Source of the DNA: an uncultured Lachnospiraceae bacterium
Lineage (GTDB): Bacteria > Bacillota > Clostridia > Lachnospirales > Lachnospiraceae
Assembly (NCBI GenBank): GCA_947589095.1
Contig: CANQBX010000028.1
Coordinates: 1-44,053, forward strand
DNA length: 44,053 nucleotides
Direction: 5' to 3'
The notes beneath the pieces were generated by a model, which was given only the letters and a program-made list of their open reading frames with translations, did no database searches and was not told the origin of the DNA. This document shows, one piece after another, positions 1 through 44,053 of this stretch. A program made the translations under genes and the position numbers. Position 1 is the stretch's first letter. The number at the start of each line of letters is the position of its first letter.

Positions 1-243
1 GCCGCAGAGGTAGCCCGCAGTCTGAAAGAGGCAATGGACTTTGAGGGCAGTCCGCAGGAGAAACGTATCAGAGGGTATCTGACCACTTTGGGGATAGACT
101 ACGACACGCTTACGAAAGAGGAATTCGTCACACTGATCGGCATTTTGAAGAAATCCAAGAAACTGCAAGATAGACAAGGCAGCCAGCGCGGAAAAGCCAG
201 TCCGCAGTTCTCACATGGGAAAGGCAAGAGGAAGCGGAAATAA
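1..243 (+). CDS. C-terminal fragment of an unidentified protein
   Basis: The reading frame is open from the first base and ends at TAA, giving the last 80 residues of a longer protein whose start lies outside the window. The end is very basic and low in complexity (lysine, arginine, glycine and serine). I do not recognise the family. Such basic tails occur in mobilisation and DNA-binding proteins of conjugative elements, but that is only a guess. A strong hairpin follows 35 bp downstream. The gene lies outside the Mu-like prophage and its base composition fits the AT-richer left flank. Confidence 0.5.
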   Translation, partial: AAEVARSLKEAMDFEGSPQEKRIRGYLTTLGIDYDTLTKEEFVTLIGILKKSKKLQDRQGSQRGKASPQFSHGKGKRKRK

Positions 244-278
244 CAAGTATGGCTATTTCAATTTACAGGAATGACAAT

Positions 279-307
279 GCAGGGAGTCGCGTTTTGCGAC
301 TCCCTGC
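279..307. terminator. Hairpin downstream of the left-edge gene
   Basis: A perfect 12-bp stem (279-290 with 296-307) with loop GTTTT follows the left-edge gene. There is no clean T-run, so it is either a weak terminator or another structural element. Confidence 0.5.
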
Positions 308-313
308 GCAGCG

Positions 314-538
314 CCCGCCAAAACATGGGGTAACAATTCGCTATGTCCTTTGCTGGTGACGGTGAACGAATTTCACCGTTTGGCTATCGGAGAAGCGAAT
401 ACGCTTGGATAAAAAAGAACGGAGCAAGGCAAAACCAAGCCTATACTCCGTTCTTTTTTGTCGTCCCAATCCTGTCTGACAGATGCCGTAATCAAATTTT
501 GTTTCAAAACTTTCTTACGGACACCCGCCAAAATGGGG
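314..538. repeat. Two copies of CCCGCCAAAA(CA)TGGGG
   Basis: The motif CCCGCCAAAACATGGGG at 314-330 recurs as CCCGCCAAAATGGGG at 524-538. The terminator at 411-459 lies between the two copies. Each is partly self-complementary (CCC with GGG). Their role is unknown; they may be protein-binding sites of the mobile element on the left flank. Confidence 0.4.
411..459. terminator. Strong bidirectional intrinsic terminator
   Basis: A 14-bp perfect stem pairs AAAAAAGAACGGAG (411-424) with CTCCGTTCTTTTTT (446-459). It carries A- and T-runs on its two sides and so can stop transcription in both directions. Confidence 0.8.
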
Positions 539-630
539 CTTTTTTAGGCTTAAAGGAACGGATTTTTCATTAAAAGAAGGAGCGAATTTTAATGGCAACC
601 TGAAAAAAGAAAAGAGGTGAATTTGGGTGT

Positions 631-669
631 ATGGAAGAGTTTTTTGATGTTATTGAAAAAGAGATTTAA
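631..669 (+). CDS. Possible 12-residue leader peptide
   Basis: The ORF ATG to TAA encodes MEEFFDVIEKEI and is preceded by AAAGAGGTGA about 10 bases upstream. Two hairpins follow (671-695 and 746-790). This arrangement resembles translational attenuation, but no regulated gene follows before the leftward repressor gene. It may therefore be the remnant of a leader whose gene has been lost. Confidence 0.3.
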   Translation: MEEFFDVIEKEI

Positions 670-670
670 A

Positions 671-790
671 TACCTTTCAAAACCTTTAAAAGGTATTGAT
701 TAAAGTGCTTGAAGATGCCCATTTTACGCAGTTTTCTTGCGTTTAAAACCTTTTAAAATGTGCTTTCAAATAGCATGTTTTAAAAGGTTT
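671..790. promoter_or_regulatory. Two AT-rich hairpins after the leader ORF
   Basis: The first stem is TACCTTT (671-677) with AAAGGTA (689-695). The second pairs AAACCTTTTAAAA (746-758) with TTTTAAAAGGTTT (778-790) perfectly. It extends inward by six more pairs, two of them G-U, to a 7-base loop. Their position after a short leader ORF suggests attenuation or termination. Confidence 0.45.
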
Positions 791-838
791 CTTTGAAAAA
801 TTTTAATGGCAACCATTTAATAGCAACCATTTTCTGCA

Positions 839-879
839 AAAAAGCAGCATCCTTCGAGCCATGAAAGATACTGCTTTTT
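839..879. terminator. Intrinsic terminator, left flank
   Basis: The stem AAAAAGCAG (839-847) with CTGCTTTTT (871-879) ends in a T-run and can act in both directions. It is the last clear feature of the left-flank DNA before the leftward prophage repressor gene. Confidence 0.65.
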
Positions 880-977
880 CCATGCCGGAGGGCAGCCCGG
901 CAAGGCGGTAAATGCAGTTTGAATATATCATGAAAGGCTGTGCCAGTCAATATAGATAATATTTCCGGACCGGCACA

Positions 978-1355
978 TTATACGGCGTTCCCTTTGGTAG
1001 GAATAGCTGCACCCCCTGCAATCCGATCTAATTCTTCATAGATCACAGTATGCACCCGGTGCTGTCCACGCCGATCTAATTTATCATATGTTTCAAGGAG
1101 TTCCTTTTCATCTTCAGAAAGCGAAAATATATCCTTATGCTCTGATATTGGAGCTTCTCCTTTCAGAATCCAGTCAGTAGTGCAATTGAGAATTTTTGAT
1201 AGGCTAATAAGTGCAGTGGCCGATGGAAGACTGCTTCCATTTTCGATTCCACTTAAATTTCCTGTAGATATACCTGTTTTCTCTTTAATCTGCCCCCCAG
1301 TAATTCCAAGTTCTTTTCTTCTGGTAGCAATGCGCTCGCCGATATCAGATCTCAT
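978..1355 (-). CDS. XRE-family HTH repressor (Mu c-like position)
   Basis: A 125-residue protein with an N-terminal Cro/CI-type helix-turn-helix (about residues 5-62) and a charged helical C-terminus. It is transcribed leftward, divergent from the Ner-like gene and the transposition operon, exactly where Mu has its lysogeny repressor. The ATG at 1355 is preferred because GGAG lies 7 bases before it; an ATG at 1370 would add five residues and lacks a ribosome site. It probably binds the two 17-bp operators at 1435-1451 and 1493-1509. Repressor function is inferred from fold and position. Confidence 0.8.
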   Translation of the reverse strand: MRSDIGERIATRRKELGITGGQIKEKTGISTGNLSGIENGSSLPSATALISLSKILNCTTDWILKGEAPISEHKDIFSLSEDEKELLETYDKLDRRGQHRVHTVIYEELDRIAGGAAIPTKGNAV

Positions 1356-1401
1356 AATAACTCCAATCATAGAAAATATACACTAAAATTAAAGGTTTAT
1401 G

Positions 1402-1430
1402 TTGACAAAACTCTTATATTAGAGTAAAGT
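1402..1430 (+). promoter_or_regulatory. Rightward early promoter
   Basis: The -35 TTGACA (1402-1407) and -10 TAAAGT (1425-1430) are 17 bp apart. Transcription would start near 1437, inside operator 1. It drives the Ner-like gene and the transposition operon. Confidence 0.65.
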
Positions 1431-1434
1431 TATA

Positions 1435-1451
1435 TTGTAACACTTTTACAA
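1435..1451. promoter_or_regulatory. Operator 1
   Basis: TTGTAACACTTTTACAA is an inverted repeat (TTGTAA, 5-bp spacer, TTACAA). It covers the predicted start sites of both facing promoters, so a bound protein would block both. Confidence 0.7.
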
Positions 1452-1456
1452 CTTCC

Positions 1457-1485
1457 ATTATAGCACGCAGAACAATTACGGTAAA
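1457..1485 (-). promoter_or_regulatory. Leftward repressor promoter
   Basis: On the minus strand the -35 TTTACC (1485-1480) and consensus -10 TATAAT (1462-1457) are 17 bp apart. The predicted start near 1450 lies in operator 1. The promoter faces the early promoter, as Pc and Pe do in Mu. Confidence 0.65.
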
Positions 1486-1492
1486 TGTTATT

Positions 1493-1509
1493 TTGTAACG
1501 ATTTTACAA
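1493..1509. promoter_or_regulatory. Operator 2
   Basis: TTGTAACGATTTTACAA matches operator 1 at 15 of 17 positions, with identical arms, 58 bp downstream. It lies just upstream of the repressor promoter and in the leader of the Ner-like gene. Confidence 0.7.
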
Positions 1510-1549
1510 AAACAAATAACGCCAGGCGGCAAGAAAAGGAGGAAATGCG

Positions 1550-1780
1550 ATGGATAATAACAGGATCGCGAATCTGGAGGAGTTCCGGCGCTGGGTAAAG
1601 GTTGAACTGGCCAAGAAGGAGATGTCCCAGACGGAGCTGGCGAGGCAGATGGGCATACCCCAGGCGAGGATCAGCGAGGCGACGCACGGGAAACAGTCCG
1701 GAAACAAGTTCATTGTTTCAATCATCCGGGTGCTGGGCGGCGATGTCAGAGATTTCGAGGAATTCTTAAAAGCCATTTAA
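1550..1780 (+). CDS. Ner-like HTH regulator
   Basis: A 76-residue protein that is almost entirely one helix-turn-helix domain; the pattern MSQTELARQMGIPQARISEA is a Cro-type HTH around residues 25-44. It has a strong AGGAGG site 7 bases before the ATG. It is the first gene of the rightward early operon, the place of Mu ner, which turns down both the repressor promoter and the early promoter. The role is inferred from size, fold and order. The nearby palindromes could be bound by this protein as well as by the repressor. Confidence 0.75.
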   Translation: MDNNRIANLEEFRRWVKVELAKKEMSQTELARQMGIPQARISEATHGKQSGNKFIVSIIRVLGGDVRDFEEFLKAI

Positions 1781-1840
1781 GAGGCGGTTCCGGTTTGTGC
1801 GGAAAAAATGGGCGGATGTTCCATACTTAAATTAGACGGG
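1781..1840. repeat. Early-region direct repeat, copy 1
   Basis: This 60-bp stretch matches 2671-2730 at roughly 80-85% of positions. It shares GGTTTGTGCG, GAAAAAATG, GCGGATG and TCCATACTTA. It lies between the Ner-like gene and the next ORF. The TTGTGCG-AAAAA core also occurs 40 bp inside the prophage right end, so the repeats may be transposase or transposition-enhancer binding sites, or the upstream regions of duplicated gene cassettes. Confidence 0.7.
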
Positions 1841-1867
1841 CGCGGGACGCCCGGGAAAGGAGCGGAG

Positions 1868-2332
1868 ATGAGTTGCAAGATGCTTTTGAACAGGAAGAAA
1901 TTTCTTAATGAGACGGAGTTTGGCAGGGCCATGGAGAAGCTGGTCCGGGAATGGGACAGTCTTCTGGAGACGAAGGAAACACCGAAGACGATCCGGAAGG
2001 AGGCACACTGCATGTCGCAGTGGGAAGTATATCAGCTGGCCATGAAACAGTTTTACGGCCTGGACTGCTATTTTACCCGGACGGATGAGTATTTCGGCAT
2101 CTGGATCGAGGATGACGCCAGCTTCCTGCTGAAGGTGGACCGGGGACAGGAGAACGAAAGCGCAGCAGGCGAGCTCCTGTCCCGCCAGCCCATAAAGCCC
2201 GAAGTAAGAGAAGCTCTGGAGCGGACGCAGCGCCTGGCAGATGTTGCTGAGAAATACAGCCGGAGCGTCCCGGACCAGCCTGCGAAAGGCGTTATGGAGC
2301 TGGTGCTGGAACACCCGGCTGGAAGAACGTGA
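1868..2332 (+). CDS. Hypothetical early protein, 154 residues
   Basis: I do not recognise a family. The protein is acidic and tryptophan/tyrosine-rich in the middle and has no membrane segment or obvious catalytic motif. The ATG at 1868 is chosen because AAAGGAG precedes it; an upstream ATG at 1808 lies inside the direct repeat and has no ribosome site. Its stop codon abuts the stop of the leftward gene 2333-2611 without spacing. It is an accessory gene in the slot between ner and the transposase gene. Confidence 0.6.
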   Translation: MSCKMLLNRKKFLNETEFGRAMEKLVREWDSLLETKETPKTIRKEAHCMSQWEVYQLAMKQFYGLDCYFTRTDEYFGIWIEDDASFLLKVDRGQENESAAGELLSRQPIKPEVREALERTQRLADVAEKYSRSVPDQPAKGVMELVLEHPAGRT

Positions 2333-2611
2333 TCACTTCTCGAGCAAGTAACGGAACTCTTCCAGATCAGAGATGTCAATTCCCTTCTCCCTTAGGACGA
2401 TGCAGAGAAATTTATGGTAATTCTGCAGTGTACAGTCCGCAAAAGCAGAGATGAGCAGGGTGGCAGCCCCAAAAGTCAGGGATTCCGTAAAAGCCTCCGG
2501 GTTACTGCGGATAGAGTCGAGGGTGGAACTCTCATTCAGTTGCTTTACAAATACGGAACGTGCTTCAGCCATTGATTGGTTGACGAGAGAAGTAAAAATG
2601 GACTCATTCAT
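2333..2611 (-). CDS. Hypothetical 92-residue early protein on the opposite strand
   Basis: It encodes a small, probably all-helical protein of 92 residues with a hydrophobic patch near residues 48-62. An AGGAGG site lies 8 bases before the ATG at 2611 (minus strand). It is one of two small genes running against the early operon, and its 3' end meets the 3' end of the rightward gene. I do not recognise it. The strand switch suggests a moron with its own promoter, perhaps expressed in the lysogen. Confidence 0.6.
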   Translation of the reverse strand: MNESIFTSLVNQSMAEARSVFVKQLNESSTLDSIRSNPEAFTESLTFGAATLLISAFADCTLQNYHKFLCIVLREKGIDISDLEEFRYLLEK

Positions 2612-2670
2612 GTAGGTACCTCCTTTTATAGAGATTGTACCACGAAAACAGGTTTGTGAACAGATTCTAA

Positions 2671-2730
2671 AAGGCAGTTCTGGTTTGTGCGAAAAAATGA
2701 GCGGATGCTCCATACTTATATCAGACAGGT
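2671..2730. repeat. Early-region direct repeat, copy 2
   Basis: Second copy of the 60-bp repeat at 1781-1840, in the same orientation. TTGTGCGAAAAA (2685-2696) is identical to 36012-36023 at the right end of the prophage, and CGGAT follows at a similar distance in both. Each copy precedes a small rightward gene. Confidence 0.7.
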
Positions 2731-2758
2731 GTGGGGGGACCAGAAAGGGGTGATTGCA

Positions 2759-2905
2759 ATGAAAAAAAGAAGCGCTGTGAAAGTAGTTGTTCGCATGAAT
2801 GACTTTTCGGATATTCAGACGGTCCTGGAGAAGATCCGGGAAATCCAGAAGGCCAACTGCAAGGTAAAAGTTGAACTTGAAGTTGACCTTCGGAATGGCA
2901 GGTAG
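2759..2905 (+). CDS. Hypothetical 48-residue protein
   Basis: A short basic-to-acidic alpha/beta-looking peptide (VKVVVRM ... VKVELEV) without a recognised family. The ATG at 2759 follows GAAAGGGGTGA. An upstream in-frame ATG at 2687 lies in the direct repeat and was not chosen. The stop at 2905 is two bases from the end of the leftward gene 2907-3128. Confidence 0.45.
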   Translation: MKKRSAVKVVVRMNDFSDIQTVLEKIREIQKANCKVKVELEVDLRNGR

Positions 2906-2906
2906 C

Positions 2907-3128
2907 CTACTCTTCCCTGAGAACATCGATTACCGTGAGATTTTCACCAGAAACAGTAATGACGCCATTCTGGGAATAGAGCCACATTGTTCTCAGTGGA
3001 ATCCGAGCGGACAGGATATTGTCACCGGCAAACTCACTTGTCCCTGCGGGTGTGCTGACAATGACCCTTGTGATGCCGGACGCCTCATATACCCTTCCGT
3101 CTGAGTAGACAAAATGGAAACTGTACAT
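2907..3128 (-). CDS. Hypothetical 73-residue protein on the opposite strand
   Basis: A compact beta-rich protein in which the opening YSFHFVYSDGRVYEASGI suggests a small beta-sheet fold. AGGAGGAGG lies before the ATG at 3128 on the minus strand. It runs against the transposition operon, like the gene at 2333-2611. I do not recognise it. Each of these leftward genes is paired tail-to-tail with a small rightward gene that follows a direct repeat. Confidence 0.55.
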   Translation of the reverse strand: MYSFHFVYSDGRVYEASGITRVIVSTPAGTSEFAGDNILSARIPLRTMWLYSQNGVITVSGENLTVIDVLREE

Positions 3129-3251
3129 GGAAATCCTCCTCCTTTCGTATTGCTCGGCTGTTGCAGCAGTCGGCATATCCATTGTAAAGGAAAATAGGGG
3201 AAACGGCAATAGATGATTCTTTCGACAAAAATGAAATCATGAACAGTCGAA

Positions 3252-3290
3252 ACCGGCGAGAGCCGGTCATGCGGGGACGGCCTCCCGCAT
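3252..3290 (+). promoter_or_regulatory. Two small hairpins in the transposase leader
   Basis: ACCGGC-GAGA-GCCGGT (3252-3267) is followed directly by ATGCGGG (3269-3275) paired with CCCGCAT (3284-3290). They lie 33-70 bases before the preferred transposase start and could modulate its translation. Confidence 0.45.
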
Positions 3291-3322
3291 CTGATGATGA
3301 CAGGCTGGAAAGGGGTGATCAG

Positions 3323-5272
3323 ATGGCTCAGATGCTGACGGCCAAGCAAGTGGCCGAGGTTAAAGGGTGTAGTTGCCAATATGTGAAGAAAATTATCAAA
3401 GACGGCAAGCTCCCGGCCGTGGAAACCGTGAATGGGAAGAACCGGAAGACCTACCTGGTGCCGCTGGATGCCCTGGATGAGCGGCTGCAGCACAGGTGGT
3501 ATGAGATGGCCATGGACAGCCGGCCGGAGGGGGCCGACGCCCCGGATCAGACGCCCGGAGCCCCGGTCGAGGAGTTTACGGAAGCGGAACGGGCAGAGAT
3601 AGACTTCTGGATCGGCCTGGTGGAACAGTGGCAGCAGTACAGGGCCATGCCGGGGGTTACATCCAAGGCGGAGGTGGATCGGAAGTTCGTGACGCTCTGC
3701 AGTCTGGAATATCCGGACCGGAAGATCTCCGTGGATATGCTTTACCGGAAATGGAAGGCCATCAGGGAGAATGATATGGCGGCTCTGGTGGACAAGCGGG
3801 GAAAGTGGCGGAAGGGCGAGAGCTCCATCGATGATACGATCTGGCAGGCGTTCCTTTATTACTATCTGGATGAGGCGCAGCATCCGATCCGGAAATGCCT
3901 GGACTACACGAAGCTGTGGGCCCAGGAAAAGCGGCCGGACCTGTACGCGGACATCCCGAGTTATTCGGCGTTCTACCGGAGGCTGAGCTCCGAGGTGCCG
4001 GAAGGGGTGAAGGTGCTGGGCCGCGAGGGCCACAAGGCGTTCAACGACCGGTGCGCCCCGTATATCCGCAGGGTCTACGAGGATATCGCCAGTAATGAGT
4101 GGTGGATCGCCGACAACCATACGTTTGATGTTATGGTGAGGGATAAGGACGGGAACCTGCACAGGCCGTACCTGACGGCTTTCCTGGATGCCAGGAGCGG
4201 GATATTTACCGGATTCTATGTCACAGATAACCCGAGCTCGGAGGCCACGCTGTTCGCCCTGAGGAAGGGGATCCTGGAATACGGCCTGCCGGATAACATC
4301 TATGTCGATAACGGCCGGGAGTTCCTGACCTACGACATCGGCGGCCTGGGACACCGCAGGAAGAAGCCGAAGGACGGCGCAGCGACGTTTGAGCCGCCCG
4401 GGGTGTTCAAGCGGCTGGGGATCAACATGACCAACGCCATCGTCCGCAACGCCAAGGCCAAGATCATCGAGCGGAGGTTCCGGGACGTAAAGGATGACCT
4501 TTCCAGGCTGTTCAACACATACACCGGAGGGAACCCGACCGAGAAGCCGGAGCGCCTGAAGTACGTGCTGAAGAAAGACGCCATCTACACCGATGAGGAG
4601 TTCAAGGAGTATGTGGAGGCGGTGATCCGGTATTATTTCAACCTGCAGGTTTACAATGGCCCGGTGGCCGCCGATAAAGGCAAGCTGAAGATGGATGTAT
4701 ACAATGAGCGGCTGACAAGGAGGAGAACGGCGTCGGCTGGCGATCTGAACCTGATGCTGATGAGAAGCAGCCGTCCGCAGAAGGTGGCCAGGCGGGGCGT
4801 CCACCTGGATATCGCGGGAGCCCACATCGATTACTGGAACGATGACTTCATTGAGATGATGTTTGGGAAAACGGTATATTTCCGGTATGACCCGGAAGAC
4901 CTGAAGGAAGTCAGGATATACGACCTGGAGGACAGGTTCATCATGACGGTACCCGCGGATAACCAGGCGGTACTCTCATACGGGGCCAGCAAGGACGATG
5001 TCAGAGAGGCCATGGCGAAGACCAGGCGGTATGAGAAGATCGCGAAGCAGTATAAGGAAAATGCGATCCTGGCTGAAAATGACCGGATCACATCCATGGA
5101 GCTGGTCCTTATGGAGGCCCAGCGCAACAAAGCGGAATACCAGGGAAAGGCCAATCCGAAGGTGCTGGAAGTCGCAAGGGCAGACGAGGAGCCGGCATTC
5201 AAGAAAGTCGTAGGAGGTGCGAACCTGGATCTGATGAATAAAAACGCAGCCAAGAGGCGAGGAGGTAAGTGA
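3323..5272 (+). CDS. Mu-type DDE transposase (MuA-like)
   Basis: A 649-residue protein of MuA size (MuA is 663). An N-terminal winged-helix/excisionase-like DNA-binding part (about 5-65) is followed by a Mu-type integrase core. The catalytic triad reads D264 (IADNHTF), D329 (YVDNGRE) and E383 (IIERRFR), close to D269, D336 and E392 of MuA. It catalyses strand cleavage and transfer at the prophage ends for integration and replicative transposition. The ATG at 3323 follows GAAAGGGGTGA; an upstream ATG at 3239 without a ribosome site would add 28 residues. The gene overlaps the MuB-like gene by one base. Confidence 0.95.
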   Translation: MAQMLTAKQVAEVKGCSCQYVKKIIKDGKLPAVETVNGKNRKTYLVPLDALDERLQHRWYEMAMDSRPEGADAPDQTPGAPVEEFTEAERAEIDFWIGLVEQWQQYRAMPGVTSKAEVDRKFVTLCSLEYPDRKISVDMLYRKWKAIRENDMAALVDKRGKWRKGESSIDDTIWQAFLYYYLDEAQHPIRKCLDYTKLWAQEKRPDLYADIPSYSAFYRRLSSEVPEGVKVLGREGHKAFNDRCAPYIRRVYEDIASNEWWIADNHTFDVMVRDKDGNLHRPYLTAFLDARSGIFTGFYVTDNPSSEATLFALRKGILEYGLPDNIYVDNGREFLTYDIGGLGHRRKKPKDGAATFEPPGVFKRLGINMTNAIVRNAKAKIIERRFRDVKDDLSRLFNTYTGGNPTEKPERLKYVLKKDAIYTDEEFKEYVEAVIRYYFNLQVYNGPVAADKGKLKMDVYNERLTRRRTASAGDLNLMLMRSSRPQKVARRGVHLDIAGAHIDYWNDDFIEMMFGKTVYFRYDPEDLKEVRIYDLEDRFIMTVPADNQAVLSYGASKDDVREAMAKTRRYEKIAKQYKENAILAENDRITSMELVLMEAQRNKAEYQGKANPKVLEVARADEEPAFKKVVGGANLDLMNKNAAKRRGGK

Positions 5273-6228
5273 TGAAAAATTATAACGCGGAACTGCAGGC
5301 GAGGCTGGAGCGGTTTCTGGAAGAGGAGAATTTAAGCCAGGCAAAGGCGGCCCCGGTCCTGGGGATCAGCCAGGCGGTACTGAGCCAGTACCGCAGGAGC
5401 GCATATGACAAGGGCGATATCGGCGAGGTGGAGCGGAAGCTGGCCGAGTTCTTCTGGATCAAGGATGAGCAGGCCGAGAACATCCGCAAGGCGGAACCTT
5501 ATAAGCTGGCCCCGGGTTATGTGCCCACATCGATCTCGGAGGGCGTCTACAAGACGATCCGGTACTGCCAGCTGGAGAAGGGGATTGTGGTCATTGACGG
5601 GGACGCGGGGATCGGCAAGACGAAAGCGGCCGCCAAGTTCCTTCAGGACAATCCAACGACCACCGTATACATCAAGGCGTCGCCCTGCACCAGCACGCTC
5701 CGGAGCCTGATGCGGATGATCGCCAGGGCGCTCAAGATCCCGGAGAACCAGCGGACGGAGGAGTTGTCCTTCGCCATCCAGGAGAAGCTCCGGGCCACGG
5801 ATAAGATCATCATTATCGATGAGGCCCAGAACATCAAGTTCACGGCGCTGGAAGAGGTCAGCCGCTGGACGGATGAGGATATGTTCACCGGCCGGCCGGG
5901 TATCGGGATCGTCCTGATCGGGAACGTGGAGGTCTATAACAAGATGCTTGGCAAGCAGGAAGCGATCTTCGCGCAGCAGTTCAACCGGACGCGGCTCCAC
6001 AGCCGGTACCATACCACGGATGTCACCCGGTCAGACGTGGCGCAGCTGTTCCCGGTTCTCCAGGAGAAGGGGATGGAGAAGGAACTGAATTACCTGTACA
6101 GCATCAGCCACAGCAAATGGGGCGTCCGGGGCATGGTGAACGTATTCAACAACGCGGTCAACAATGAGGATATCTCCCTGGAGGGCCTCCAGAAGATGGC
6201 GGCCACCATGGGGATCCGGTTTATCTAA
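5272..6228 (+). CDS. MuB-like transposition ATPase
   Basis: A 318-residue AAA+ ATPase with Walker A GDAGIGKTK (110-118) and Walker B IIIIDE (179-184). A small N-terminal HTH (about 10-60) precedes it, as in MuB. MuB captures target DNA, delivers it to the transposase and gives target immunity. The ATG at 5272 overlaps the transposase stop as TGATG with AGGAGG upstream, so the two proteins are translationally coupled. A GTG three bases earlier is possible. Confidence 0.93.
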   Translation: MKNYNAELQARLERFLEEENLSQAKAAPVLGISQAVLSQYRRSAYDKGDIGEVERKLAEFFWIKDEQAENIRKAEPYKLAPGYVPTSISEGVYKTIRYCQLEKGIVVIDGDAGIGKTKAAAKFLQDNPTTTVYIKASPCTSTLRSLMRMIARALKIPENQRTEELSFAIQEKLRATDKIIIIDEAQNIKFTALEEVSRWTDEDMFTGRPGIGIVLIGNVEVYNKMLGKQEAIFAQQFNRTRLHSRYHTTDVTRSDVAQLFPVLQEKGMEKELNYLYSISHSKWGVRGMVNVFNNAVNNEDISLEGLQKMAATMGIRFI

Positions 6229-6246
6229 ATCAAAGGAGGGCAAGTC

Positions 6247-6543
6247 ATGAGACGGTTTAGCAGCAGCACTTACAAGATGATCCTGGGGGCAGCGTTTGGG
6301 ATAACGCTGGCAGCGCTGATCGGGGCGCTGGTCGTGGCAGGAGGACTGAATTTTCTCGGTTTCCTAATCGTCCTGATCCTGATGGCGGTCACGCTGGCCT
6401 TCGGGTGGATCCTGGGGTACCAGAGCCGTGTGCGCGAGCGCCGGCAGAAGCTCTATGACGAGGGGTACCGCCAGGGTGTGATCTACACGGCAGAGAAGGT
6501 CCGCAACAGTATCTGGTTCCCGTTTATCAAGCAGTATCTTTAA
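6247..6543 (+). CDS. Small two-segment membrane protein
   Basis: A 98-residue protein with two hydrophobic segments (about 10-32 and 36-57) followed by a basic cytoplasmic tail. AAAGGAGGG precedes its ATG. It sits directly after the MuB-like gene, where Mu has kil and small accessory genes. The function is unknown; interference with the host envelope or division is possible but unsupported. Confidence 0.65.
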   Translation: MRRFSSSTYKMILGAAFGITLAALIGALVVAGGLNFLGFLIVLILMAVTLAFGWILGYQSRVRERRQKLYDEGYRQGVIYTAEKVRNSIWFPFIKQYL

Positions 6544-6546
6544 ACC

Positions 6547-6639
6547 GGCCGCGGGGGAAGCCCCGGCCTTAATGCAGCCGCCTGGAAGGGCGCCGGTCAC
6601 AAGCCCGGAAGATGCAGAGTGGGGCAGAAAACAGAATAA
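6547..6639 (+). repeat. Structured leader element, copy 1
   Basis: A GC hairpin (about 6547-6568, CGGGG-GAAG-CCCCG) is followed by a 54-nt conserved block (6571-6624). The block differs from copy 2 at only three positions. It can form CGCC/GGCG and CCGG/CCGG stems. One of the three changes turns a G-C pair into G-U, so the stem is kept. The element precedes the gene at 6653. A reading frame from ATG 6572 is open in both copies but has no ribosome site. Confidence 0.65.
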
Positions 6640-6652
6640 GGAGGCGGTAAAT

Positions 6653-6835
6653 TTGAAGAATGGAAAGAAACCGACGCTGGAGCAGAAGCGGATCATGCGG
6701 TGCCATGGCCTTGTGCCGGACAACTGGCTGGTGGTCAGGAACCTGCCGGATTCTATCGAGGTAGTGAGCCGGCTGTCACTGAAGAAGATAGGAGCCGGAA
6801 GGCCGAGGACCCGGATCCTGTCCAGGGATATGTAA
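6653..6835 (+). CDS. DUF6906-type small phage protein
   Basis: A 60-residue protein with the pattern KNGKKPT..QK..M..HGL.P.NWLVV, which I recognise as typical of DUF6906 proteins of Clostridia phages. The function is unknown. A TTG start at 6653 is chosen because AAGGAGG precedes it and the family begins at this point. An ATG at 6572 would add 27 residues from the structured leader. Confidence 0.6.
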   Translation: MKNGKKPTLEQKRIMRCHGLVPDNWLVVRNLPDSIEVVSRLSLKKIGAGRPRTRILSRDM

Positions 6836-6846
6836 GGAGGGGCGGG

Positions 6847-7044
6847 ATGAAAAACGGAAATAAACTGCCCACGGAGTTCATGGCTGACTTCACCAGGGTA
6901 TGGACGGAAGTCCGGTTCTGCGCCAGGATGCTTTCCCTGGGCAAAGCGTACATAGTGAAAGGGAAAAGGAACGGGAAGACGGTCCGGTACACCAGGATGA
7001 AAAGGGGGTACGATTATGCGGGACTTGATACTGAGGATTTGTGA
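6847..7044 (+). CDS. Hypothetical 65-residue basic protein
   Basis: A small basic protein with AAGGAGG about 8 bases before the ATG. It has no recognised domain. It overlaps the next gene by 29 bases and belongs to the run of small early genes. Confidence 0.5.
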   Translation: MKNGNKLPTEFMADFTRVWTEVRFCARMLSLGKAYIVKGKRNGKTVRYTRMKRGYDYAGLDTEDL

Positions 7045-7333
7045 TCTGACACGGAAAGCGGTGAAACGGATCGGGTGCTGGTTCCGGGCGGTCGCGGACC
7101 TGTTCAGATACAGGATGTGGTTACCTCATCTATACGTTGACCTGCCCCTGGAAGAGGTGATCATCATTTCGACGGATAAGTGGTCACGGGTAGCGGACGG
7201 CTATGAACATGGTCCGGGAGAAACGGTGCATCCGAGGGCGATCCTGGTCAGGAGCCGGTGCGTCCGGTGCGGCCATGAAGAATCGTGCTGGTACCCGGAC
7301 AGGGATACTTATGAACAGATGGAAGGAGAGTAG
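7016..7333 (+). CDS. Hypothetical 105-residue protein with a cysteine cluster
   Basis: The N-terminal half is amphipathic and basic with a tryptophan-rich stretch. The C-terminal half carries RCVRCGHEESCW (about 80-92), a half zinc-knuckle-like CxxCxxxxxC pattern. The start at 7016 has AGGGGG upstream and overlaps the preceding gene. The family is unknown; metal binding is only suggested by the cysteines. Confidence 0.5.
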   Translation: MRDLILRICDLTRKAVKRIGCWFRAVADLFRYRMWLPHLYVDLPLEEVIIISTDKWSRVADGYEHGPGETVHPRAILVRSRCVRCGHEESCWYPDRDTYEQMEGE

Positions 7334-7337
7334 AGAG

Positions 7338-7469
7338 ATGGGGATCCTGGATGTTGTGCAGGTCACGTTTATCGTGCTGAAGGTGACCGGGGTGATCCAA
7401 TGGAGCTGGTGGGTGGTTTTAACGCCATTATGGATCGTTCTGATCGCCATGTTGTTAGGGGGAGAGTGA
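7338..7469 (+). CDS. Small transmembrane 'Fragile-X-F'-like phage protein
   Basis: A 43-residue protein spanning two short membrane segments with the signature VTGVIQWSWWVVL.PLW. This pattern is common in small Firmicute phage proteins annotated as transmembrane Fragile-X-F protein; the name is historical and says nothing about function. GGAGAG lies before the ATG at 7338. Confidence 0.6.
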   Translation: MGILDVVQVTFIVLKVTGVIQWSWWVVLTPLWIVLIAMLLGGE

Positions 7470-7558
7470 GAGCCTCACTCCTCTCCTAATGCAGCCGCCC
7501 AGAAGGGTGCCGGTCACAAGCCCGGAAGATGCAGAGTGGGAGAGAACCGGAAAATAAA
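7466..7558 (+). repeat. Structured leader element, copy 2
   Basis: A GA-rich hairpin (GAGTGAG with CTCACTC, about 7472-7486) is followed by the 54-nt block at 7488-7541 that matches copy 1 with three differences. The upstream hairpins of the two copies share shape but not sequence. The element precedes the AbrB-like gene at 7602. Confidence 0.65.
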
Positions 7559-7601
7559 CGGCGGAGGCTGCGGCCGATGCCGCCAGGAAAGGAGAAGCCA
7601 T

Positions 7602-7853
7602 ATGTTGTTAAGCAAGAAAATCACAAAAAGCGGGTCGGTCACACTGCCGAGGTCCATGCGCCAGGAAACAGGCATCCATCCCGGCGTCCCTGTGGACATT
7701 GAGACGCGGGACGATGGGACTGTCACAATCCGGAAGCGCGTCATGTCCTGTTTCCACTGCGGGAGTGTCGAAAGCGTGGTAAAGGTGAGCGGAATCGAGA
7801 TCTGCAGGAACTGTGCGGAGAAGATATGGGAGGCGTTCAATGGAAAACAATAA
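7602..7853 (+). CDS. AbrB/SpoVT-like regulator with a zinc-ribbon tail
   Basis: An 83-residue protein. Residues 1-45 match the AbrB/MazE swapped-hairpin DNA-binding fold (KKITKSGSVTLPRSMRQETGI). The tail has CFHC...CRNC (about 49-74), a likely zinc ribbon. The ATG at 7602 follows GAAAGGAG. It may be a transition-state-like regulator of early phage genes. The next gene starts within its 3' end. Confidence 0.7.
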   Translation: MLLSKKITKSGSVTLPRSMRQETGIHPGVPVDIETRDDGTVTIRKRVMSCFHCGSVESVVKVSGIEICRNCAEKIWEAFNGKQ

Positions 7854-8493
7854 CGAGATCAGGATGAAGGTGGACCGACTGGCGGAGCTGAACCGGCAGC
7901 TGGCAGAAGTCAAAAGAGAGGCGGACACCCTGAAAGCGTGGTTTGAGAACCGGGCCACGAATGAACTAAAGGACACCAAAAGGAAGACCATCGAATACTG
8001 GGGATCCGGAAATTCCAGGGTGGTGGTCAGCAACAGCGAGACGGTGAAGCCGGTATCCATGACGATGGTGCGCCAGCTTCTGGGCGGAGTGTTCCAGGAT
8101 TTCGTGAAGGAGGAACCGTCCTATACCATGACGGCGGCCTGCAAGCGGCTTTTTGGGTTCATGTTCCTGGGAAATTACACGGAAGGGAGCCTGGACGATA
8201 CGATTCGGGCCATCACGGGCGATGAGAAGCTTCAGAGGACGCTCAGGAAGAAGCTGAAAGGAAAGTATGAGAAGGATACGGAGACGCTTGTCAAGATGGC
8301 GGGGCTGTCCGGTGAGGAAGCCAGCGACTGGGCCTACCTGACGGCTGAGATCATCAACTGGGAGTGGATGCTCCAGATCCTGCAGGCGGCCGGCTGGGAA
8401 GGGACGCCCCAGGAGGCGGTGGACCTGCTCCGGGCCGCGGTCATCGTGGATGAGGGCATCAAGGTCACGGTTGAGTCAAAAGAGGAGGAATGA
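7840..8493 (+). CDS. Hypothetical early protein, 217 residues
   Basis: An N-terminal coiled coil (about 5-45) is followed by a basic strand-forming stretch (KDTKRKTIEYWGSGNSRVVV) and a helical acidic C-terminus. Coiled-coil layout and position between MuB and GemA genes recall Mu Gam, a DNA-end protector, but similarity is too vague to claim this. The ATG at 7840 has GGGAGGCG before it; the start overlaps the AbrB-like gene by 14 bases. Confidence 0.6.
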   Translation: MENNNEIRMKVDRLAELNRQLAEVKREADTLKAWFENRATNELKDTKRKTIEYWGSGNSRVVVSNSETVKPVSMTMVRQLLGGVFQDFVKEEPSYTMTAACKRLFGFMFLGNYTEGSLDDTIRAITGDEKLQRTLRKKLKGKYEKDTETLVKMAGLSGEEASDWAYLTAEIINWEWMLQILQAAGWEGTPQEAVDLLRAAVIVDEGIKVTVESKEEE

Positions 8494-8498
8494 TCAGG

Positions 8499-9023
8499 AT
8501 GGCAGGGCGGCAGATGCGTGGGATTGAGAGATATCAGATCCGGAAGATATACGCCATGGGAAGCGGCCTGGGGATCGTGGGCCATGGCAGGGAGGACGAA
8601 CTCCATACGCTGGTGGCCGGCATGACCGGCAGGAGCTCCATCAAGGAGCTTACATATCCGGAGGCGGCGGAGGTCATCACCAGGTTGGAGGAGCTGCAGG
8701 GCGGTGCGGCTCCGGCCCGTCCGTCCGGAAAAGGGAGACGGGAACCGGCGGAGGAGAGGCCGGGAGGTGTCACGGCCGGCCAGCAGAAAAAGATATGGGC
8801 CCTTATGTACGAACTGAAGAAGTATGACCGGACGCCGGCAGATATCCCGCTTGGGGACCGGCTCTGCGCGGTGATCAAAAAGGAACTGCATGTGGACGCC
8901 CTTGCCAGGAAGCCTTTTGTATGGCTGACATTCAAGCAGGGGAACAACCTGATCGAGATCCTGAAGGGTTATGTAAGGAACGAGGAGCGGAAGGCGGTGG
9001 ATGAGCATGGACCTGCTGAATGA
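8499..9023 (+). CDS. gemA: GemA/gp16-family protein (DUF1018)
   Basis: A 174-residue protein with the two-part layout of Mu gp16/GemA. The N-terminal half has MTGRSSIKELTYPEAAEVITRL. The C-terminal half has the motif QQKKIWALMYEL and a helical end. Mu GemA alters host gene expression and gyrase-related supercoiling; the biochemical role is unclear. ATG 8499 has better spacing from AGGAGG (10 bases) than ATG 8490 (1 base). Confidence 0.8.
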   Translation: MAGRQMRGIERYQIRKIYAMGSGLGIVGHGREDELHTLVAGMTGRSSIKELTYPEAAEVITRLEELQGGAAPARPSGKGRREPAEERPGGVTAGQQKKIWALMYELKKYDRTPADIPLGDRLCAVIKKELHVDALARKPFVWLTFKQGNNLIEILKGYVRNEERKAVDEHGPAE

Positions 9024-9333
9024 GGTACAGATCGGGGATCTGGATGACGAACAAAAGAAGATCGCCGGACTGATCGGGATGGACGCCTTCAGGAGCCTGG
9101 TCCGGGCTTTCAACGGGACTTCGATCTACATTCCGAAGATCGAGAGCCTGGAGAAGGTAATCCGGGACAGCCGGATCCGGGATGAGTTTGATGGGGGCAA
9201 TTACAGGGAGCTGGCGTTAAAATACGGATTGACAGAAACCTGGATTCGGAATATAGTTTTTGATAAGGCCAGGGAGATCAAGGCACGGCCGATAGACGGC
9301 CAGATGTCCATATTCGACCTGCCGGGCGTGTAA
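9001..9333 (+). CDS. mor: Mor-family transcription activator
   Basis: A 110-residue protein with a dimerisation-like N-terminus and a C-terminal HTH (about 66-90, NYRELALKYGLTETWIRNIV) typical of the Mor/C family. In Mu, Mor activates the middle promoter and C the late promoters. Only one member is seen here, so it may serve both. It is the last gene of the early operon and a strong terminator follows. Its start overlaps the gemA-like gene in another frame. Confidence 0.85.
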   Translation: MSMDLLNEVQIGDLDDEQKKIAGLIGMDAFRSLVRAFNGTSIYIPKIESLEKVIRDSRIRDEFDGGNYRELALKYGLTETWIRNIVFDKAREIKARPIDGQMSIFDLPGV

Positions 9334-9340
9334 GTTATCT

Positions 9341-9375
9341 TTTCAAGTAGTTTATTTGAAACTTGCCTTTATAGA
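9341..9375 (+). promoter_or_regulatory. Candidate Mor-dependent middle promoter
   Basis: The inverted repeat TTTCAA (9341-9346) with TTGAAA (9356-9361) lies just upstream of a possible -10 TATAGA (9370-9375), and there is no -35. Transcription would start inside the terminator hairpin. New transcripts would then escape termination while early read-through transcripts would stop. Confidence 0.4.
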
Positions 9376-9415
9376 GGGTATGCTTGTATTCAGAGATACG
9401 AGCATACCCTTTTTT
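9376..9415 (+). terminator. Terminator of the early operon
   Basis: A 14-bp stem (9376-9389 with 9396-9409, one G-U pair) with a 6-base loop is followed by six T. It separates the early operon from the packaging operon. Confidence 0.85.
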
Positions 9416-9429
9416 AGCGAGGTGGGACG

Positions 9430-9795
9430 ATGAACGAGTGGGTCATAACAACGGCGATCGGACTGGTGATCTCCGTGATCGGATATTTCCTGAAACGGAC
9501 GATGAGCCAGGTGGACAGGCACGAGGCGGAACTCCGCCAGGCGGCCGGAAAGGAAGAACTTCGGGAGGTCAATTCAAACCTTTCCTTGGAGATCAAGCAG
9601 ATCCGGGAGGATTACACGCCGAAGAAGGCGCATGAAAAGGATTTTGATGAGTGCCGGAAGGAGTTCAAGGAGATCCGTGCGAATTATCTCACCAAGGATG
9701 ATTTCATCCGTGAGATCAATAAGATGGACAGGAAGCTGGATCGGATGCTGGATATCATGATGGCCAGCGCCGGGAAAGGAGCGGGAGATGAATAA
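9430..9795 (+). CDS. DUF2730-like membrane-anchored coiled-coil protein (Mu gp25-like)
   Basis: A 121-residue protein with one N-terminal membrane segment (about 4-21) and a long charged coiled coil. Size and layout match Mu gp25 (DUF2730), which occupies the same place before gp26, gp27 and the terminase. The function in Mu is unknown. A GAGGTGGGA site lies before the ATG. It overlaps the next gene by 8 bases. Confidence 0.65.
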   Translation: MNEWVITTAIGLVISVIGYFLKRTMSQVDRHEAELRQAAGKEELREVNSNLSLEIKQIREDYTPKKAHEKDFDECRKEFKEIRANYLTKDDFIREINKMDRKLDRMLDIMMASAGKGAGDE

Positions 9796-10126
9796 GGAAG
9801 CAGAGAGAAGACGGTTCAGGGCAGGAGCCTTCATGGTCAATAACGGAAGGGTGCTGCTGACGATCAACCTGCTCCGTGAAAAGTACAATGCGCTGCGGAG
9901 CGTGGAAAAGGGTCTCCGGAACGAGGGGATCGAGAGGCAGGAGTTTATCGACAGCGTGAACTTCCTGGCCGAAGAGGGTTATATCAGCCTGAGGAGCATT
10001 GAAAACAGGGAGGCGGCCAGCCTTGCGGATTCCGACTACCTGACGCTGGAAGCGCGGGTCACCGGCAAAGGGATCCGGCTCCTGGGCGGCGGGATCTCCG
10101 ACAACATGGTGGACCTGGGCGACTGA
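9788..10126 (+). CDS. Mu gp26-like winged-helix protein
   Basis: A 112-residue protein with winged-helix character: helical repeats around residues 25-70, then a beta wing and a conserved-looking C-terminus TGKGIRLL. Mu gp26 has the same ArsR-like look and gene position. The role is probably structural or regulatory in packaging but is not known. GGAGCGGGAG precedes the ATG. Confidence 0.65.
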   Translation: MNKEAERRRFRAGAFMVNNGRVLLTINLLREKYNALRSVEKGLRNEGIERQEFIDSVNFLAEEGYISLRSIENREAASLADSDYLTLEARVTGKGIRLLGGGISDNMVDLGD

Positions 10127-10128
10127 TC

Positions 10129-10689
10129 ATGGATCAGGAGCGCAGGAGGAGGAGCGTCGGCAAGGTGGACCGGCTGCCGCCGGAGCTTAGGGACACCGTG
10201 GAGCAGATGCTCCTGACCGGATGCACATATAAGGAAATCGTGGCTTTCCTGAAGGAGAACGGCGAGGAGATGAGCCAGATGGCCGTCTGCACATACGCCA
10301 GGAAGTACCTGGCCACGGTGGAGATGATCAATGTGGCCCAGAGCAATTTCTCCATGCTCATGGATGAGATGAACCGGTATCCAGACCTGGATACATCCGA
10401 GGCGCTGATCCGGCTGGCAAGCCACCACGTTATGGAAGCGCTGACCAATGTGGATGGGGAACAGATGAAGGAGATCCCCATTGACAAGCTGATCCGGGAG
10501 ACGAACGGGCTGATCCGGGCAGCGGCCTACAAGAAGCGCATCGAGGTCCAGAACCGTGATAACTATGAGGCCGGCCTTGAGGCGGTCAAGAGCCTGGTGT
10601 TTGAGGCGATGGCGAAGGAGAACCCGGAGCTTTACCGCCAGGTCAGCACATATCTGAACAAGAAGAAAGACGAAGGACTGGAGGTGTAG
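10129..10689 (+). CDS. DUF3486 protein (Mu gp27, small terminase analogue)
   Basis: A 186-residue protein with an N-terminal HTH-like part beginning with a basic run and VDRLPPELRDTVEQML, typical of DUF3486. The rest is helical. In Mu-like phages it precedes the large terminase and is thought to be the small terminase. Here the NusG-like gene and its RNA lie between the two, which is unusual. The ribosome site is weak and two bases separate it from the previous stop, so it is probably translationally coupled. Confidence 0.8.
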   Translation: MDQERRRRSVGKVDRLPPELRDTVEQMLLTGCTYKEIVAFLKENGEEMSQMAVCTYARKYLATVEMINVAQSNFSMLMDEMNRYPDLDTSEALIRLASHHVMEALTNVDGEQMKEIPIDKLIRETNGLIRAAAYKKRIEVQNRDNYEAGLEAVKSLVFEAMAKENPELYRQVSTYLNKKKDEGLEV

Positions 10690-10692
10690 GGC

Positions 10693-11268
10693 GTGTGGTA
10701 CGTCATCCAGGTGATGACCGGCGAAGAGAAGAATGTCGCCGGCAAATTAAGGGATAGTGGTATCAGGGCGTCCGTTCCTGCTGAGAACCGGCCCATCCGC
10801 AGCGGCGGCGTCTGGAGGAAGAAAGAGTATATCCTGTTCACCGGGTATGTCTTCCTGGAGATGCCGTTCAATGCGGATAACTATTACAAAGTCAGGAGGA
10901 TCCCCGGGGTGATCCGGTTCCTGGGAGACAATGCAAGCCCATCGACACTTTCCTATCTGGAAGCCGAATGGATCAGGCTTCTGTCGGGAAGAAACGGGCG
11001 TCCGCTGGAGCCCACGGTGGTCCGGGAGAACGGGGACGGGAAACTGCAGATCGTGAGCGGGGTTCTTGCCAGCCTTGAGCACAACATTGTCAAATGGGAC
11101 AGGCGGAGCCGGAAGGCGGTATTTGAGATCACGGTATGCGGCGAGAAGAAGACGGCCCAGCTGGGAATCGTCCTGGAGGGCGAGGAGCTGATGACCGAAG
11201 CGGACGGGGATTGGGCCCAGGATGGAGCCCAGCCGACGCTTCAGGCGATGTTGAAAGAAGCGACATGA
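10693..11268 (+). CDS. NusG paralogue, LoaP/RfaH-like antiterminator
   Basis: A 191-residue protein. Residues 1-105 form a NusG N-terminal domain (WYVIQVMTGEE, FTGYVFLEM, YYKVRRIPGVIRFLG). The C-terminal part resembles a KOW domain (about 120-165). Host NusG starts similarly, but this copy sits inside the prophage. Specialised NusG paralogues such as LoaP and RfaH load on RNA polymerase at a signal in the nascent transcript and prevent termination downstream. The adjacent structured RNA, its terminator and the structural operon suit that role. GTG start with GGAGG about 9 bases upstream. Function inferred. Confidence 0.8.
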   Translation: MWYVIQVMTGEEKNVAGKLRDSGIRASVPAENRPIRSGGVWRKKEYILFTGYVFLEMPFNADNYYKVRRIPGVIRFLGDNASPSTLSYLEAEWIRLLSGRNGRPLEPTVVRENGDGKLQIVSGVLASLEHNIVKWDRRSRKAVFEITVCGEKKTAQLGIVLEGEELMTEADGDWAQDGAQPTLQAMLKEAT

Positions 11269-11398
11269 TGGCGCAAGGTTGATTCGTCCCGGCGCTTGAA
11301 GGGAGCGGACATAAGCGGGGAGAACCGAGCAGGAAGGAAAGACTGGTTGGGTGGCGAAGCCTAACCATCGGCCCGTTCTGCACGGTGCTCCTTTTTTA
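11269..11398 (+). ncRNA. Structured leader RNA ending in a terminator, likely antitermination target
   Basis: Directly after the NusG-like gene this 130-nt stretch has no ORF and can fold densely. A hairpin pairs TGGTTGGG (11344-11351) with CCTAACCA (11360-11367). A small hairpin is formed by CCGT/ACGG (11373-11385). A closing stem of AAGGGAGC (11299-11306) with GCTCCTTT (11387-11394) runs into six T. GAGC at 11327-11330 competes for the same GCTC, so terminator and antiterminator forms are possible. Confidence 0.65.
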
Positions 11399-11406
11399 TT
11401 GTCTGT

Positions 11407-11441
11407 AAACCCTTTTAAAACGCCCGGAAACCCTTTTAAAA
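11407..11441. repeat. Tandem AAACCCTTTTAAAA boxes 21 bp apart
   Basis: AAACCCTTTTAAAA occurs at 11407-11420 and again at 11428-11441, exactly two helical turns apart, upstream of the terminase gene. This spacing fits a dimeric activator binding on one DNA face, so this may be a late promoter. TTAAAT at about 11446-11451 could be its -10. Confidence 0.55.
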
Positions 11442-11525
11442 TCGTTTAAATGTGCGGGGGCCGGGGATTGTGCCACTACGACAAAAAGGCGTTCTGTGGC
11501 TTTTCTGGCGCGAGGAGGGAAAACG

Positions 11526-13286
11526 GTGAGAAAAGGCAGGGAGCAGAGCCTGAAAACCCTGATCGGGGCAATGGCTGAAGCCGAGAGCAAAACATATTAT
11601 GATGAGCAGGACACGGCCGCCAGCGACCTGGAGGGGCTTCTGCGGACGTTCCTTTATAAAGACGATACGCCGGAAAGGCAGCGGATCCGGACAGACTATG
11701 AAGCCGGGGCTGTGCCGCTGACGGGAAAGGACGGGATCAGGCAGCGGCTGGGCGCTATCGATATGGAATTCTTTGGCCGGGCGTATTTCCCGCATTACTT
11801 TTCCAAGCCATCCCCCCAGTTCCACAGGGAACTGGATGGGATATGGCATGAAGGGGTGCTGAAGGGAATCCAGCCGGTCACACCGGCCAGGATCCGGGAG
11901 ATCGACAGGCTGCCGGGCTGCCGGAGGGTGGTGGCGGCTCCCCGTGGACACGCCAAATCCACCAACCTGACATTTAAGGGCACGATCCATGCGGTGGCAT
12001 ACGGATACAAGCATTATCCCATCATCCTGTCGGACAGTTCCGACCAGGCGGAAGGTTTTCTTGAAAACATCCGCGTGGAATTTGAAGAGAACGAAGCGAT
12101 CCGGGAGGATTTCGGCGATCTGGTCGGAAAGGTCTGGAGAACCAACGTCATAGTGACCAGCACAAATATCAAGGTGGAGGCGATTGGCTCCGGAAAGAAG
12201 ATCCGAGGAAGGAAGCACCGGAACTGGAGGCCGGACCTGTTGGTGCTGGACGATATCGAGAATGATGAGAACGTCCGGACGCCGGAGCAGCGGAGCAAGC
12301 TGGAGAACTGGTTTTTAAAGGCCGTTTCAAAGGCGGGTGATGATTATACGGACATCGTCTATATCGGGACGCTGCTGCATTACGACAGCCTTCTCGCAAA
12401 GACGCTTCGGAATCCCGGGTACAAGGCCATAAAGTACAGGGCGGTCCTTTCTTTTTCGAAGGAAGATGGCCTGTGGAGTCAATGGGAAGACATCTTCACG
12501 GATCTTTCCAATGAGCGGCATACCGAGGACGCCAGGGCTTTCTTTGAGGAACACAGGGAGCGGATGCTGGAAGGGACAGAAGTGCTCTGGGAGGAGAAGC
12601 TCTCCTATTACGATCTGATGGTCATGAGGGTCACTGAAGGAGAAGCGGCGTTCAATTCTGAAGAACAGAATGATCCCATCAATCCGGACGACTGCATTTT
12701 CAACGAAGAATGGTTCGACTATTACAACGAGGCCGAGATCTCGTTTAGGGACAGTAGCTTCCAGTTCTTCGGGTTCGTGGATCCGTCCCTTGGCAAAACC
12801 AAGAAGAGCGATTTCTCGGCGATCATCACGCTGGCAAAGCATATGCCGACCGGATATATGTATGTCCTGGATGCCGATATCGAACGCCGGCATCCGGATA
12901 AGATCATTACGGATATCCTGGACAAGGAGAGGCTGCTGCGGCGTGAATACGGCAGGGGATATAAAAAGTTCGGCGCTGAGACCGTACAGTTCCAGTGGTT
13001 CCTGAAGGAAGAACTGGCGAAGGCTTCGGCCAGGGCGGGGCTGTACCTGCCGATAGAGGAAGTGCCGCAGACCAGCGATAAGACCATGAGGATCCAGACG
13101 ATGCAGCCGGATGTAAAAAACCATTATATCAAATTCAATAAGCGCCACAAGCTGCTGCTTGAGCAGATGTTCCATTTCCCGATGGGTGCCCACGATGACG
13201 GTCCGGACGCGCTGGAAGGATGCCGGACGATTGCCAAGAAGGGGAAACGGTTCAGGATCCTGGACAAGGGCAGCCTTGGCGTATAG
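11526..13286 (+). CDS. Large terminase subunit (Mu gp28-like)
   Basis: A 586-residue packaging motor. Walker A-type APRGHAKST at 138-146 and Walker B LLVLDDIE at 238-245 form the ATPase. The RNase H-like nuclease follows, with FVDPSLGKTKKSD near 417-429 and HDDGPDALEG near the end. It cuts and pumps phage DNA into proheads at the portal. The GTG at 11526 is preferred since GAGGAGGG precedes it; a GTG at 11496 adds ten residues. It is the first gene after the antitermination RNA. Confidence 0.93.
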   Translation: MRKGREQSLKTLIGAMAEAESKTYYDEQDTAASDLEGLLRTFLYKDDTPERQRIRTDYEAGAVPLTGKDGIRQRLGAIDMEFFGRAYFPHYFSKPSPQFHRELDGIWHEGVLKGIQPVTPARIREIDRLPGCRRVVAAPRGHAKSTNLTFKGTIHAVAYGYKHYPIILSDSSDQAEGFLENIRVEFEENEAIREDFGDLVGKVWRTNVIVTSTNIKVEAIGSGKKIRGRKHRNWRPDLLVLDDIENDENVRTPEQRSKLENWFLKAVSKAGDDYTDIVYIGTLLHYDSLLAKTLRNPGYKAIKYRAVLSFSKEDGLWSQWEDIFTDLSNERHTEDARAFFEEHRERMLEGTEVLWEEKLSYYDLMVMRVTEGEAAFNSEEQNDPINPDDCIFNEEWFDYYNEAEISFRDSSFQFFGFVDPSLGKTKKSDFSAIITLAKHMPTGYMYVLDADIERRHPDKIITDILDKERLLRREYGRGYKKFGAETVQFQWFLKEELAKASARAGLYLPIEEVPQTSDKTMRIQTMQPDVKNHYIKFNKRHKLLLEQMFHFPMGAHDDGPDALEGCRTIAKKGKRFRILDKGSLGV

Positions 13287-13304
13287 GAGAAGGAGGTGGC
13301 GGCC

Positions 13305-14681
13305 ATGCCGGTGATCTACATGGACAGGAAGTCCGTGGAGAGCCTGACCGTGCAGGATATCCGCGATATCATTGATACCAATATGGTCGGGACGAAATAC
13401 GACACGCTGCATGAATACTATGTAGGGAGACACCATATCCTGAATGAGACAAAGAGGAACAGCGCCGACCCGAACAACAGGCTGGTGGTCAATATGGCTA
13501 AGTACATAACCGACACAGCCACCGGCTATTTCCTGGGGCAGCCGATCATATATGGCAGCCAGAACGAGGAGTTTCTGAAGGCGCTGCAGGATATTTTTGA
13601 TTATAACGATGAGCAGGATCACAACATGGAACTGGCTAAGGAGTGCAGCATCTGCGGAGACTGCTTTGAAATGCTTTACCTGGATGAGGAAGGGAGGATC
13701 CGGTTCACGGAGGTGCCGTCAGGAAGCATGGTGATGATCTATGAGACGGACAGCGGCCATCAGGAGCCGGCAGCGGCCATCCGGGTGGTGTCTTCCAGGG
13801 ATAAGTATGACAACCTAATCAGGAAAGCTGAATTCTGGACGGCATCCCAGGTCCTGCGCCTCCGCTCCGTCAATCATGGGATGTTTAACCTGGAAGCCAT
13901 CGAGGAGCATTACTGGCAGGATGTACCGTTTGTGGAGTATGTGAACAACAAGGAGCGGATCGGTGATTTTGAGGGTGTTATCTCTCAGATCGACGCATAC
14001 AACAGGGTACAGAGTAACACGGCGAATTTTTTCCAGTACAACGACGACGCCATTCTAAAGGTCACCAAGCTGGGGGACGTAACCACTGACGATATCAAAG
14101 AAATGCGGGAAAAGGGAGCAATCATCCTGGAGGATGGCGGCGATGTTCAGTGGCTCCTGAAGGAAGTGAGCGATACCGGACTTGAAAATTATAAGAGCCG
14201 GCTGAAAGAAGACATCCATACCATGGCTGAAGTACCCCATCTGTGCGACGAATCCTTTGGCGGCAACCTGTCAGGCGTTGCCATCTCCTATAAGCTGTGG
14301 GGGCTTGAACAGCTCTGTTCCATGAAGGAGAGGAAATTTAAGAAGGGAATACAGCGCCGGCTCCGGCTGATCACCAACATCCTGAACATCCTGGGATCCA
14401 ATTACGATTACCGCGATATCGGCATGAAGTTCCGCAGGAACCGGCCGCAGAATGATCTGGAGACGGCGCAGATCGTAACGATGCTGGCGAATGACCTTTC
14501 CAGGGAGACCAGGCTGCAGATGCTGCCTTCTGTCGATAATGTCCAGGAGGAACTGGAACGCATCCAGAAGGAAAAGAATCAGGAGAGCGAGGATTTTGGT
14601 GTTTACCAGAAGTTTGCCGAAGCATTCCGGACTCCAGCCGATATGGAGGGGGACGTGACGGATGAGCCAGAAGGAACGTGA
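13305..14681 (+). CDS. Portal protein, SPP1 gp6-like
   Basis: A 458-residue portal of the SPP1 gp6 family: an N-terminal part with YYVGRHHIL and NRLVVNMAKYITDTATGYFLG, typical of the family, then a long helical C-terminus. It forms the ring at the head vertex through which DNA passes. AAGGAGG precedes ATG 13305; a GTG at 13296 is too close to that site. The Mu portal is of another family (DUF935), so the head module was exchanged. It overlaps the next gene by 20 bases. Confidence 0.92.
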   Translation: MPVIYMDRKSVESLTVQDIRDIIDTNMVGTKYDTLHEYYVGRHHILNETKRNSADPNNRLVVNMAKYITDTATGYFLGQPIIYGSQNEEFLKALQDIFDYNDEQDHNMELAKECSICGDCFEMLYLDEEGRIRFTEVPSGSMVMIYETDSGHQEPAAAIRVVSSRDKYDNLIRKAEFWTASQVLRLRSVNHGMFNLEAIEEHYWQDVPFVEYVNNKERIGDFEGVISQIDAYNRVQSNTANFFQYNDDAILKVTKLGDVTTDDIKEMREKGAIILEDGGDVQWLLKEVSDTGLENYKSRLKEDIHTMAEVPHLCDESFGGNLSGVAISYKLWGLEQLCSMKERKFKKGIQRRLRLITNILNILGSNYDYRDIGMKFRRNRPQNDLETAQIVTMLANDLSRETRLQMLPSVDNVQEELERIQKEKNQESEDFGVYQKFAEAFRTPADMEGDVTDEPEGT

Positions 14682-16230
14682 CGCCAGTGTCCAGAGGGCG
14701 AAGGACCGGGTGCTGATGAATGCCAAAGAGACTGACCGGTGTACCGGGGATATCCTGCAGATATATGCGGATGCCGCGGCGCAGCTGGAGAAAGAGATCC
14801 AGGCCATGTATCAGAAGTATGCCGGAGACAACGGCCTGACGGCAGCTGAAGCGTCAAGGCTGTTAAGCGGCGACGAATACAGCCGGTGGCGCAAGAGCAT
14901 CGACCGGTATGTAGCGGAGGCCAGGGGAAGTTCCCGGACCCTTCTTGAACTGAATACGCTTTCGGCTAAATCGCGGATCAGCCGGAAAGAGCAGCTGCTG
15001 GCTGGGATCTACCGTACCATGATCGACATGGCCGGGGATGTCGAGGAGAGGATGGAGGATTTCCTTGGCGGCTTGTATGTCTCTAATTATTACCGCGGGC
15101 ATTATGATGTGCAGTCTCTGCTGGGAATCGGATTCTCTGTTGCGGAACTGGACCGGAAGCAGATCCGGCGTATCCTGGACTATCCCTGGTTGGGAAAGAA
15201 TTTTTCCCAGTCAGTATGGGAAAATACGGACAAGCTGGCGGCGCTGGCCAGGCGCGAGATCGCGCTGGGCTTTATATCCGGATCCAGCGTCCAGAAGATG
15301 GCCAAGGCAATCGATGACGTTATGGGAAGCGGCCGGTTCGCGGCCATGCGGCTGGTCCGGACGGAAAGTAATTACTTCGCGAACCAGGGGGAGCTGCAGT
15401 CCTACCGGAACATGGGGATCGAAGAATACTATTTCATGGGTGGAGGATGCGATATCTGCCAGCCGCTGGGCGGCCAGTGCTTCCGTGTGGATGAGGCGCG
15501 GGTTGGCGAGAACATGCCTCCAATCCATCCCAACTGTAAATGTACCATCCGGGCGAAGACCAGGATCAGTGAGTTCCTGAAACGTCAGGGAGCGGAGCCG
15601 CTGAAGGAAGGCATAGGCTATGAAGAATGGAAAAAACGCTATGTGAAGGGAGGGCTGTCCGCAACGGTCGGCGGCCGGGACGGCGTTGAGGCCCACGAAG
15701 AGAAAAAGCTGCTTGAAGTGGTTGACTTCGACAATAAAAAGCTGGTACAATCGAAGCTGAAGGGATATACGGACGAGATTGCGGGAGATAAGAAAAGGGA
15801 GAACGCGGTCTGCATCACCAGGAGCGGCGCTGTGTACCGCTGCTTCGGAACGAAGGACAAGGTGTATCCGGACTTCGATCTCGGGGATGAGTTTGCGGGC
15901 TCCTATGTTACGCATAACCACCCGATGTCAGTCACTCACTTCTCCTTCAGTGATGAGGATGTTTCCCTTTTCATGGAATACAGGCTCCCGGAACTGGTTG
16001 GTACGGATCAACGGTATATATACCGTATCCGAAGAACGAAAGAGACGCAGTATGCGGATCCTGAGACGGTCACACATTTGTTTTATCGCGGCTATTTCGA
16101 GGAGCTTCTGCAGGCGGAGGCTGATGGCGCGATAGATCCTGATGCGGATGAGTATGATTTTATCGTCAGGAAACTGGCGGAAAGGTACGGGTTTGAATAT
16201 GAGCGGGAAAAGCGGAACAAAAACCTATGA
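14662..16230 (+). CDS. MuF/SPP1 gp7-like head protein with C-terminal JAMM/RadC-like domain
   Basis: A 522-residue protein. Residues ~1-300 are the minor head (MuF) domain ending in the usual cysteine cluster (CDICQPLGGQC ... HPNCKC). Residues ~360-522 form an extra domain with HNHP at 418-421, then S428 and D431. This is the HxHP-x6-SxxD pattern of JAMM/MPN metalloproteins such as RadC. MuF proteins of temperate phages often carry C-terminal toxin or enzyme domains that are injected with the DNA. A protease, deubiquitinase-like or nuclease role is open. Confidence 0.85.
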   Translation: MSQKERDASVQRAKDRVLMNAKETDRCTGDILQIYADAAAQLEKEIQAMYQKYAGDNGLTAAEASRLLSGDEYSRWRKSIDRYVAEARGSSRTLLELNTLSAKSRISRKEQLLAGIYRTMIDMAGDVEERMEDFLGGLYVSNYYRGHYDVQSLLGIGFSVAELDRKQIRRILDYPWLGKNFSQSVWENTDKLAALARREIALGFISGSSVQKMAKAIDDVMGSGRFAAMRLVRTESNYFANQGELQSYRNMGIEEYYFMGGGCDICQPLGGQCFRVDEARVGENMPPIHPNCKCTIRAKTRISEFLKRQGAEPLKEGIGYEEWKKRYVKGGLSATVGGRDGVEAHEEKKLLEVVDFDNKKLVQSKLKGYTDEIAGDKKRENAVCITRSGAVYRCFGTKDKVYPDFDLGDEFAGSYVTHNHPMSVTHFSFSDEDVSLFMEYRLPELVGTDQRYIYRIRRTKETQYADPETVTHLFYRGYFEELLQAEADGAIDPDADEYDFIVRKLAERYGFEYEREKRNKNL

Positions 16231-16414
16231 ATCGGAAAGCCGTGAGCTGATTGATGAGGCCATGCGGAGGAATCAGGAAGTCATGGAGAGGCATAAAAAC
16301 GACCCGCGAACGCCCGGGATAGACGGGAGTCCGCTTGAAAAGGATATGTCAGAAGTCAGCAAGTGGTTCAAAGGAGAGCTGAAGAAACTTAAAACCAGAT
16401 ACGGTATCAGTTAG
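16199..16414 (+). CDS. Small charged protein after MuF, possible immunity partner
   Basis: A 71-residue, highly charged helical protein that starts within the MuF gene (ATG 16199, 32-base overlap). I do not recognise its family. MuF proteins with toxin tails are often followed by an immunity gene, and the size and overlap fit, but nothing in the sequence proves that. Two intrinsic terminators follow at once, so it closes a transcription segment. Confidence 0.55.
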   Translation: MSGKSGTKTYESESRELIDEAMRRNQEVMERHKNDPRTPGIDGSPLEKDMSEVSKWFKGELKKLKTRYGIS

Positions 16415-16435
16415 GCATCCGCAGGGGTGCCTTTT
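16414..16435 (+). terminator. Terminator inside the structural operon, first
   Basis: GGCATCC (16414-16420) pairs with GGGTGCC (16425-16431, one G-U pair) over a GCAG loop and is followed by TTTT. It overlaps the stop of the preceding gene. Confidence 0.65.
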
Positions 16436-16456
16436 AAATTGCATTAAACAGGACAT

Positions 16457-16491
16457 AAACACCTTTCAACAATGGTTTGAAGGTGTTTTTG
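16457..16491 (+). terminator. Terminator inside the structural operon, second
   Basis: AAACACCTT (16457-16465) pairs with AAGGTGTTT (16480-16488) and a T-rich stretch follows. Scaffold and capsid genes lie just downstream, so expression of them needs read-through or a new promoter. Confidence 0.7.
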
Positions 16492-16522
16492 TTATACAAA
16501 AAATATCAAGGAGGAAAAAGTT

Positions 16523-17086
16523 ATGGATGGAGAAATGAAAACCAGCCAGGTAACGGATCAGGCCGCGGCTGCCCCAGGAGCAGCTGATCAGGGAGCGGGC
16601 ACTCCGTCCGATCCCAAGGCGACGGCGGCTGGAAGCCAGGATGGCGCAGAAAAGGAGAAGACCTATTCTGCGGCAGAGATGGAGGCCGCCCTGGCAGACG
16701 CCAGGAAAAAATGGGAGAAGGAGGCCGCCGAGGCCGAGAGGGTGAAGAAACTCAGCCCGGAAGAGAAGGCAGCGGATGATCAGGCAAAGAAGGACGCCAA
16801 GATCGCTGATCTGCAGGCACAGATCATGAGAAGGGATCTGAAGGACGCGGCGGTTGATTCGCTCCGCAAGGAGAAGCTCCCGGAGCAGCTGGCGGATGTC
16901 CTGGACTATTCCAATGAGGACGCCATGAAAAAGAGTTTGAAGACCCTGTCCGACGTATTCAAGTCCAGTCTTTCCGGAGCGGTTCAGACAAGGTTGAGAG
17001 GAAAGACGCCGGAGGGCCTTGGGGCCGCCGCGGCGAGTGAGAACATGATCGCGGATCAGATTGCGAAGAACATCAGAGGATTATAA
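16523..17086 (+). CDS. Capsid scaffolding protein (DUF4355-like)
   Basis: A 187-residue protein: a low-complexity alanine/glycine-rich N-terminus, a charged coiled coil (about 45-110) and a helical C-terminus. This is typical of scaffold proteins that lie just before the capsid gene in SPP1-like phages. It guides prohead assembly and then leaves. A strong AGGAGG precedes the ATG. Confidence 0.8.
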   Translation: MDGEMKTSQVTDQAAAAPGAADQGAGTPSDPKATAAGSQDGAEKEKTYSAAEMEAALADARKKWEKEAAEAERVKKLSPEEKAADDQAKKDAKIADLQAQIMRRDLKDAAVDSLRKEKLPEQLADVLDYSNEDAMKKSLKTLSDVFKSSLSGAVQTRLRGKTPEGLGAAAASENMIADQIAKNIRGL

Positions 17087-17100
17087 GGAGGGTAATTCAC

Positions 17101-18033
17101 ATGAACAAGATTGAAACAGCTGCTATTTTTCAGAAAGAACTGGACAAGGCCGCCGTGGAACAGGCCACTTCCGGATGGATGGAAGTCAATCAGGATATGG
17201 TCAAGTATTCAGGCGGGGCAGAGGTGAAGATTCCGGACCTCTCCCTGGATGGGCTGGCTGATTATGACCGGAAGGAAGGGTTCGTGGAAGGAAGCGTTAA
17301 TTTCTCCTACCAGACCATGAAGATGACTCAGGACAGGGGCAGGCTGTTCACTATCGATGAGAACGATGTGGACGAGAGCGGGTTTGTGCTGACGGCCTCG
17401 ACGATCATGGGCGAGTTCCAGCGCACCAAGGTGATCCCGGAGATCGACGCCTACCGTTACAGCAAGATCGCCGCGTCCTGCATCACGGCCGGCCGGAAGT
17501 CCGAGGGGTATACGCCGACAGAAGCGGACGTTCTCCAGAAGCTGTATTATGACATCGCCGCGGTTCAGGAAGTGGCCGGAACCAACACTCCTCTGGTCAT
17601 CACGATCAGCTCCGCCGTGTCCGCGATCCTGAATATGTCGGAAAAGATCTCCAAGAAGATCGATGTTACGGATTTCCAGAAGGGAGACATGACCTTTAAG
17701 GTGAGGAGCCTTGACGGGGTCCATCCCCTGATTCCGGTTGGGTCGGGCCTGATGAAGACTGAGTTCCAGTTTAATGACGGGAAGAGCGGGGATCAGACCG
17801 CAGGTGGTTTTAAGGCTGCTGAGGAAGCGAAGAACGTCAACTGGATCATCACTCCCAGGCGCGGCCCTATCGCGGTTTCCAAGACCGATAAGATGCGCAT
17901 TTTCACTCCGGATGAATACCAGAAGAAACGCGCCTGGGCTATGGACTACCGGAAGTTCCATGATCTCTGGATCACGAAGAACAAGCTGGCGCAGTGTTGG
18001 GTGAACATCAAGGAAGCCAGCGAGGCTGTGTAA
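17101..18033 (+). CDS. Major capsid protein
   Basis: A 310-residue protein in the capsid position after the scaffold. It has the usual order of an N-terminal arm, a long strand-rich region and a C-terminal axial domain of an HK97-type fold, with motifs such as FSYQTMKMTQDRGR and an FKVRSLDGV loop that I recognise from Firmicute phage capsids. GGAGGG lies before the ATG. No separate protease gene is visible. Confidence 0.85.
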   Translation: MNKIETAAIFQKELDKAAVEQATSGWMEVNQDMVKYSGGAEVKIPDLSLDGLADYDRKEGFVEGSVNFSYQTMKMTQDRGRLFTIDENDVDESGFVLTASTIMGEFQRTKVIPEIDAYRYSKIAASCITAGRKSEGYTPTEADVLQKLYYDIAAVQEVAGTNTPLVITISSAVSAILNMSEKISKKIDVTDFQKGDMTFKVRSLDGVHPLIPVGSGLMKTEFQFNDGKSGDQTAGGFKAAEEAKNVNWIITPRRGPIAVSKTDKMRIFTPDEYQKKRAWAMDYRKFHDLWITKNKLAQCWVNIKEASEAV

Positions 18034-18046
18034 GGGAGGTGAAACC

Positions 18047-18196
18047 ATGGGGATCCTGCTGAAGAAACTGAATGTTGTAAAGTGCGTGGACTCGGAGGAG
18101 AAGGCCAGAAAGTTGGAGGAGGAAGGCTTTGTGAGGGTAAAATCCAAGGCATCTTCCGGCAAGAAGGCTGCCGCTCCCCAGAAACCCGATAAATAA
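18047..18196 (+). CDS. Small 49-residue protein after the capsid
   Basis: The ATG follows GGGAGGTGAAACC and the frame is open for 49 codons to TAA at 18196. The peptide begins MGILLKKLNVVKCVDSEEKA and ends in a lysine/alanine-rich tail. Similar short proteins occur between capsid and connector genes in many SPP1-like phages. The function is unknown; it may decorate the head or act as a neck accessory. Confidence 0.65.
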   Translation: MGILLKKLNVVKCVDSEEKARKLEEEGFVRVKSKASSGKKAAAPQKPDK

Positions 18197-18211
18197 GAAC
18201 GGGGGCCGCGT

Positions 18212-18580
18212 ATGACACAGGAACAGGAGGAGCGTTTGGTTGCAGAAGTCATGGATAATCTGCAGCTGTCTGAGGATAAGGAGAGAACCATCCGCCGCTA
18301 TATTAGACGCGCAGTGGATAAGATCCTGATTTACTGCAACCGGGAAGATCTCCCGATACGGTTGGAAAGCACGGCGGCCCAGATCGCCGAGGACATGTTG
18401 GTGGCCGACCATGTGGTGGAAGGCGGAAAGGACGTATCCAGCATTACCCGGGGCGATACTTCCATTACTTACGGAGACGGCGCGAATGGCCGGGCGGCCA
18501 CGGTTGATTTTATGAAGAATTACCAGAGTTCCCTGAACCTTTTTCGAAAAATGAATCTTCCGAAGGATGTGGAATCATGA
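18212..18580 (+). CDS. Head-tail connector (gp6/gp15-like adaptor)
   Basis: A 122-residue helical protein with the order seen in HK97 gp6/SPP1 gp15 adaptors: N-terminal helices, a central helix pair and a DTSITYGDG loop. It joins the portal to the neck. The start codon has only a weak ribosome site. The next gene overlaps its stop as ATGA. Confidence 0.75.
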   Translation: MTQEQEERLVAEVMDNLQLSEDKERTIRRYIRRAVDKILIYCNREDLPIRLESTAAQIAEDMLVADHVVEGGKDVSSITRGDTSITYGDGANGRAATVDFMKNYQSSLNLFRKMNLPKDVES

Positions 18581-18939
18581 CAGAAGCTGATATTTTAGCA
18601 ACTACCTATGATGACAGGGTTACTGTATACCGGCCGCATAAAGAGGTGCTGGATACAGGGGAGAGCATTTTCCGGAAAGGAACTGAAGGAAAAATGGTAT
18701 ATCAGGAAACGGAATGCGCACTTTCCACCCACAGCGGCGGACAGGTCAAGCAGACGGCATCCATAGCTACCGCCCCAACGACATACTGCCTGTTTACCAG
18801 GCCGGAGGTCGATATCCAGGAGAATGATTTTTTGGTGATCCTTCATCTGGGAAAGGTGGTGGAGGCGATTGCCGGCCGGCCGGAGCGCATGGTTTCCCAT
18901 AATAACGTGCCGGTCAAGATGGCGGAGGAGATTCTCTGA
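18577..18939 (+). CDS. Head closure / stopper protein
   Basis: A 120-residue beta-rich protein (DDRVTVYRPHKE, then a central loop and a C-terminal VVEAIAGRPERM strand) in the place of SPP1 gp16-like stopper proteins. It closes the head after packaging and opens the channel on ejection. Overlapping start and stop codons with both neighbours indicate translational coupling. Confidence 0.65.
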   Translation: MTEADILATTYDDRVTVYRPHKEVLDTGESIFRKGTEGKMVYQETECALSTHSGGQVKQTASIATAPTTYCLFTRPEVDIQENDFLVILHLGKVVEAIAGRPERMVSHNNVPVKMAEEIL

Positions 18940-19334
18940 TGGGGACGGAGTACCGGTTTGACGGTCTGGACAAATGGGAGAAAGAGCTGGCAAAGGCCAT
19001 TGAGCAGCAGTATCCGGAGGAATTCCGGCGTCTGGTCACTGAATTGGCGCTGCACCTTGAAGGCGAGGTCAAGGGGCGGACACCGGTGGATACCGGGCAT
19101 CTGAGGGACAACTGGCACGTCGGCCCCCTTCAGAAGCGGGGAAACGAATATTACATCGAAGTATACAACAATGTGGAATATGCGGAGCCGGTCGAGTACG
19201 GCCACCGCAGGGGGAGAAGCTTCGTCCCGGGCCGCCATATGATGGAGCTTTCTCTCATTGAGGTCCAGTCGATCCTGCCGGACTATCTCAGATCCTGGCT
19301 GGATGACTTCCTGGCAAATCATGAGATCATATAG
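18939..19334 (+). CDS. HK97 gp10-like neck/tail completion protein
   Basis: A 131-residue protein with the clear gp10 signature: GRTPVDTGHLRDNW, then YAEPVEYGHRR and FVPGRHMM near the end. It takes part in joining head and tail. The ATG overlaps the stop of the gene before it. Confidence 0.88.
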   Translation: MGTEYRFDGLDKWEKELAKAIEQQYPEEFRRLVTELALHLEGEVKGRTPVDTGHLRDNWHVGPLQKRGNEYYIEVYNNVEYAEPVEYGHRRGRSFVPGRHMMELSLIEVQSILPDYLRSWLDDFLANHEII

Positions 19335-19348
19335 GAAGGAGGCCGCCC

Positions 19349-19807
19349 ATGGAGGCTGTGGAGCTGCAGATCAAGAATTCCATATTGAAGCTGCTTAAAG
19401 GGATTGATCCGGAAGTGGATGTTTACTTCGAGGAAATGCCGCATACGGACCGGGAACACGGCGCTCAGATATCAAGAACCTGGTACTTTGTTGATATTGT
19501 GCCGGGAAAGAATCAGACGGTAGATGGCATTTATACGGATAAGGCTGTTCTGATCGATATCGCCTATCATGCGGAGCGCGAGAGCAATATGGCTTATCTT
19601 TTGAAGGCGGCGGAGATCGATATGGCCATTCGCCCTGTGCTCCGCTTCGGAGACAGGAAGATAACCATTCCGGACGCGGATATAGCGGTCACGGACCGCG
19701 TCCTGCATTATGTTTTCCGCGTCAGCTTCCGGCACTCCCTGGAATCGGCAGACAGTCATGAGCCGATGGGAGAGCTGGATGTAAGAATCAAAAAGGAGAG
19801 TGAGTGA
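19349..19807 (+). CDS. Tail terminator-like protein (DUF6838, XkdJ position)
   Basis: A 152-residue protein beginning with a helix and carrying the FVDIVP and RVSFR strand pairs that I recognise from DUF6838 proteins before the sheath gene in PBSX-like phages. A role in ending tail tube growth is inferred from order. AGGAGG lies before the ATG. Confidence 0.7.
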   Translation: MEAVELQIKNSILKLLKGIDPEVDVYFEEMPHTDREHGAQISRTWYFVDIVPGKNQTVDGIYTDKAVLIDIAYHAERESNMAYLLKAAEIDMAIRPVLRFGDRKITIPDADIAVTDRVLHYVFRVSFRHSLESADSHEPMGELDVRIKKESE

Positions 19808-19809
19808 CA

Positions 19810-20880
19810 ATGTCTATAGGGTTGCCGAATTTTAACCTGATATTCAAGATGAAGGGCGTCTCCGCCATCGAAAGGAGCGCCAGGGGGATCGTCGCCTGCA
19901 TCCTGCGGGATGATACGGAAGGGGGTCAGGCTCTGAACGTATACAAAAAGGTGGATGAAGTCGATTTCGCCCATTGGACGGAAACAAATTATGATTACCT
20001 GAAGCTGATCTACGCAGGAGCGCCTTCCAGCGTGATCGCCATTCGGATCGCCACACAGGCGGAAGGGTACAATGATGCCCTAAAAAAGCTGAAAGACCTA
20101 AAATGGAATTATCTCTGCATTCCGGAACTGGAAGCGAAAGATGTTTCTACCATCATGGCGTGGATCAAGCAGTACCGGGATGACAACAGGAAAACATTTA
20201 AGGTCGTCCTGGCCCATGCTACGGGTGATCATGAAGGGATCATCAATCTTACTACGGAAAACATCACCACGACGATCACCGGAAAGAAACATTCGGCGGC
20301 GCAGTATTGCGCCAGGATTGCCGGTATCCTGGCAGGTCTTTCTCTGGATCGGAGCAGCACCTATTATAAACTGGATGATATTACTTCGGCGGAGGTGCCG
20401 GACGACCCGGATGAGAGGATTAACAACGGGGAACTGGTCATTGTGTTCGATGGAAAGAACTACAAGATCGGCCGCGGTGTAAACAGCCTGACTTCATTTA
20501 CCACCGACAAAACGGAGGATGTAAGGAAGATCAAGATCGTAGAGGGCATGGATCTCTATATGGATGATATCCGTGAGACCTTTGAGGAGAACTATGTGGG
20601 AAAGGTCATCAATGACTACGACCACAAGCAGATGTTCGTGGCCGCCATCGGCGCGTATCACAAGGAGCTGCGCGGCAATGTGCTGGACGCGAGCTATGAC
20701 AATACGGTCGCGGTGGATGCCGAGGCGCAGAGGACGTATCTGGAGAGCAGAGGAACGGATACCTCGGAGATGGACGACACCGCTGTGGCGATGGCTAATA
20801 CCGGATCGAAGGTATTCATTACCAGCAACGTGAAGTTTGTGGATGCCATGGAAGATTTGGACATGGTAGTTAATATGTAG
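19810..20880 (+). CDS. Contractile tail sheath (XkdK-like)
   Basis: A 356-residue tail sheath protein. It opens with GLPNFNLIFKMKGVSAIERSARG and has conserved central and C-terminal regions of the PBSX XkdK type, shorter than T4 sheath. It forms the contractile outer tail, so the phage is a myovirus like Mu. ATG 19810 is chosen over GTG 19804, since the GGAG site gives better spacing. The tube gene follows after 13 bp. Confidence 0.93.
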   Translation: MSIGLPNFNLIFKMKGVSAIERSARGIVACILRDDTEGGQALNVYKKVDEVDFAHWTETNYDYLKLIYAGAPSSVIAIRIATQAEGYNDALKKLKDLKWNYLCIPELEAKDVSTIMAWIKQYRDDNRKTFKVVLAHATGDHEGIINLTTENITTTITGKKHSAAQYCARIAGILAGLSLDRSSTYYKLDDITSAEVPDDPDERINNGELVIVFDGKNYKIGRGVNSLTSFTTDKTEDVRKIKIVEGMDLYMDDIRETFEENYVGKVINDYDHKQMFVAAIGAYHKELRGNVLDASYDNTVAVDAEAQRTYLESRGTDTSEMDDTAVAMANTGSKVFITSNVKFVDAMEDLDMVVNM

Positions 20881-20893
20881 GAGGCGGAGGATA

Positions 20894-21334
20894 ATGGCAG
20901 ATACGATCAGGGGCAATAAAACCTTGTCGGGCACCTGGGGAGAGCTTTGGATCGATGGGGAGAGGATATTCGAATTTTCCAAGATTGAGCTCAAGGTTTC
21001 CCCAAACAGGGAAGATGTTCAGATCAGCGTTGATGTGGACACCAAGATAACCGGACTGAAGGGCGAAGGTTCTTACACGGTTAAAAAGGTATATACCAGG
21101 GCAAAAAAGATCCTGGAGGAGTGGAAGAAGGGGAGGGATCCGCGTGCCCAGATCATTGCGGCCCTGAAGGATCCGGACGCTGTAAACGGACAGACGGAGC
21201 GCTGGTCCTGCGACAATGTATGGCATAACGAACTTCCGGTTGTTAACTGGGAAAAGGGTGCGATTGTCGAGGATGAGATGACCATTGGCTTTACTCCGTC
21301 CGACCTGACGAACCTGGATGAGATTTCAGCATAG
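20894..21334 (+). CDS. Tail tube protein (XkdM-like)
   Basis: A 146-residue tube protein with the typical XkdM opening (IRGNKTLSGTWGELWIDGE) and beta-barrel pattern with alternating strands. It polymerises as the inner tail tube below the sheath. GGAGGCGGAGG precedes the ATG. Confidence 0.92.
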   Translation: MADTIRGNKTLSGTWGELWIDGERIFEFSKIELKVSPNREDVQISVDVDTKITGLKGEGSYTVKKVYTRAKKILEEWKKGRDPRAQIIAALKDPDAVNGQTERWSCDNVWHNELPVVNWEKGAIVEDEMTIGFTPSDLTNLDEISA

Positions 21335-21345
21335 GGGGTGCCGGC

Positions 21346-21750
21346 ATGGATAAGACGAAGGAAGATGTTTTCAGCGCGTTTACGGCCAAAGCCATCCAGC
21401 GAATCAAGGACAAAAGGACCCGGAAGTATGCACGACTCCATGTCCCGAGCCTTGATGAGGAGATCAAGATCCGGAACCTGGATTATCCGGAGTTTACGGA
21501 ATGCGTGAAACTGGAAGATAACGGGGATGATTCCCGGTCCGACAAATATGCGATCTATCTGGCGGTTGTAGAGCCGGATCTGAAGGCGGTCGCCCAGGAA
21601 ATGAAGGATCAGGGCCTGATCCGCGAATATCTGGAGGCTGTGGAGATATTTGATCCGCATGAGATCTCTGAGATCGCCAGGGAGATCATGAAGCTGTCAG
21701 GGATTACCAGCGACAAGAAAGTGACTGTGATCGATGAGTTAAAAAACTGA
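21346..21750 (+). CDS. Tail assembly chaperone, short form (XkdN-like)
   Basis: A 134-residue chaperone (lambda gpG analogue). It binds the tape measure protein during tail assembly. The last codons before the stop are TTA AAA AAC TGA, which contain a heptamer for -1 slippage; the longer form is listed separately. Helical, acidic and located directly before the tape measure gene, as in nearly all tailed phages. Confidence 0.85.
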   Translation: MDKTKEDVFSAFTAKAIQRIKDKRTRKYARLHVPSLDEEIKIRNLDYPEFTECVKLEDNGDDSRSDKYAIYLAVVEPDLKAVAQEMKDQGLIREYLEAVEIFDPHEISEIAREIMKLSGITSDKKVTVIDELKN

Positions 21751-21914
21751 TTGACCGGGATGGGGAGACTTATTTCCTTTATCATTACGTCAAGAAAGGG
21801 CTTACGCTGGAATACCTTCTTAACCTTGACGCAGAAAAGAAGTGTTTTTATTATGCTTCGATGCTGAAGGAAATGGAAGAAAAAGAAAGGTTTTGGGGAA
21901 AAGGAGGTAAATAG
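21346..21914 (+). CDS. Tail assembly chaperone, -1 frameshift fusion (gpGT-like)
   Basis: Slippage on A AAA AAC (21741-21747) moves ribosomes to the -1 frame. That frame is open from CTG 21747 to TAG 21912-21914 and adds 55 residues beginning LIDRDGETYFLYHYVKKGL. The fusion has 189 residues and is the counterpart of lambda gpGT. The -1 segment has no start codon or ribosome site of its own. The tape measure GTG follows two bases after its stop. Confidence 0.85.
21741..21747 (+). promoter_or_regulatory. Programmed -1 frameshift heptamer A AAA AAC
   Basis: AAAAAAC in the zero-frame phasing A AAA AAC, immediately before the zero-frame TGA. This is a classic slippery sequence. The stop codon next to it may act as a pause; I saw no clear downstream pseudoknot. 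Confidence 0.85.
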
Positions 21915-21916
21915 CC

Positions 21917-24247
21917 GTGGGTGTTGTTAAAGGCGCAATTTCCCTTACGGATAACGCCACGGCTGTCCTCCGTGGCATAAGAAAAGAACAGTCCGCATTC
22001 CGGAAAGACGTAGAAACAACCAAAAGCGCATTAAAATCTACCTGGGGGCAGAAATACCAGGCCCGCCTGGATGCCACGGCAGCCAGCAAGACGCTTTCCC
22101 AGCTGAAGTCGAAGATGGACCCGCTGAAGAAAAAGGTTGTCACGGCCGTGGCCGTAAAAGAGATGGCGACTGCAAAGCTTAAGACTGTCGGAGAAAAAAT
22201 GAAGGCAGTCGGCAAAATGGTCGCACAGCCGATGGTTACACTTAAGGACAAGGCGTCCGCGGGGCTTTCATCGCTGAAGAACATGGCCGGCAGTCTCGCG
22301 AAAGGTTTTACCATCGCGATAGGGATTGCGGGGGCCGGGGCATCTGCCATTGTAGGGGGCGCTTTAAGCGAGGGGGCAAACCTGCAGCAGAATATCGGCG
22401 GCGTGGAAACACTCTTTAAGGATGACGCAGGCGTCGTAAAAGCCAACGCGGACAAAGCCTTTAAGACGGCCGGCCTGTCGGCAAATGCCTACATGGAGAC
22501 GGTGACCGGATTTTCAGCGAGCCTCCTCCAGAGCCTGAACGGCGATACAGCGAAAGCGGCCCAGATGTCCGATATGGCAATCGTTGACATGGCGGACAAC
22601 GCCAACAAGATGGGTACCAGCATGGACAGCATCCAGAATGCCTATTCCGGATTCGCGAAACAAAACTACACCATGCTGGATAACCTGAAGCTTGGGTATG
22701 GCGGAACGAAAGAGGAGATGCAGCGTCTTCTGGACGACGCGACCAAAATGTCCGGCGTCAAGTATGACATGGGGAACCTGTCGGATGTGTACAGCGCCAT
22801 CCATGTGGTACAGGAGAACCTGGGGATCACCGGCACAACGGCTAAGGAAGCAAGTGAGACGTTCAGCGGCTCCTTTGCTTCCATGAAGGCATCCGTCTCA
22901 AACCTGCTGGGAGCCCTGGCGACGGGCGGAGATGTTGAGGCGTCCATGGGCCAGGTGATCGATACTGCTGCGACGTTCCTGATCGACAATGCGATCCCTA
23001 TGATCGGAAACGTGCTTACAGCCCTGCCTGGAGCGATCCGTTTGGGGATCCAGAAGGCGGCTCCGAAAGTCAAGAAAATGGCGGGGCCGCTCCTTTCTGG
23101 CCTGAAGGATGGGCTGATCTCCGCTTTTCCATCTCTGGGTCCTGTGGTCGAAAGCGGGCTGTCCGTAGTTACTTCTGCCTTGCCGGGGTTTATATCCGGC
23201 CTCAGCGGACTGATTCCGCAGTTTATGGCATTTGGATCCGCTGTAGCTGCGTCGCTTGGCCAGACGGCGGCTGCGTGTCTGCCGGTGGTTTCAGGTATCG
23301 TATCAGCGGTTCAGCAGACGCTGCCGGCCATCCTTCCCGTCATCCAGACTGTGATAACTACGATAAGCGGTCTGATCGCGCAGGCGGCACCTATTATTTC
23401 CGGGTTGGTATCGGGGATAAGTACAGTCATCCAGACGCTGGCTCCCGTTTTCCAGACGATTTTCTCCGGCATAGGTGAAAAAGTCAGCACGGTCATCGGG
23501 ATAGTCAGCGAGAAAATGGGCTTTATTCAGCAGGTGATTTCGGCGGCGGCGCCTGCTGTCAGCGCAGTCCTTTCGGCAGCCTGGAGCATTGTTTCACCGA
23601 TCATGGATATTGCGATCAGCGTCTTCGAATTGATTTTCAGCGTGGCTGAACGGGTATTTCCCGGGATCCAGAGTGTCATCCAAAGTGTCTGGTCGGTGGT
23701 ACAGCCAATCGTCGAGGGGATTGGCGGCGCGTTACAGAAGGTCGCCGGCTGGATCGGCGGCGCGGCGAAGGCAATCAGCGGCGGCGGATCAGGCGGCAGC
23801 GTGGGATCTAATGCGGAAGGCACGAATAACTGGAAAGGCGGTCTTACGTGGGTAGGGGAGAACGGCCCCGAGCTGGTCGATCTTCCCAGAGGATCCAGAG
23901 TTCTTCCGAATAAGGAAAGCGTATCTATCACCAGGAAAACAACTGGAGGAAGCGCACTGGGGGCCTCTGTTGTCGGAAACGGACAGGAATCTTCGGTTGC
24001 CGCGTATCTGGCAAATATCGACAATAATGTAAGGTTGCTGGTTGAGCGGATTCGCGGGACATCGGAAGGCATGAAACCTCCAGGTCAGGACGGTTCCAGC
24101 CAGAGACCGAGGGGATTTTTGGGCAATGTTTCCGTACAGATCGCCAAGCTTGCCGATGAGATCCAGGTTAGGTCCGACAGCGATATTGACGATATCGCGG
24201 ACAGGGTTGCTAAGAAAGTTATAGAAGTAGTTGTAAATATGGGTTAG
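21917..24247 (+). CDS. Tail tape measure protein
   Basis: A 776-residue protein that sets tail length. The N-terminus is a charged coiled coil (about 15-110). It then has an alanine/glycine-rich hydrophobic stretch (about 110-150), a conserved phage-tail domain and several hydrophobic helices (about 350-640). GTG start with AGGAGG 9 bases upstream, in the end of the chaperone fusion. A linker GGGSGGSVG near residue 615 precedes an end resembling WVGENGPELVDLPRGSRVLP, a widely seen tape measure motif. Confidence 0.93.
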   Translation: MGVVKGAISLTDNATAVLRGIRKEQSAFRKDVETTKSALKSTWGQKYQARLDATAASKTLSQLKSKMDPLKKKVVTAVAVKEMATAKLKTVGEKMKAVGKMVAQPMVTLKDKASAGLSSLKNMAGSLAKGFTIAIGIAGAGASAIVGGALSEGANLQQNIGGVETLFKDDAGVVKANADKAFKTAGLSANAYMETVTGFSASLLQSLNGDTAKAAQMSDMAIVDMADNANKMGTSMDSIQNAYSGFAKQNYTMLDNLKLGYGGTKEEMQRLLDDATKMSGVKYDMGNLSDVYSAIHVVQENLGITGTTAKEASETFSGSFASMKASVSNLLGALATGGDVEASMGQVIDTAATFLIDNAIPMIGNVLTALPGAIRLGIQKAAPKVKKMAGPLLSGLKDGLISAFPSLGPVVESGLSVVTSALPGFISGLSGLIPQFMAFGSAVAASLGQTAAACLPVVSGIVSAVQQTLPAILPVIQTVITTISGLIAQAAPIISGLVSGISTVIQTLAPVFQTIFSGIGEKVSTVIGIVSEKMGFIQQVISAAAPAVSAVLSAAWSIVSPIMDIAISVFELIFSVAERVFPGIQSVIQSVWSVVQPIVEGIGGALQKVAGWIGGAAKAISGGGSGGSVGSNAEGTNNWKGGLTWVGENGPELVDLPRGSRVLPNKESVSITRKTTGGSALGASVVGNGQESSVAAYLANIDNNVRLLVERIRGTSEGMKPPGQDGSSQRPRGFLGNVSVQIAKLADEIQVRSDSDIDDIADRVAKKVIEVVVNMG

Positions 24248-24257
24248 GGGGCTGGAG

Positions 24258-24935
24258 ATGAAGACCAGAACGATAGAATTAAGCGTTGATAACCGGGACG
24301 AGGTCATCAAGCTGCCGATCAATCCGCCATCGGTGGAATTTACGGAAAAGCAGCTGAACCAGGTTATCACGCTACTCAATGTCGGCGAGGCCAACCTGAA
24401 AGGAAAAAGAGGGCTGAAAAGCACCAAACTCTCCAGCTTCTTTCCGTCACAGAACTCGCCGCATTACCGGTACGCGAAAAAGAGCCCGAAGCGGTATGTG
24501 TCCCAGCTGCAGGAATGGAAAATGGCTGGGAAAATAGTCAGGGTGATCATCACGGATATGGGCATAAACCTGGCCATGCTGATTGACGAGTTCACATACT
24601 CTATGAAGGAAGGGGACGGGGATATCTATTACACGCTTTCCCTTTCGGAATACCGGAAACTGAATGTTCCGTCCGTGAATATCGAGACAAAGGTGAGGAC
24701 GAACGGGCTGGCGGAGAGGCCGAACACTGTGGCTGCTCCGCCGACCCACACGGTAGTAAGCGGCGACACTTTATGGGGGATTGCCAAGACCAACTATGGA
24801 AATGGGGCACAGTACACGAAAATATACAGTGCCAACAGCGGGGTGATTGAAGCAGCTGCAAAAAGCCATGGAAGGTCCAGCTCGCAGAACGGGAATTGGA
24901 TCTATTCAGGGACGGTTTTGACGATCCCGGCGTAG
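24258..24935 (+). CDS. LysM tail protein (XkdP-like)
   Basis: A 225-residue protein. The N-terminal part belongs to the tail/baseplate, and residues 165-225 form a LysM domain (HTVVSGDTLWGIAKTNYG...GTVLTIPA) that binds peptidoglycan. In PBSX-like tails it sits between tape measure and hub, matching T4 gp53 or P2 gpX type baseplate components. It links the tail tip to the cell wall. Confidence 0.9.
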   Translation: MKTRTIELSVDNRDEVIKLPINPPSVEFTEKQLNQVITLLNVGEANLKGKRGLKSTKLSSFFPSQNSPHYRYAKKSPKRYVSQLQEWKMAGKIVRVIITDMGINLAMLIDEFTYSMKEGDGDIYYTLSLSEYRKLNVPSVNIETKVRTNGLAERPNTVAAPPTHTVVSGDTLWGIAKTNYGNGAQYTKIYSANSGVIEAAAKSHGRSSSQNGNWIYSGTVLTIPA

Positions 24936-24945
24936 GAGGGCAAAA

Positions 24946-25917
24946 ATGGAGCTTCTGACAGGCGGTAAGGATATCAGCCAGTTGGTGGAAAAGATTACCT
25001 GGTCCGGGGACACAAAGCAGGTTGCCAGGAAGGTCAGCTTCACTATAGCAAAGAATAAAAAGGATCCGGATTTTCCAAAGGTGACGATCAATGAAGGCGA
25101 TGAGATCATTATGAAAAATGATTCCGGTGAGAATGTTTTCGGCGGGATCATTTTTGATATTGATAAGACTTCCAGTTCCAAGGTTGAGACTTATCTGGCC
25201 TTTGATCTGATGTTTTATGTGAATAATTCGGATGTAAACAAGATCTTTAATGGGACCCCAGAGAGCATTACAGCTGAGGTGGCGGCAGAGCTTGGGATCA
25301 CCTGCGGAGAACTTGCCATTACCGGAGTTCAGGTTTCCGCTCCATGTTTTGGAAAGAAAGCCTATGAGGCCATCATGATGGCATATACAGTGGCGGCCAG
25401 ACAGAACGGAACAAAATATATACCTCTGATGAAAAATATTAACCAACTATGCGTGGTGGAGAAAGGCATCCTGTGCGGTGCCATTGTGACAGGGGACTAT
25501 AATCTGGTGGATTCCACGTTCAAAAGCACTCTTCAGAATTTGGTGAACCGGGTACTGATCACGGACGGCAATGGGAATGTTGTTAAAACGGTGGAAGACG
25601 CCGAGTCCATTCAGAAGTATGGTCTGGTTCAGAAAGTATTGAAACAAAATGACGGAGCGGACGCCACGCAGGAGGCGACGAAAGCCCTTGTGACGGTGGA
25701 ATGCTCCGCGACGGCTACCGGAGTGCCGAATGACTTTAGGGCGGTGTCGGGTTATTCAATCATAGTTGCGGATCCGGATACGGGGCTCTATGGGCAGTTT
25801 TATATCGAAAGCGACACTCATACTTTCAGCTGCGGAAAATCACAGATGGATCTGACACTCTCTTTTGAGAACCTGATGGATGAAAAAGAAATCGAATCAA
25901 CGGAGAAAACAGGTTAG
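24946..25917 (+). CDS. Baseplate hub protein (XkdQ / late control D-like)
   Basis: A 323-residue hub protein with tandem barrel-like domains (start MELLTGGKDISQLVEKITWSG, middle FGGIIFDID, and a C-terminal FRAVSGYSIIVADPDTGLYGQFYI barrel). It corresponds to T4 gp27 / P2 gpD and caps the tube at the baseplate. GGAGG precedes the ATG. Confidence 0.88.
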   Translation: MELLTGGKDISQLVEKITWSGDTKQVARKVSFTIAKNKKDPDFPKVTINEGDEIIMKNDSGENVFGGIIFDIDKTSSSKVETYLAFDLMFYVNNSDVNKIFNGTPESITAEVAAELGITCGELAITGVQVSAPCFGKKAYEAIMMAYTVAARQNGTKYIPLMKNINQLCVVEKGILCGAIVTGDYNLVDSTFKSTLQNLVNRVLITDGNGNVVKTVEDAESIQKYGLVQKVLKQNDGADATQEATKALVTVECSATATGVPNDFRAVSGYSIIVADPDTGLYGQFYIESDTHTFSCGKSQMDLTLSFENLMDEKEIESTEKTG

Positions 25918-25927
25918 GAGGTGCGGG

Positions 25928-26293
25928 ATGACGGATCATAATATCGTCCGCATGGTAGAAGAACTTACAAAAAAGGCCGCTTCAAAGTCTGGCGGCGCAT
26001 CCGTTCAGGCGAGTGTGGATGGGACTTTTTTGGCAAAGGTCGTATCCGTATCGCCTCTGGCTATAAGCATGCAAAACAATACGATATCCTCCGGGCTTTA
26101 TATAAATCCTGCATTGCTGCTGGAAGCTTCGGACATTAAAAAGCCTTTTCAAACGCCTTTTGAACCGGCCGATACATACGAATTTTTGAAGAGTTTCCAC
26201 GAGAAATATGTGCTCAGGGCCGGCGACTATGTCATTGTCCAGATGGCTGGTTCCTCATTTTATATTGCAGGAAAGGCGGTGGCTGCGTCATGA
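25928..26293 (+). CDS. DUF2577 baseplate protein (XkdR-like)
   Basis: A 121-residue OB-like beta-barrel protein of the DUF2577 (XkdR) family, which follows the hub gene in PBSX. It may act as the spike or an OB adaptor. The ATG at 25928 follows GGAGGTGCGGG; an upstream ATG at 25880 lies inside the hub gene. Its stop overlaps the next start (ATGA). Confidence 0.8.
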   Translation: MTDHNIVRMVEELTKKAASKSGGASVQASVDGTFLAKVVSVSPLAISMQNNTISSGLYINPALLLEASDIKKPFQTPFEPADTYEFLKSFHEKYVLRAGDYVIVQMAGSSFYIAGKAVAAS

Positions 26294-26739
26294 GTGTTTT
26301 CCCTTTTATCGATGCAGATGCCGTTGAGACGCCGGCCAGCGAGGAACTGCCGCTTCTGAAGGAGTATGCCTATGATTTCGAGAAGAACGAGCTGCTTCTG
26401 GATAAAGATGGCCGTACTTATATGGTTGAGAAAAACGAGGCGCTGAAGATATGGATATATAAGGCGCTGAGGACGTCGCGGTTCCGCTATGTAGCGCATT
26501 CGTCGGCGTATGGAGAGGAGTGGCAGGATCAGCTGATCGGCCGGTCCATGGATGGAGACATTGTCATTCTGGAACTTGAGCGGTTCATCATCGAGGCCCT
26601 GATGGTGAACCCATATATCAAACGTCTGGACAATTTCGTTTTCGTTACCAGTACATCCGGCGTGTCGGTAAGTTTTGACTGTACAAGTATTTATGGCGCT
26701 ACAACAATTCAGGATGAAATGAAAGGGGTGAGTAATTAG
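26290..26739 (+). CDS. DUF2634 baseplate wedge protein (XkdS, gp25-like)
   Basis: A 149-residue protein of the DUF2634 family. RTSRFRYVAHSSAYGEEWQDQLIG is typical. It is the PBSX counterpart of T4 gp25 and P2 gpW, part of the inner baseplate that starts sheath assembly. It overlaps both neighbours by one to four bases, so this block is translationally coupled. Confidence 0.85.
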   Translation: MSVFPFIDADAVETPASEELPLLKEYAYDFEKNELLLDKDGRTYMVEKNEALKIWIYKALRTSRFRYVAHSSAYGEEWQDQLIGRSMDGDIVILELERFIIEALMVNPYIKRLDNFVFVTSTSGVSVSFDCTSIYGATTIQDEMKGVSN

Positions 26740-27446
26740 TGGATTTTACTGCAGAAGGGATTCTTTCCAGAATGAAAAACGACCTGAAGAATGATGATTC
26801 CCGGATTGAAGGGAGCTTTACCATGGACAACCTTCAGGCCGTATCGGAGGAACTGGCAAGGTTCAATGCTATGCAGATCATCCCGCTCCAGGAACTGATT
26901 GCCAGAACCGGGGAGGATATGGCCACCAGCGGAAATAAAAGCCACTATATCAAGTGGGCCAAGGAGGCGGTAAACGAGGAAGGAAAGATTATCGTCGGGA
27001 ACGCGAAGGTCAACGCTCCCAGAGATAAGTCCGGAGAAGTCTATATCGCTATCATAACGACAGAGGCCAAAGCCCCGACAGAGGATGAGATCCGGATCGT
27101 GCAGGAATATATTGATACGAAGCACCCGACAGGGGCGGAACCGATTGTGATTGCGGCTGAGAGCATAGACGCAAAGATAAACTGTACGGTGAAGAAGCTG
27201 GCCGGCCATACAGATGACACGATCAAAGCAGAGATTCGGTCCAAGATTCAGGAGCACATCTTGATGATCGCCTTCGAGAGCGGCACCATAACACTGAATT
27301 TCTACCGGATCAGCAATATCATCGGTTCGGTTGACGGCGTCGCTGATCTTGTGGAACTGACAATCAACGGGGAAAAAGAGTCGATAACAGCAGATTATGA
27401 CAATTTCTTTTCGCTAAAGGAGCTGATCATAAATGTCACTGAATGA
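26739..27446 (+). CDS. Baseplate J-like wedge protein (XkdT-like, short)
   Basis: A 235-residue protein with the C-terminal half of the baseplate J family (PRDKSGEVYIAIITTEAKAPTEDEIRIVQEYIDTKHPTGA). Usual XkdT/gpJ proteins have about 340-380 residues, so the N-terminal part is shortened here; the frame is intact. It forms the wedge connecting hub to tail fibres. A GTG start overlaps the previous stop (TAGTG). Confidence 0.85.
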   Translation: MDFTAEGILSRMKNDLKNDDSRIEGSFTMDNLQAVSEELARFNAMQIIPLQELIARTGEDMATSGNKSHYIKWAKEAVNEEGKIIVGNAKVNAPRDKSGEVYIAIITTEAKAPTEDEIRIVQEYIDTKHPTGAEPIVIAAESIDAKINCTVKKLAGHTDDTIKAEIRSKIQEHILMIAFESGTITLNFYRISNIIGSVDGVADLVELTINGEKESITADYDNFFSLKELIINVTE

Positions 27447-28296
27447 TGAGCATATGCTCCCGGCGCATGTTAGGAATATGAGGCAGATGAACGATCTGCT
27501 GAATGCCGAGGATATTGTTCTGGCACAAATTGAAGAGATTATTGAAAAGATGTATCAGGAGGCATCGCTGCTGAAGGAAGAACTGGTCAATGATGAATGG
27601 CTGGAGAGAAAGCTGCATGAAATGACCGGAGCGGAGACGGATGTGGAGAAGGCGGCCAAGCAGCTTCTGCTGGAGATCGTCATGAATGTAAGTGACTTGG
27701 ACAATGTTGACATCCAGAAGGTTCGTGATTTTCTGGACAAATGGCTCCCGGCGCATCTTGCATACAAGCTTATCTTCCTGATCAACTATACGCAGAGAAT
27801 TAAAGAGGAATTTCGGTTCCAGGCCATGGCTATTACGGTCCCGACGTTGTTCTGGAATGTGAGAACGCTTGACGGAACGTGGCTTCTGGATGGCAGTTAT
27901 AACCTGAATGCGATTAGAAAACCGGATGACTGTGGAATCGGTTACGACATAGGTGATACCGAGCTACAGGAAGCGTTTTCAATGAAGGTCAATCTGCGCA
28001 TGTCGATTTCTGTAAATGAATGGTTCCGGCTATCGGGAAGCTCCATTGGATTTACGTCAATCTTCTGGCGTGGAAGGGTGCTGGATGGTACCTGGCTTCT
28101 GGATGGCAGGTTCGACCTTTCGGCAAGCCTGAAGCCTGATAGCTGGGGTGTATCTATCAGCTGTGGGGATATGCAGATTGAAGAATCGATACAATGCGGA
28201 ATGGTTACCATGAAAGATTTATGGACGCTGAACGGCAGAGTAAATCTGGATGGAACCAGAATATTAGACGCCATACGGCGAGAGGAGGATTTGTGA
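27433..28296 (+). CDS. DUF2313/XkdU-like tail protein with repeats
   Basis: A 287-residue protein. Its N-terminal 140 residues resemble XkdU/gpI proteins, which link the baseplate wedge to fibres. The C-terminal half carries the repeat LDGTWLLDG near residues 149 and 219 and a weaker copy (LNGRVNLDGTRILD) near 265, each in a block of about 70 residues. These repeated blocks probably form a fibre-like extension. The gene starts inside the preceding one. Confidence 0.8.
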   Translation: MSLNDEHMLPAHVRNMRQMNDLLNAEDIVLAQIEEIIEKMYQEASLLKEELVNDEWLERKLHEMTGAETDVEKAAKQLLLEIVMNVSDLDNVDIQKVRDFLDKWLPAHLAYKLIFLINYTQRIKEEFRFQAMAITVPTLFWNVRTLDGTWLLDGSYNLNAIRKPDDCGIGYDIGDTELQEAFSMKVNLRMSISVNEWFRLSGSSIGFTSIFWRGRVLDGTWLLDGRFDLSASLKPDSWGVSISCGDMQIEESIQCGMVTMKDLWTLNGRVNLDGTRILDAIRREEDL

Positions 28297-28297
28297 C

Positions 28298-28678
28298 ATG
28301 GCACAGAATCAGATCATTACAGTGCAGGCCAGGAAGAAGATGCTCCGGGCCAGGGCTGGCGAGATTCAGCTGCCGAAGATTGCAGGGTTTGTCTTCGGCG
28401 ATGGCGGAGTCGAGGATGGGGAAGTTATAACTCCGCTGGAAAGTGAATCGGCGCTGAAGCACGAGATACTCAGGAAACCCTATAAATCCTATTCAGCGGT
28501 AGACGATACCACCTATCAGTATATCTGCGAGATAGGGGAAAGCGAGCTTCCGGACGCGAAGATCAGCGAGATCGGGCTCTATGATTCAGACGGAGACATT
28601 CTGGTGATTAAGCGGTTTTCAGAGAAGGGAAAAGACGCGGATCTGAGTATGGCATTCTGGATGAATGATGCTTTTTAA
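28298..28678 (+). CDS. Tail fibre-associated protein, 126 residues
   Basis: A short beta-rich protein with features of N-terminal tail-fibre/tail-collar domains (DAKISEIGLYDSDGDILVIKRF, FAxGDGGVEDG). It probably attaches the host-recognition module to the baseplate. AGAGGAGG lies before the ATG. It lies just upstream of the DGR-controlled protein. Confidence 0.7.
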   Translation: MAQNQIITVQARKKMLRARAGEIQLPKIAGFVFGDGGVEDGEVITPLESESALKHEILRKPYKSYSAVDDTTYQYICEIGESELPDAKISEIGLYDSDGDILVIKRFSEKGKDADLSMAFWMNDAF

Positions 28679-28692
28679 GGGAGGTGTGAACG

Positions 28693-28932
28693 GTGGCAAA
28701 AAATATCACGGTAGATGATGAACCGGAGTATAACGAGCAGATGGAGGCATTTCAGATAATGACGCCTGCTCATGCAGACCATTTTAATGTCCGTTTCCAG
28801 CAACTTCTGAATAACCAGAAAGCCAGTCGCAGGGACGCGAAGATCTTCGCGGATGACATAAACGGAGGGAAGATGCGCCTCGGCATGGAAAACGGCCATC
28901 TTTATTATGAGGAATTGGGTGCTGAAGGGTGA
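28693..28932 (+). CDS. Small tail-associated protein, 79 residues
   Basis: A 79-residue acidic protein with GTG start and GGGAGG upstream. The order suggests a small adapter or chaperone for the receptor-binding module. The C-terminus KMRLGMENGHLYYEE resembles a beta hairpin. Family not recognised. It ends at the palindromic site that heads the DGR cassette. Confidence 0.55.
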   Translation: MAKNITVDDEPEYNEQMEAFQIMTPAHADHFNVRFQQLLNNQKASRRDAKIFADDINGGKMRLGMENGHLYYEELGAEG

Positions 28933-28966
28933 AAATAACGGAATCCGTTATATTTTAACAAAATGA
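28933..28966. promoter_or_regulatory. Palindromic operator upstream of the DGR target gene
   Basis: A 34-bp stretch containing the perfect palindrome TAACGGA-A-TCCGTTA and then TATATTTTAACAAAATGA. It matches 35568-35601 at 32 of 34 positions. It lies 50-83 bp before the start of the variable protein gene. A TATTAT at 28991-28996 may be a -10. I infer a regulator-binding site that gives the DGR target its own control. Confidence 0.7.
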
Positions 28967-29015
28967 GCAAAATTAAACCGAAAGGTGTTATATTATGCGG
29001 AAAGCGAGGTAGAAA

Positions 29016-30380
29016 ATGACGAAAAAGGTTTTTATCGCTGAACAGGAAACACTGGAGGAGGTGAATCGGAAGGTTGATAAGCTTATTGACCGTTTGGCAC
29101 CGCTGGACAAGCCGGTTTATGGCATGATCATTCATGAGCAGACAGATCTGGATCCTGAATCCAGAGTGGAGTATATCGGGGCCAACAAAGACTATAAGCC
29201 CATGAAGATGAATATGGAAACCCATGTCATGGACCAGGGAGGCTGGGCAGGATGGAACTGGCTGAAAGGCGTTGTGCCGGTCATGTGCGACTGGGATGGA
29301 GGGATTAATTATTATCTCAATCCAGAGGATTACAGCAAAAAGCTGGATGGCACAGAATCGGATGTATCGGATATTGAATACGACGGCAATGCAATGGTCG
29401 TTTATCCGTTGATCTATACTTGCGAGTATAAGCAGGGCACAGATCGAGTGGTCCTGTTTTGCGAGAACAAGATTAACGATGATTTCTTGCCCATCGGATT
29501 TAATGTCGGCGGAACTGTCCGGCCGTATATGTTGGGGCCGATGTTCTACGGATCGATTGACGATCAGGGCCGGATGCGCAGCATTGCTGATCAGTGGAGC
29601 TGCCTGACGGCATCCGGCAATGCTACGGATGTTACAGACGCCAGCATCGGCACCTTGACGAAGACGGCCGGGATCACCACGGAGGTCCAGTGGCAGGCCA
29701 TCCAGAAGACATCCAAGAACGGCCTGTTCTTCGGCGGGCCGCTTACCAATACCCTGGCCGATATCCTTGTCATGCTGGCAAAGAGCACTAACAGCCAGGA
29801 AGCGTATGGAGGGGGCATGAGCCATTCCAATGTTGCGGGGAGTTATCTGACCGGAGCCGCAGGGACAAAAGAAAACCATTACAATACGAAACAGAATGAG
29901 GTTGTTGACGGTGGGATGTTTTATGGCTCCAATGACAACAAGAGCTTCAACAAGATATTCCACAGCATCGTTCTCGGAAGCATGATGCTGTGGCAGCGCG
30001 ACCCGTACATGGTGATGAAGGGAGGCAGGATTAAGGTATCGACGGATTATACCTACGATTTGACAGGAGAGAATTACCTCGATACCGGTATTGACTTCAA
30101 GCCCGGCAACACGAATCTGCATTATTATCCGTCATATCATGTAGTCAAAGGATACGGACCGGTTCCGGATGTATCAGGAAAGGACAAAGGATCATCTTCG
30201 ACCGGGTACTGTGATGCCACTTGGGCGAATGCTGATGGCGAGAGGGTTTCGTTGCGCTTCGGCGACTGCAACGATGGGCTGAATGCCGGCCTTTGGGCCC
30301 GGTCGTTGTCTGCTGCTGCTTCGTACGCCTGGTGGGGCTACGCCGCGTCCCTGCTTCTCCCAGCACCTGCCGCCGCATAA
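29016..30380 (+). CDS. DGR-diversified tail protein with C-type-lectin-like end
   Basis: A 454-residue protein. The N-terminus is a short coiled coil (about 5-30) and a phage part with IHEQTDLDPESRVEYIGANKDY. The C-terminus has the DGR C-type lectin signature: RFGDCNDGLNAGLWARSLSA followed by WWGYAASL. Residues 411-447 come from VR. Positions 420, 430, 432, 433, 437, 441, 442 and 447 differ from the template, where most are N or D codons. It is likely the tail-tip receptor binder. The last nine residues lie after VR or at its edge. Confidence 0.93.
   Translation: MTKKVFIAEQETLEEVNRKVDKLIDRLAPLDKPVYGMIIHEQTDLDPESRVEYIGANKDYKPMKMNMETHVMDQGGWAGWNWLKGVVPVMCDWDGGINYYLNPEDYSKKLDGTESDVSDIEYDGNAMVVYPLIYTCEYKQGTDRVVLFCENKINDDFLPIGFNVGGTVRPYMLGPMFYGSIDDQGRMRSIADQWSCLTASGNATDVTDASIGTLTKTAGITTEVQWQAIQKTSKNGLFFGGPLTNTLADILVMLAKSTNSQEAYGGGMSHSNVAGSYLTGAAGTKENHYNTKQNEVVDGGMFYGSNDNKSFNKIFHSIVLGSMMLWQRDPYMVMKGGRIKVSTDYTYDLTGENYLDTGIDFKPGNTNLHYYPSYHVVKGYGPVPDVSGKDKGSSSTGYCDATWANADGERVSLRFGDCNDGLNAGLWARSLSAAASYAWWGYAASLLLPAPAAA
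30245..30356 (+). repeat. DGR variable repeat (VR)
   Basis: The final 112 bp that match TR, at the 3' end of the target gene. Twelve mismatches (30273, 30303, 30309, 30310, 30313, 30324, 30336, 30337, 30339, 30353, 30354, 30356), all where TR has A: two to four each of A to G, C and T. The GC block CGCCGCGTCCCT (30341-30352) is invariant and may be the initiation-of-homing site. Confidence 0.96.
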
Positions 30381-30387
30381 GCGGCGG
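30370..30387. promoter_or_regulatory. Cruciform hairpin after VR
   Basis: CCGCCGC-ATAA-GCGGCGG forms a perfect 7-bp stem with a 4-base loop, 13 bp beyond the end of VR. In the Bordetella phage DGR a similar hairpin just behind VR is needed for efficient homing. Here the TAA of the loop is the stop codon of the target gene. No such hairpin follows TR. Confidence 0.85.
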
Positions 30388-30397
30388 AATGGGGGGA

Positions 30398-30415
30398 CCG
30401 GGGGCTCTCCCCCGG
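30398..30415. terminator. GC hairpin between target gene and TR
   Basis: CCGGGGG-CTCT-CCCCCGG, 7-bp stem. No immediate T-run (AAAAGGTTTT follows). It may terminate the structural transcript weakly or mark the start of the TR transcript. Confidence 0.5.
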
Positions 30416-30483
30416 AAAAGGTTTTAGGTTTTTAAAATTTAGATATGGAAAGTTAGAGGGGCTGATGGGAGCGCCTTTCCGGC

Positions 30484-30595
30484 GGTTTCGTTGCGCTTCG
30501 GCGACTGCAACAATGGGCTGAATGCCGGCCTTTGGGCCCGGACGTTGAATGATGCTGCTTCGAACGCCTGGTGGAACAACGCCGCGTCCCTAATA
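30484..30595 (+). repeat. DGR template repeat (TR)
   Basis: A 112-bp non-coding copy of VR, offset by 239 bp in the same orientation. It holds AAC/AAT codons exactly at the variable residues. TR is copied by the reverse transcriptase with errors at adenines, and the cDNA replaces VR. Homology to VR stops at the next base (30596). Confidence 0.96.
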
Positions 30596-30851
30596 TCTAC
30601 CAAGAGAAGATACACCCAAATGCTCCCCATCAGTCAATACACCGCTGGCGGTTGTGATACCGCTATATCCGCCCCTTGAGGGTATTGGTGAGTGGAAATG
30701 ATTCCGGTCAGGGGCCGCAAGTAGTAGAAGTCGTTCGAAAGCAGCCAGGAGGTAGAAGATTAACTGACCAAATGTAACCCGAAGTGATGCCACAAAGAAG
30801 CTTAAAGGGCTATTGAGAGGTGATGCATGGAATCCGTAAGAGGCAAGTGAA
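30596..30851 (+). ncRNA. DGR RNA spacer between TR and the reverse transcriptase gene
   Basis: About 256 bp with no convincing gene. In characterised DGRs the RNA downstream of TR primes and structures cDNA synthesis, so this stretch is probably part of the DGR RNA. It contains several short hairpin-prone GC segments. An Avd gene is often found here but none is present. Confidence 0.65.
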
Positions 30852-32075
30852 ATGATAAAAAGAGGCATGATGAAATATGGGCCGTATGAAATCGAGAAGA
30901 TCACAGGCCAAAAGTGGCGGAAGAAAAAATCCTATCGCTATTTATACCGGCTGATCTGCCGGCGAGATGTGTTGCGGGCTGCGTTCTTCCGGATGCGGAA
31001 GAAAAAGACCAAGAGAGTAGACATCCGAGAAGTGGCGGCTGATCTGGAGGCATGGATCGACAGAATACAGCTGAAGCTTATAAATACGAAACCTCCTGAA
31101 TGGAAGGTGGAGTTCCCGGATTTGGCATTCCGGCCACCGAAACATAAGCCGGTATACCGAAAAGAACGTGGGAAGGTGAGGGAGACTTATGAACCGACCC
31201 TGGAGGAATTGTGGATTCAGCACGCGATTATCCTGATTCTGGAACCGATTATCTATGGCAGCAGCTACCCGCATTCCTATTCGTCGTTCCCTAAACGGGG
31301 AGGCCTGCGCGGGAAGAACACGCTCGCCAGATGGATCCGTTCAGGAAAAGGAATCCGGAATTTTGCCCAGTGTGATATACGCCATTTTTATGCGCACATC
31401 CGGCGTGATGTGATCATGAAGGCGCTGGGCAGGAGAATCCATGACAGGATGTTCCTGTATTTGATTGAGGTATGCCTTACATGGTTCCCGAAGATGCTGC
31501 CGCTTGGCTTTTTCCTTTCCCAGTGGTTTGCTAACTACCTGCTTCAGGCGTTGGATTTCGGGCTGAAATGCGTTGTGAAGGTTGCCCATGTGCTCCGCTA
31601 TCTGGACAATATTACGTTGGCAGATGATAGTAAAAAGAAGCTGCATGCTGCCATTCTCTATATCCGGAGGTTCCTTGGGAGACATAAACTTCGGATGAAA
31701 AATGACTGGCAGGTATTCCGGTTTGAATACGTCCGGAAGGATGGGTCCATTACCGGAAGACCGGTCTCTGCGATGGGCTGGGTCTTTCACAGGAACAGGA
31801 CCACCTTGAGAAAGAACAATATTCTGCATCTTTCAAGGGTGACACAAAGGCTGTATCGACGCAAAGAAGAAAAGAAAAAATTCCCATTGAGAACATGCCG
31901 ATCATTTTCAAGCCTTATGGGATGGGTTAAACATGCGGATGTATATGACTGGTATTTAGACCGGGTCAAGCCCTATGTCCGGTATAAGACAGTCAGAAAA
32001 ATAATATCGAAGAAAGACAAGGAGGAAGCGAGAAATGCGAGAATGGCAGAAGGAGCAGTGCTCCGTGCGGCCTAA
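30852..32075 (+). CDS. DGR-type reverse transcriptase
   Basis: A 407-residue RT of DGR size. Motif A is CDIRHFY (174-180, D175). Motif LGFFLSQ (218-224) has the SQ typical of DGR RTs. The catalytic box reads YLDN (250-253) instead of the usual YxDD, then ITLADDSKKKL. A basic N-terminus precedes SYSSFPKRGGLRGKNTL, the usual RT fingers element. It reverse-transcribes TR with adenine misincorporation. ATG 30852 has AGAGG upstream; 30867 or 30870 are alternatives. Confidence 0.9.
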   Translation: MIKRGMMKYGPYEIEKITGQKWRKKKSYRYLYRLICRRDVLRAAFFRMRKKKTKRVDIREVAADLEAWIDRIQLKLINTKPPEWKVEFPDLAFRPPKHKPVYRKERGKVRETYEPTLEELWIQHAIILILEPIIYGSSYPHSYSSFPKRGGLRGKNTLARWIRSGKGIRNFAQCDIRHFYAHIRRDVIMKALGRRIHDRMFLYLIEVCLTWFPKMLPLGFFLSQWFANYLLQALDFGLKCVVKVAHVLRYLDNITLADDSKKKLHAAILYIRRFLGRHKLRMKNDWQVFRFEYVRKDGSITGRPVSAMGWVFHRNRTTLRKNNILHLSRVTQRLYRRKEEKKKFPLRTCRSFSSLMGWVKHADVYDWYLDRVKPYVRYKTVRKIISKKDKEEARNARMAEGAVLRAA

Positions 32076-32376
32076 AGAACTGGAGCGGGTTAACTCAGAC
32101 ACGTTCATCCAGAGGAGAAATATCGAATCGTATGAGCGCGAGGGCTTTGATGGTCAGATGGAGACAGGATACACTTGTGAGAGCCGATTCCTGAGCATTG
32201 AGGAGTATTGCAATCTCCAGGAACAGAATGCCAGGCAGGAAGCTATACAGGGAGACATTCTGACATCCATGGCCGGACAGGCCGAAATCTATGAAAACCA
32301 GCTGCTCATTATGAGCGGCATGGCAGATCTTTATGAAGAGATCGAAGCTATCAAAGCAAAGGAAGGAGGTATGTAA
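32035..32376 (+). CDS. Hypothetical tail-region protein, 113 residues
   Basis: It starts within the RT gene (41-base overlap, GGAGG upstream). The C-terminal half is a coiled coil (EEYCNLQEQNARQEA ... YEEIEAIKAKEGG). Similar small proteins follow tail genes in Lachnospiraceae phages. Because it is translationally coupled to RT one could ask whether it is a DGR accessory, but its sequence does not look like a four-helix Avd. Confidence 0.5.
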   Translation: MREWQKEQCSVRPKELERVNSDTFIQRRNIESYEREGFDGQMETGYTCESRFLSIEEYCNLQEQNARQEAIQGDILTSMAGQAEIYENQLLIMSGMADLYEEIEAIKAKEGGM

Positions 32377-32377
32377 G

Positions 32378-32491
32378 ATGCTGGGAATTTATATTAAGCT
32401 TGTGGAAAATGGGCGAGATATCGAAACTGTGCCTCAGAAATTCCGGGAGGCGGTTCGGGAAGCGTTGGAAAAGGCAGGGAAGGACTCTTGA
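32378..32491 (+). CDS. XkdX / CD1375-type small protein
   Basis: A 37-residue protein (MLGIYIKLVENGRDIETVP...REAVREAL) matching the pattern of tiny XkdX-like or CD1375-family proteins found after the tail fibre genes of Firmicute phages. GGAGG lies 8-10 bases before ATG. The function is unknown. Confidence 0.7.
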   Translation: MLGIYIKLVENGRDIETVPQKFREAVREALEKAGKDS

Positions 32492-32586
32492 TGTAGAGGC
32501 TGCCTGCTGGTTCTGGGAAGATAATAATGGCATTATAATAAGTAAGGCAATGCCCCGTGATTGAATTAAAAGTAGGAGGAACCGCC

Positions 32587-32823
32587 ATGACCCTTCTTCA
32601 GATTATTGATATTTTATGCTCTGTTACGACAAAACAGTCCGATCTGCTTCGCGAGTTGGTGACTGATTTGGAGCATATGAGCCAGGTATCTTCTGCAGTT
32701 AAGTCGTACTACCGAGAAAAGCTCGACAGCATAGAAGATGAACTGGATATTGCTGAGTATGGTTGCAGAGGCATCCCATTCATTGATGGGGCAGAAAAAG
32801 ATATTTCAAAGCAGGAGCCGTGA
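32587..32823 (+). CDS. Hypothetical 78-residue protein
   Basis: A helical protein of 78 residues with coiled-coil propensity, preceded by AGGAGGAACC. It lies between tail and lysis genes. A GTG at 32557 would add ten residues but has no ribosome site. The terminator stem overlaps its stop codon. I do not recognise the family. Confidence 0.55.
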   Translation: MTLLQIIDILCSVTTKQSDLLRELVTDLEHMSQVSSAVKSYYREKLDSIEDELDIAEYGCRGIPFIDGAEKDISKQEP

Positions 32824-32835
32824 GGCTCCTTTTTT
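32813..32835 (+). terminator. Terminator before the lysis genes
   Basis: AGGAGCC-GTGA-GGCTCCT followed by TTTTT. It overlaps the 3' end of the preceding gene. The lysis genes lie beyond it and so also depend on read-through or a new promoter. Confidence 0.85.
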
Positions 32836-32892
32836 GAATGCGAAAAGAGTAAAAAGTTGAGGAAAATGAATAAAAAATAGGAGGAAACATTT

Positions 32893-33288
32893 GTGAGCGA
32901 TATTTTATTTGAGGTAGTAAAACTGCTGGTTATGGTTGCCGTACTGGTTATTACCAGATATGTTATTCCATGGATTAGATCCAAAATCGAGAATGATAAG
33001 CTGACTGCTATCACTGAATGGGCAAGGATTGCTGTGCTGGCGGCTCAGCAGATAATGACGACGAAAGACGGGGCTGAGAAAAAGGCTATTGTTACTGAGT
33101 TTTTGAAAGAGATATTAACCGATAAAAATATAGCCCTTAGTGATTACCAGTTGGATATTTTGATTGAAGCGGCCGTAAAACAAATGAAGATGTCGGCACC
33201 TATGGAAGGCATCCTGGCAGAAGCAGGGGGCGATATGAATTTTCTTTCTGATAAGGAAGAAGGGGTGAAATGTGAAGAAGGGGATTGA
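32893..33288 (+). CDS. Holin, LLH family
   Basis: A 131-residue protein with one N-terminal membrane segment (about 5-25) followed by a long amphipathic charged part, as in LLH-type phage holins. It makes membrane lesions that release the lysin. GTG start with AGGAGG 9 bases upstream. It overlaps the lysin gene by 17 bases. Confidence 0.75.
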   Translation: MSDILFEVVKLLVMVAVLVITRYVIPWIRSKIENDKLTAITEWARIAVLAAQQIMTTKDGAEKKAIVTEFLKEILTDKNIALSDYQLDILIEAAVKQMKMSAPMEGILAEAGGDMNFLSDKEEGVKCEEGD

Positions 33289-34669
33289 TATCAGCAAGTG
33301 GCAGGCCACTGTGGATTTCCACAAAGTGGCCGCAGACGGGATTGATTTTGTCATCCTGCGGGAAGGCTATCGCAAGACGGTAGACCAGCGATTCTACGAG
33401 TACGTGGCCGGAGCACAAAATGCTGGATTGGACGTGGTCGGAGTGTATCATTTCAGTTATGCTCAGAATGTGGCTGACGTAATTGCAGAGGCTCAGGCAT
33501 GCATCAGCAATGTGGAAGCTGCCGGACTGGGGAAGGAAACGATTCTGTTCTATGATTTCGAGTACGACACGGTGGACAAAGCCCAAGCGGCCGGAATCAC
33601 CCTTGGCAAGGCTGAATGCGTCCAGTTTTCAGAGGTGTTCTGCGATTATGTCAGGGAACGCGGATATCGCCCGGGAATATATACCAATACCGATTATTAC
33701 CGCCGTATGTACGATCCGGAGACAATCAGCAAGTATCTGTTCTGGCTTGCCGATTACACCGGGGAACCGGATCTGCCGTGTGATTTCCACCAATACACGG
33801 ACAGTGGTCGGGTGAGTGGAATCAATGGCAGTGTTGATATGGATTATTGGTATACGGATGAGAAAGGGGATGAGACGATGGCTGTTTTGATCGGGAGCGC
33901 GAGAAGCAACGAGAATGGCGGAATCAACAGTGGCAAGGCAGGAGACCAAACAGGCGGAGAGGTTAGTACCCAAAACTGGTATCTGCACACCAAAGGATGG
34001 GTTGTGATCCGTCCAAACAGCCAGGAGGTTGCGGAGATCATAGCAAAAACCATGGAAGCGCTATGTACCAATAACAAAGTGGGCTATTGCCAAGATCACC
34101 GGTTGACCGGTTTTAATGCCGCGAAGGAGGTTGGATTCGACGTAAAAAAGATCACCAAGCCGGTCGAGATCGATTGCAGCGAGGGCGTCAGGATCTGCGT
34201 GTGTGCTGCTGGCATACAGGTGGGAGACTTCTACACCGGCAATGAAGCGGAAACCCTGGACAAGGCGAAAGATCCGGACGGCAGAGATGCGTTTACTGTC
34301 ATTAAGGACTCGAAGGTCTGCAGTTCTTCCGATTTGCTGCAGAGGGGTGATATTCTAGTGACCCGTACCAAGGGTCACACGGTCGTCGTCCTGTCCAACG
34401 GGGCCAAGGTCAAGAAGTATGTAATCGGGTGGAACCATGACGACATTGGAGGATGGTGGTATGCAGATACATCGAGTACATACCTCAAATCCTGCTGGAG
34501 GGTCATCAATGGTCATAAGTATTATTTTGATGATCGTGGGTATGCAGTTACCGGTTGGCAGCAGCTTGACGGCAAGTGGTATTTCTTCGAAAATACAAAA
34601 GGCGATGCACTTGAATGCGCATTATACCTGACAGATCAGACTGGCGTACAGGCCCCTGGCGCTTTTTAA
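33272..34669 (+). CDS. Endolysin: GH25 muramidase + NlpC/CHAP-like domain + cell-wall repeats
   Basis: A 465-residue three-part lysin. Residues 1-205 are a GH25 muramidase (GIDISKW with D6, YDFEY with D95 and E97). Residues 210-410 are a second catalytic domain (IGSARSNENGGINSGKAGDQTGGEV...GWVVIRPN, later RGDILVTRTKGHTVVVLSNG) of the type seen in Clostridia phage lysins. The end holds two choline-binding-like repeats (GHKYYFDDRGYAVTGWQQ, GKWYFFEN). It degrades peptidoglycan. GTG start. Confidence 0.92.
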   Translation: MKKGIDISKWQATVDFHKVAADGIDFVILREGYRKTVDQRFYEYVAGAQNAGLDVVGVYHFSYAQNVADVIAEAQACISNVEAAGLGKETILFYDFEYDTVDKAQAAGITLGKAECVQFSEVFCDYVRERGYRPGIYTNTDYYRRMYDPETISKYLFWLADYTGEPDLPCDFHQYTDSGRVSGINGSVDMDYWYTDEKGDETMAVLIGSARSNENGGINSGKAGDQTGGEVSTQNWYLHTKGWVVIRPNSQEVAEIIAKTMEALCTNNKVGYCQDHRLTGFNAAKEVGFDVKKITKPVEIDCSEGVRICVCAAGIQVGDFYTGNEAETLDKAKDPDGRDAFTVIKDSKVCSSSDLLQRGDILVTRTKGHTVVVLSNGAKVKKYVIGWNHDDIGGWWYADTSSTYLKSCWRVINGHKYYFDDRGYAVTGWQQLDGKWYFFENTKGDALECALYLTDQTGVQAPGAF

Positions 34670-34719
34670 ACGCAAGCGTGCCTGCATAATCCATACCAAG
34701 TAAAACAAAATGAATCTTA

Positions 34720-34742
34720 CCCCGGGGAGAAATCTCCGGGGG
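34720..34742 (+). terminator. GC hairpin after the lysin gene
   Basis: CCCC (34720-34723) and GGAGA (34726-34730) pair with TCTCC and GGGG with a two-base bulge. A CCCCTTTTT occurs 25 bases later. It may end the late transcript. Confidence 0.45.
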
Positions 34743-34794
34743 TGATCCTGATGGAAGTGCCCCTTTTTACATTTCAAATCAGGAGGAAAGAAAA

Positions 34795-35547
34795 GTGAAT
34801 AGTTTTATTGCGTGGATAGGCGGCAAAAAGCTGCTTAGGAAGGAAATTGTCAGTCGTTTTCCGGAAGACGGGTTTGACCGTTATGTTGAAGTGTTTGGAG
34901 GGGCCGGCTGGGTTCTGTTCGAAAAGGAACCCGGCAAGGAGCTGGAGGTGTTTAATGATATTGACAGCAATTTGATCAATCTGTATCGTTGCGTAAAGTA
35001 TCATTGCGAAGAATTGCAAAAGGAGCTGAATTGGATGGCAATATCCAGAGAGCAGTTCTTTGATAGTAGGAGCCAGTTGGAGGGCCGCGGATTAACTGAT
35101 ATTCAGAGAGCGGCTCGTTATTTACATATTATAAAAGTAAGCTTTGGAGCTGATAGGAGAACCTTTGGTACAAACAAAAAGAATCTTTCGGGTACTATTG
35201 ATTATTTGACTTTAGTGCAGGAAAGGCTTAAAAATGTAGTAATTGAGAATAAAGACTTTGAGGATCTTATCAAGGTTTATGATCGTCCCAGAGCCCTGCT
35301 GTACCTGGATCCACCGTATCATGGGACAGAAAAATACTATGAGGGAGGTTTTAAATTAGAAGATCACCTCCGTTTGCGAGAATCTCTTGGAAAGGTGAAG
35401 GGGCGTTTTATTTTATCGTATAATGACGATGAATTTATCCGGGATTTATACAAAGGCTTTCGGATAGAGTCCATCAGCAGAAATTGCGGTCTAACCAATA
35501 AAGGAACTGCAGGGGAATTTAATGAATTGATTATCAGGAATTACTAA
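34795..35547 (+). CDS. Dam-type DNA adenine methyltransferase
   Basis: A 250-residue D12-class N6-adenine methylase: FIAWIGGKKLL at the start, SAM-binding VEVFGGAGW (31-39) and catalytic LDPPYHG (DPPY 172-175). The target may be GATC as in Dam, but specificity cannot be read off. GTG start with AGGAGGAAAG upstream. No restriction partner is present, so it is an orphan, possibly protecting phage DNA or affecting transposase and promoter binding. Mu carries its own DNA modification gene, mom, at the same right-end place. Confidence 0.88.
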   Translation: MNSFIAWIGGKKLLRKEIVSRFPEDGFDRYVEVFGGAGWVLFEKEPGKELEVFNDIDSNLINLYRCVKYHCEELQKELNWMAISREQFFDSRSQLEGRGLTDIQRAARYLHIIKVSFGADRRTFGTNKKNLSGTIDYLTLVQERLKNVVIENKDFEDLIKVYDRPRALLYLDPPYHGTEKYYEGGFKLEDHLRLRESLGKVKGRFILSYNDDEFIRDLYKGFRIESISRNCGLTNKGTAGEFNELIIRNY

Positions 35548-35567
35548 GTATTATTTTTTTAAAGTAT

Positions 35568-35601
35568 AAATAACGAAATACGTTATATTTTAACAAAATG
35601 A
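35568..35601. promoter_or_regulatory. Palindromic operator upstream of the right-end HTH gene
   Basis: TAACG-AAATA-CGTTA followed by TATATTTTAACAAAATGA, 32 of 34 identical to 28933-28966. It lies 46-79 bp before the HTH gene. TATGAT/TATAAA around 35619-35629 may be the -10. It suggests autoregulation. Confidence 0.7.
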
Positions 35602-35655
35602 TATTTGCAACGTGCCTCTATGATATAAAATAGTATCAAAAGGGGCATGAAAATC

Positions 35656-35931
35656 ATGGTTAAGATTCATTTATCAAGGCTTCTTGGGGAAAAGAGGTGG
35701 ACTCAGAAAGAACTGGCTGATGCTACCGGAATCCGTCCTTCTACGATCAACGAATGGTATCATGAATTTGTGTCTCGTTTGAATGTTGACCACATCGATA
35801 AAATTTGTGAGGCACTCAACTGTGAAATATCTGATTTACTGGAATACATACCAAACGAGCATCGCACAACTGGAAAGGATCTGATAATTGAAGAACATGG
35901 AAACCGGAAGCCGAAGAAAGAAAACAAATGA
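35656..35931 (+). CDS. XRE-family HTH regulator at the right end
   Basis: A 91-residue protein with a Cro/CI-like HTH (about 5-65, KRWTQKELADATGIRPSTINEWY) and a basic tail. An ATG at 35647 is also possible; AGGGG fits either. It follows the shared palindrome and is the likely protein that binds it and the copy before the DGR target. It is separate from the left-end repressor. A strong terminator follows. Confidence 0.75.
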   Translation: MVKIHLSRLLGEKRWTQKELADATGIRPSTINEWYHEFVSRLNVDHIDKICEALNCEISDLLEYIPNEHRTTGKDLIIEEHGNRKPKKENK

Positions 35932-35940
35932 TTTTCAAGA

Positions 35941-35981
35941 GGGCGTTTTAAGGGCAATAAAAACCTTTAAAACGCCCTTTT
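35941..35981. terminator. Bidirectional terminator at the prophage right end
   Basis: GGGCGTTTTAA-GG (35941-35953) pairs with CCTTTAAAACGCCC (35964-35977) with one bulge, then TTTT. It insulates the prophage from the host genes. Confidence 0.8.
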
Positions 35982-36010
35982 GAATTATTAGATTAAAGTG
36001 GTTTTGGGAA

Positions 36011-36050
36011 CTTGTGCGAAAAATTTTCGGATTTTGCGCGAAAAGCTACA
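36011..36050. mobile_element. Probable right end of the Mu-like prophage
   Basis: The sequence from TTGTGCGAAAAA (36012-36023) contains the palindrome CGAAAA-A-TTTTCG and a second GCGCGAAAAG, and ends in CTACA at 36050. Mu-type elements end in TG...CA. Host coding sequence of a cell-wall-binding protein resumes at the next bases. No inverted counterpart was found at the left side of the window. Confidence 0.6.
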
Positions 36051-36192
36051 CTGGCAGCAGATCGGCGGCGTGTGGTACTATTTCAAGACGGTGTCGGACG
36101 GCACGAAGGGTATTCTGTATACGGATACAAGGACGCCCGACGGCTATCATGTGAACGCGGACGGCAGCTGGGACGGAAAGCCTGCGGCATAA
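36051..36192 (+). pseudogene. 3' remnant of a host cell-wall-binding protein gene
   Basis: The frame from TGG at 36052 reads WQQIGGVWYYFK, a classic choline-binding-like (CW_1) repeat, then an end TPDGYHVNADGSWDGKP typical of Lachnospiraceae surface proteins. Its 5' part is cut off exactly at the presumed prophage end. The missing half does not occur at the other side of the prophage in this window. Confidence 0.85.
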
Positions 36193-36231
36193 ACAGAGAA
36201 GCGTGATCATTGGAACAGAATCGGATTCTTC

Positions 36232-36320
36232 CGGCGCCGGCCATGAAAGCCATGCAGTATGGCGGCCGGCGCCGAAACGATTCCGGTATACAAAAAAAGA
36301 GCGCCGGTGACGCTCTTTTT
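36232..36320. terminator. Two hairpins behind the interrupted host gene
   Basis: CGGCGCCGGCC (36232-36242) pairs with GGCCGGCGCCG (36264-36274) perfectly. Then AAAAAGAGCG (36294-36303) pairs with CGCTCTTTTT (36311-36320), a bidirectional intrinsic terminator that serves the host gene and the leftward DUF1858 gene. Confidence 0.85.
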
Positions 36321-36365
36321 GCGCCGCCCCATCCTGCGGCGGCATGAAAGCATTCTTACGCCGAA

Positions 36366-36566
36366 TTACTTCGCTGCCAGATACTCCTGGATCATGGACA
36401 GTACCTGGTCGCTGTCCAGGCCGTGTACCATGCAGGCTTCCTCCAGGCTTTCATTGATGGAAGAAGGGCATCCCACGCAGTGCATTCCCGCCTGCATCAG
36501 GATATAAGCGATGCCCGGCTGATAATTAAGCATCTCGCCCATCGTTGTCGCTTTGGTGATCTCCAT
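36366..36566 (-). CDS. DUF1858-domain protein
   Basis: A 66-residue protein of the DUF1858 (hybrid cluster protein-associated) family, with the pattern TTMGEMLNYQPGIAYILMQAGMHCVGCPSS holding the two typical cysteines. It starts at 36566 on the minus strand with AAGGAG upstream. The molecular function is unknown, perhaps redox-linked. This is host chromosome rather than phage. Confidence 0.85.
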   Translation of the reverse strand: MEITKATTMGEMLNYQPGIAYILMQAGMHCVGCPSSINESLEEACMVHGLDSDQVLSMIQEYLAAK

Positions 36567-36685
36567 ATCGGTATTGCTCCTTTCTTTCGCTTATCCCTGC
36601 CGGCGTCCGCAGAACCGGACCGGGATGGAATGTCTTTACTTTATCACTATTTCTGCTAAAATACAAGACCGGAAACGATCCAAAA

Positions 36686-36743
36686 GTACAACAGGAGTAC
36701 AACAAAATTTCAGCTTGCAATCCGCATCGCCGGATAATATAAT
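36686..36743 (+). promoter_or_regulatory. LytTR-type direct repeats and promoter
   Basis: GTACAACA occurs at 36686-36693 and 36697-36704, 11 bp apart as in LytTR sites. Promoter: -35 TTGCAA (36715-36720), 17-bp spacer, -10 TATAAT (36738-36743). The regulator gene starts at 36780, so autoregulation is likely. One inverted copy (TGTTGTAC, 37728-37735) lies before the gene at 37857. Confidence 0.75.
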
Positions 36744-36779
36744 GATATCCATCGGATACCGAGTGAGGAGATAAAGCGG

Positions 36780-37514
36780 ATGTTTGAGATAGCGATCTGC
36801 GATGACGATCAGGAATTTCTGACCGCCTTTGAGGCGCGGCTTACGGCCGCCGTTCAGGAGATGGACATGTCCGGCCGTATTGTCTGCTATACGGACTGCG
36901 GCGCGCTTCTGGAGGATGTCCGCGGCGGGCGGAAGTATGACCTGCTTTTTCTGGACATTCTTTTCGGCGCGGCGGAAACCCAGCGCGAGATGGGTATGAG
37001 TACGGCGAAAGTCCTGCGTGAGATGGGCGTCGGCGCGGATATCATTTTCATGTCCACGAGCCCGGACTTCGCGGTGGACAGCTTTGATGTGTCGCCTCTG
37101 CACTATCTTCTGAAGCCGATCGAGGATGGAAAGCTGAAAATGGCGCTTGCCCGATTCTTTGATCGGAACCAACCGGGAAGCCTGAGTTTTTCTTCTCCCA
37201 GAGGGATTCTCCGTATCCTGCTGGCGGATATCCTGTATTTTGAAATTTACGGCCATGAGATTCTGATTCACCAGACGGGTGGGAACTGCGATACCAGTAC
37301 GGGGACACTGAAGGAACTGGAGGCGGTGCTTCCGACGCGGACCTTTGTACGGCCCCATCGGAGTTATCTTGTGAATCTGGACCATGCGGCGGAGATTTCC
37401 CGCTATCGGATCCGGCTGGACGACGGGGAATTCATTCCCATCAGCAAGAATCTCTACCGCCGGACGCAGGAGAGCTTTATCGAGTATGCGGAAGGCAGTT
37501 GTTTCTCGCTGTGA
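36780..37514 (+). CDS. LytTR-family response regulator
   Basis: A 244-residue protein with a receiver domain (acidic pocket D8-D10, phospho-acceptor D59 in LLFLDI, and LLKP at the end) and a C-terminal LytTR DNA-binding domain (about 135-240, VRPHRSYLVNLDHA). It resembles AgrA/VirR regulators. No kinase gene is directly adjacent. Likely targets are its own promoter and the gene at 37857, based on shared half-sites. Confidence 0.9.
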   Translation: MFEIAICDDDQEFLTAFEARLTAAVQEMDMSGRIVCYTDCGALLEDVRGGRKYDLLFLDILFGAAETQREMGMSTAKVLREMGVGADIIFMSTSPDFAVDSFDVSPLHYLLKPIEDGKLKMALARFFDRNQPGSLSFSSPRGILRILLADILYFEIYGHEILIHQTGGNCDTSTGTLKELEAVLPTRTFVRPHRSYLVNLDHAAEISRYRIRLDDGEFIPISKNLYRRTQESFIEYAEGSCFSL

Positions 37515-37606
37515 CGGGTATTTTCCGTCCGGTTTATTCCCTGAACTGCGACGTCATGCCGGAAAGGGACGTCTGCGGCGTTTTCTGTATTTTCGGATAA
37601 ATGGAC

Positions 37607-37646
37607 CCGCGCGGAGGGACTGCAGTCCCAACGCGCGGATTTTTTC
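37607..37646 (+). terminator. Terminator of the LytTR gene
   Basis: CCGCGCG (37607-37613) with CGCGCGG (37632-37638) enclosing GGGACTGCAGTCCC, followed by a run of T. Between 37515 and 37856 I otherwise see only the LytTR half-site and the leader of the next gene. Confidence 0.85.
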
Positions 37647-37856
37647 ATGTCCTCTCCGGGGCGATTCACGCGCAACGGATTGTTTTTTCAGGTTTCCTAT
37701 GACAAAATCTGTATCAGATTCCCCTTTTGTTGTACATTTGTAGACTCTTGCCTGTTAATCTGTGATTAATGAAACTGCTATTTTGCGGAATCTGTTTTCC
37801 TGCGCGGCGGGAGAATGAGACATTGATACACGGATTGACGTGACAGGAGGTTTAAC

Positions 37857-38630
37857 ATGCCGAAAATAGGATCGTCCATATCCGACAGTGCGAGGCAGAC
37901 GGTGGGATTCGCGGCCATGTCGCCGGACGCGAACAGGCAGAAGGCTATGACGGAATCTTACATCAAGCTGAACCGTGACGGATTTTCCCGGATTGCAGGC
38001 GGGGATGAGGACTGCCTTAACGATGCGCAGCAGGCTTACGAGCGGATCGTCGGGAGCCTTAAACTTGATAATAGAAGCCAGCTTCATAAGAACCTGGGCT
38101 GCGGCCCCGGAATGGAAGAGAATCTGTTCTATATCGATGGGAAGCCTGCCCTGGAATTCGCAAAGGAGCAGGGACTTCGGCCGGACGGCTGGCAGGAGAA
38201 TGAGCGGGACCGGCAGCTTCTGCGGGGCGTGATCGCCGCGGCTGTGCTGAGCGGGAAATGCCATGTGGATGTGGTCCGGCTGGAGACCGGAAAGAACATG
38301 GAGGATGCCTCTGTCAGGATAGGCGTAACCGAGGTCATGGCGGATCTGTCCGTCCTGGATTCCCGGACCGGATTCTTCCGGAGAAAACCTTCCAAAGCGG
38401 CGAAGGAATTCTACAGCGATACCGGTGGAGACGCGAAGCGGCAGAAGGATATCAGCGATACCTTCAGCTTAAAGGTCAGCCAGGCGGCCATGAGCGCGCT
38501 GACCCATACGGCGGGTACCCGGACCAGAGTTGGCTTTTCCGGCATGGAGGAATCGGGCGGACGGGAAGTCCGTCAGAGGCAGCCCCAGCGTCAGACGGCC
38601 GCGAAAAGCCGCGCGAACGTGATGCAATAA
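37857..38630 (+). CDS. Hypothetical host protein, 257 residues
   Basis: A soluble, charged protein with no signal peptide or membrane segment. I do not recognise a family. It is rich in basic residues at the C-terminus (RQRQPQRQTAAKSR). AGGAGG precedes the ATG. It stands between a LytTR regulator and a two-component system, and a LytTR-like half-site lies about 125 bp upstream, so it may be a LytTR target. Confidence 0.55.
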   Translation: MPKIGSSISDSARQTVGFAAMSPDANRQKAMTESYIKLNRDGFSRIAGGDEDCLNDAQQAYERIVGSLKLDNRSQLHKNLGCGPGMEENLFYIDGKPALEFAKEQGLRPDGWQENERDRQLLRGVIAAAVLSGKCHVDVVRLETGKNMEDASVRIGVTEVMADLSVLDSRTGFFRRKPSKAAKEFYSDTGGDAKRQKDISDTFSLKVSQAAMSALTHTAGTRTRVGFSGMEESGGREVRQRQPQRQTAAKSRANVMQ

Positions 38631-38667
38631 GGATTGGAGAATATAAAGGAGAAGGAGGAGACGGAGC

Positions 38668-39957
38668 ATGGATCTGCGCAGTGCCAATATCGTTCTGGAA
38701 AGCTACAGCGTCCTGATCTGTCTGATACTCCTGCTCTATCAGGCGGCCCATATGGATGGGGGATTCCGGAAGCAGAAACGGTGGTTTCTGTTCCTGCTGG
38801 CATCCAATATCGGTATGGCCTTCGGCGATATGCCGGACTGGCTCCTGTCGGGGCAGCAGACGGCGATGGCCTGGTGGCTGATGCGGATGGGGACATTTTT
38901 GCTGTTTCTGTGCGCGGCGTTTCTGACCATTGGTCTGACCGGGTACCTGATCGAGACCCAGCAGCTTAAGGGGCGCAGAGTACAGGTCATCTGGCGGATC
39001 GCCTGCGTGCTCTTCTTCCTGCAGATAGCGGGAACGGTTCTGTCCGCCGCCTTTGGCTTTTTCTACACGATCACGCCGGACAATGTATACCAGCGCGGCA
39101 AATTCCATATTCTTTCCCAGGCTCTGCCGTTTCTGATGTATCTGCTGGACGTGGCGCTGATCGCGGAGGGAAGGGATAAGCTGAAACCCAGTTCCGTGTT
39201 TTTCCTGGGAAGCTTCATCGTCCTGCCGCTTGTGGGACAGCTTCTGCAGGCCGGGTTCTACGGCATCGCGGCCATCAGCCCGACGATCACGCTGGCGATC
39301 CTTCTGGCGCTTCTGAATGTGCAGCGCGGGCAGGAGATGGCGGTGAAGGAGAAGGAGCGGGAACTGACGGAGATGCGGGTAGAGATCATGCTGAGCCAGA
39401 TACGGCCCCATTTCCTGTATAATACACTGACGGCGATCCGGCAGCTGTGCGACGCGGATCCGGCCCGGGCCAAGCAGTCGATCCTGGATTTTTCCAGATT
39501 CCTGCGGGCCAATATGAATTCGCTGACGACCAAGGAGCCGATCCCCTTCACCCAGGAGCTGGAGCATACGAAGAGTTATCTGAACCTGGAACGTCAGCGG
39601 TTCGGCGAGCGGCTTAAGGTGGTTTATGATACGCCGGTGACCGAGTTTGAGATTCCTACGCTGACGCTGCAGCCGGTGGCGGAGAACGCGGTCCGGCACG
39701 GCGTCCTGCGCCGGGAAGAGGGAGGCACGGTCCGTATCGCTACCGAGGAGTGGGGCGATGGTTATGTGGTGATTGTGGCCGACGACGGCGTGGGGATGGA
39801 CGCTCCGGCAGGGAAGGACAGTGACGGCGCCCATATCGGTCTTGCTAACGTGAGAAGCAGGCTGGCGGATCAGTGCGGCGGCACGCTGCTGATCAATTCC
39901 ACGGAGAACGGAACGACAGTAAATATCTGGATACCAAAGGGGAGAACGGGACGATGA
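38668..39957 (+). CDS. LytS/YehU-like sensor histidine kinase
   Basis: A 429-residue membrane kinase. About six to seven membrane helices cover residues 10-215. The kinase part has SQIRPHFLYNTL with phospho-acceptor H248, an N-box around N340 (QPVAENAVRHG) and ADDGVGM at 371-377. It senses an unknown signal and phosphorylates the regulator whose start overlaps its stop as ATGA. AAGGAGGAG lies before the ATG. Confidence 0.9.
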   Translation: MDLRSANIVLESYSVLICLILLLYQAAHMDGGFRKQKRWFLFLLASNIGMAFGDMPDWLLSGQQTAMAWWLMRMGTFLLFLCAAFLTIGLTGYLIETQQLKGRRVQVIWRIACVLFFLQIAGTVLSAAFGFFYTITPDNVYQRGKFHILSQALPFLMYLLDVALIAEGRDKLKPSSVFFLGSFIVLPLVGQLLQAGFYGIAAISPTITLAILLALLNVQRGQEMAVKEKERELTEMRVEIMLSQIRPHFLYNTLTAIRQLCDADPARAKQSILDFSRFLRANMNSLTTKEPIPFTQELEHTKSYLNLERQRFGERLKVVYDTPVTEFEIPTLTLQPVAENAVRHGVLRREEGGTVRIATEEWGDGYVVIVADDGVGMDAPAGKDSDGAHIGLANVRSRLADQCGGTLLINSTENGTTVNIWIPKGRTGR

Positions 39958-40736
39958 AATACCTTCTGATCGATGATGAAGAACCGGCGCTCTGGGATTT
40001 AAAGGAGGTTCTGGAGGAACTGGATGAGGAGAGCGAGCTGGCCTGCTATACCAGCCCGACGCGGGGGCTTAAGGACGCGAAGGAGAACGCCTACGACATC
40101 GCGTTTCTGGACGTGGAACTGGGCTCCACCGACGGGATCACCCTGGCCCGGCAGCTAAAGGGGATCCAGCCGAAGATACATATCATTTTCGTGACGAGCC
40201 ATGAGAAATACGCGGTGGACGCGTTCGCGATCCACGCCACAGGGTATCTCCTGAAGCCGGTGGCGAAGGAGGATGTGGAAAGGGAACTGACCTTCCTCTA
40301 CCAGGAGCAGCACGGGGACCAGAGGATCCAGGTGAAGACCTTCGGCGGTTTCGACGTACTGGTGGACGGGAAGCCGATCCTTTTCAAGCGGGCCAAGTCG
40401 AAAGAGCTTCTGGCCTATCTGGTGGACCGGCGGGGCAGCAGCGTGACGCTTAAGGAGGCGGCCGACGTGCTGTTCGAGGACGGCATTTACGACGGCAACC
40501 GGCGGCGGTATATGCTGACGATCTACGCGGCGCTTAAGAATGCGCTGGCGGAGGCGGGAGCGGAGCAGATGCTGGTGAAGCAGTACAACTGCTACGCGGT
40601 GAATCCGGATGCCTTCGAGTGCGACGGATACCGTTTCCTGGACGGGGATCCCATCGCGATCAATAATTACCGCAAGGATTATATGCTGCCTTATAGCTGG
40701 GCGGAATTCTCCATGGGGGCGATGGAGGCGCTATAG
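39954..40736 (+). CDS. Response regulator with winged-helix (SARP-like) output
   Basis: A 260-residue protein. The receiver domain has acidic D7-D8, phospho-acceptor D53 (FLDVEL) and YLLKP (98-102). The C-terminal half (about 120-260, FGGFDVLVDGKPILFKRAKSKELLAYLVDR) matches winged-helix domains of the OmpR/SARP type, in place of the usual LytTR partner of LytS-like kinases. Partner of the kinase before it. GGGGAG lies before ATG 39954. Confidence 0.85.
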   Translation: MKYLLIDDEEPALWDLKEVLEELDEESELACYTSPTRGLKDAKENAYDIAFLDVELGSTDGITLARQLKGIQPKIHIIFVTSHEKYAVDAFAIHATGYLLKPVAKEDVERELTFLYQEQHGDQRIQVKTFGGFDVLVDGKPILFKRAKSKELLAYLVDRRGSSVTLKEAADVLFEDGIYDGNRRRYMLTIYAALKNALAEAGAEQMLVKQYNCYAVNPDAFECDGYRFLDGDPIAINNYRKDYMLPYSWAEFSMGAMEAL

Positions 40737-40834
40737 AACCCGGCGGAAGGAATTTCAGGGTTTCGGACTGCGGCAGCGGGGGACGGTTCATCCATCTGCG
40801 GCGCGGCGTCTGACGAATGAAAGGAAGTGGAGAG

Positions 40835-43666
40835 ATGGAAATCTATTTTCGGCTGTCTGTAATGGGCCTGATTACGGCGCTTGTGTCGGCGGGGCTTTAT
40901 CTGGCGGAGAAGAAGACCGCCTTAGGGACCTGGAAGCCGAAAGCGCGGCAGGTTCTCTACGGAGTGATCTTCGGCGTTCTGTCGGTCTGCGGCACGGAAT
41001 TCGGGGTCACGGTGGAAGGGATCACATTCAATGAAAGTACGGCCGCGCCTCTCTGCGCCGGTCTGATCTTCGGCGCGCCAGCCGGGGTGATCTCCGGTGT
41101 GATCGGAGGCGCGGAGCGGTATCTGGCTACTTACTGGGGCGCCGGGTATTACGGCCGTATCGCCGGCAGCGCCGCCATCCTGTTCGCGGGACTGTCCGGG
41201 GCGGGCATGCGCCGGTATATGTTCGACGATAAGAAGCCGGTGTGGTACTACGGACTGGCGGCGGGGATCATTGCGGAGGTAGTGGATATGCTGCTTCTTC
41301 TGCTGACCCGGGTCGACGATATCCGGCAGGCATTCTACACGGTGGAACTGGGGGCGCTTCCGCTGGCGCTGATGAACGGGCTGGCGGTCATGCTGGCCCT
41401 GTTTTTTGTATCGGTTCTGGGAAAGGCCAGAAAAGGACGGGAGTCGGAAGGAGGCCGGGAGGGGCTGGTGCAGACCTTCCAGAAATGGCTCCTTGCCTGT
41501 GTGACCATGGCGTTTCTGGCTACCAGCGTCTTCACGTTCTGGGTGGAGAGCGGTATTTCCGACAGTCAGATCCGGAATATGCTGAAGCTGAACATTACGG
41601 ATGTGAGCAGGCAGATCCTGGAGGCGTCGGACGCGAATATGCTGAAGGTGGCCAGGGAGGCGGCGCTGCTCCTTAAGGCGACGGGGGGCGGTGCGGACGG
41701 CGTGACGTCCGAAAGCCTCCAGGGGATCCAAAACTACCTGGGCGTGGCGGAGCTGGACCTGGTGGATGAAAATGGAATCGTGACGGCGACTACGCTCGAA
41801 GGGGCGCAGGGGTACGATATGGCGTCCCAGGAGCAGTCCGCCGCGTTTCTGGTGCTCCTTCACGGCGGGCAGGAAATGGTCCAGAGCTATCAGGCTACCG
41901 GATTCGATCCTTCCGTATTCCGCAAATACGCCGGGATCGCGCTGGAGGACGGAGGCTTTCTGCAGGTCGGATACGACGCGGCCCAGTTCCAGAAGGATAT
42001 TGCCGGCCAGGCCGCGGCGGCGGCCGCGAACCGCCATGTGGGTGAGAACGGATTTATCGTGGTCTGCGACGAAAGCTGGCAGATTATCAGCGATTCCAGC
42101 GGACATATGAGTCAGGCTGCCGGGGATACGGCGGATGCGGCGCGGACTGCGGGAAATACAGCGGATGCGGCGCGGACTGCGGGAAATACAGCGGATGCGG
42201 CGCGGACTGCGGGAGATACAGCGGGTACGGCGCGGGCTGTGGGAGATACAACGGATGCGGCGCAGGCCGGGGAAGACCTGGCTGTGACCGGATACTGGCT
42301 TAACACGGAGAATGTATCGGATTTTACAGTATTTCGGGCGGATATCTATGGCGTTCCCTCCCGCTGCATGTATATGCAGACGGAGGGATACATCATCATG
42401 GGCGTGATCCCGGAAACGGAAGCCGTCTTTACGAGAAATGTATCCCTGTATATATCGGTCTTCATGGAAGTCATTATATTCACGATATTATTTGTGCTGA
42501 TCTATATCCTGATCAAGCGCCTGATCATTGACAATATCCATCGGATCAATCGGTCCCTGGCCCAGATCACGGAGGGGGACCTGGAGGTAAAGGTGGACGT
42601 CCGGGCCAATGAGGAGTTCGCTTTCCTGTCCGACGATATCAACGCCACGGTGGACGTGCTGAAGCATTATATCGACGAGGCCGCGGCCCGCATCGACAAG
42701 GAACTGGCCCTGGCCAAGGCGATCCAGGCTTCCGCCCTTCCGTCGGTATTTCCGCCCTATCCGAACCGGACGGATTTCGATATCTGGGCGGGGATGCGGC
42801 CGGCTAAGGAGGTAGGCGGAGATTTCTATGATTTTTATATGCTGGGGGACAATAAGCTGGTATTCCTGATCGCGGACGTGTCCGGCAAGGGGATCCCGGC
42901 GGCCATGTTTATGATGACGGCCAAGACGCTGATCAAGAGCCTGGCGGAGACCGGCATCCCGGTAGAGCAGGTGCTGACGGAGGCCAATGAGCAGCTGTGC
43001 GCCGGCAATAACGCGGGGATGTTCGTTACGGCCTGGATGGGGATCCTGGATCTGGAAACGGGCCTTGTGTCCTTCGGAAACGCGGGCCATAATCCGCCGC
43101 TTCTGAAAAGGCGCGACGGCGGCTTTGCATATCTGAAGTCCCGGGCCGGCCTGGTGCTGGCCGCCATGGACGGGATCCGCTACCGCAGCAGTGAGATACA
43201 GCTGGAGCCCGGCGACGTGATCTATCTGTATACGGACGGCGTGACGGAGGCGACCAGCGGGCAGGAGGAGCTGTACGGCGAGGAACGGTTACAGCAGTAT
43301 CTGAACAGGCTGGCCGGTACGGACGGCTGCGAGCCGGAAGGCGTCTGCCGCGGAGTCCTGGCGGATGTGGATCGGTTCGTGGGAGATGCGCCTCAGTTTG
43401 ACGATATTACCATGGTGTGCCTGCGTTACCGGGGGCCCGGCCGGGAGCTTACGGTGGACGCGGATGTGGAACGTGTCGGAGAAGTGACGGAATTTGTGGA
43501 GACGTGCCTGAATGAGGCCGGATGTCCGCCGGATGTGCTTGCGCAGGTGGATGTGATCGTCGATGAGATCTTCGCGAATATCGCCAATTACGCCTACGGG
43601 GATGAACCGGGCAGCGCGGCGAGACGGTATGCTTATTGTCCAAACTCAATGTCAAGCAGCATATAG
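40835..43666 (+). pseudogene. Membrane SpoIIE-type phosphatase/anti-sigma ATPase, 3' end interrupted
   Basis: About 925 genuine residues. Five or six N-terminal membrane helices (5TM-like, 1-195), an extracellular sensor-like part (230-530) with 10-residue tandem repeats at 430-479, a membrane helix (about 537-562), HAMP (565-620), a PP2C/SpoIIE phosphatase (640-870, with GGDFYDFY, VSGKGIPAAMFM) and the start of a HATPase_c_2 domain (VIVDEIFANIANYAYG). Near 43617 it runs into foreign DNA and ends out of frame in 14 odd residues, so the ATPase is cut. Possible role: regulation of a sigma factor. Confidence 0.85.
42121..42270 (+). repeat. 30-bp minisatellite inside the phosphatase gene
   Basis: Five in-frame 30-bp units (42121, 42151, 42181, 42211, 42241). 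Units 2 and 3 are identical and the rest diverge slightly. They encode AGDTADAART-like 10-mers. Length can change by slippage without loss of frame. Confidence 0.9.
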
Positions 43667-43926
43667 AAGTCGAACTCACGATGGACGAGATGGATTTGAC
43701 CGCCGCCGAGAAGAAAGCCAGCTATGAAGAAATTAAGGAGTATGTGCTGGAGAAATTCGGAATGAAGGTCAGCCACTTGTATATCGCACAAGTGAAGCGG
43801 AAGTGCGGGATTATTGAACGGGAGAATTATAATAAGCCCAAGTCGGAGAACGCCAAACAGCCCCAATGCCCGCCAGAAAAGGAGGCAGCGATAAGGGAGG
43901 CGTTGGAATATTTCAAGATGATATAA
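43621..43926 (+). pseudogene. RumA (23S rRNA uracil methyltransferase) C-terminal extension from a mobile element
   Basis: In the frame from GAG 43621 the sequence reads ETVCLLSKL then MDEMDLTAAEKKASYEEIKEYV and ends in PQCPPEKEAAIREALEYFKMI. I recognise this ~100-residue tail from RumA-like proteins at the edge of conjugative elements that integrate in the 3' end of rumA. The methyltransferase core (the first ~350 residues) is missing. The frame is separate from the phosphatase frame, so this is the attachment end of an integrated element, now in another gene. Confidence 0.75.
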
Positions 43927-43936
43927 ATATAACAGC

Positions 43937-43980
43937 CGGCGATTTTGGGATTCATCTCACAAAATCGCCGACTTTGTTGT
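43937..43980 (+). terminator. Intrinsic terminator after the RumA tail
   Basis: Perfect 11-bp stem CGGCGATTTTG (43937-43947) with CAAAATCGCCG (43960-43970), then ACTTTGTTGT. Confidence 0.85.
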
Positions 43981-43982
43981 AT

Positions 43983-44053
43983 GTGCGCCTGGCGGCGCAC
44001 GTTTCTAACGGGTGAAAGTCCCGAATCCGCCCGGTGGTGGGAAGGATATAGCC
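43983..44053 (+). mobile_element. 5' end of a group IIC intron
   Basis: The sequence starts GTGCGCC-TGGC-GGCGCAC, then CTAACGGGTGAAAGTCCCGAA. It aligns in pattern with the start of the well-known Oceanobacillus group IIC intron (GUGUGCC, then CUA-GGGUGARAGUCCCGAA). Group IIC introns insert right behind terminator hairpins, as here. The rest lies outside the window. Confidence 0.75.

What the first reader, a model, noticed from the sequence alone, without database searches (positions are those of the whole stretch)
29016..32075. Complete diversity-generating retroelement in a Mu-like prophage tail tip
VR (30245-30356) and TR (30484-30595) differ at 12 of 112 positions and all 12 are adenines in TR. 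The changes give A to G, C and T. Variable codons fall on eight residues of a C-type-lectin-like end, most being N or D codons in TR. With a cruciform and an RT gene, this is a textbook DGR acting on a phage receptor-binding protein. The recent A-only pattern suggests that the element has been active.
Basis: partly seen in the sequence, partly recalled or inferred. Interest (0 to 1): 0.9.

Follow-up and report, generated by a model that had tools for sequence, protein, structure and literature searches.

The report
Gut phage mutator with altered enzyme
A Mu-like virus lying dormant in a bacterium carries a complete cassette that rewrites the end of one of its tail proteins at random, an already known kind of system, but its copying enzyme has an asparagine where an acid was thought invariant, a change also found in dozens of other such cassettes.

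The parts
29016..30380 (+). DGR target: tail protein, 454 aa, phrog_5302, predicted C-type-lectin-type fold, VR at its C-terminus
30245..30352 (+).
30353..30369 (+). 3' edge of VR between the core and the first hairpin, where an IMH-like element would lie (inferred)
   Evidence: TR and VR ends differ here in window and L032
30370..30387 (.). Hairpin/cruciform 1, 7-bp stem, loop ATAA holding the stop codon
30398..30415. Hairpin/cruciform 2, 7-bp GGGGG/CCCCC-type stem, loop CTCT; a stem of this type follows VR in 28 of the 57 loci listed (window included)
30484..30591 (+). Template repeat (TR), secure core, 17 A, none at a third codon position when read in the VR frame
30638..30757 (+). Structured spacer RNA between TR and RT, Rfam RF03025 RT-4, 76.6 bits (gathering 73.5)
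   Evidence: also in all 10 relatives given, L032, L033 and L041 among them
30852..32075 (+). DGR reverse transcriptase, 407 aa; motif 4 LGFFLSQ, motif A D175, motif C YLDN (residues 250-253)
31608..31610 (+). AAT codon of N253, where the second Asp of YxDD is expected
32035..32376 (+). 113-aa ORF overlapping the RT end, phrog_20201, unknown function, pI 4.43; probably not Avd (inferred)

Best explanation
This is a working DGR of a Mu-like prophage. The TR transcript, with its RT-4 spacer as recognition element (inferred from BPP-1), is copied by the RT, which misreads template adenines; the cDNA replaces VR next to the downstream hairpin(s), so the lectin-type end of a tail protein is varied at adenine-encoded residues. 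The RT does this with motif C YLDN: it keeps the two aspartates expected to bind metal (D175 of motif A, D252 of motif C) and lacks the second, outward-facing aspartate of YxDD. YxDN arose more than once among DGR RTs and is compatible with adenine-directed retrohoming. Shown: anatomy, A-only TR/VR, TR-to-VR rewriting after the split from L032, recurrent YxDN. Inferred: catalysis by this enzyme, roles of spacer and hairpins, receptor binding.
For: A-only differences. Window versus L032: TRs differ at 20 sites where neither has A, and each VR follows its own TR at 20 of 20; TR-TR identity 78%, own TR-VR 92% and 86% over 107 nt, so copying went on after the split of two YxDN-bearing lineages. 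The L032 genome (G001, 94% complete) gave this single RT match at E<=1 with profile A7. Within the clade pN 0.21-0.34 versus pS 0.73-0.84 (saturated), N253 coded by both AAT and AAC. 54 of 74 other distinct YMDN RTs have a TR/VR pair of at least 95 nt, 900 mismatches at A and 20 elsewhere. D/N state needs 5 changes on 73 rows, at least 4 forced by starred branches, and 4, all forced, on 111 rows. RT model pLDDT 93, nearest PDB chain 8ub7. [quoted passage not shown]
Against: No enzyme assay, no reads, no population data. In HIV-1 RT the double change D185N plus D186N abolished polymerase activity, though it includes the first aspartate and a drug-resistant RT with the same changes kept residual activity (PMC5498913, passages). 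The host genome has a second DGR (G000:C29) that could have helped in trans. No Avd found, although the BPP-1 DGR needs it (PMC12875486, passages). L041 and L033, two of the four clade members, gave no TR/VR pair (contig end and run of N). YxDN is rare among the host-genome loci: the 17 other DGR-type RTs among the loci all have YMDD.
Confidence: 0.8

Rival explanations
1. The YxDN RT is catalytically dead or crippled, and VR is diversified in trans by another DGR RT of the same cell.
For: The window's genome holds a second DGR with a YMDD RT at G000:C29, TR/VR 24 of 24 at A.
Against: The L032 genome, with the same YxDN clade and A-only VR, gave no second RT match (94% complete draft). The C29 locus showed no RT-4 spacer hit, so its RNA recognition probably differs. 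Excess of synonymous over nonsynonymous differences in the YxDN RTs and 54 YMDN loci with their own TR/VR pairs.
Confidence: 0.1
2. The element was active until recently but is now decaying; YLDN is an inactivating mutation.
For: Motif C departs from the published consensus (PMC3521204, passages).
Against: N is shared by four members down to 52% identity in a clade with support 100 and the open frame is intact; VR rewriting happened after window and L032 parted.
Confidence: 0.04
3. VR/TR similarity and differences come from ordinary recombination plus point mutation, without reverse transcription.
For: Recombination alone could homogenise VR and TR.
Against: 9 of 9 (12 of 12) differences at A, p about 6e-9 (3e-11); strong A bias in the relatives with a pair, though the script that found pairs asked for at least three A mismatches per other mismatch.
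Confidence: 0.01

Closest known systems
BPP-1 DGR of Bordetella phage (RT 8ub7, Mtd 1yu0; that 8ub7 is the BPP-1 enzyme is recalled)
   Same: RT fold and SQ motif, TR upstream of RT with a spacer RNA, VR at the 3' end of a lectin-type protein, downstream hairpin that holds the stop codon (PMC3240598, passages)
   Different: Motif C YLDN instead of YMDD; no avd seen; hairpin loops ATAA and CTCT instead of GRNA; spacer matches Rfam RT-4
Faecalibacterium phage FP_Epona DGR (L034)
   Same: Same order target-TR-RT behind baseplate and collar-fibre genes, RT 39% identical, RT-4 spacer; TR/VR 13 of 13 at A
   Different: RT has YMDD
DGRs of Mu-like phages: Bacteroides hankyphage (PMC6199706) and Faecalibacterium Mushu (PMC11792537)
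   Same: Transposable phage with a DGR; hankyphage repeats 117 bp with 14 mismatches at adenines (passages)
   Different: Other hosts and phages; motif C of their RTs was not examined here
Large YMDN clade of DGR RTs in viral contigs (L199, L206, L218, L221 and others)
   Same: Same N in motif C and A-biased TR/VR
   Different: Separate clade in the tree; six YMDN/NMDN loci given to (L134, L135, L136, L138, L139, L140) carry Rfam RT-18 instead of RT-4, a seventh DN locus, L148, had no hit
TaqVP, Thermus aquaticus DGR variable protein (5vf4)
   Different: 14% sequence identity; from Thermus

Membership tests
Diversity-generating retroelement (DGR) | TR/VR pair whose differences fall on TR adenines | tested here: met
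   12 of 12; core 9 of 9, p 6.2e-9
Diversity-generating retroelement (DGR) | RT of the DGR clade with (I/L/V)GxxxSQ in motif 4 | tested here: met
   LGFFLSQ; best solved relative is 8ub7 by profile and fold (titled DGR RT); phrog_1423
Diversity-generating retroelement (DGR) | VR at the 3' end of a target gene, usually with C-type-lectin fold | tested here: met
   VR core in codons 410-446 of 454; fold matches TaqVP and Mtd, on a predicted model
Diversity-generating retroelement (DGR) | TR copied into VR over time (retrohoming) | tested here: met
   20 of 20 informative sites follow own TR; indirect, one pair of relatives
Canonical DGR RT active site as in 8ub7 | YxDD with both aspartates | tested here: not met
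   YLDN; N253 aligns with the second D of 8ub7. Not filed as this type
BPP-1-type DGR | Avd accessory protein | tested here: inconclusive
   Longest + strand frame between target and RT is 78 codons stop to stop and lies over TR; the downstream 113-aa protein is acidic; PF05635 search of the genome gave none, but its controls did not ring either
BPP-1-type DGR | Downstream hairpin, 7-10 bp GC-rich stem, 4-nt loop GRNA | tested here: not met
   Two 7-bp GC-rich stems with 4-nt loops, but loops ATAA and CTCT; stem criterion met, loop sequence not
Mu-like (transposable) phage | MuA-type transposase and MuB-type protein | tested here: met
   phrog_310 E 2.4e-117 at 3239-5272; phrog_296 E 1.8e-60 at 5269-6228; 39% identity to BalMu-1 transposase A
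Mu-like (transposable) phage | 5-bp target duplication at the ends | not tested
   Left end not located; only end-like repeats at 36012-36045
Rfam RT-4 RNA (RF03025) | Covariance-model score above gathering threshold | tested here: met
   76.6 bits versus 73.5, full length 1-118

The most novel reading that the evidence does not exclude
A sizeable part of phage DGRs works with a two-aspartate active site: YxDN is a recurrent, functional version of the RT motif C, probably gained three or more times (gains and losses cannot be told apart without a root), one gain lying in this phage's clade. The loss of the third carboxylate may even tune the enzyme, although no difference in mutation spectrum or in share of adenines changed was seen here.
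Probability: 0.65. Interest if true: 0.6.

Novelty: new variant of a known kind. Interest (0 to 1): 0.45.

Why it matters
The DGR itself is one more example of a known phage tail-diversifying cassette. The active site is what matters: a survey of 155 DGR RTs reported both motif C aspartates as 100% conserved (PMC3521204, passages), yet here YxDN recurs in DGRs whose TR/VR pairs bear the normal adenine signature. If the enzymes are active, the second aspartate is dispensable in this RT class, searches that demand YxDD will miss real DGRs, and natural YxDN/YxDD relatives give a direct way to ask what that residue does in an error-prone RT.

Tried and rejected
Trans-complementation by the second DGR of the genome was considered and found unlikely. 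The downstream 'ADD' of YLDNITLADD as compensation for the lost aspartate was rejected: a number of YMDD relatives have DDNKK there too. A different mutation spectrum in DN loci was tested and not found: A to C/G/T 18/67/41 in 9 DN loci versus 183/504/261 in 66 DD loci, chi-square p 0.29; share of adenines changed 126 of 254 versus 948 of 1737, Mann-Whitney p 0.40. General family libraries are weak on this RT: Pfam RVT_1 28.4 bits against a cut-off of 29.6, NCBIfam group II RT 58.5 against 300. Avd by Pfam PF05635: nothing, but controls silent. The target matched no PDB sequence by profile at E<=0.1; it has no Pfam hit itself, and one of 31 family members had one, CBM_5_12. Mu left end: not found. 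The first two viral-contig scans found no relatives, and a pattern specific to the window's own clade found only L041's contig.

Rows dropped or weak: L102's pair (offset 30 nt, probably a tandem repeat) was dropped; L148 and L137 (long branches) were left out of the second tree but are in the first. L119 and L131 (YADN/FADN with SP for SQ) have short pairs with one non-A mismatch each, so they are weak DGR cases. Of 14 DN proteins among 106, 11 have a pair; L033, L041 and L147 have none; over all, 82 of 106 have one. 'Distinct' means different last 150 residues; near-copies remain. Of the 101 stretches, looked at 100 (L147 had been seen before); five of their contigs (L134, L135, L136, L139, L140) had also been seen, so the 74 are not all new. 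In one search, 21 of 57 loci showed no perfect stem after VR.

Full report
Check of the observation. VR 30245-30356 and TR 30484-30595 differ at 12 of 112 positions, all TR adenines. The chance of that is about 3e-11. The repeat finder ends the repeat at 30352/30591. In the closest relative with a pair, L032, TR and VR part with a non-A mismatch right after the same place, so the last three A differences most likely belong to the 3' edge and the secure count is 9 of 9 at A in 108 nt (p 6e-9). Nine of 17 adenines of the core are changed; all 17 are at codon positions 1 or 2. Two 7-bp GC-rich hairpins follow VR, at 30370-30387 (stop codon in the loop) and 30398-30415. A stem of the second type, GGGGG with CCCCC, follows VR in 28 of the 57 loci listed, so it may be the conserved one; 21 of the 57 showed no perfect stem.

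Setting. The window is a whole 44,053-base contig of a 4.1 Mb draft genome. The contig of its closest relative, L032, has the same length as G001:C88 of a same-genus genome and bears the same RT; its record is titled uncultured Lachnospiraceae, so the host is probably a member of that family (inference). The prophage has MuA- and MuB-like genes, terminase, portal, capsid, tail sheath and tape measure, baseplate J, tail-collar fibre, the target, RT, holin, a GH25 endolysin and a D12 methyltransferase.

The RT. It has LGFFLSQ in motif 4. Its best solved relative is 8ub7, E 8e-44 with the family profile and 1.5e-13 alone, and best fold match too, titled DGR reverse transcriptase (model pLDDT 93). 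The spacer between TR and RT is Rfam RT-4. All ten relatives given, chosen by me from the family, also have RT-4; of twelve more distant loci none has RT-4 and eight have RT-18.

The active site. Motif C is Y-L-D-N (residues 250-253). L032 (70%), L033 (58%) and L041 (52%) have YMDN; the other distinct proteins above 31.2% identity have DD there, apart from the partial protein L147 (YMDN). In the tree, with motif C columns left out, the four form one clade with support 100 among YxDD rows. Fourteen of 106 distinct RT-like proteins have DN; the loci that bear them, the window aside, came from scans whose peptide patterns did not cover motif C. A scan of viral contigs for R-Y-M-D-N-x-T-x then gave 101 stretches; 90 of 94 ORFs with the motif match the DGR RT profile (E 2e-49 or better). 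Besides L041's contig 74 are distinct, five of whose contigs had been seen before; 54 of the 74 have a TR/VR pair of at least 95 nt, with 900 A versus 20 other mismatches (the pair finder demands at least three A mismatches per other one). The D/N state needs 4 changes on the 111-row tree, all forced by well-supported branches; these may be gains or gains and losses. A sample of 299 genomes of the phylum speaks the other way on frequency: among the loci held from it, the 17 other RTs with an SQ- or NQ-type motif all have YMDD.

Is the YxDN enzyme at work? The best evidence is the window against L032: their TRs differ at 20 positions where neither has A, and each VR matches its own TR at all 20. 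Four further TR differences have A on one side; there too each VR equals its own TR or departs from it only at a TR adenine. So VR was rewritten from TR after the lineages parted, and both have YxDN. The genome of L032 (94% complete) gave no other RT match at E<=1. Within the clade nonsynonymous differences are much rarer than synonymous ones; synonymous sites are saturated, so the ratio is only a bound. Structures of other RTs put the second aspartate outward from the active site (PMC12337344, passages), which makes the loss chemically plausible; the GDN motif of a measles-type polymerase (PMC7935272, passages) is an analogy only. Against it stands the HIV-1 double mutant D185N/D186N without polymerase activity, though a drug-resistant RT with the same changes kept a residue of it (PMC5498913, passages).

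What is known. DGRs in Mu-like gut phages are known: hankyphage (PMC6199706) and Mushu (PMC11792537; passages). Roux 2021 (PMC8144416, passages) finds the adenine bias near-universal, and its text has no occurrence of 'motif', 'catalytic' or 'aspartate'. [quoted passage not shown] Searches for YMDN, YxDN and similar with 'diversity-generating retroelement' found no paper in the open library; the 2018 classification paper and the DGR RT structure paper (both identified from recall) could not be read, so I cannot say that YxDN is unreported. PMC3240598 (hairpin rules) and PMC12875486 (Avd and bRT needed) were seen in passages.

Verdict. The finding is right and the element is a new member of a known kind. 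The part worth attention is the YxDN reverse transcriptase, a variant that recurs in viral contigs and seems functional.

Noticed in passing
G000:C29, about 12347-15980 (locus L038, minus strand): A second DGR in the same genome: RT 419 aa with YMDD, TR/VR of 126 nt differing at 24 positions, all A, and a 614-aa open frame as target; probably in a second prophage.
   Followed up: partly
L033, about 5600-5710: A run of N in the assembly cuts out most of VR up to the start of TR, as expected when an assembler trips over the repeat pair.
   Followed up: no
window 36012-36192: End-like repeats (TTGTGCGAAAAATTTTCGG, TTTTGCGCGAAAAG) are followed by the tail of an open frame that looks like a cell-wall-binding repeat; the prophage may sit inside a host gene. 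The left end was not found.
   Followed up: partly
window 32035-32376: A 113-aa acidic ORF overlaps the end of the RT gene; in the phage collection only FP_Epona (two records) has a match, also overlapping its DGR RT.
   Followed up: partly
L132, L133, L158, L138, L037: DGR-type RTs in which the tyrosine of motif C is replaced by N (RNMDD, RNMDN, RNIDD); all but L037 have A-biased TR/VR pairs.
   Followed up: no
L119, L131: YADN/FADN together with SP in place of SQ in motif 4, on long branches; possible odd or decaying DGRs.
   Followed up: no
window 33272-34669 and 34795-35547: GH25 endolysin with ELLD domain and choline-binding repeats, then a D12 adenine methyltransferase; L033 has a frame at 9934-10689 that looks similar to the latter by eye.
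   Followed up: no
L134, L135, L136, L138, L139, L140, L132, L117: The region near TR and RT of these DGR loci matches Rfam RT-18 (RF03021), so the Rfam 'RT' families RT-4 and RT-18 look like DGR spacer RNAs.
   Followed up: partly
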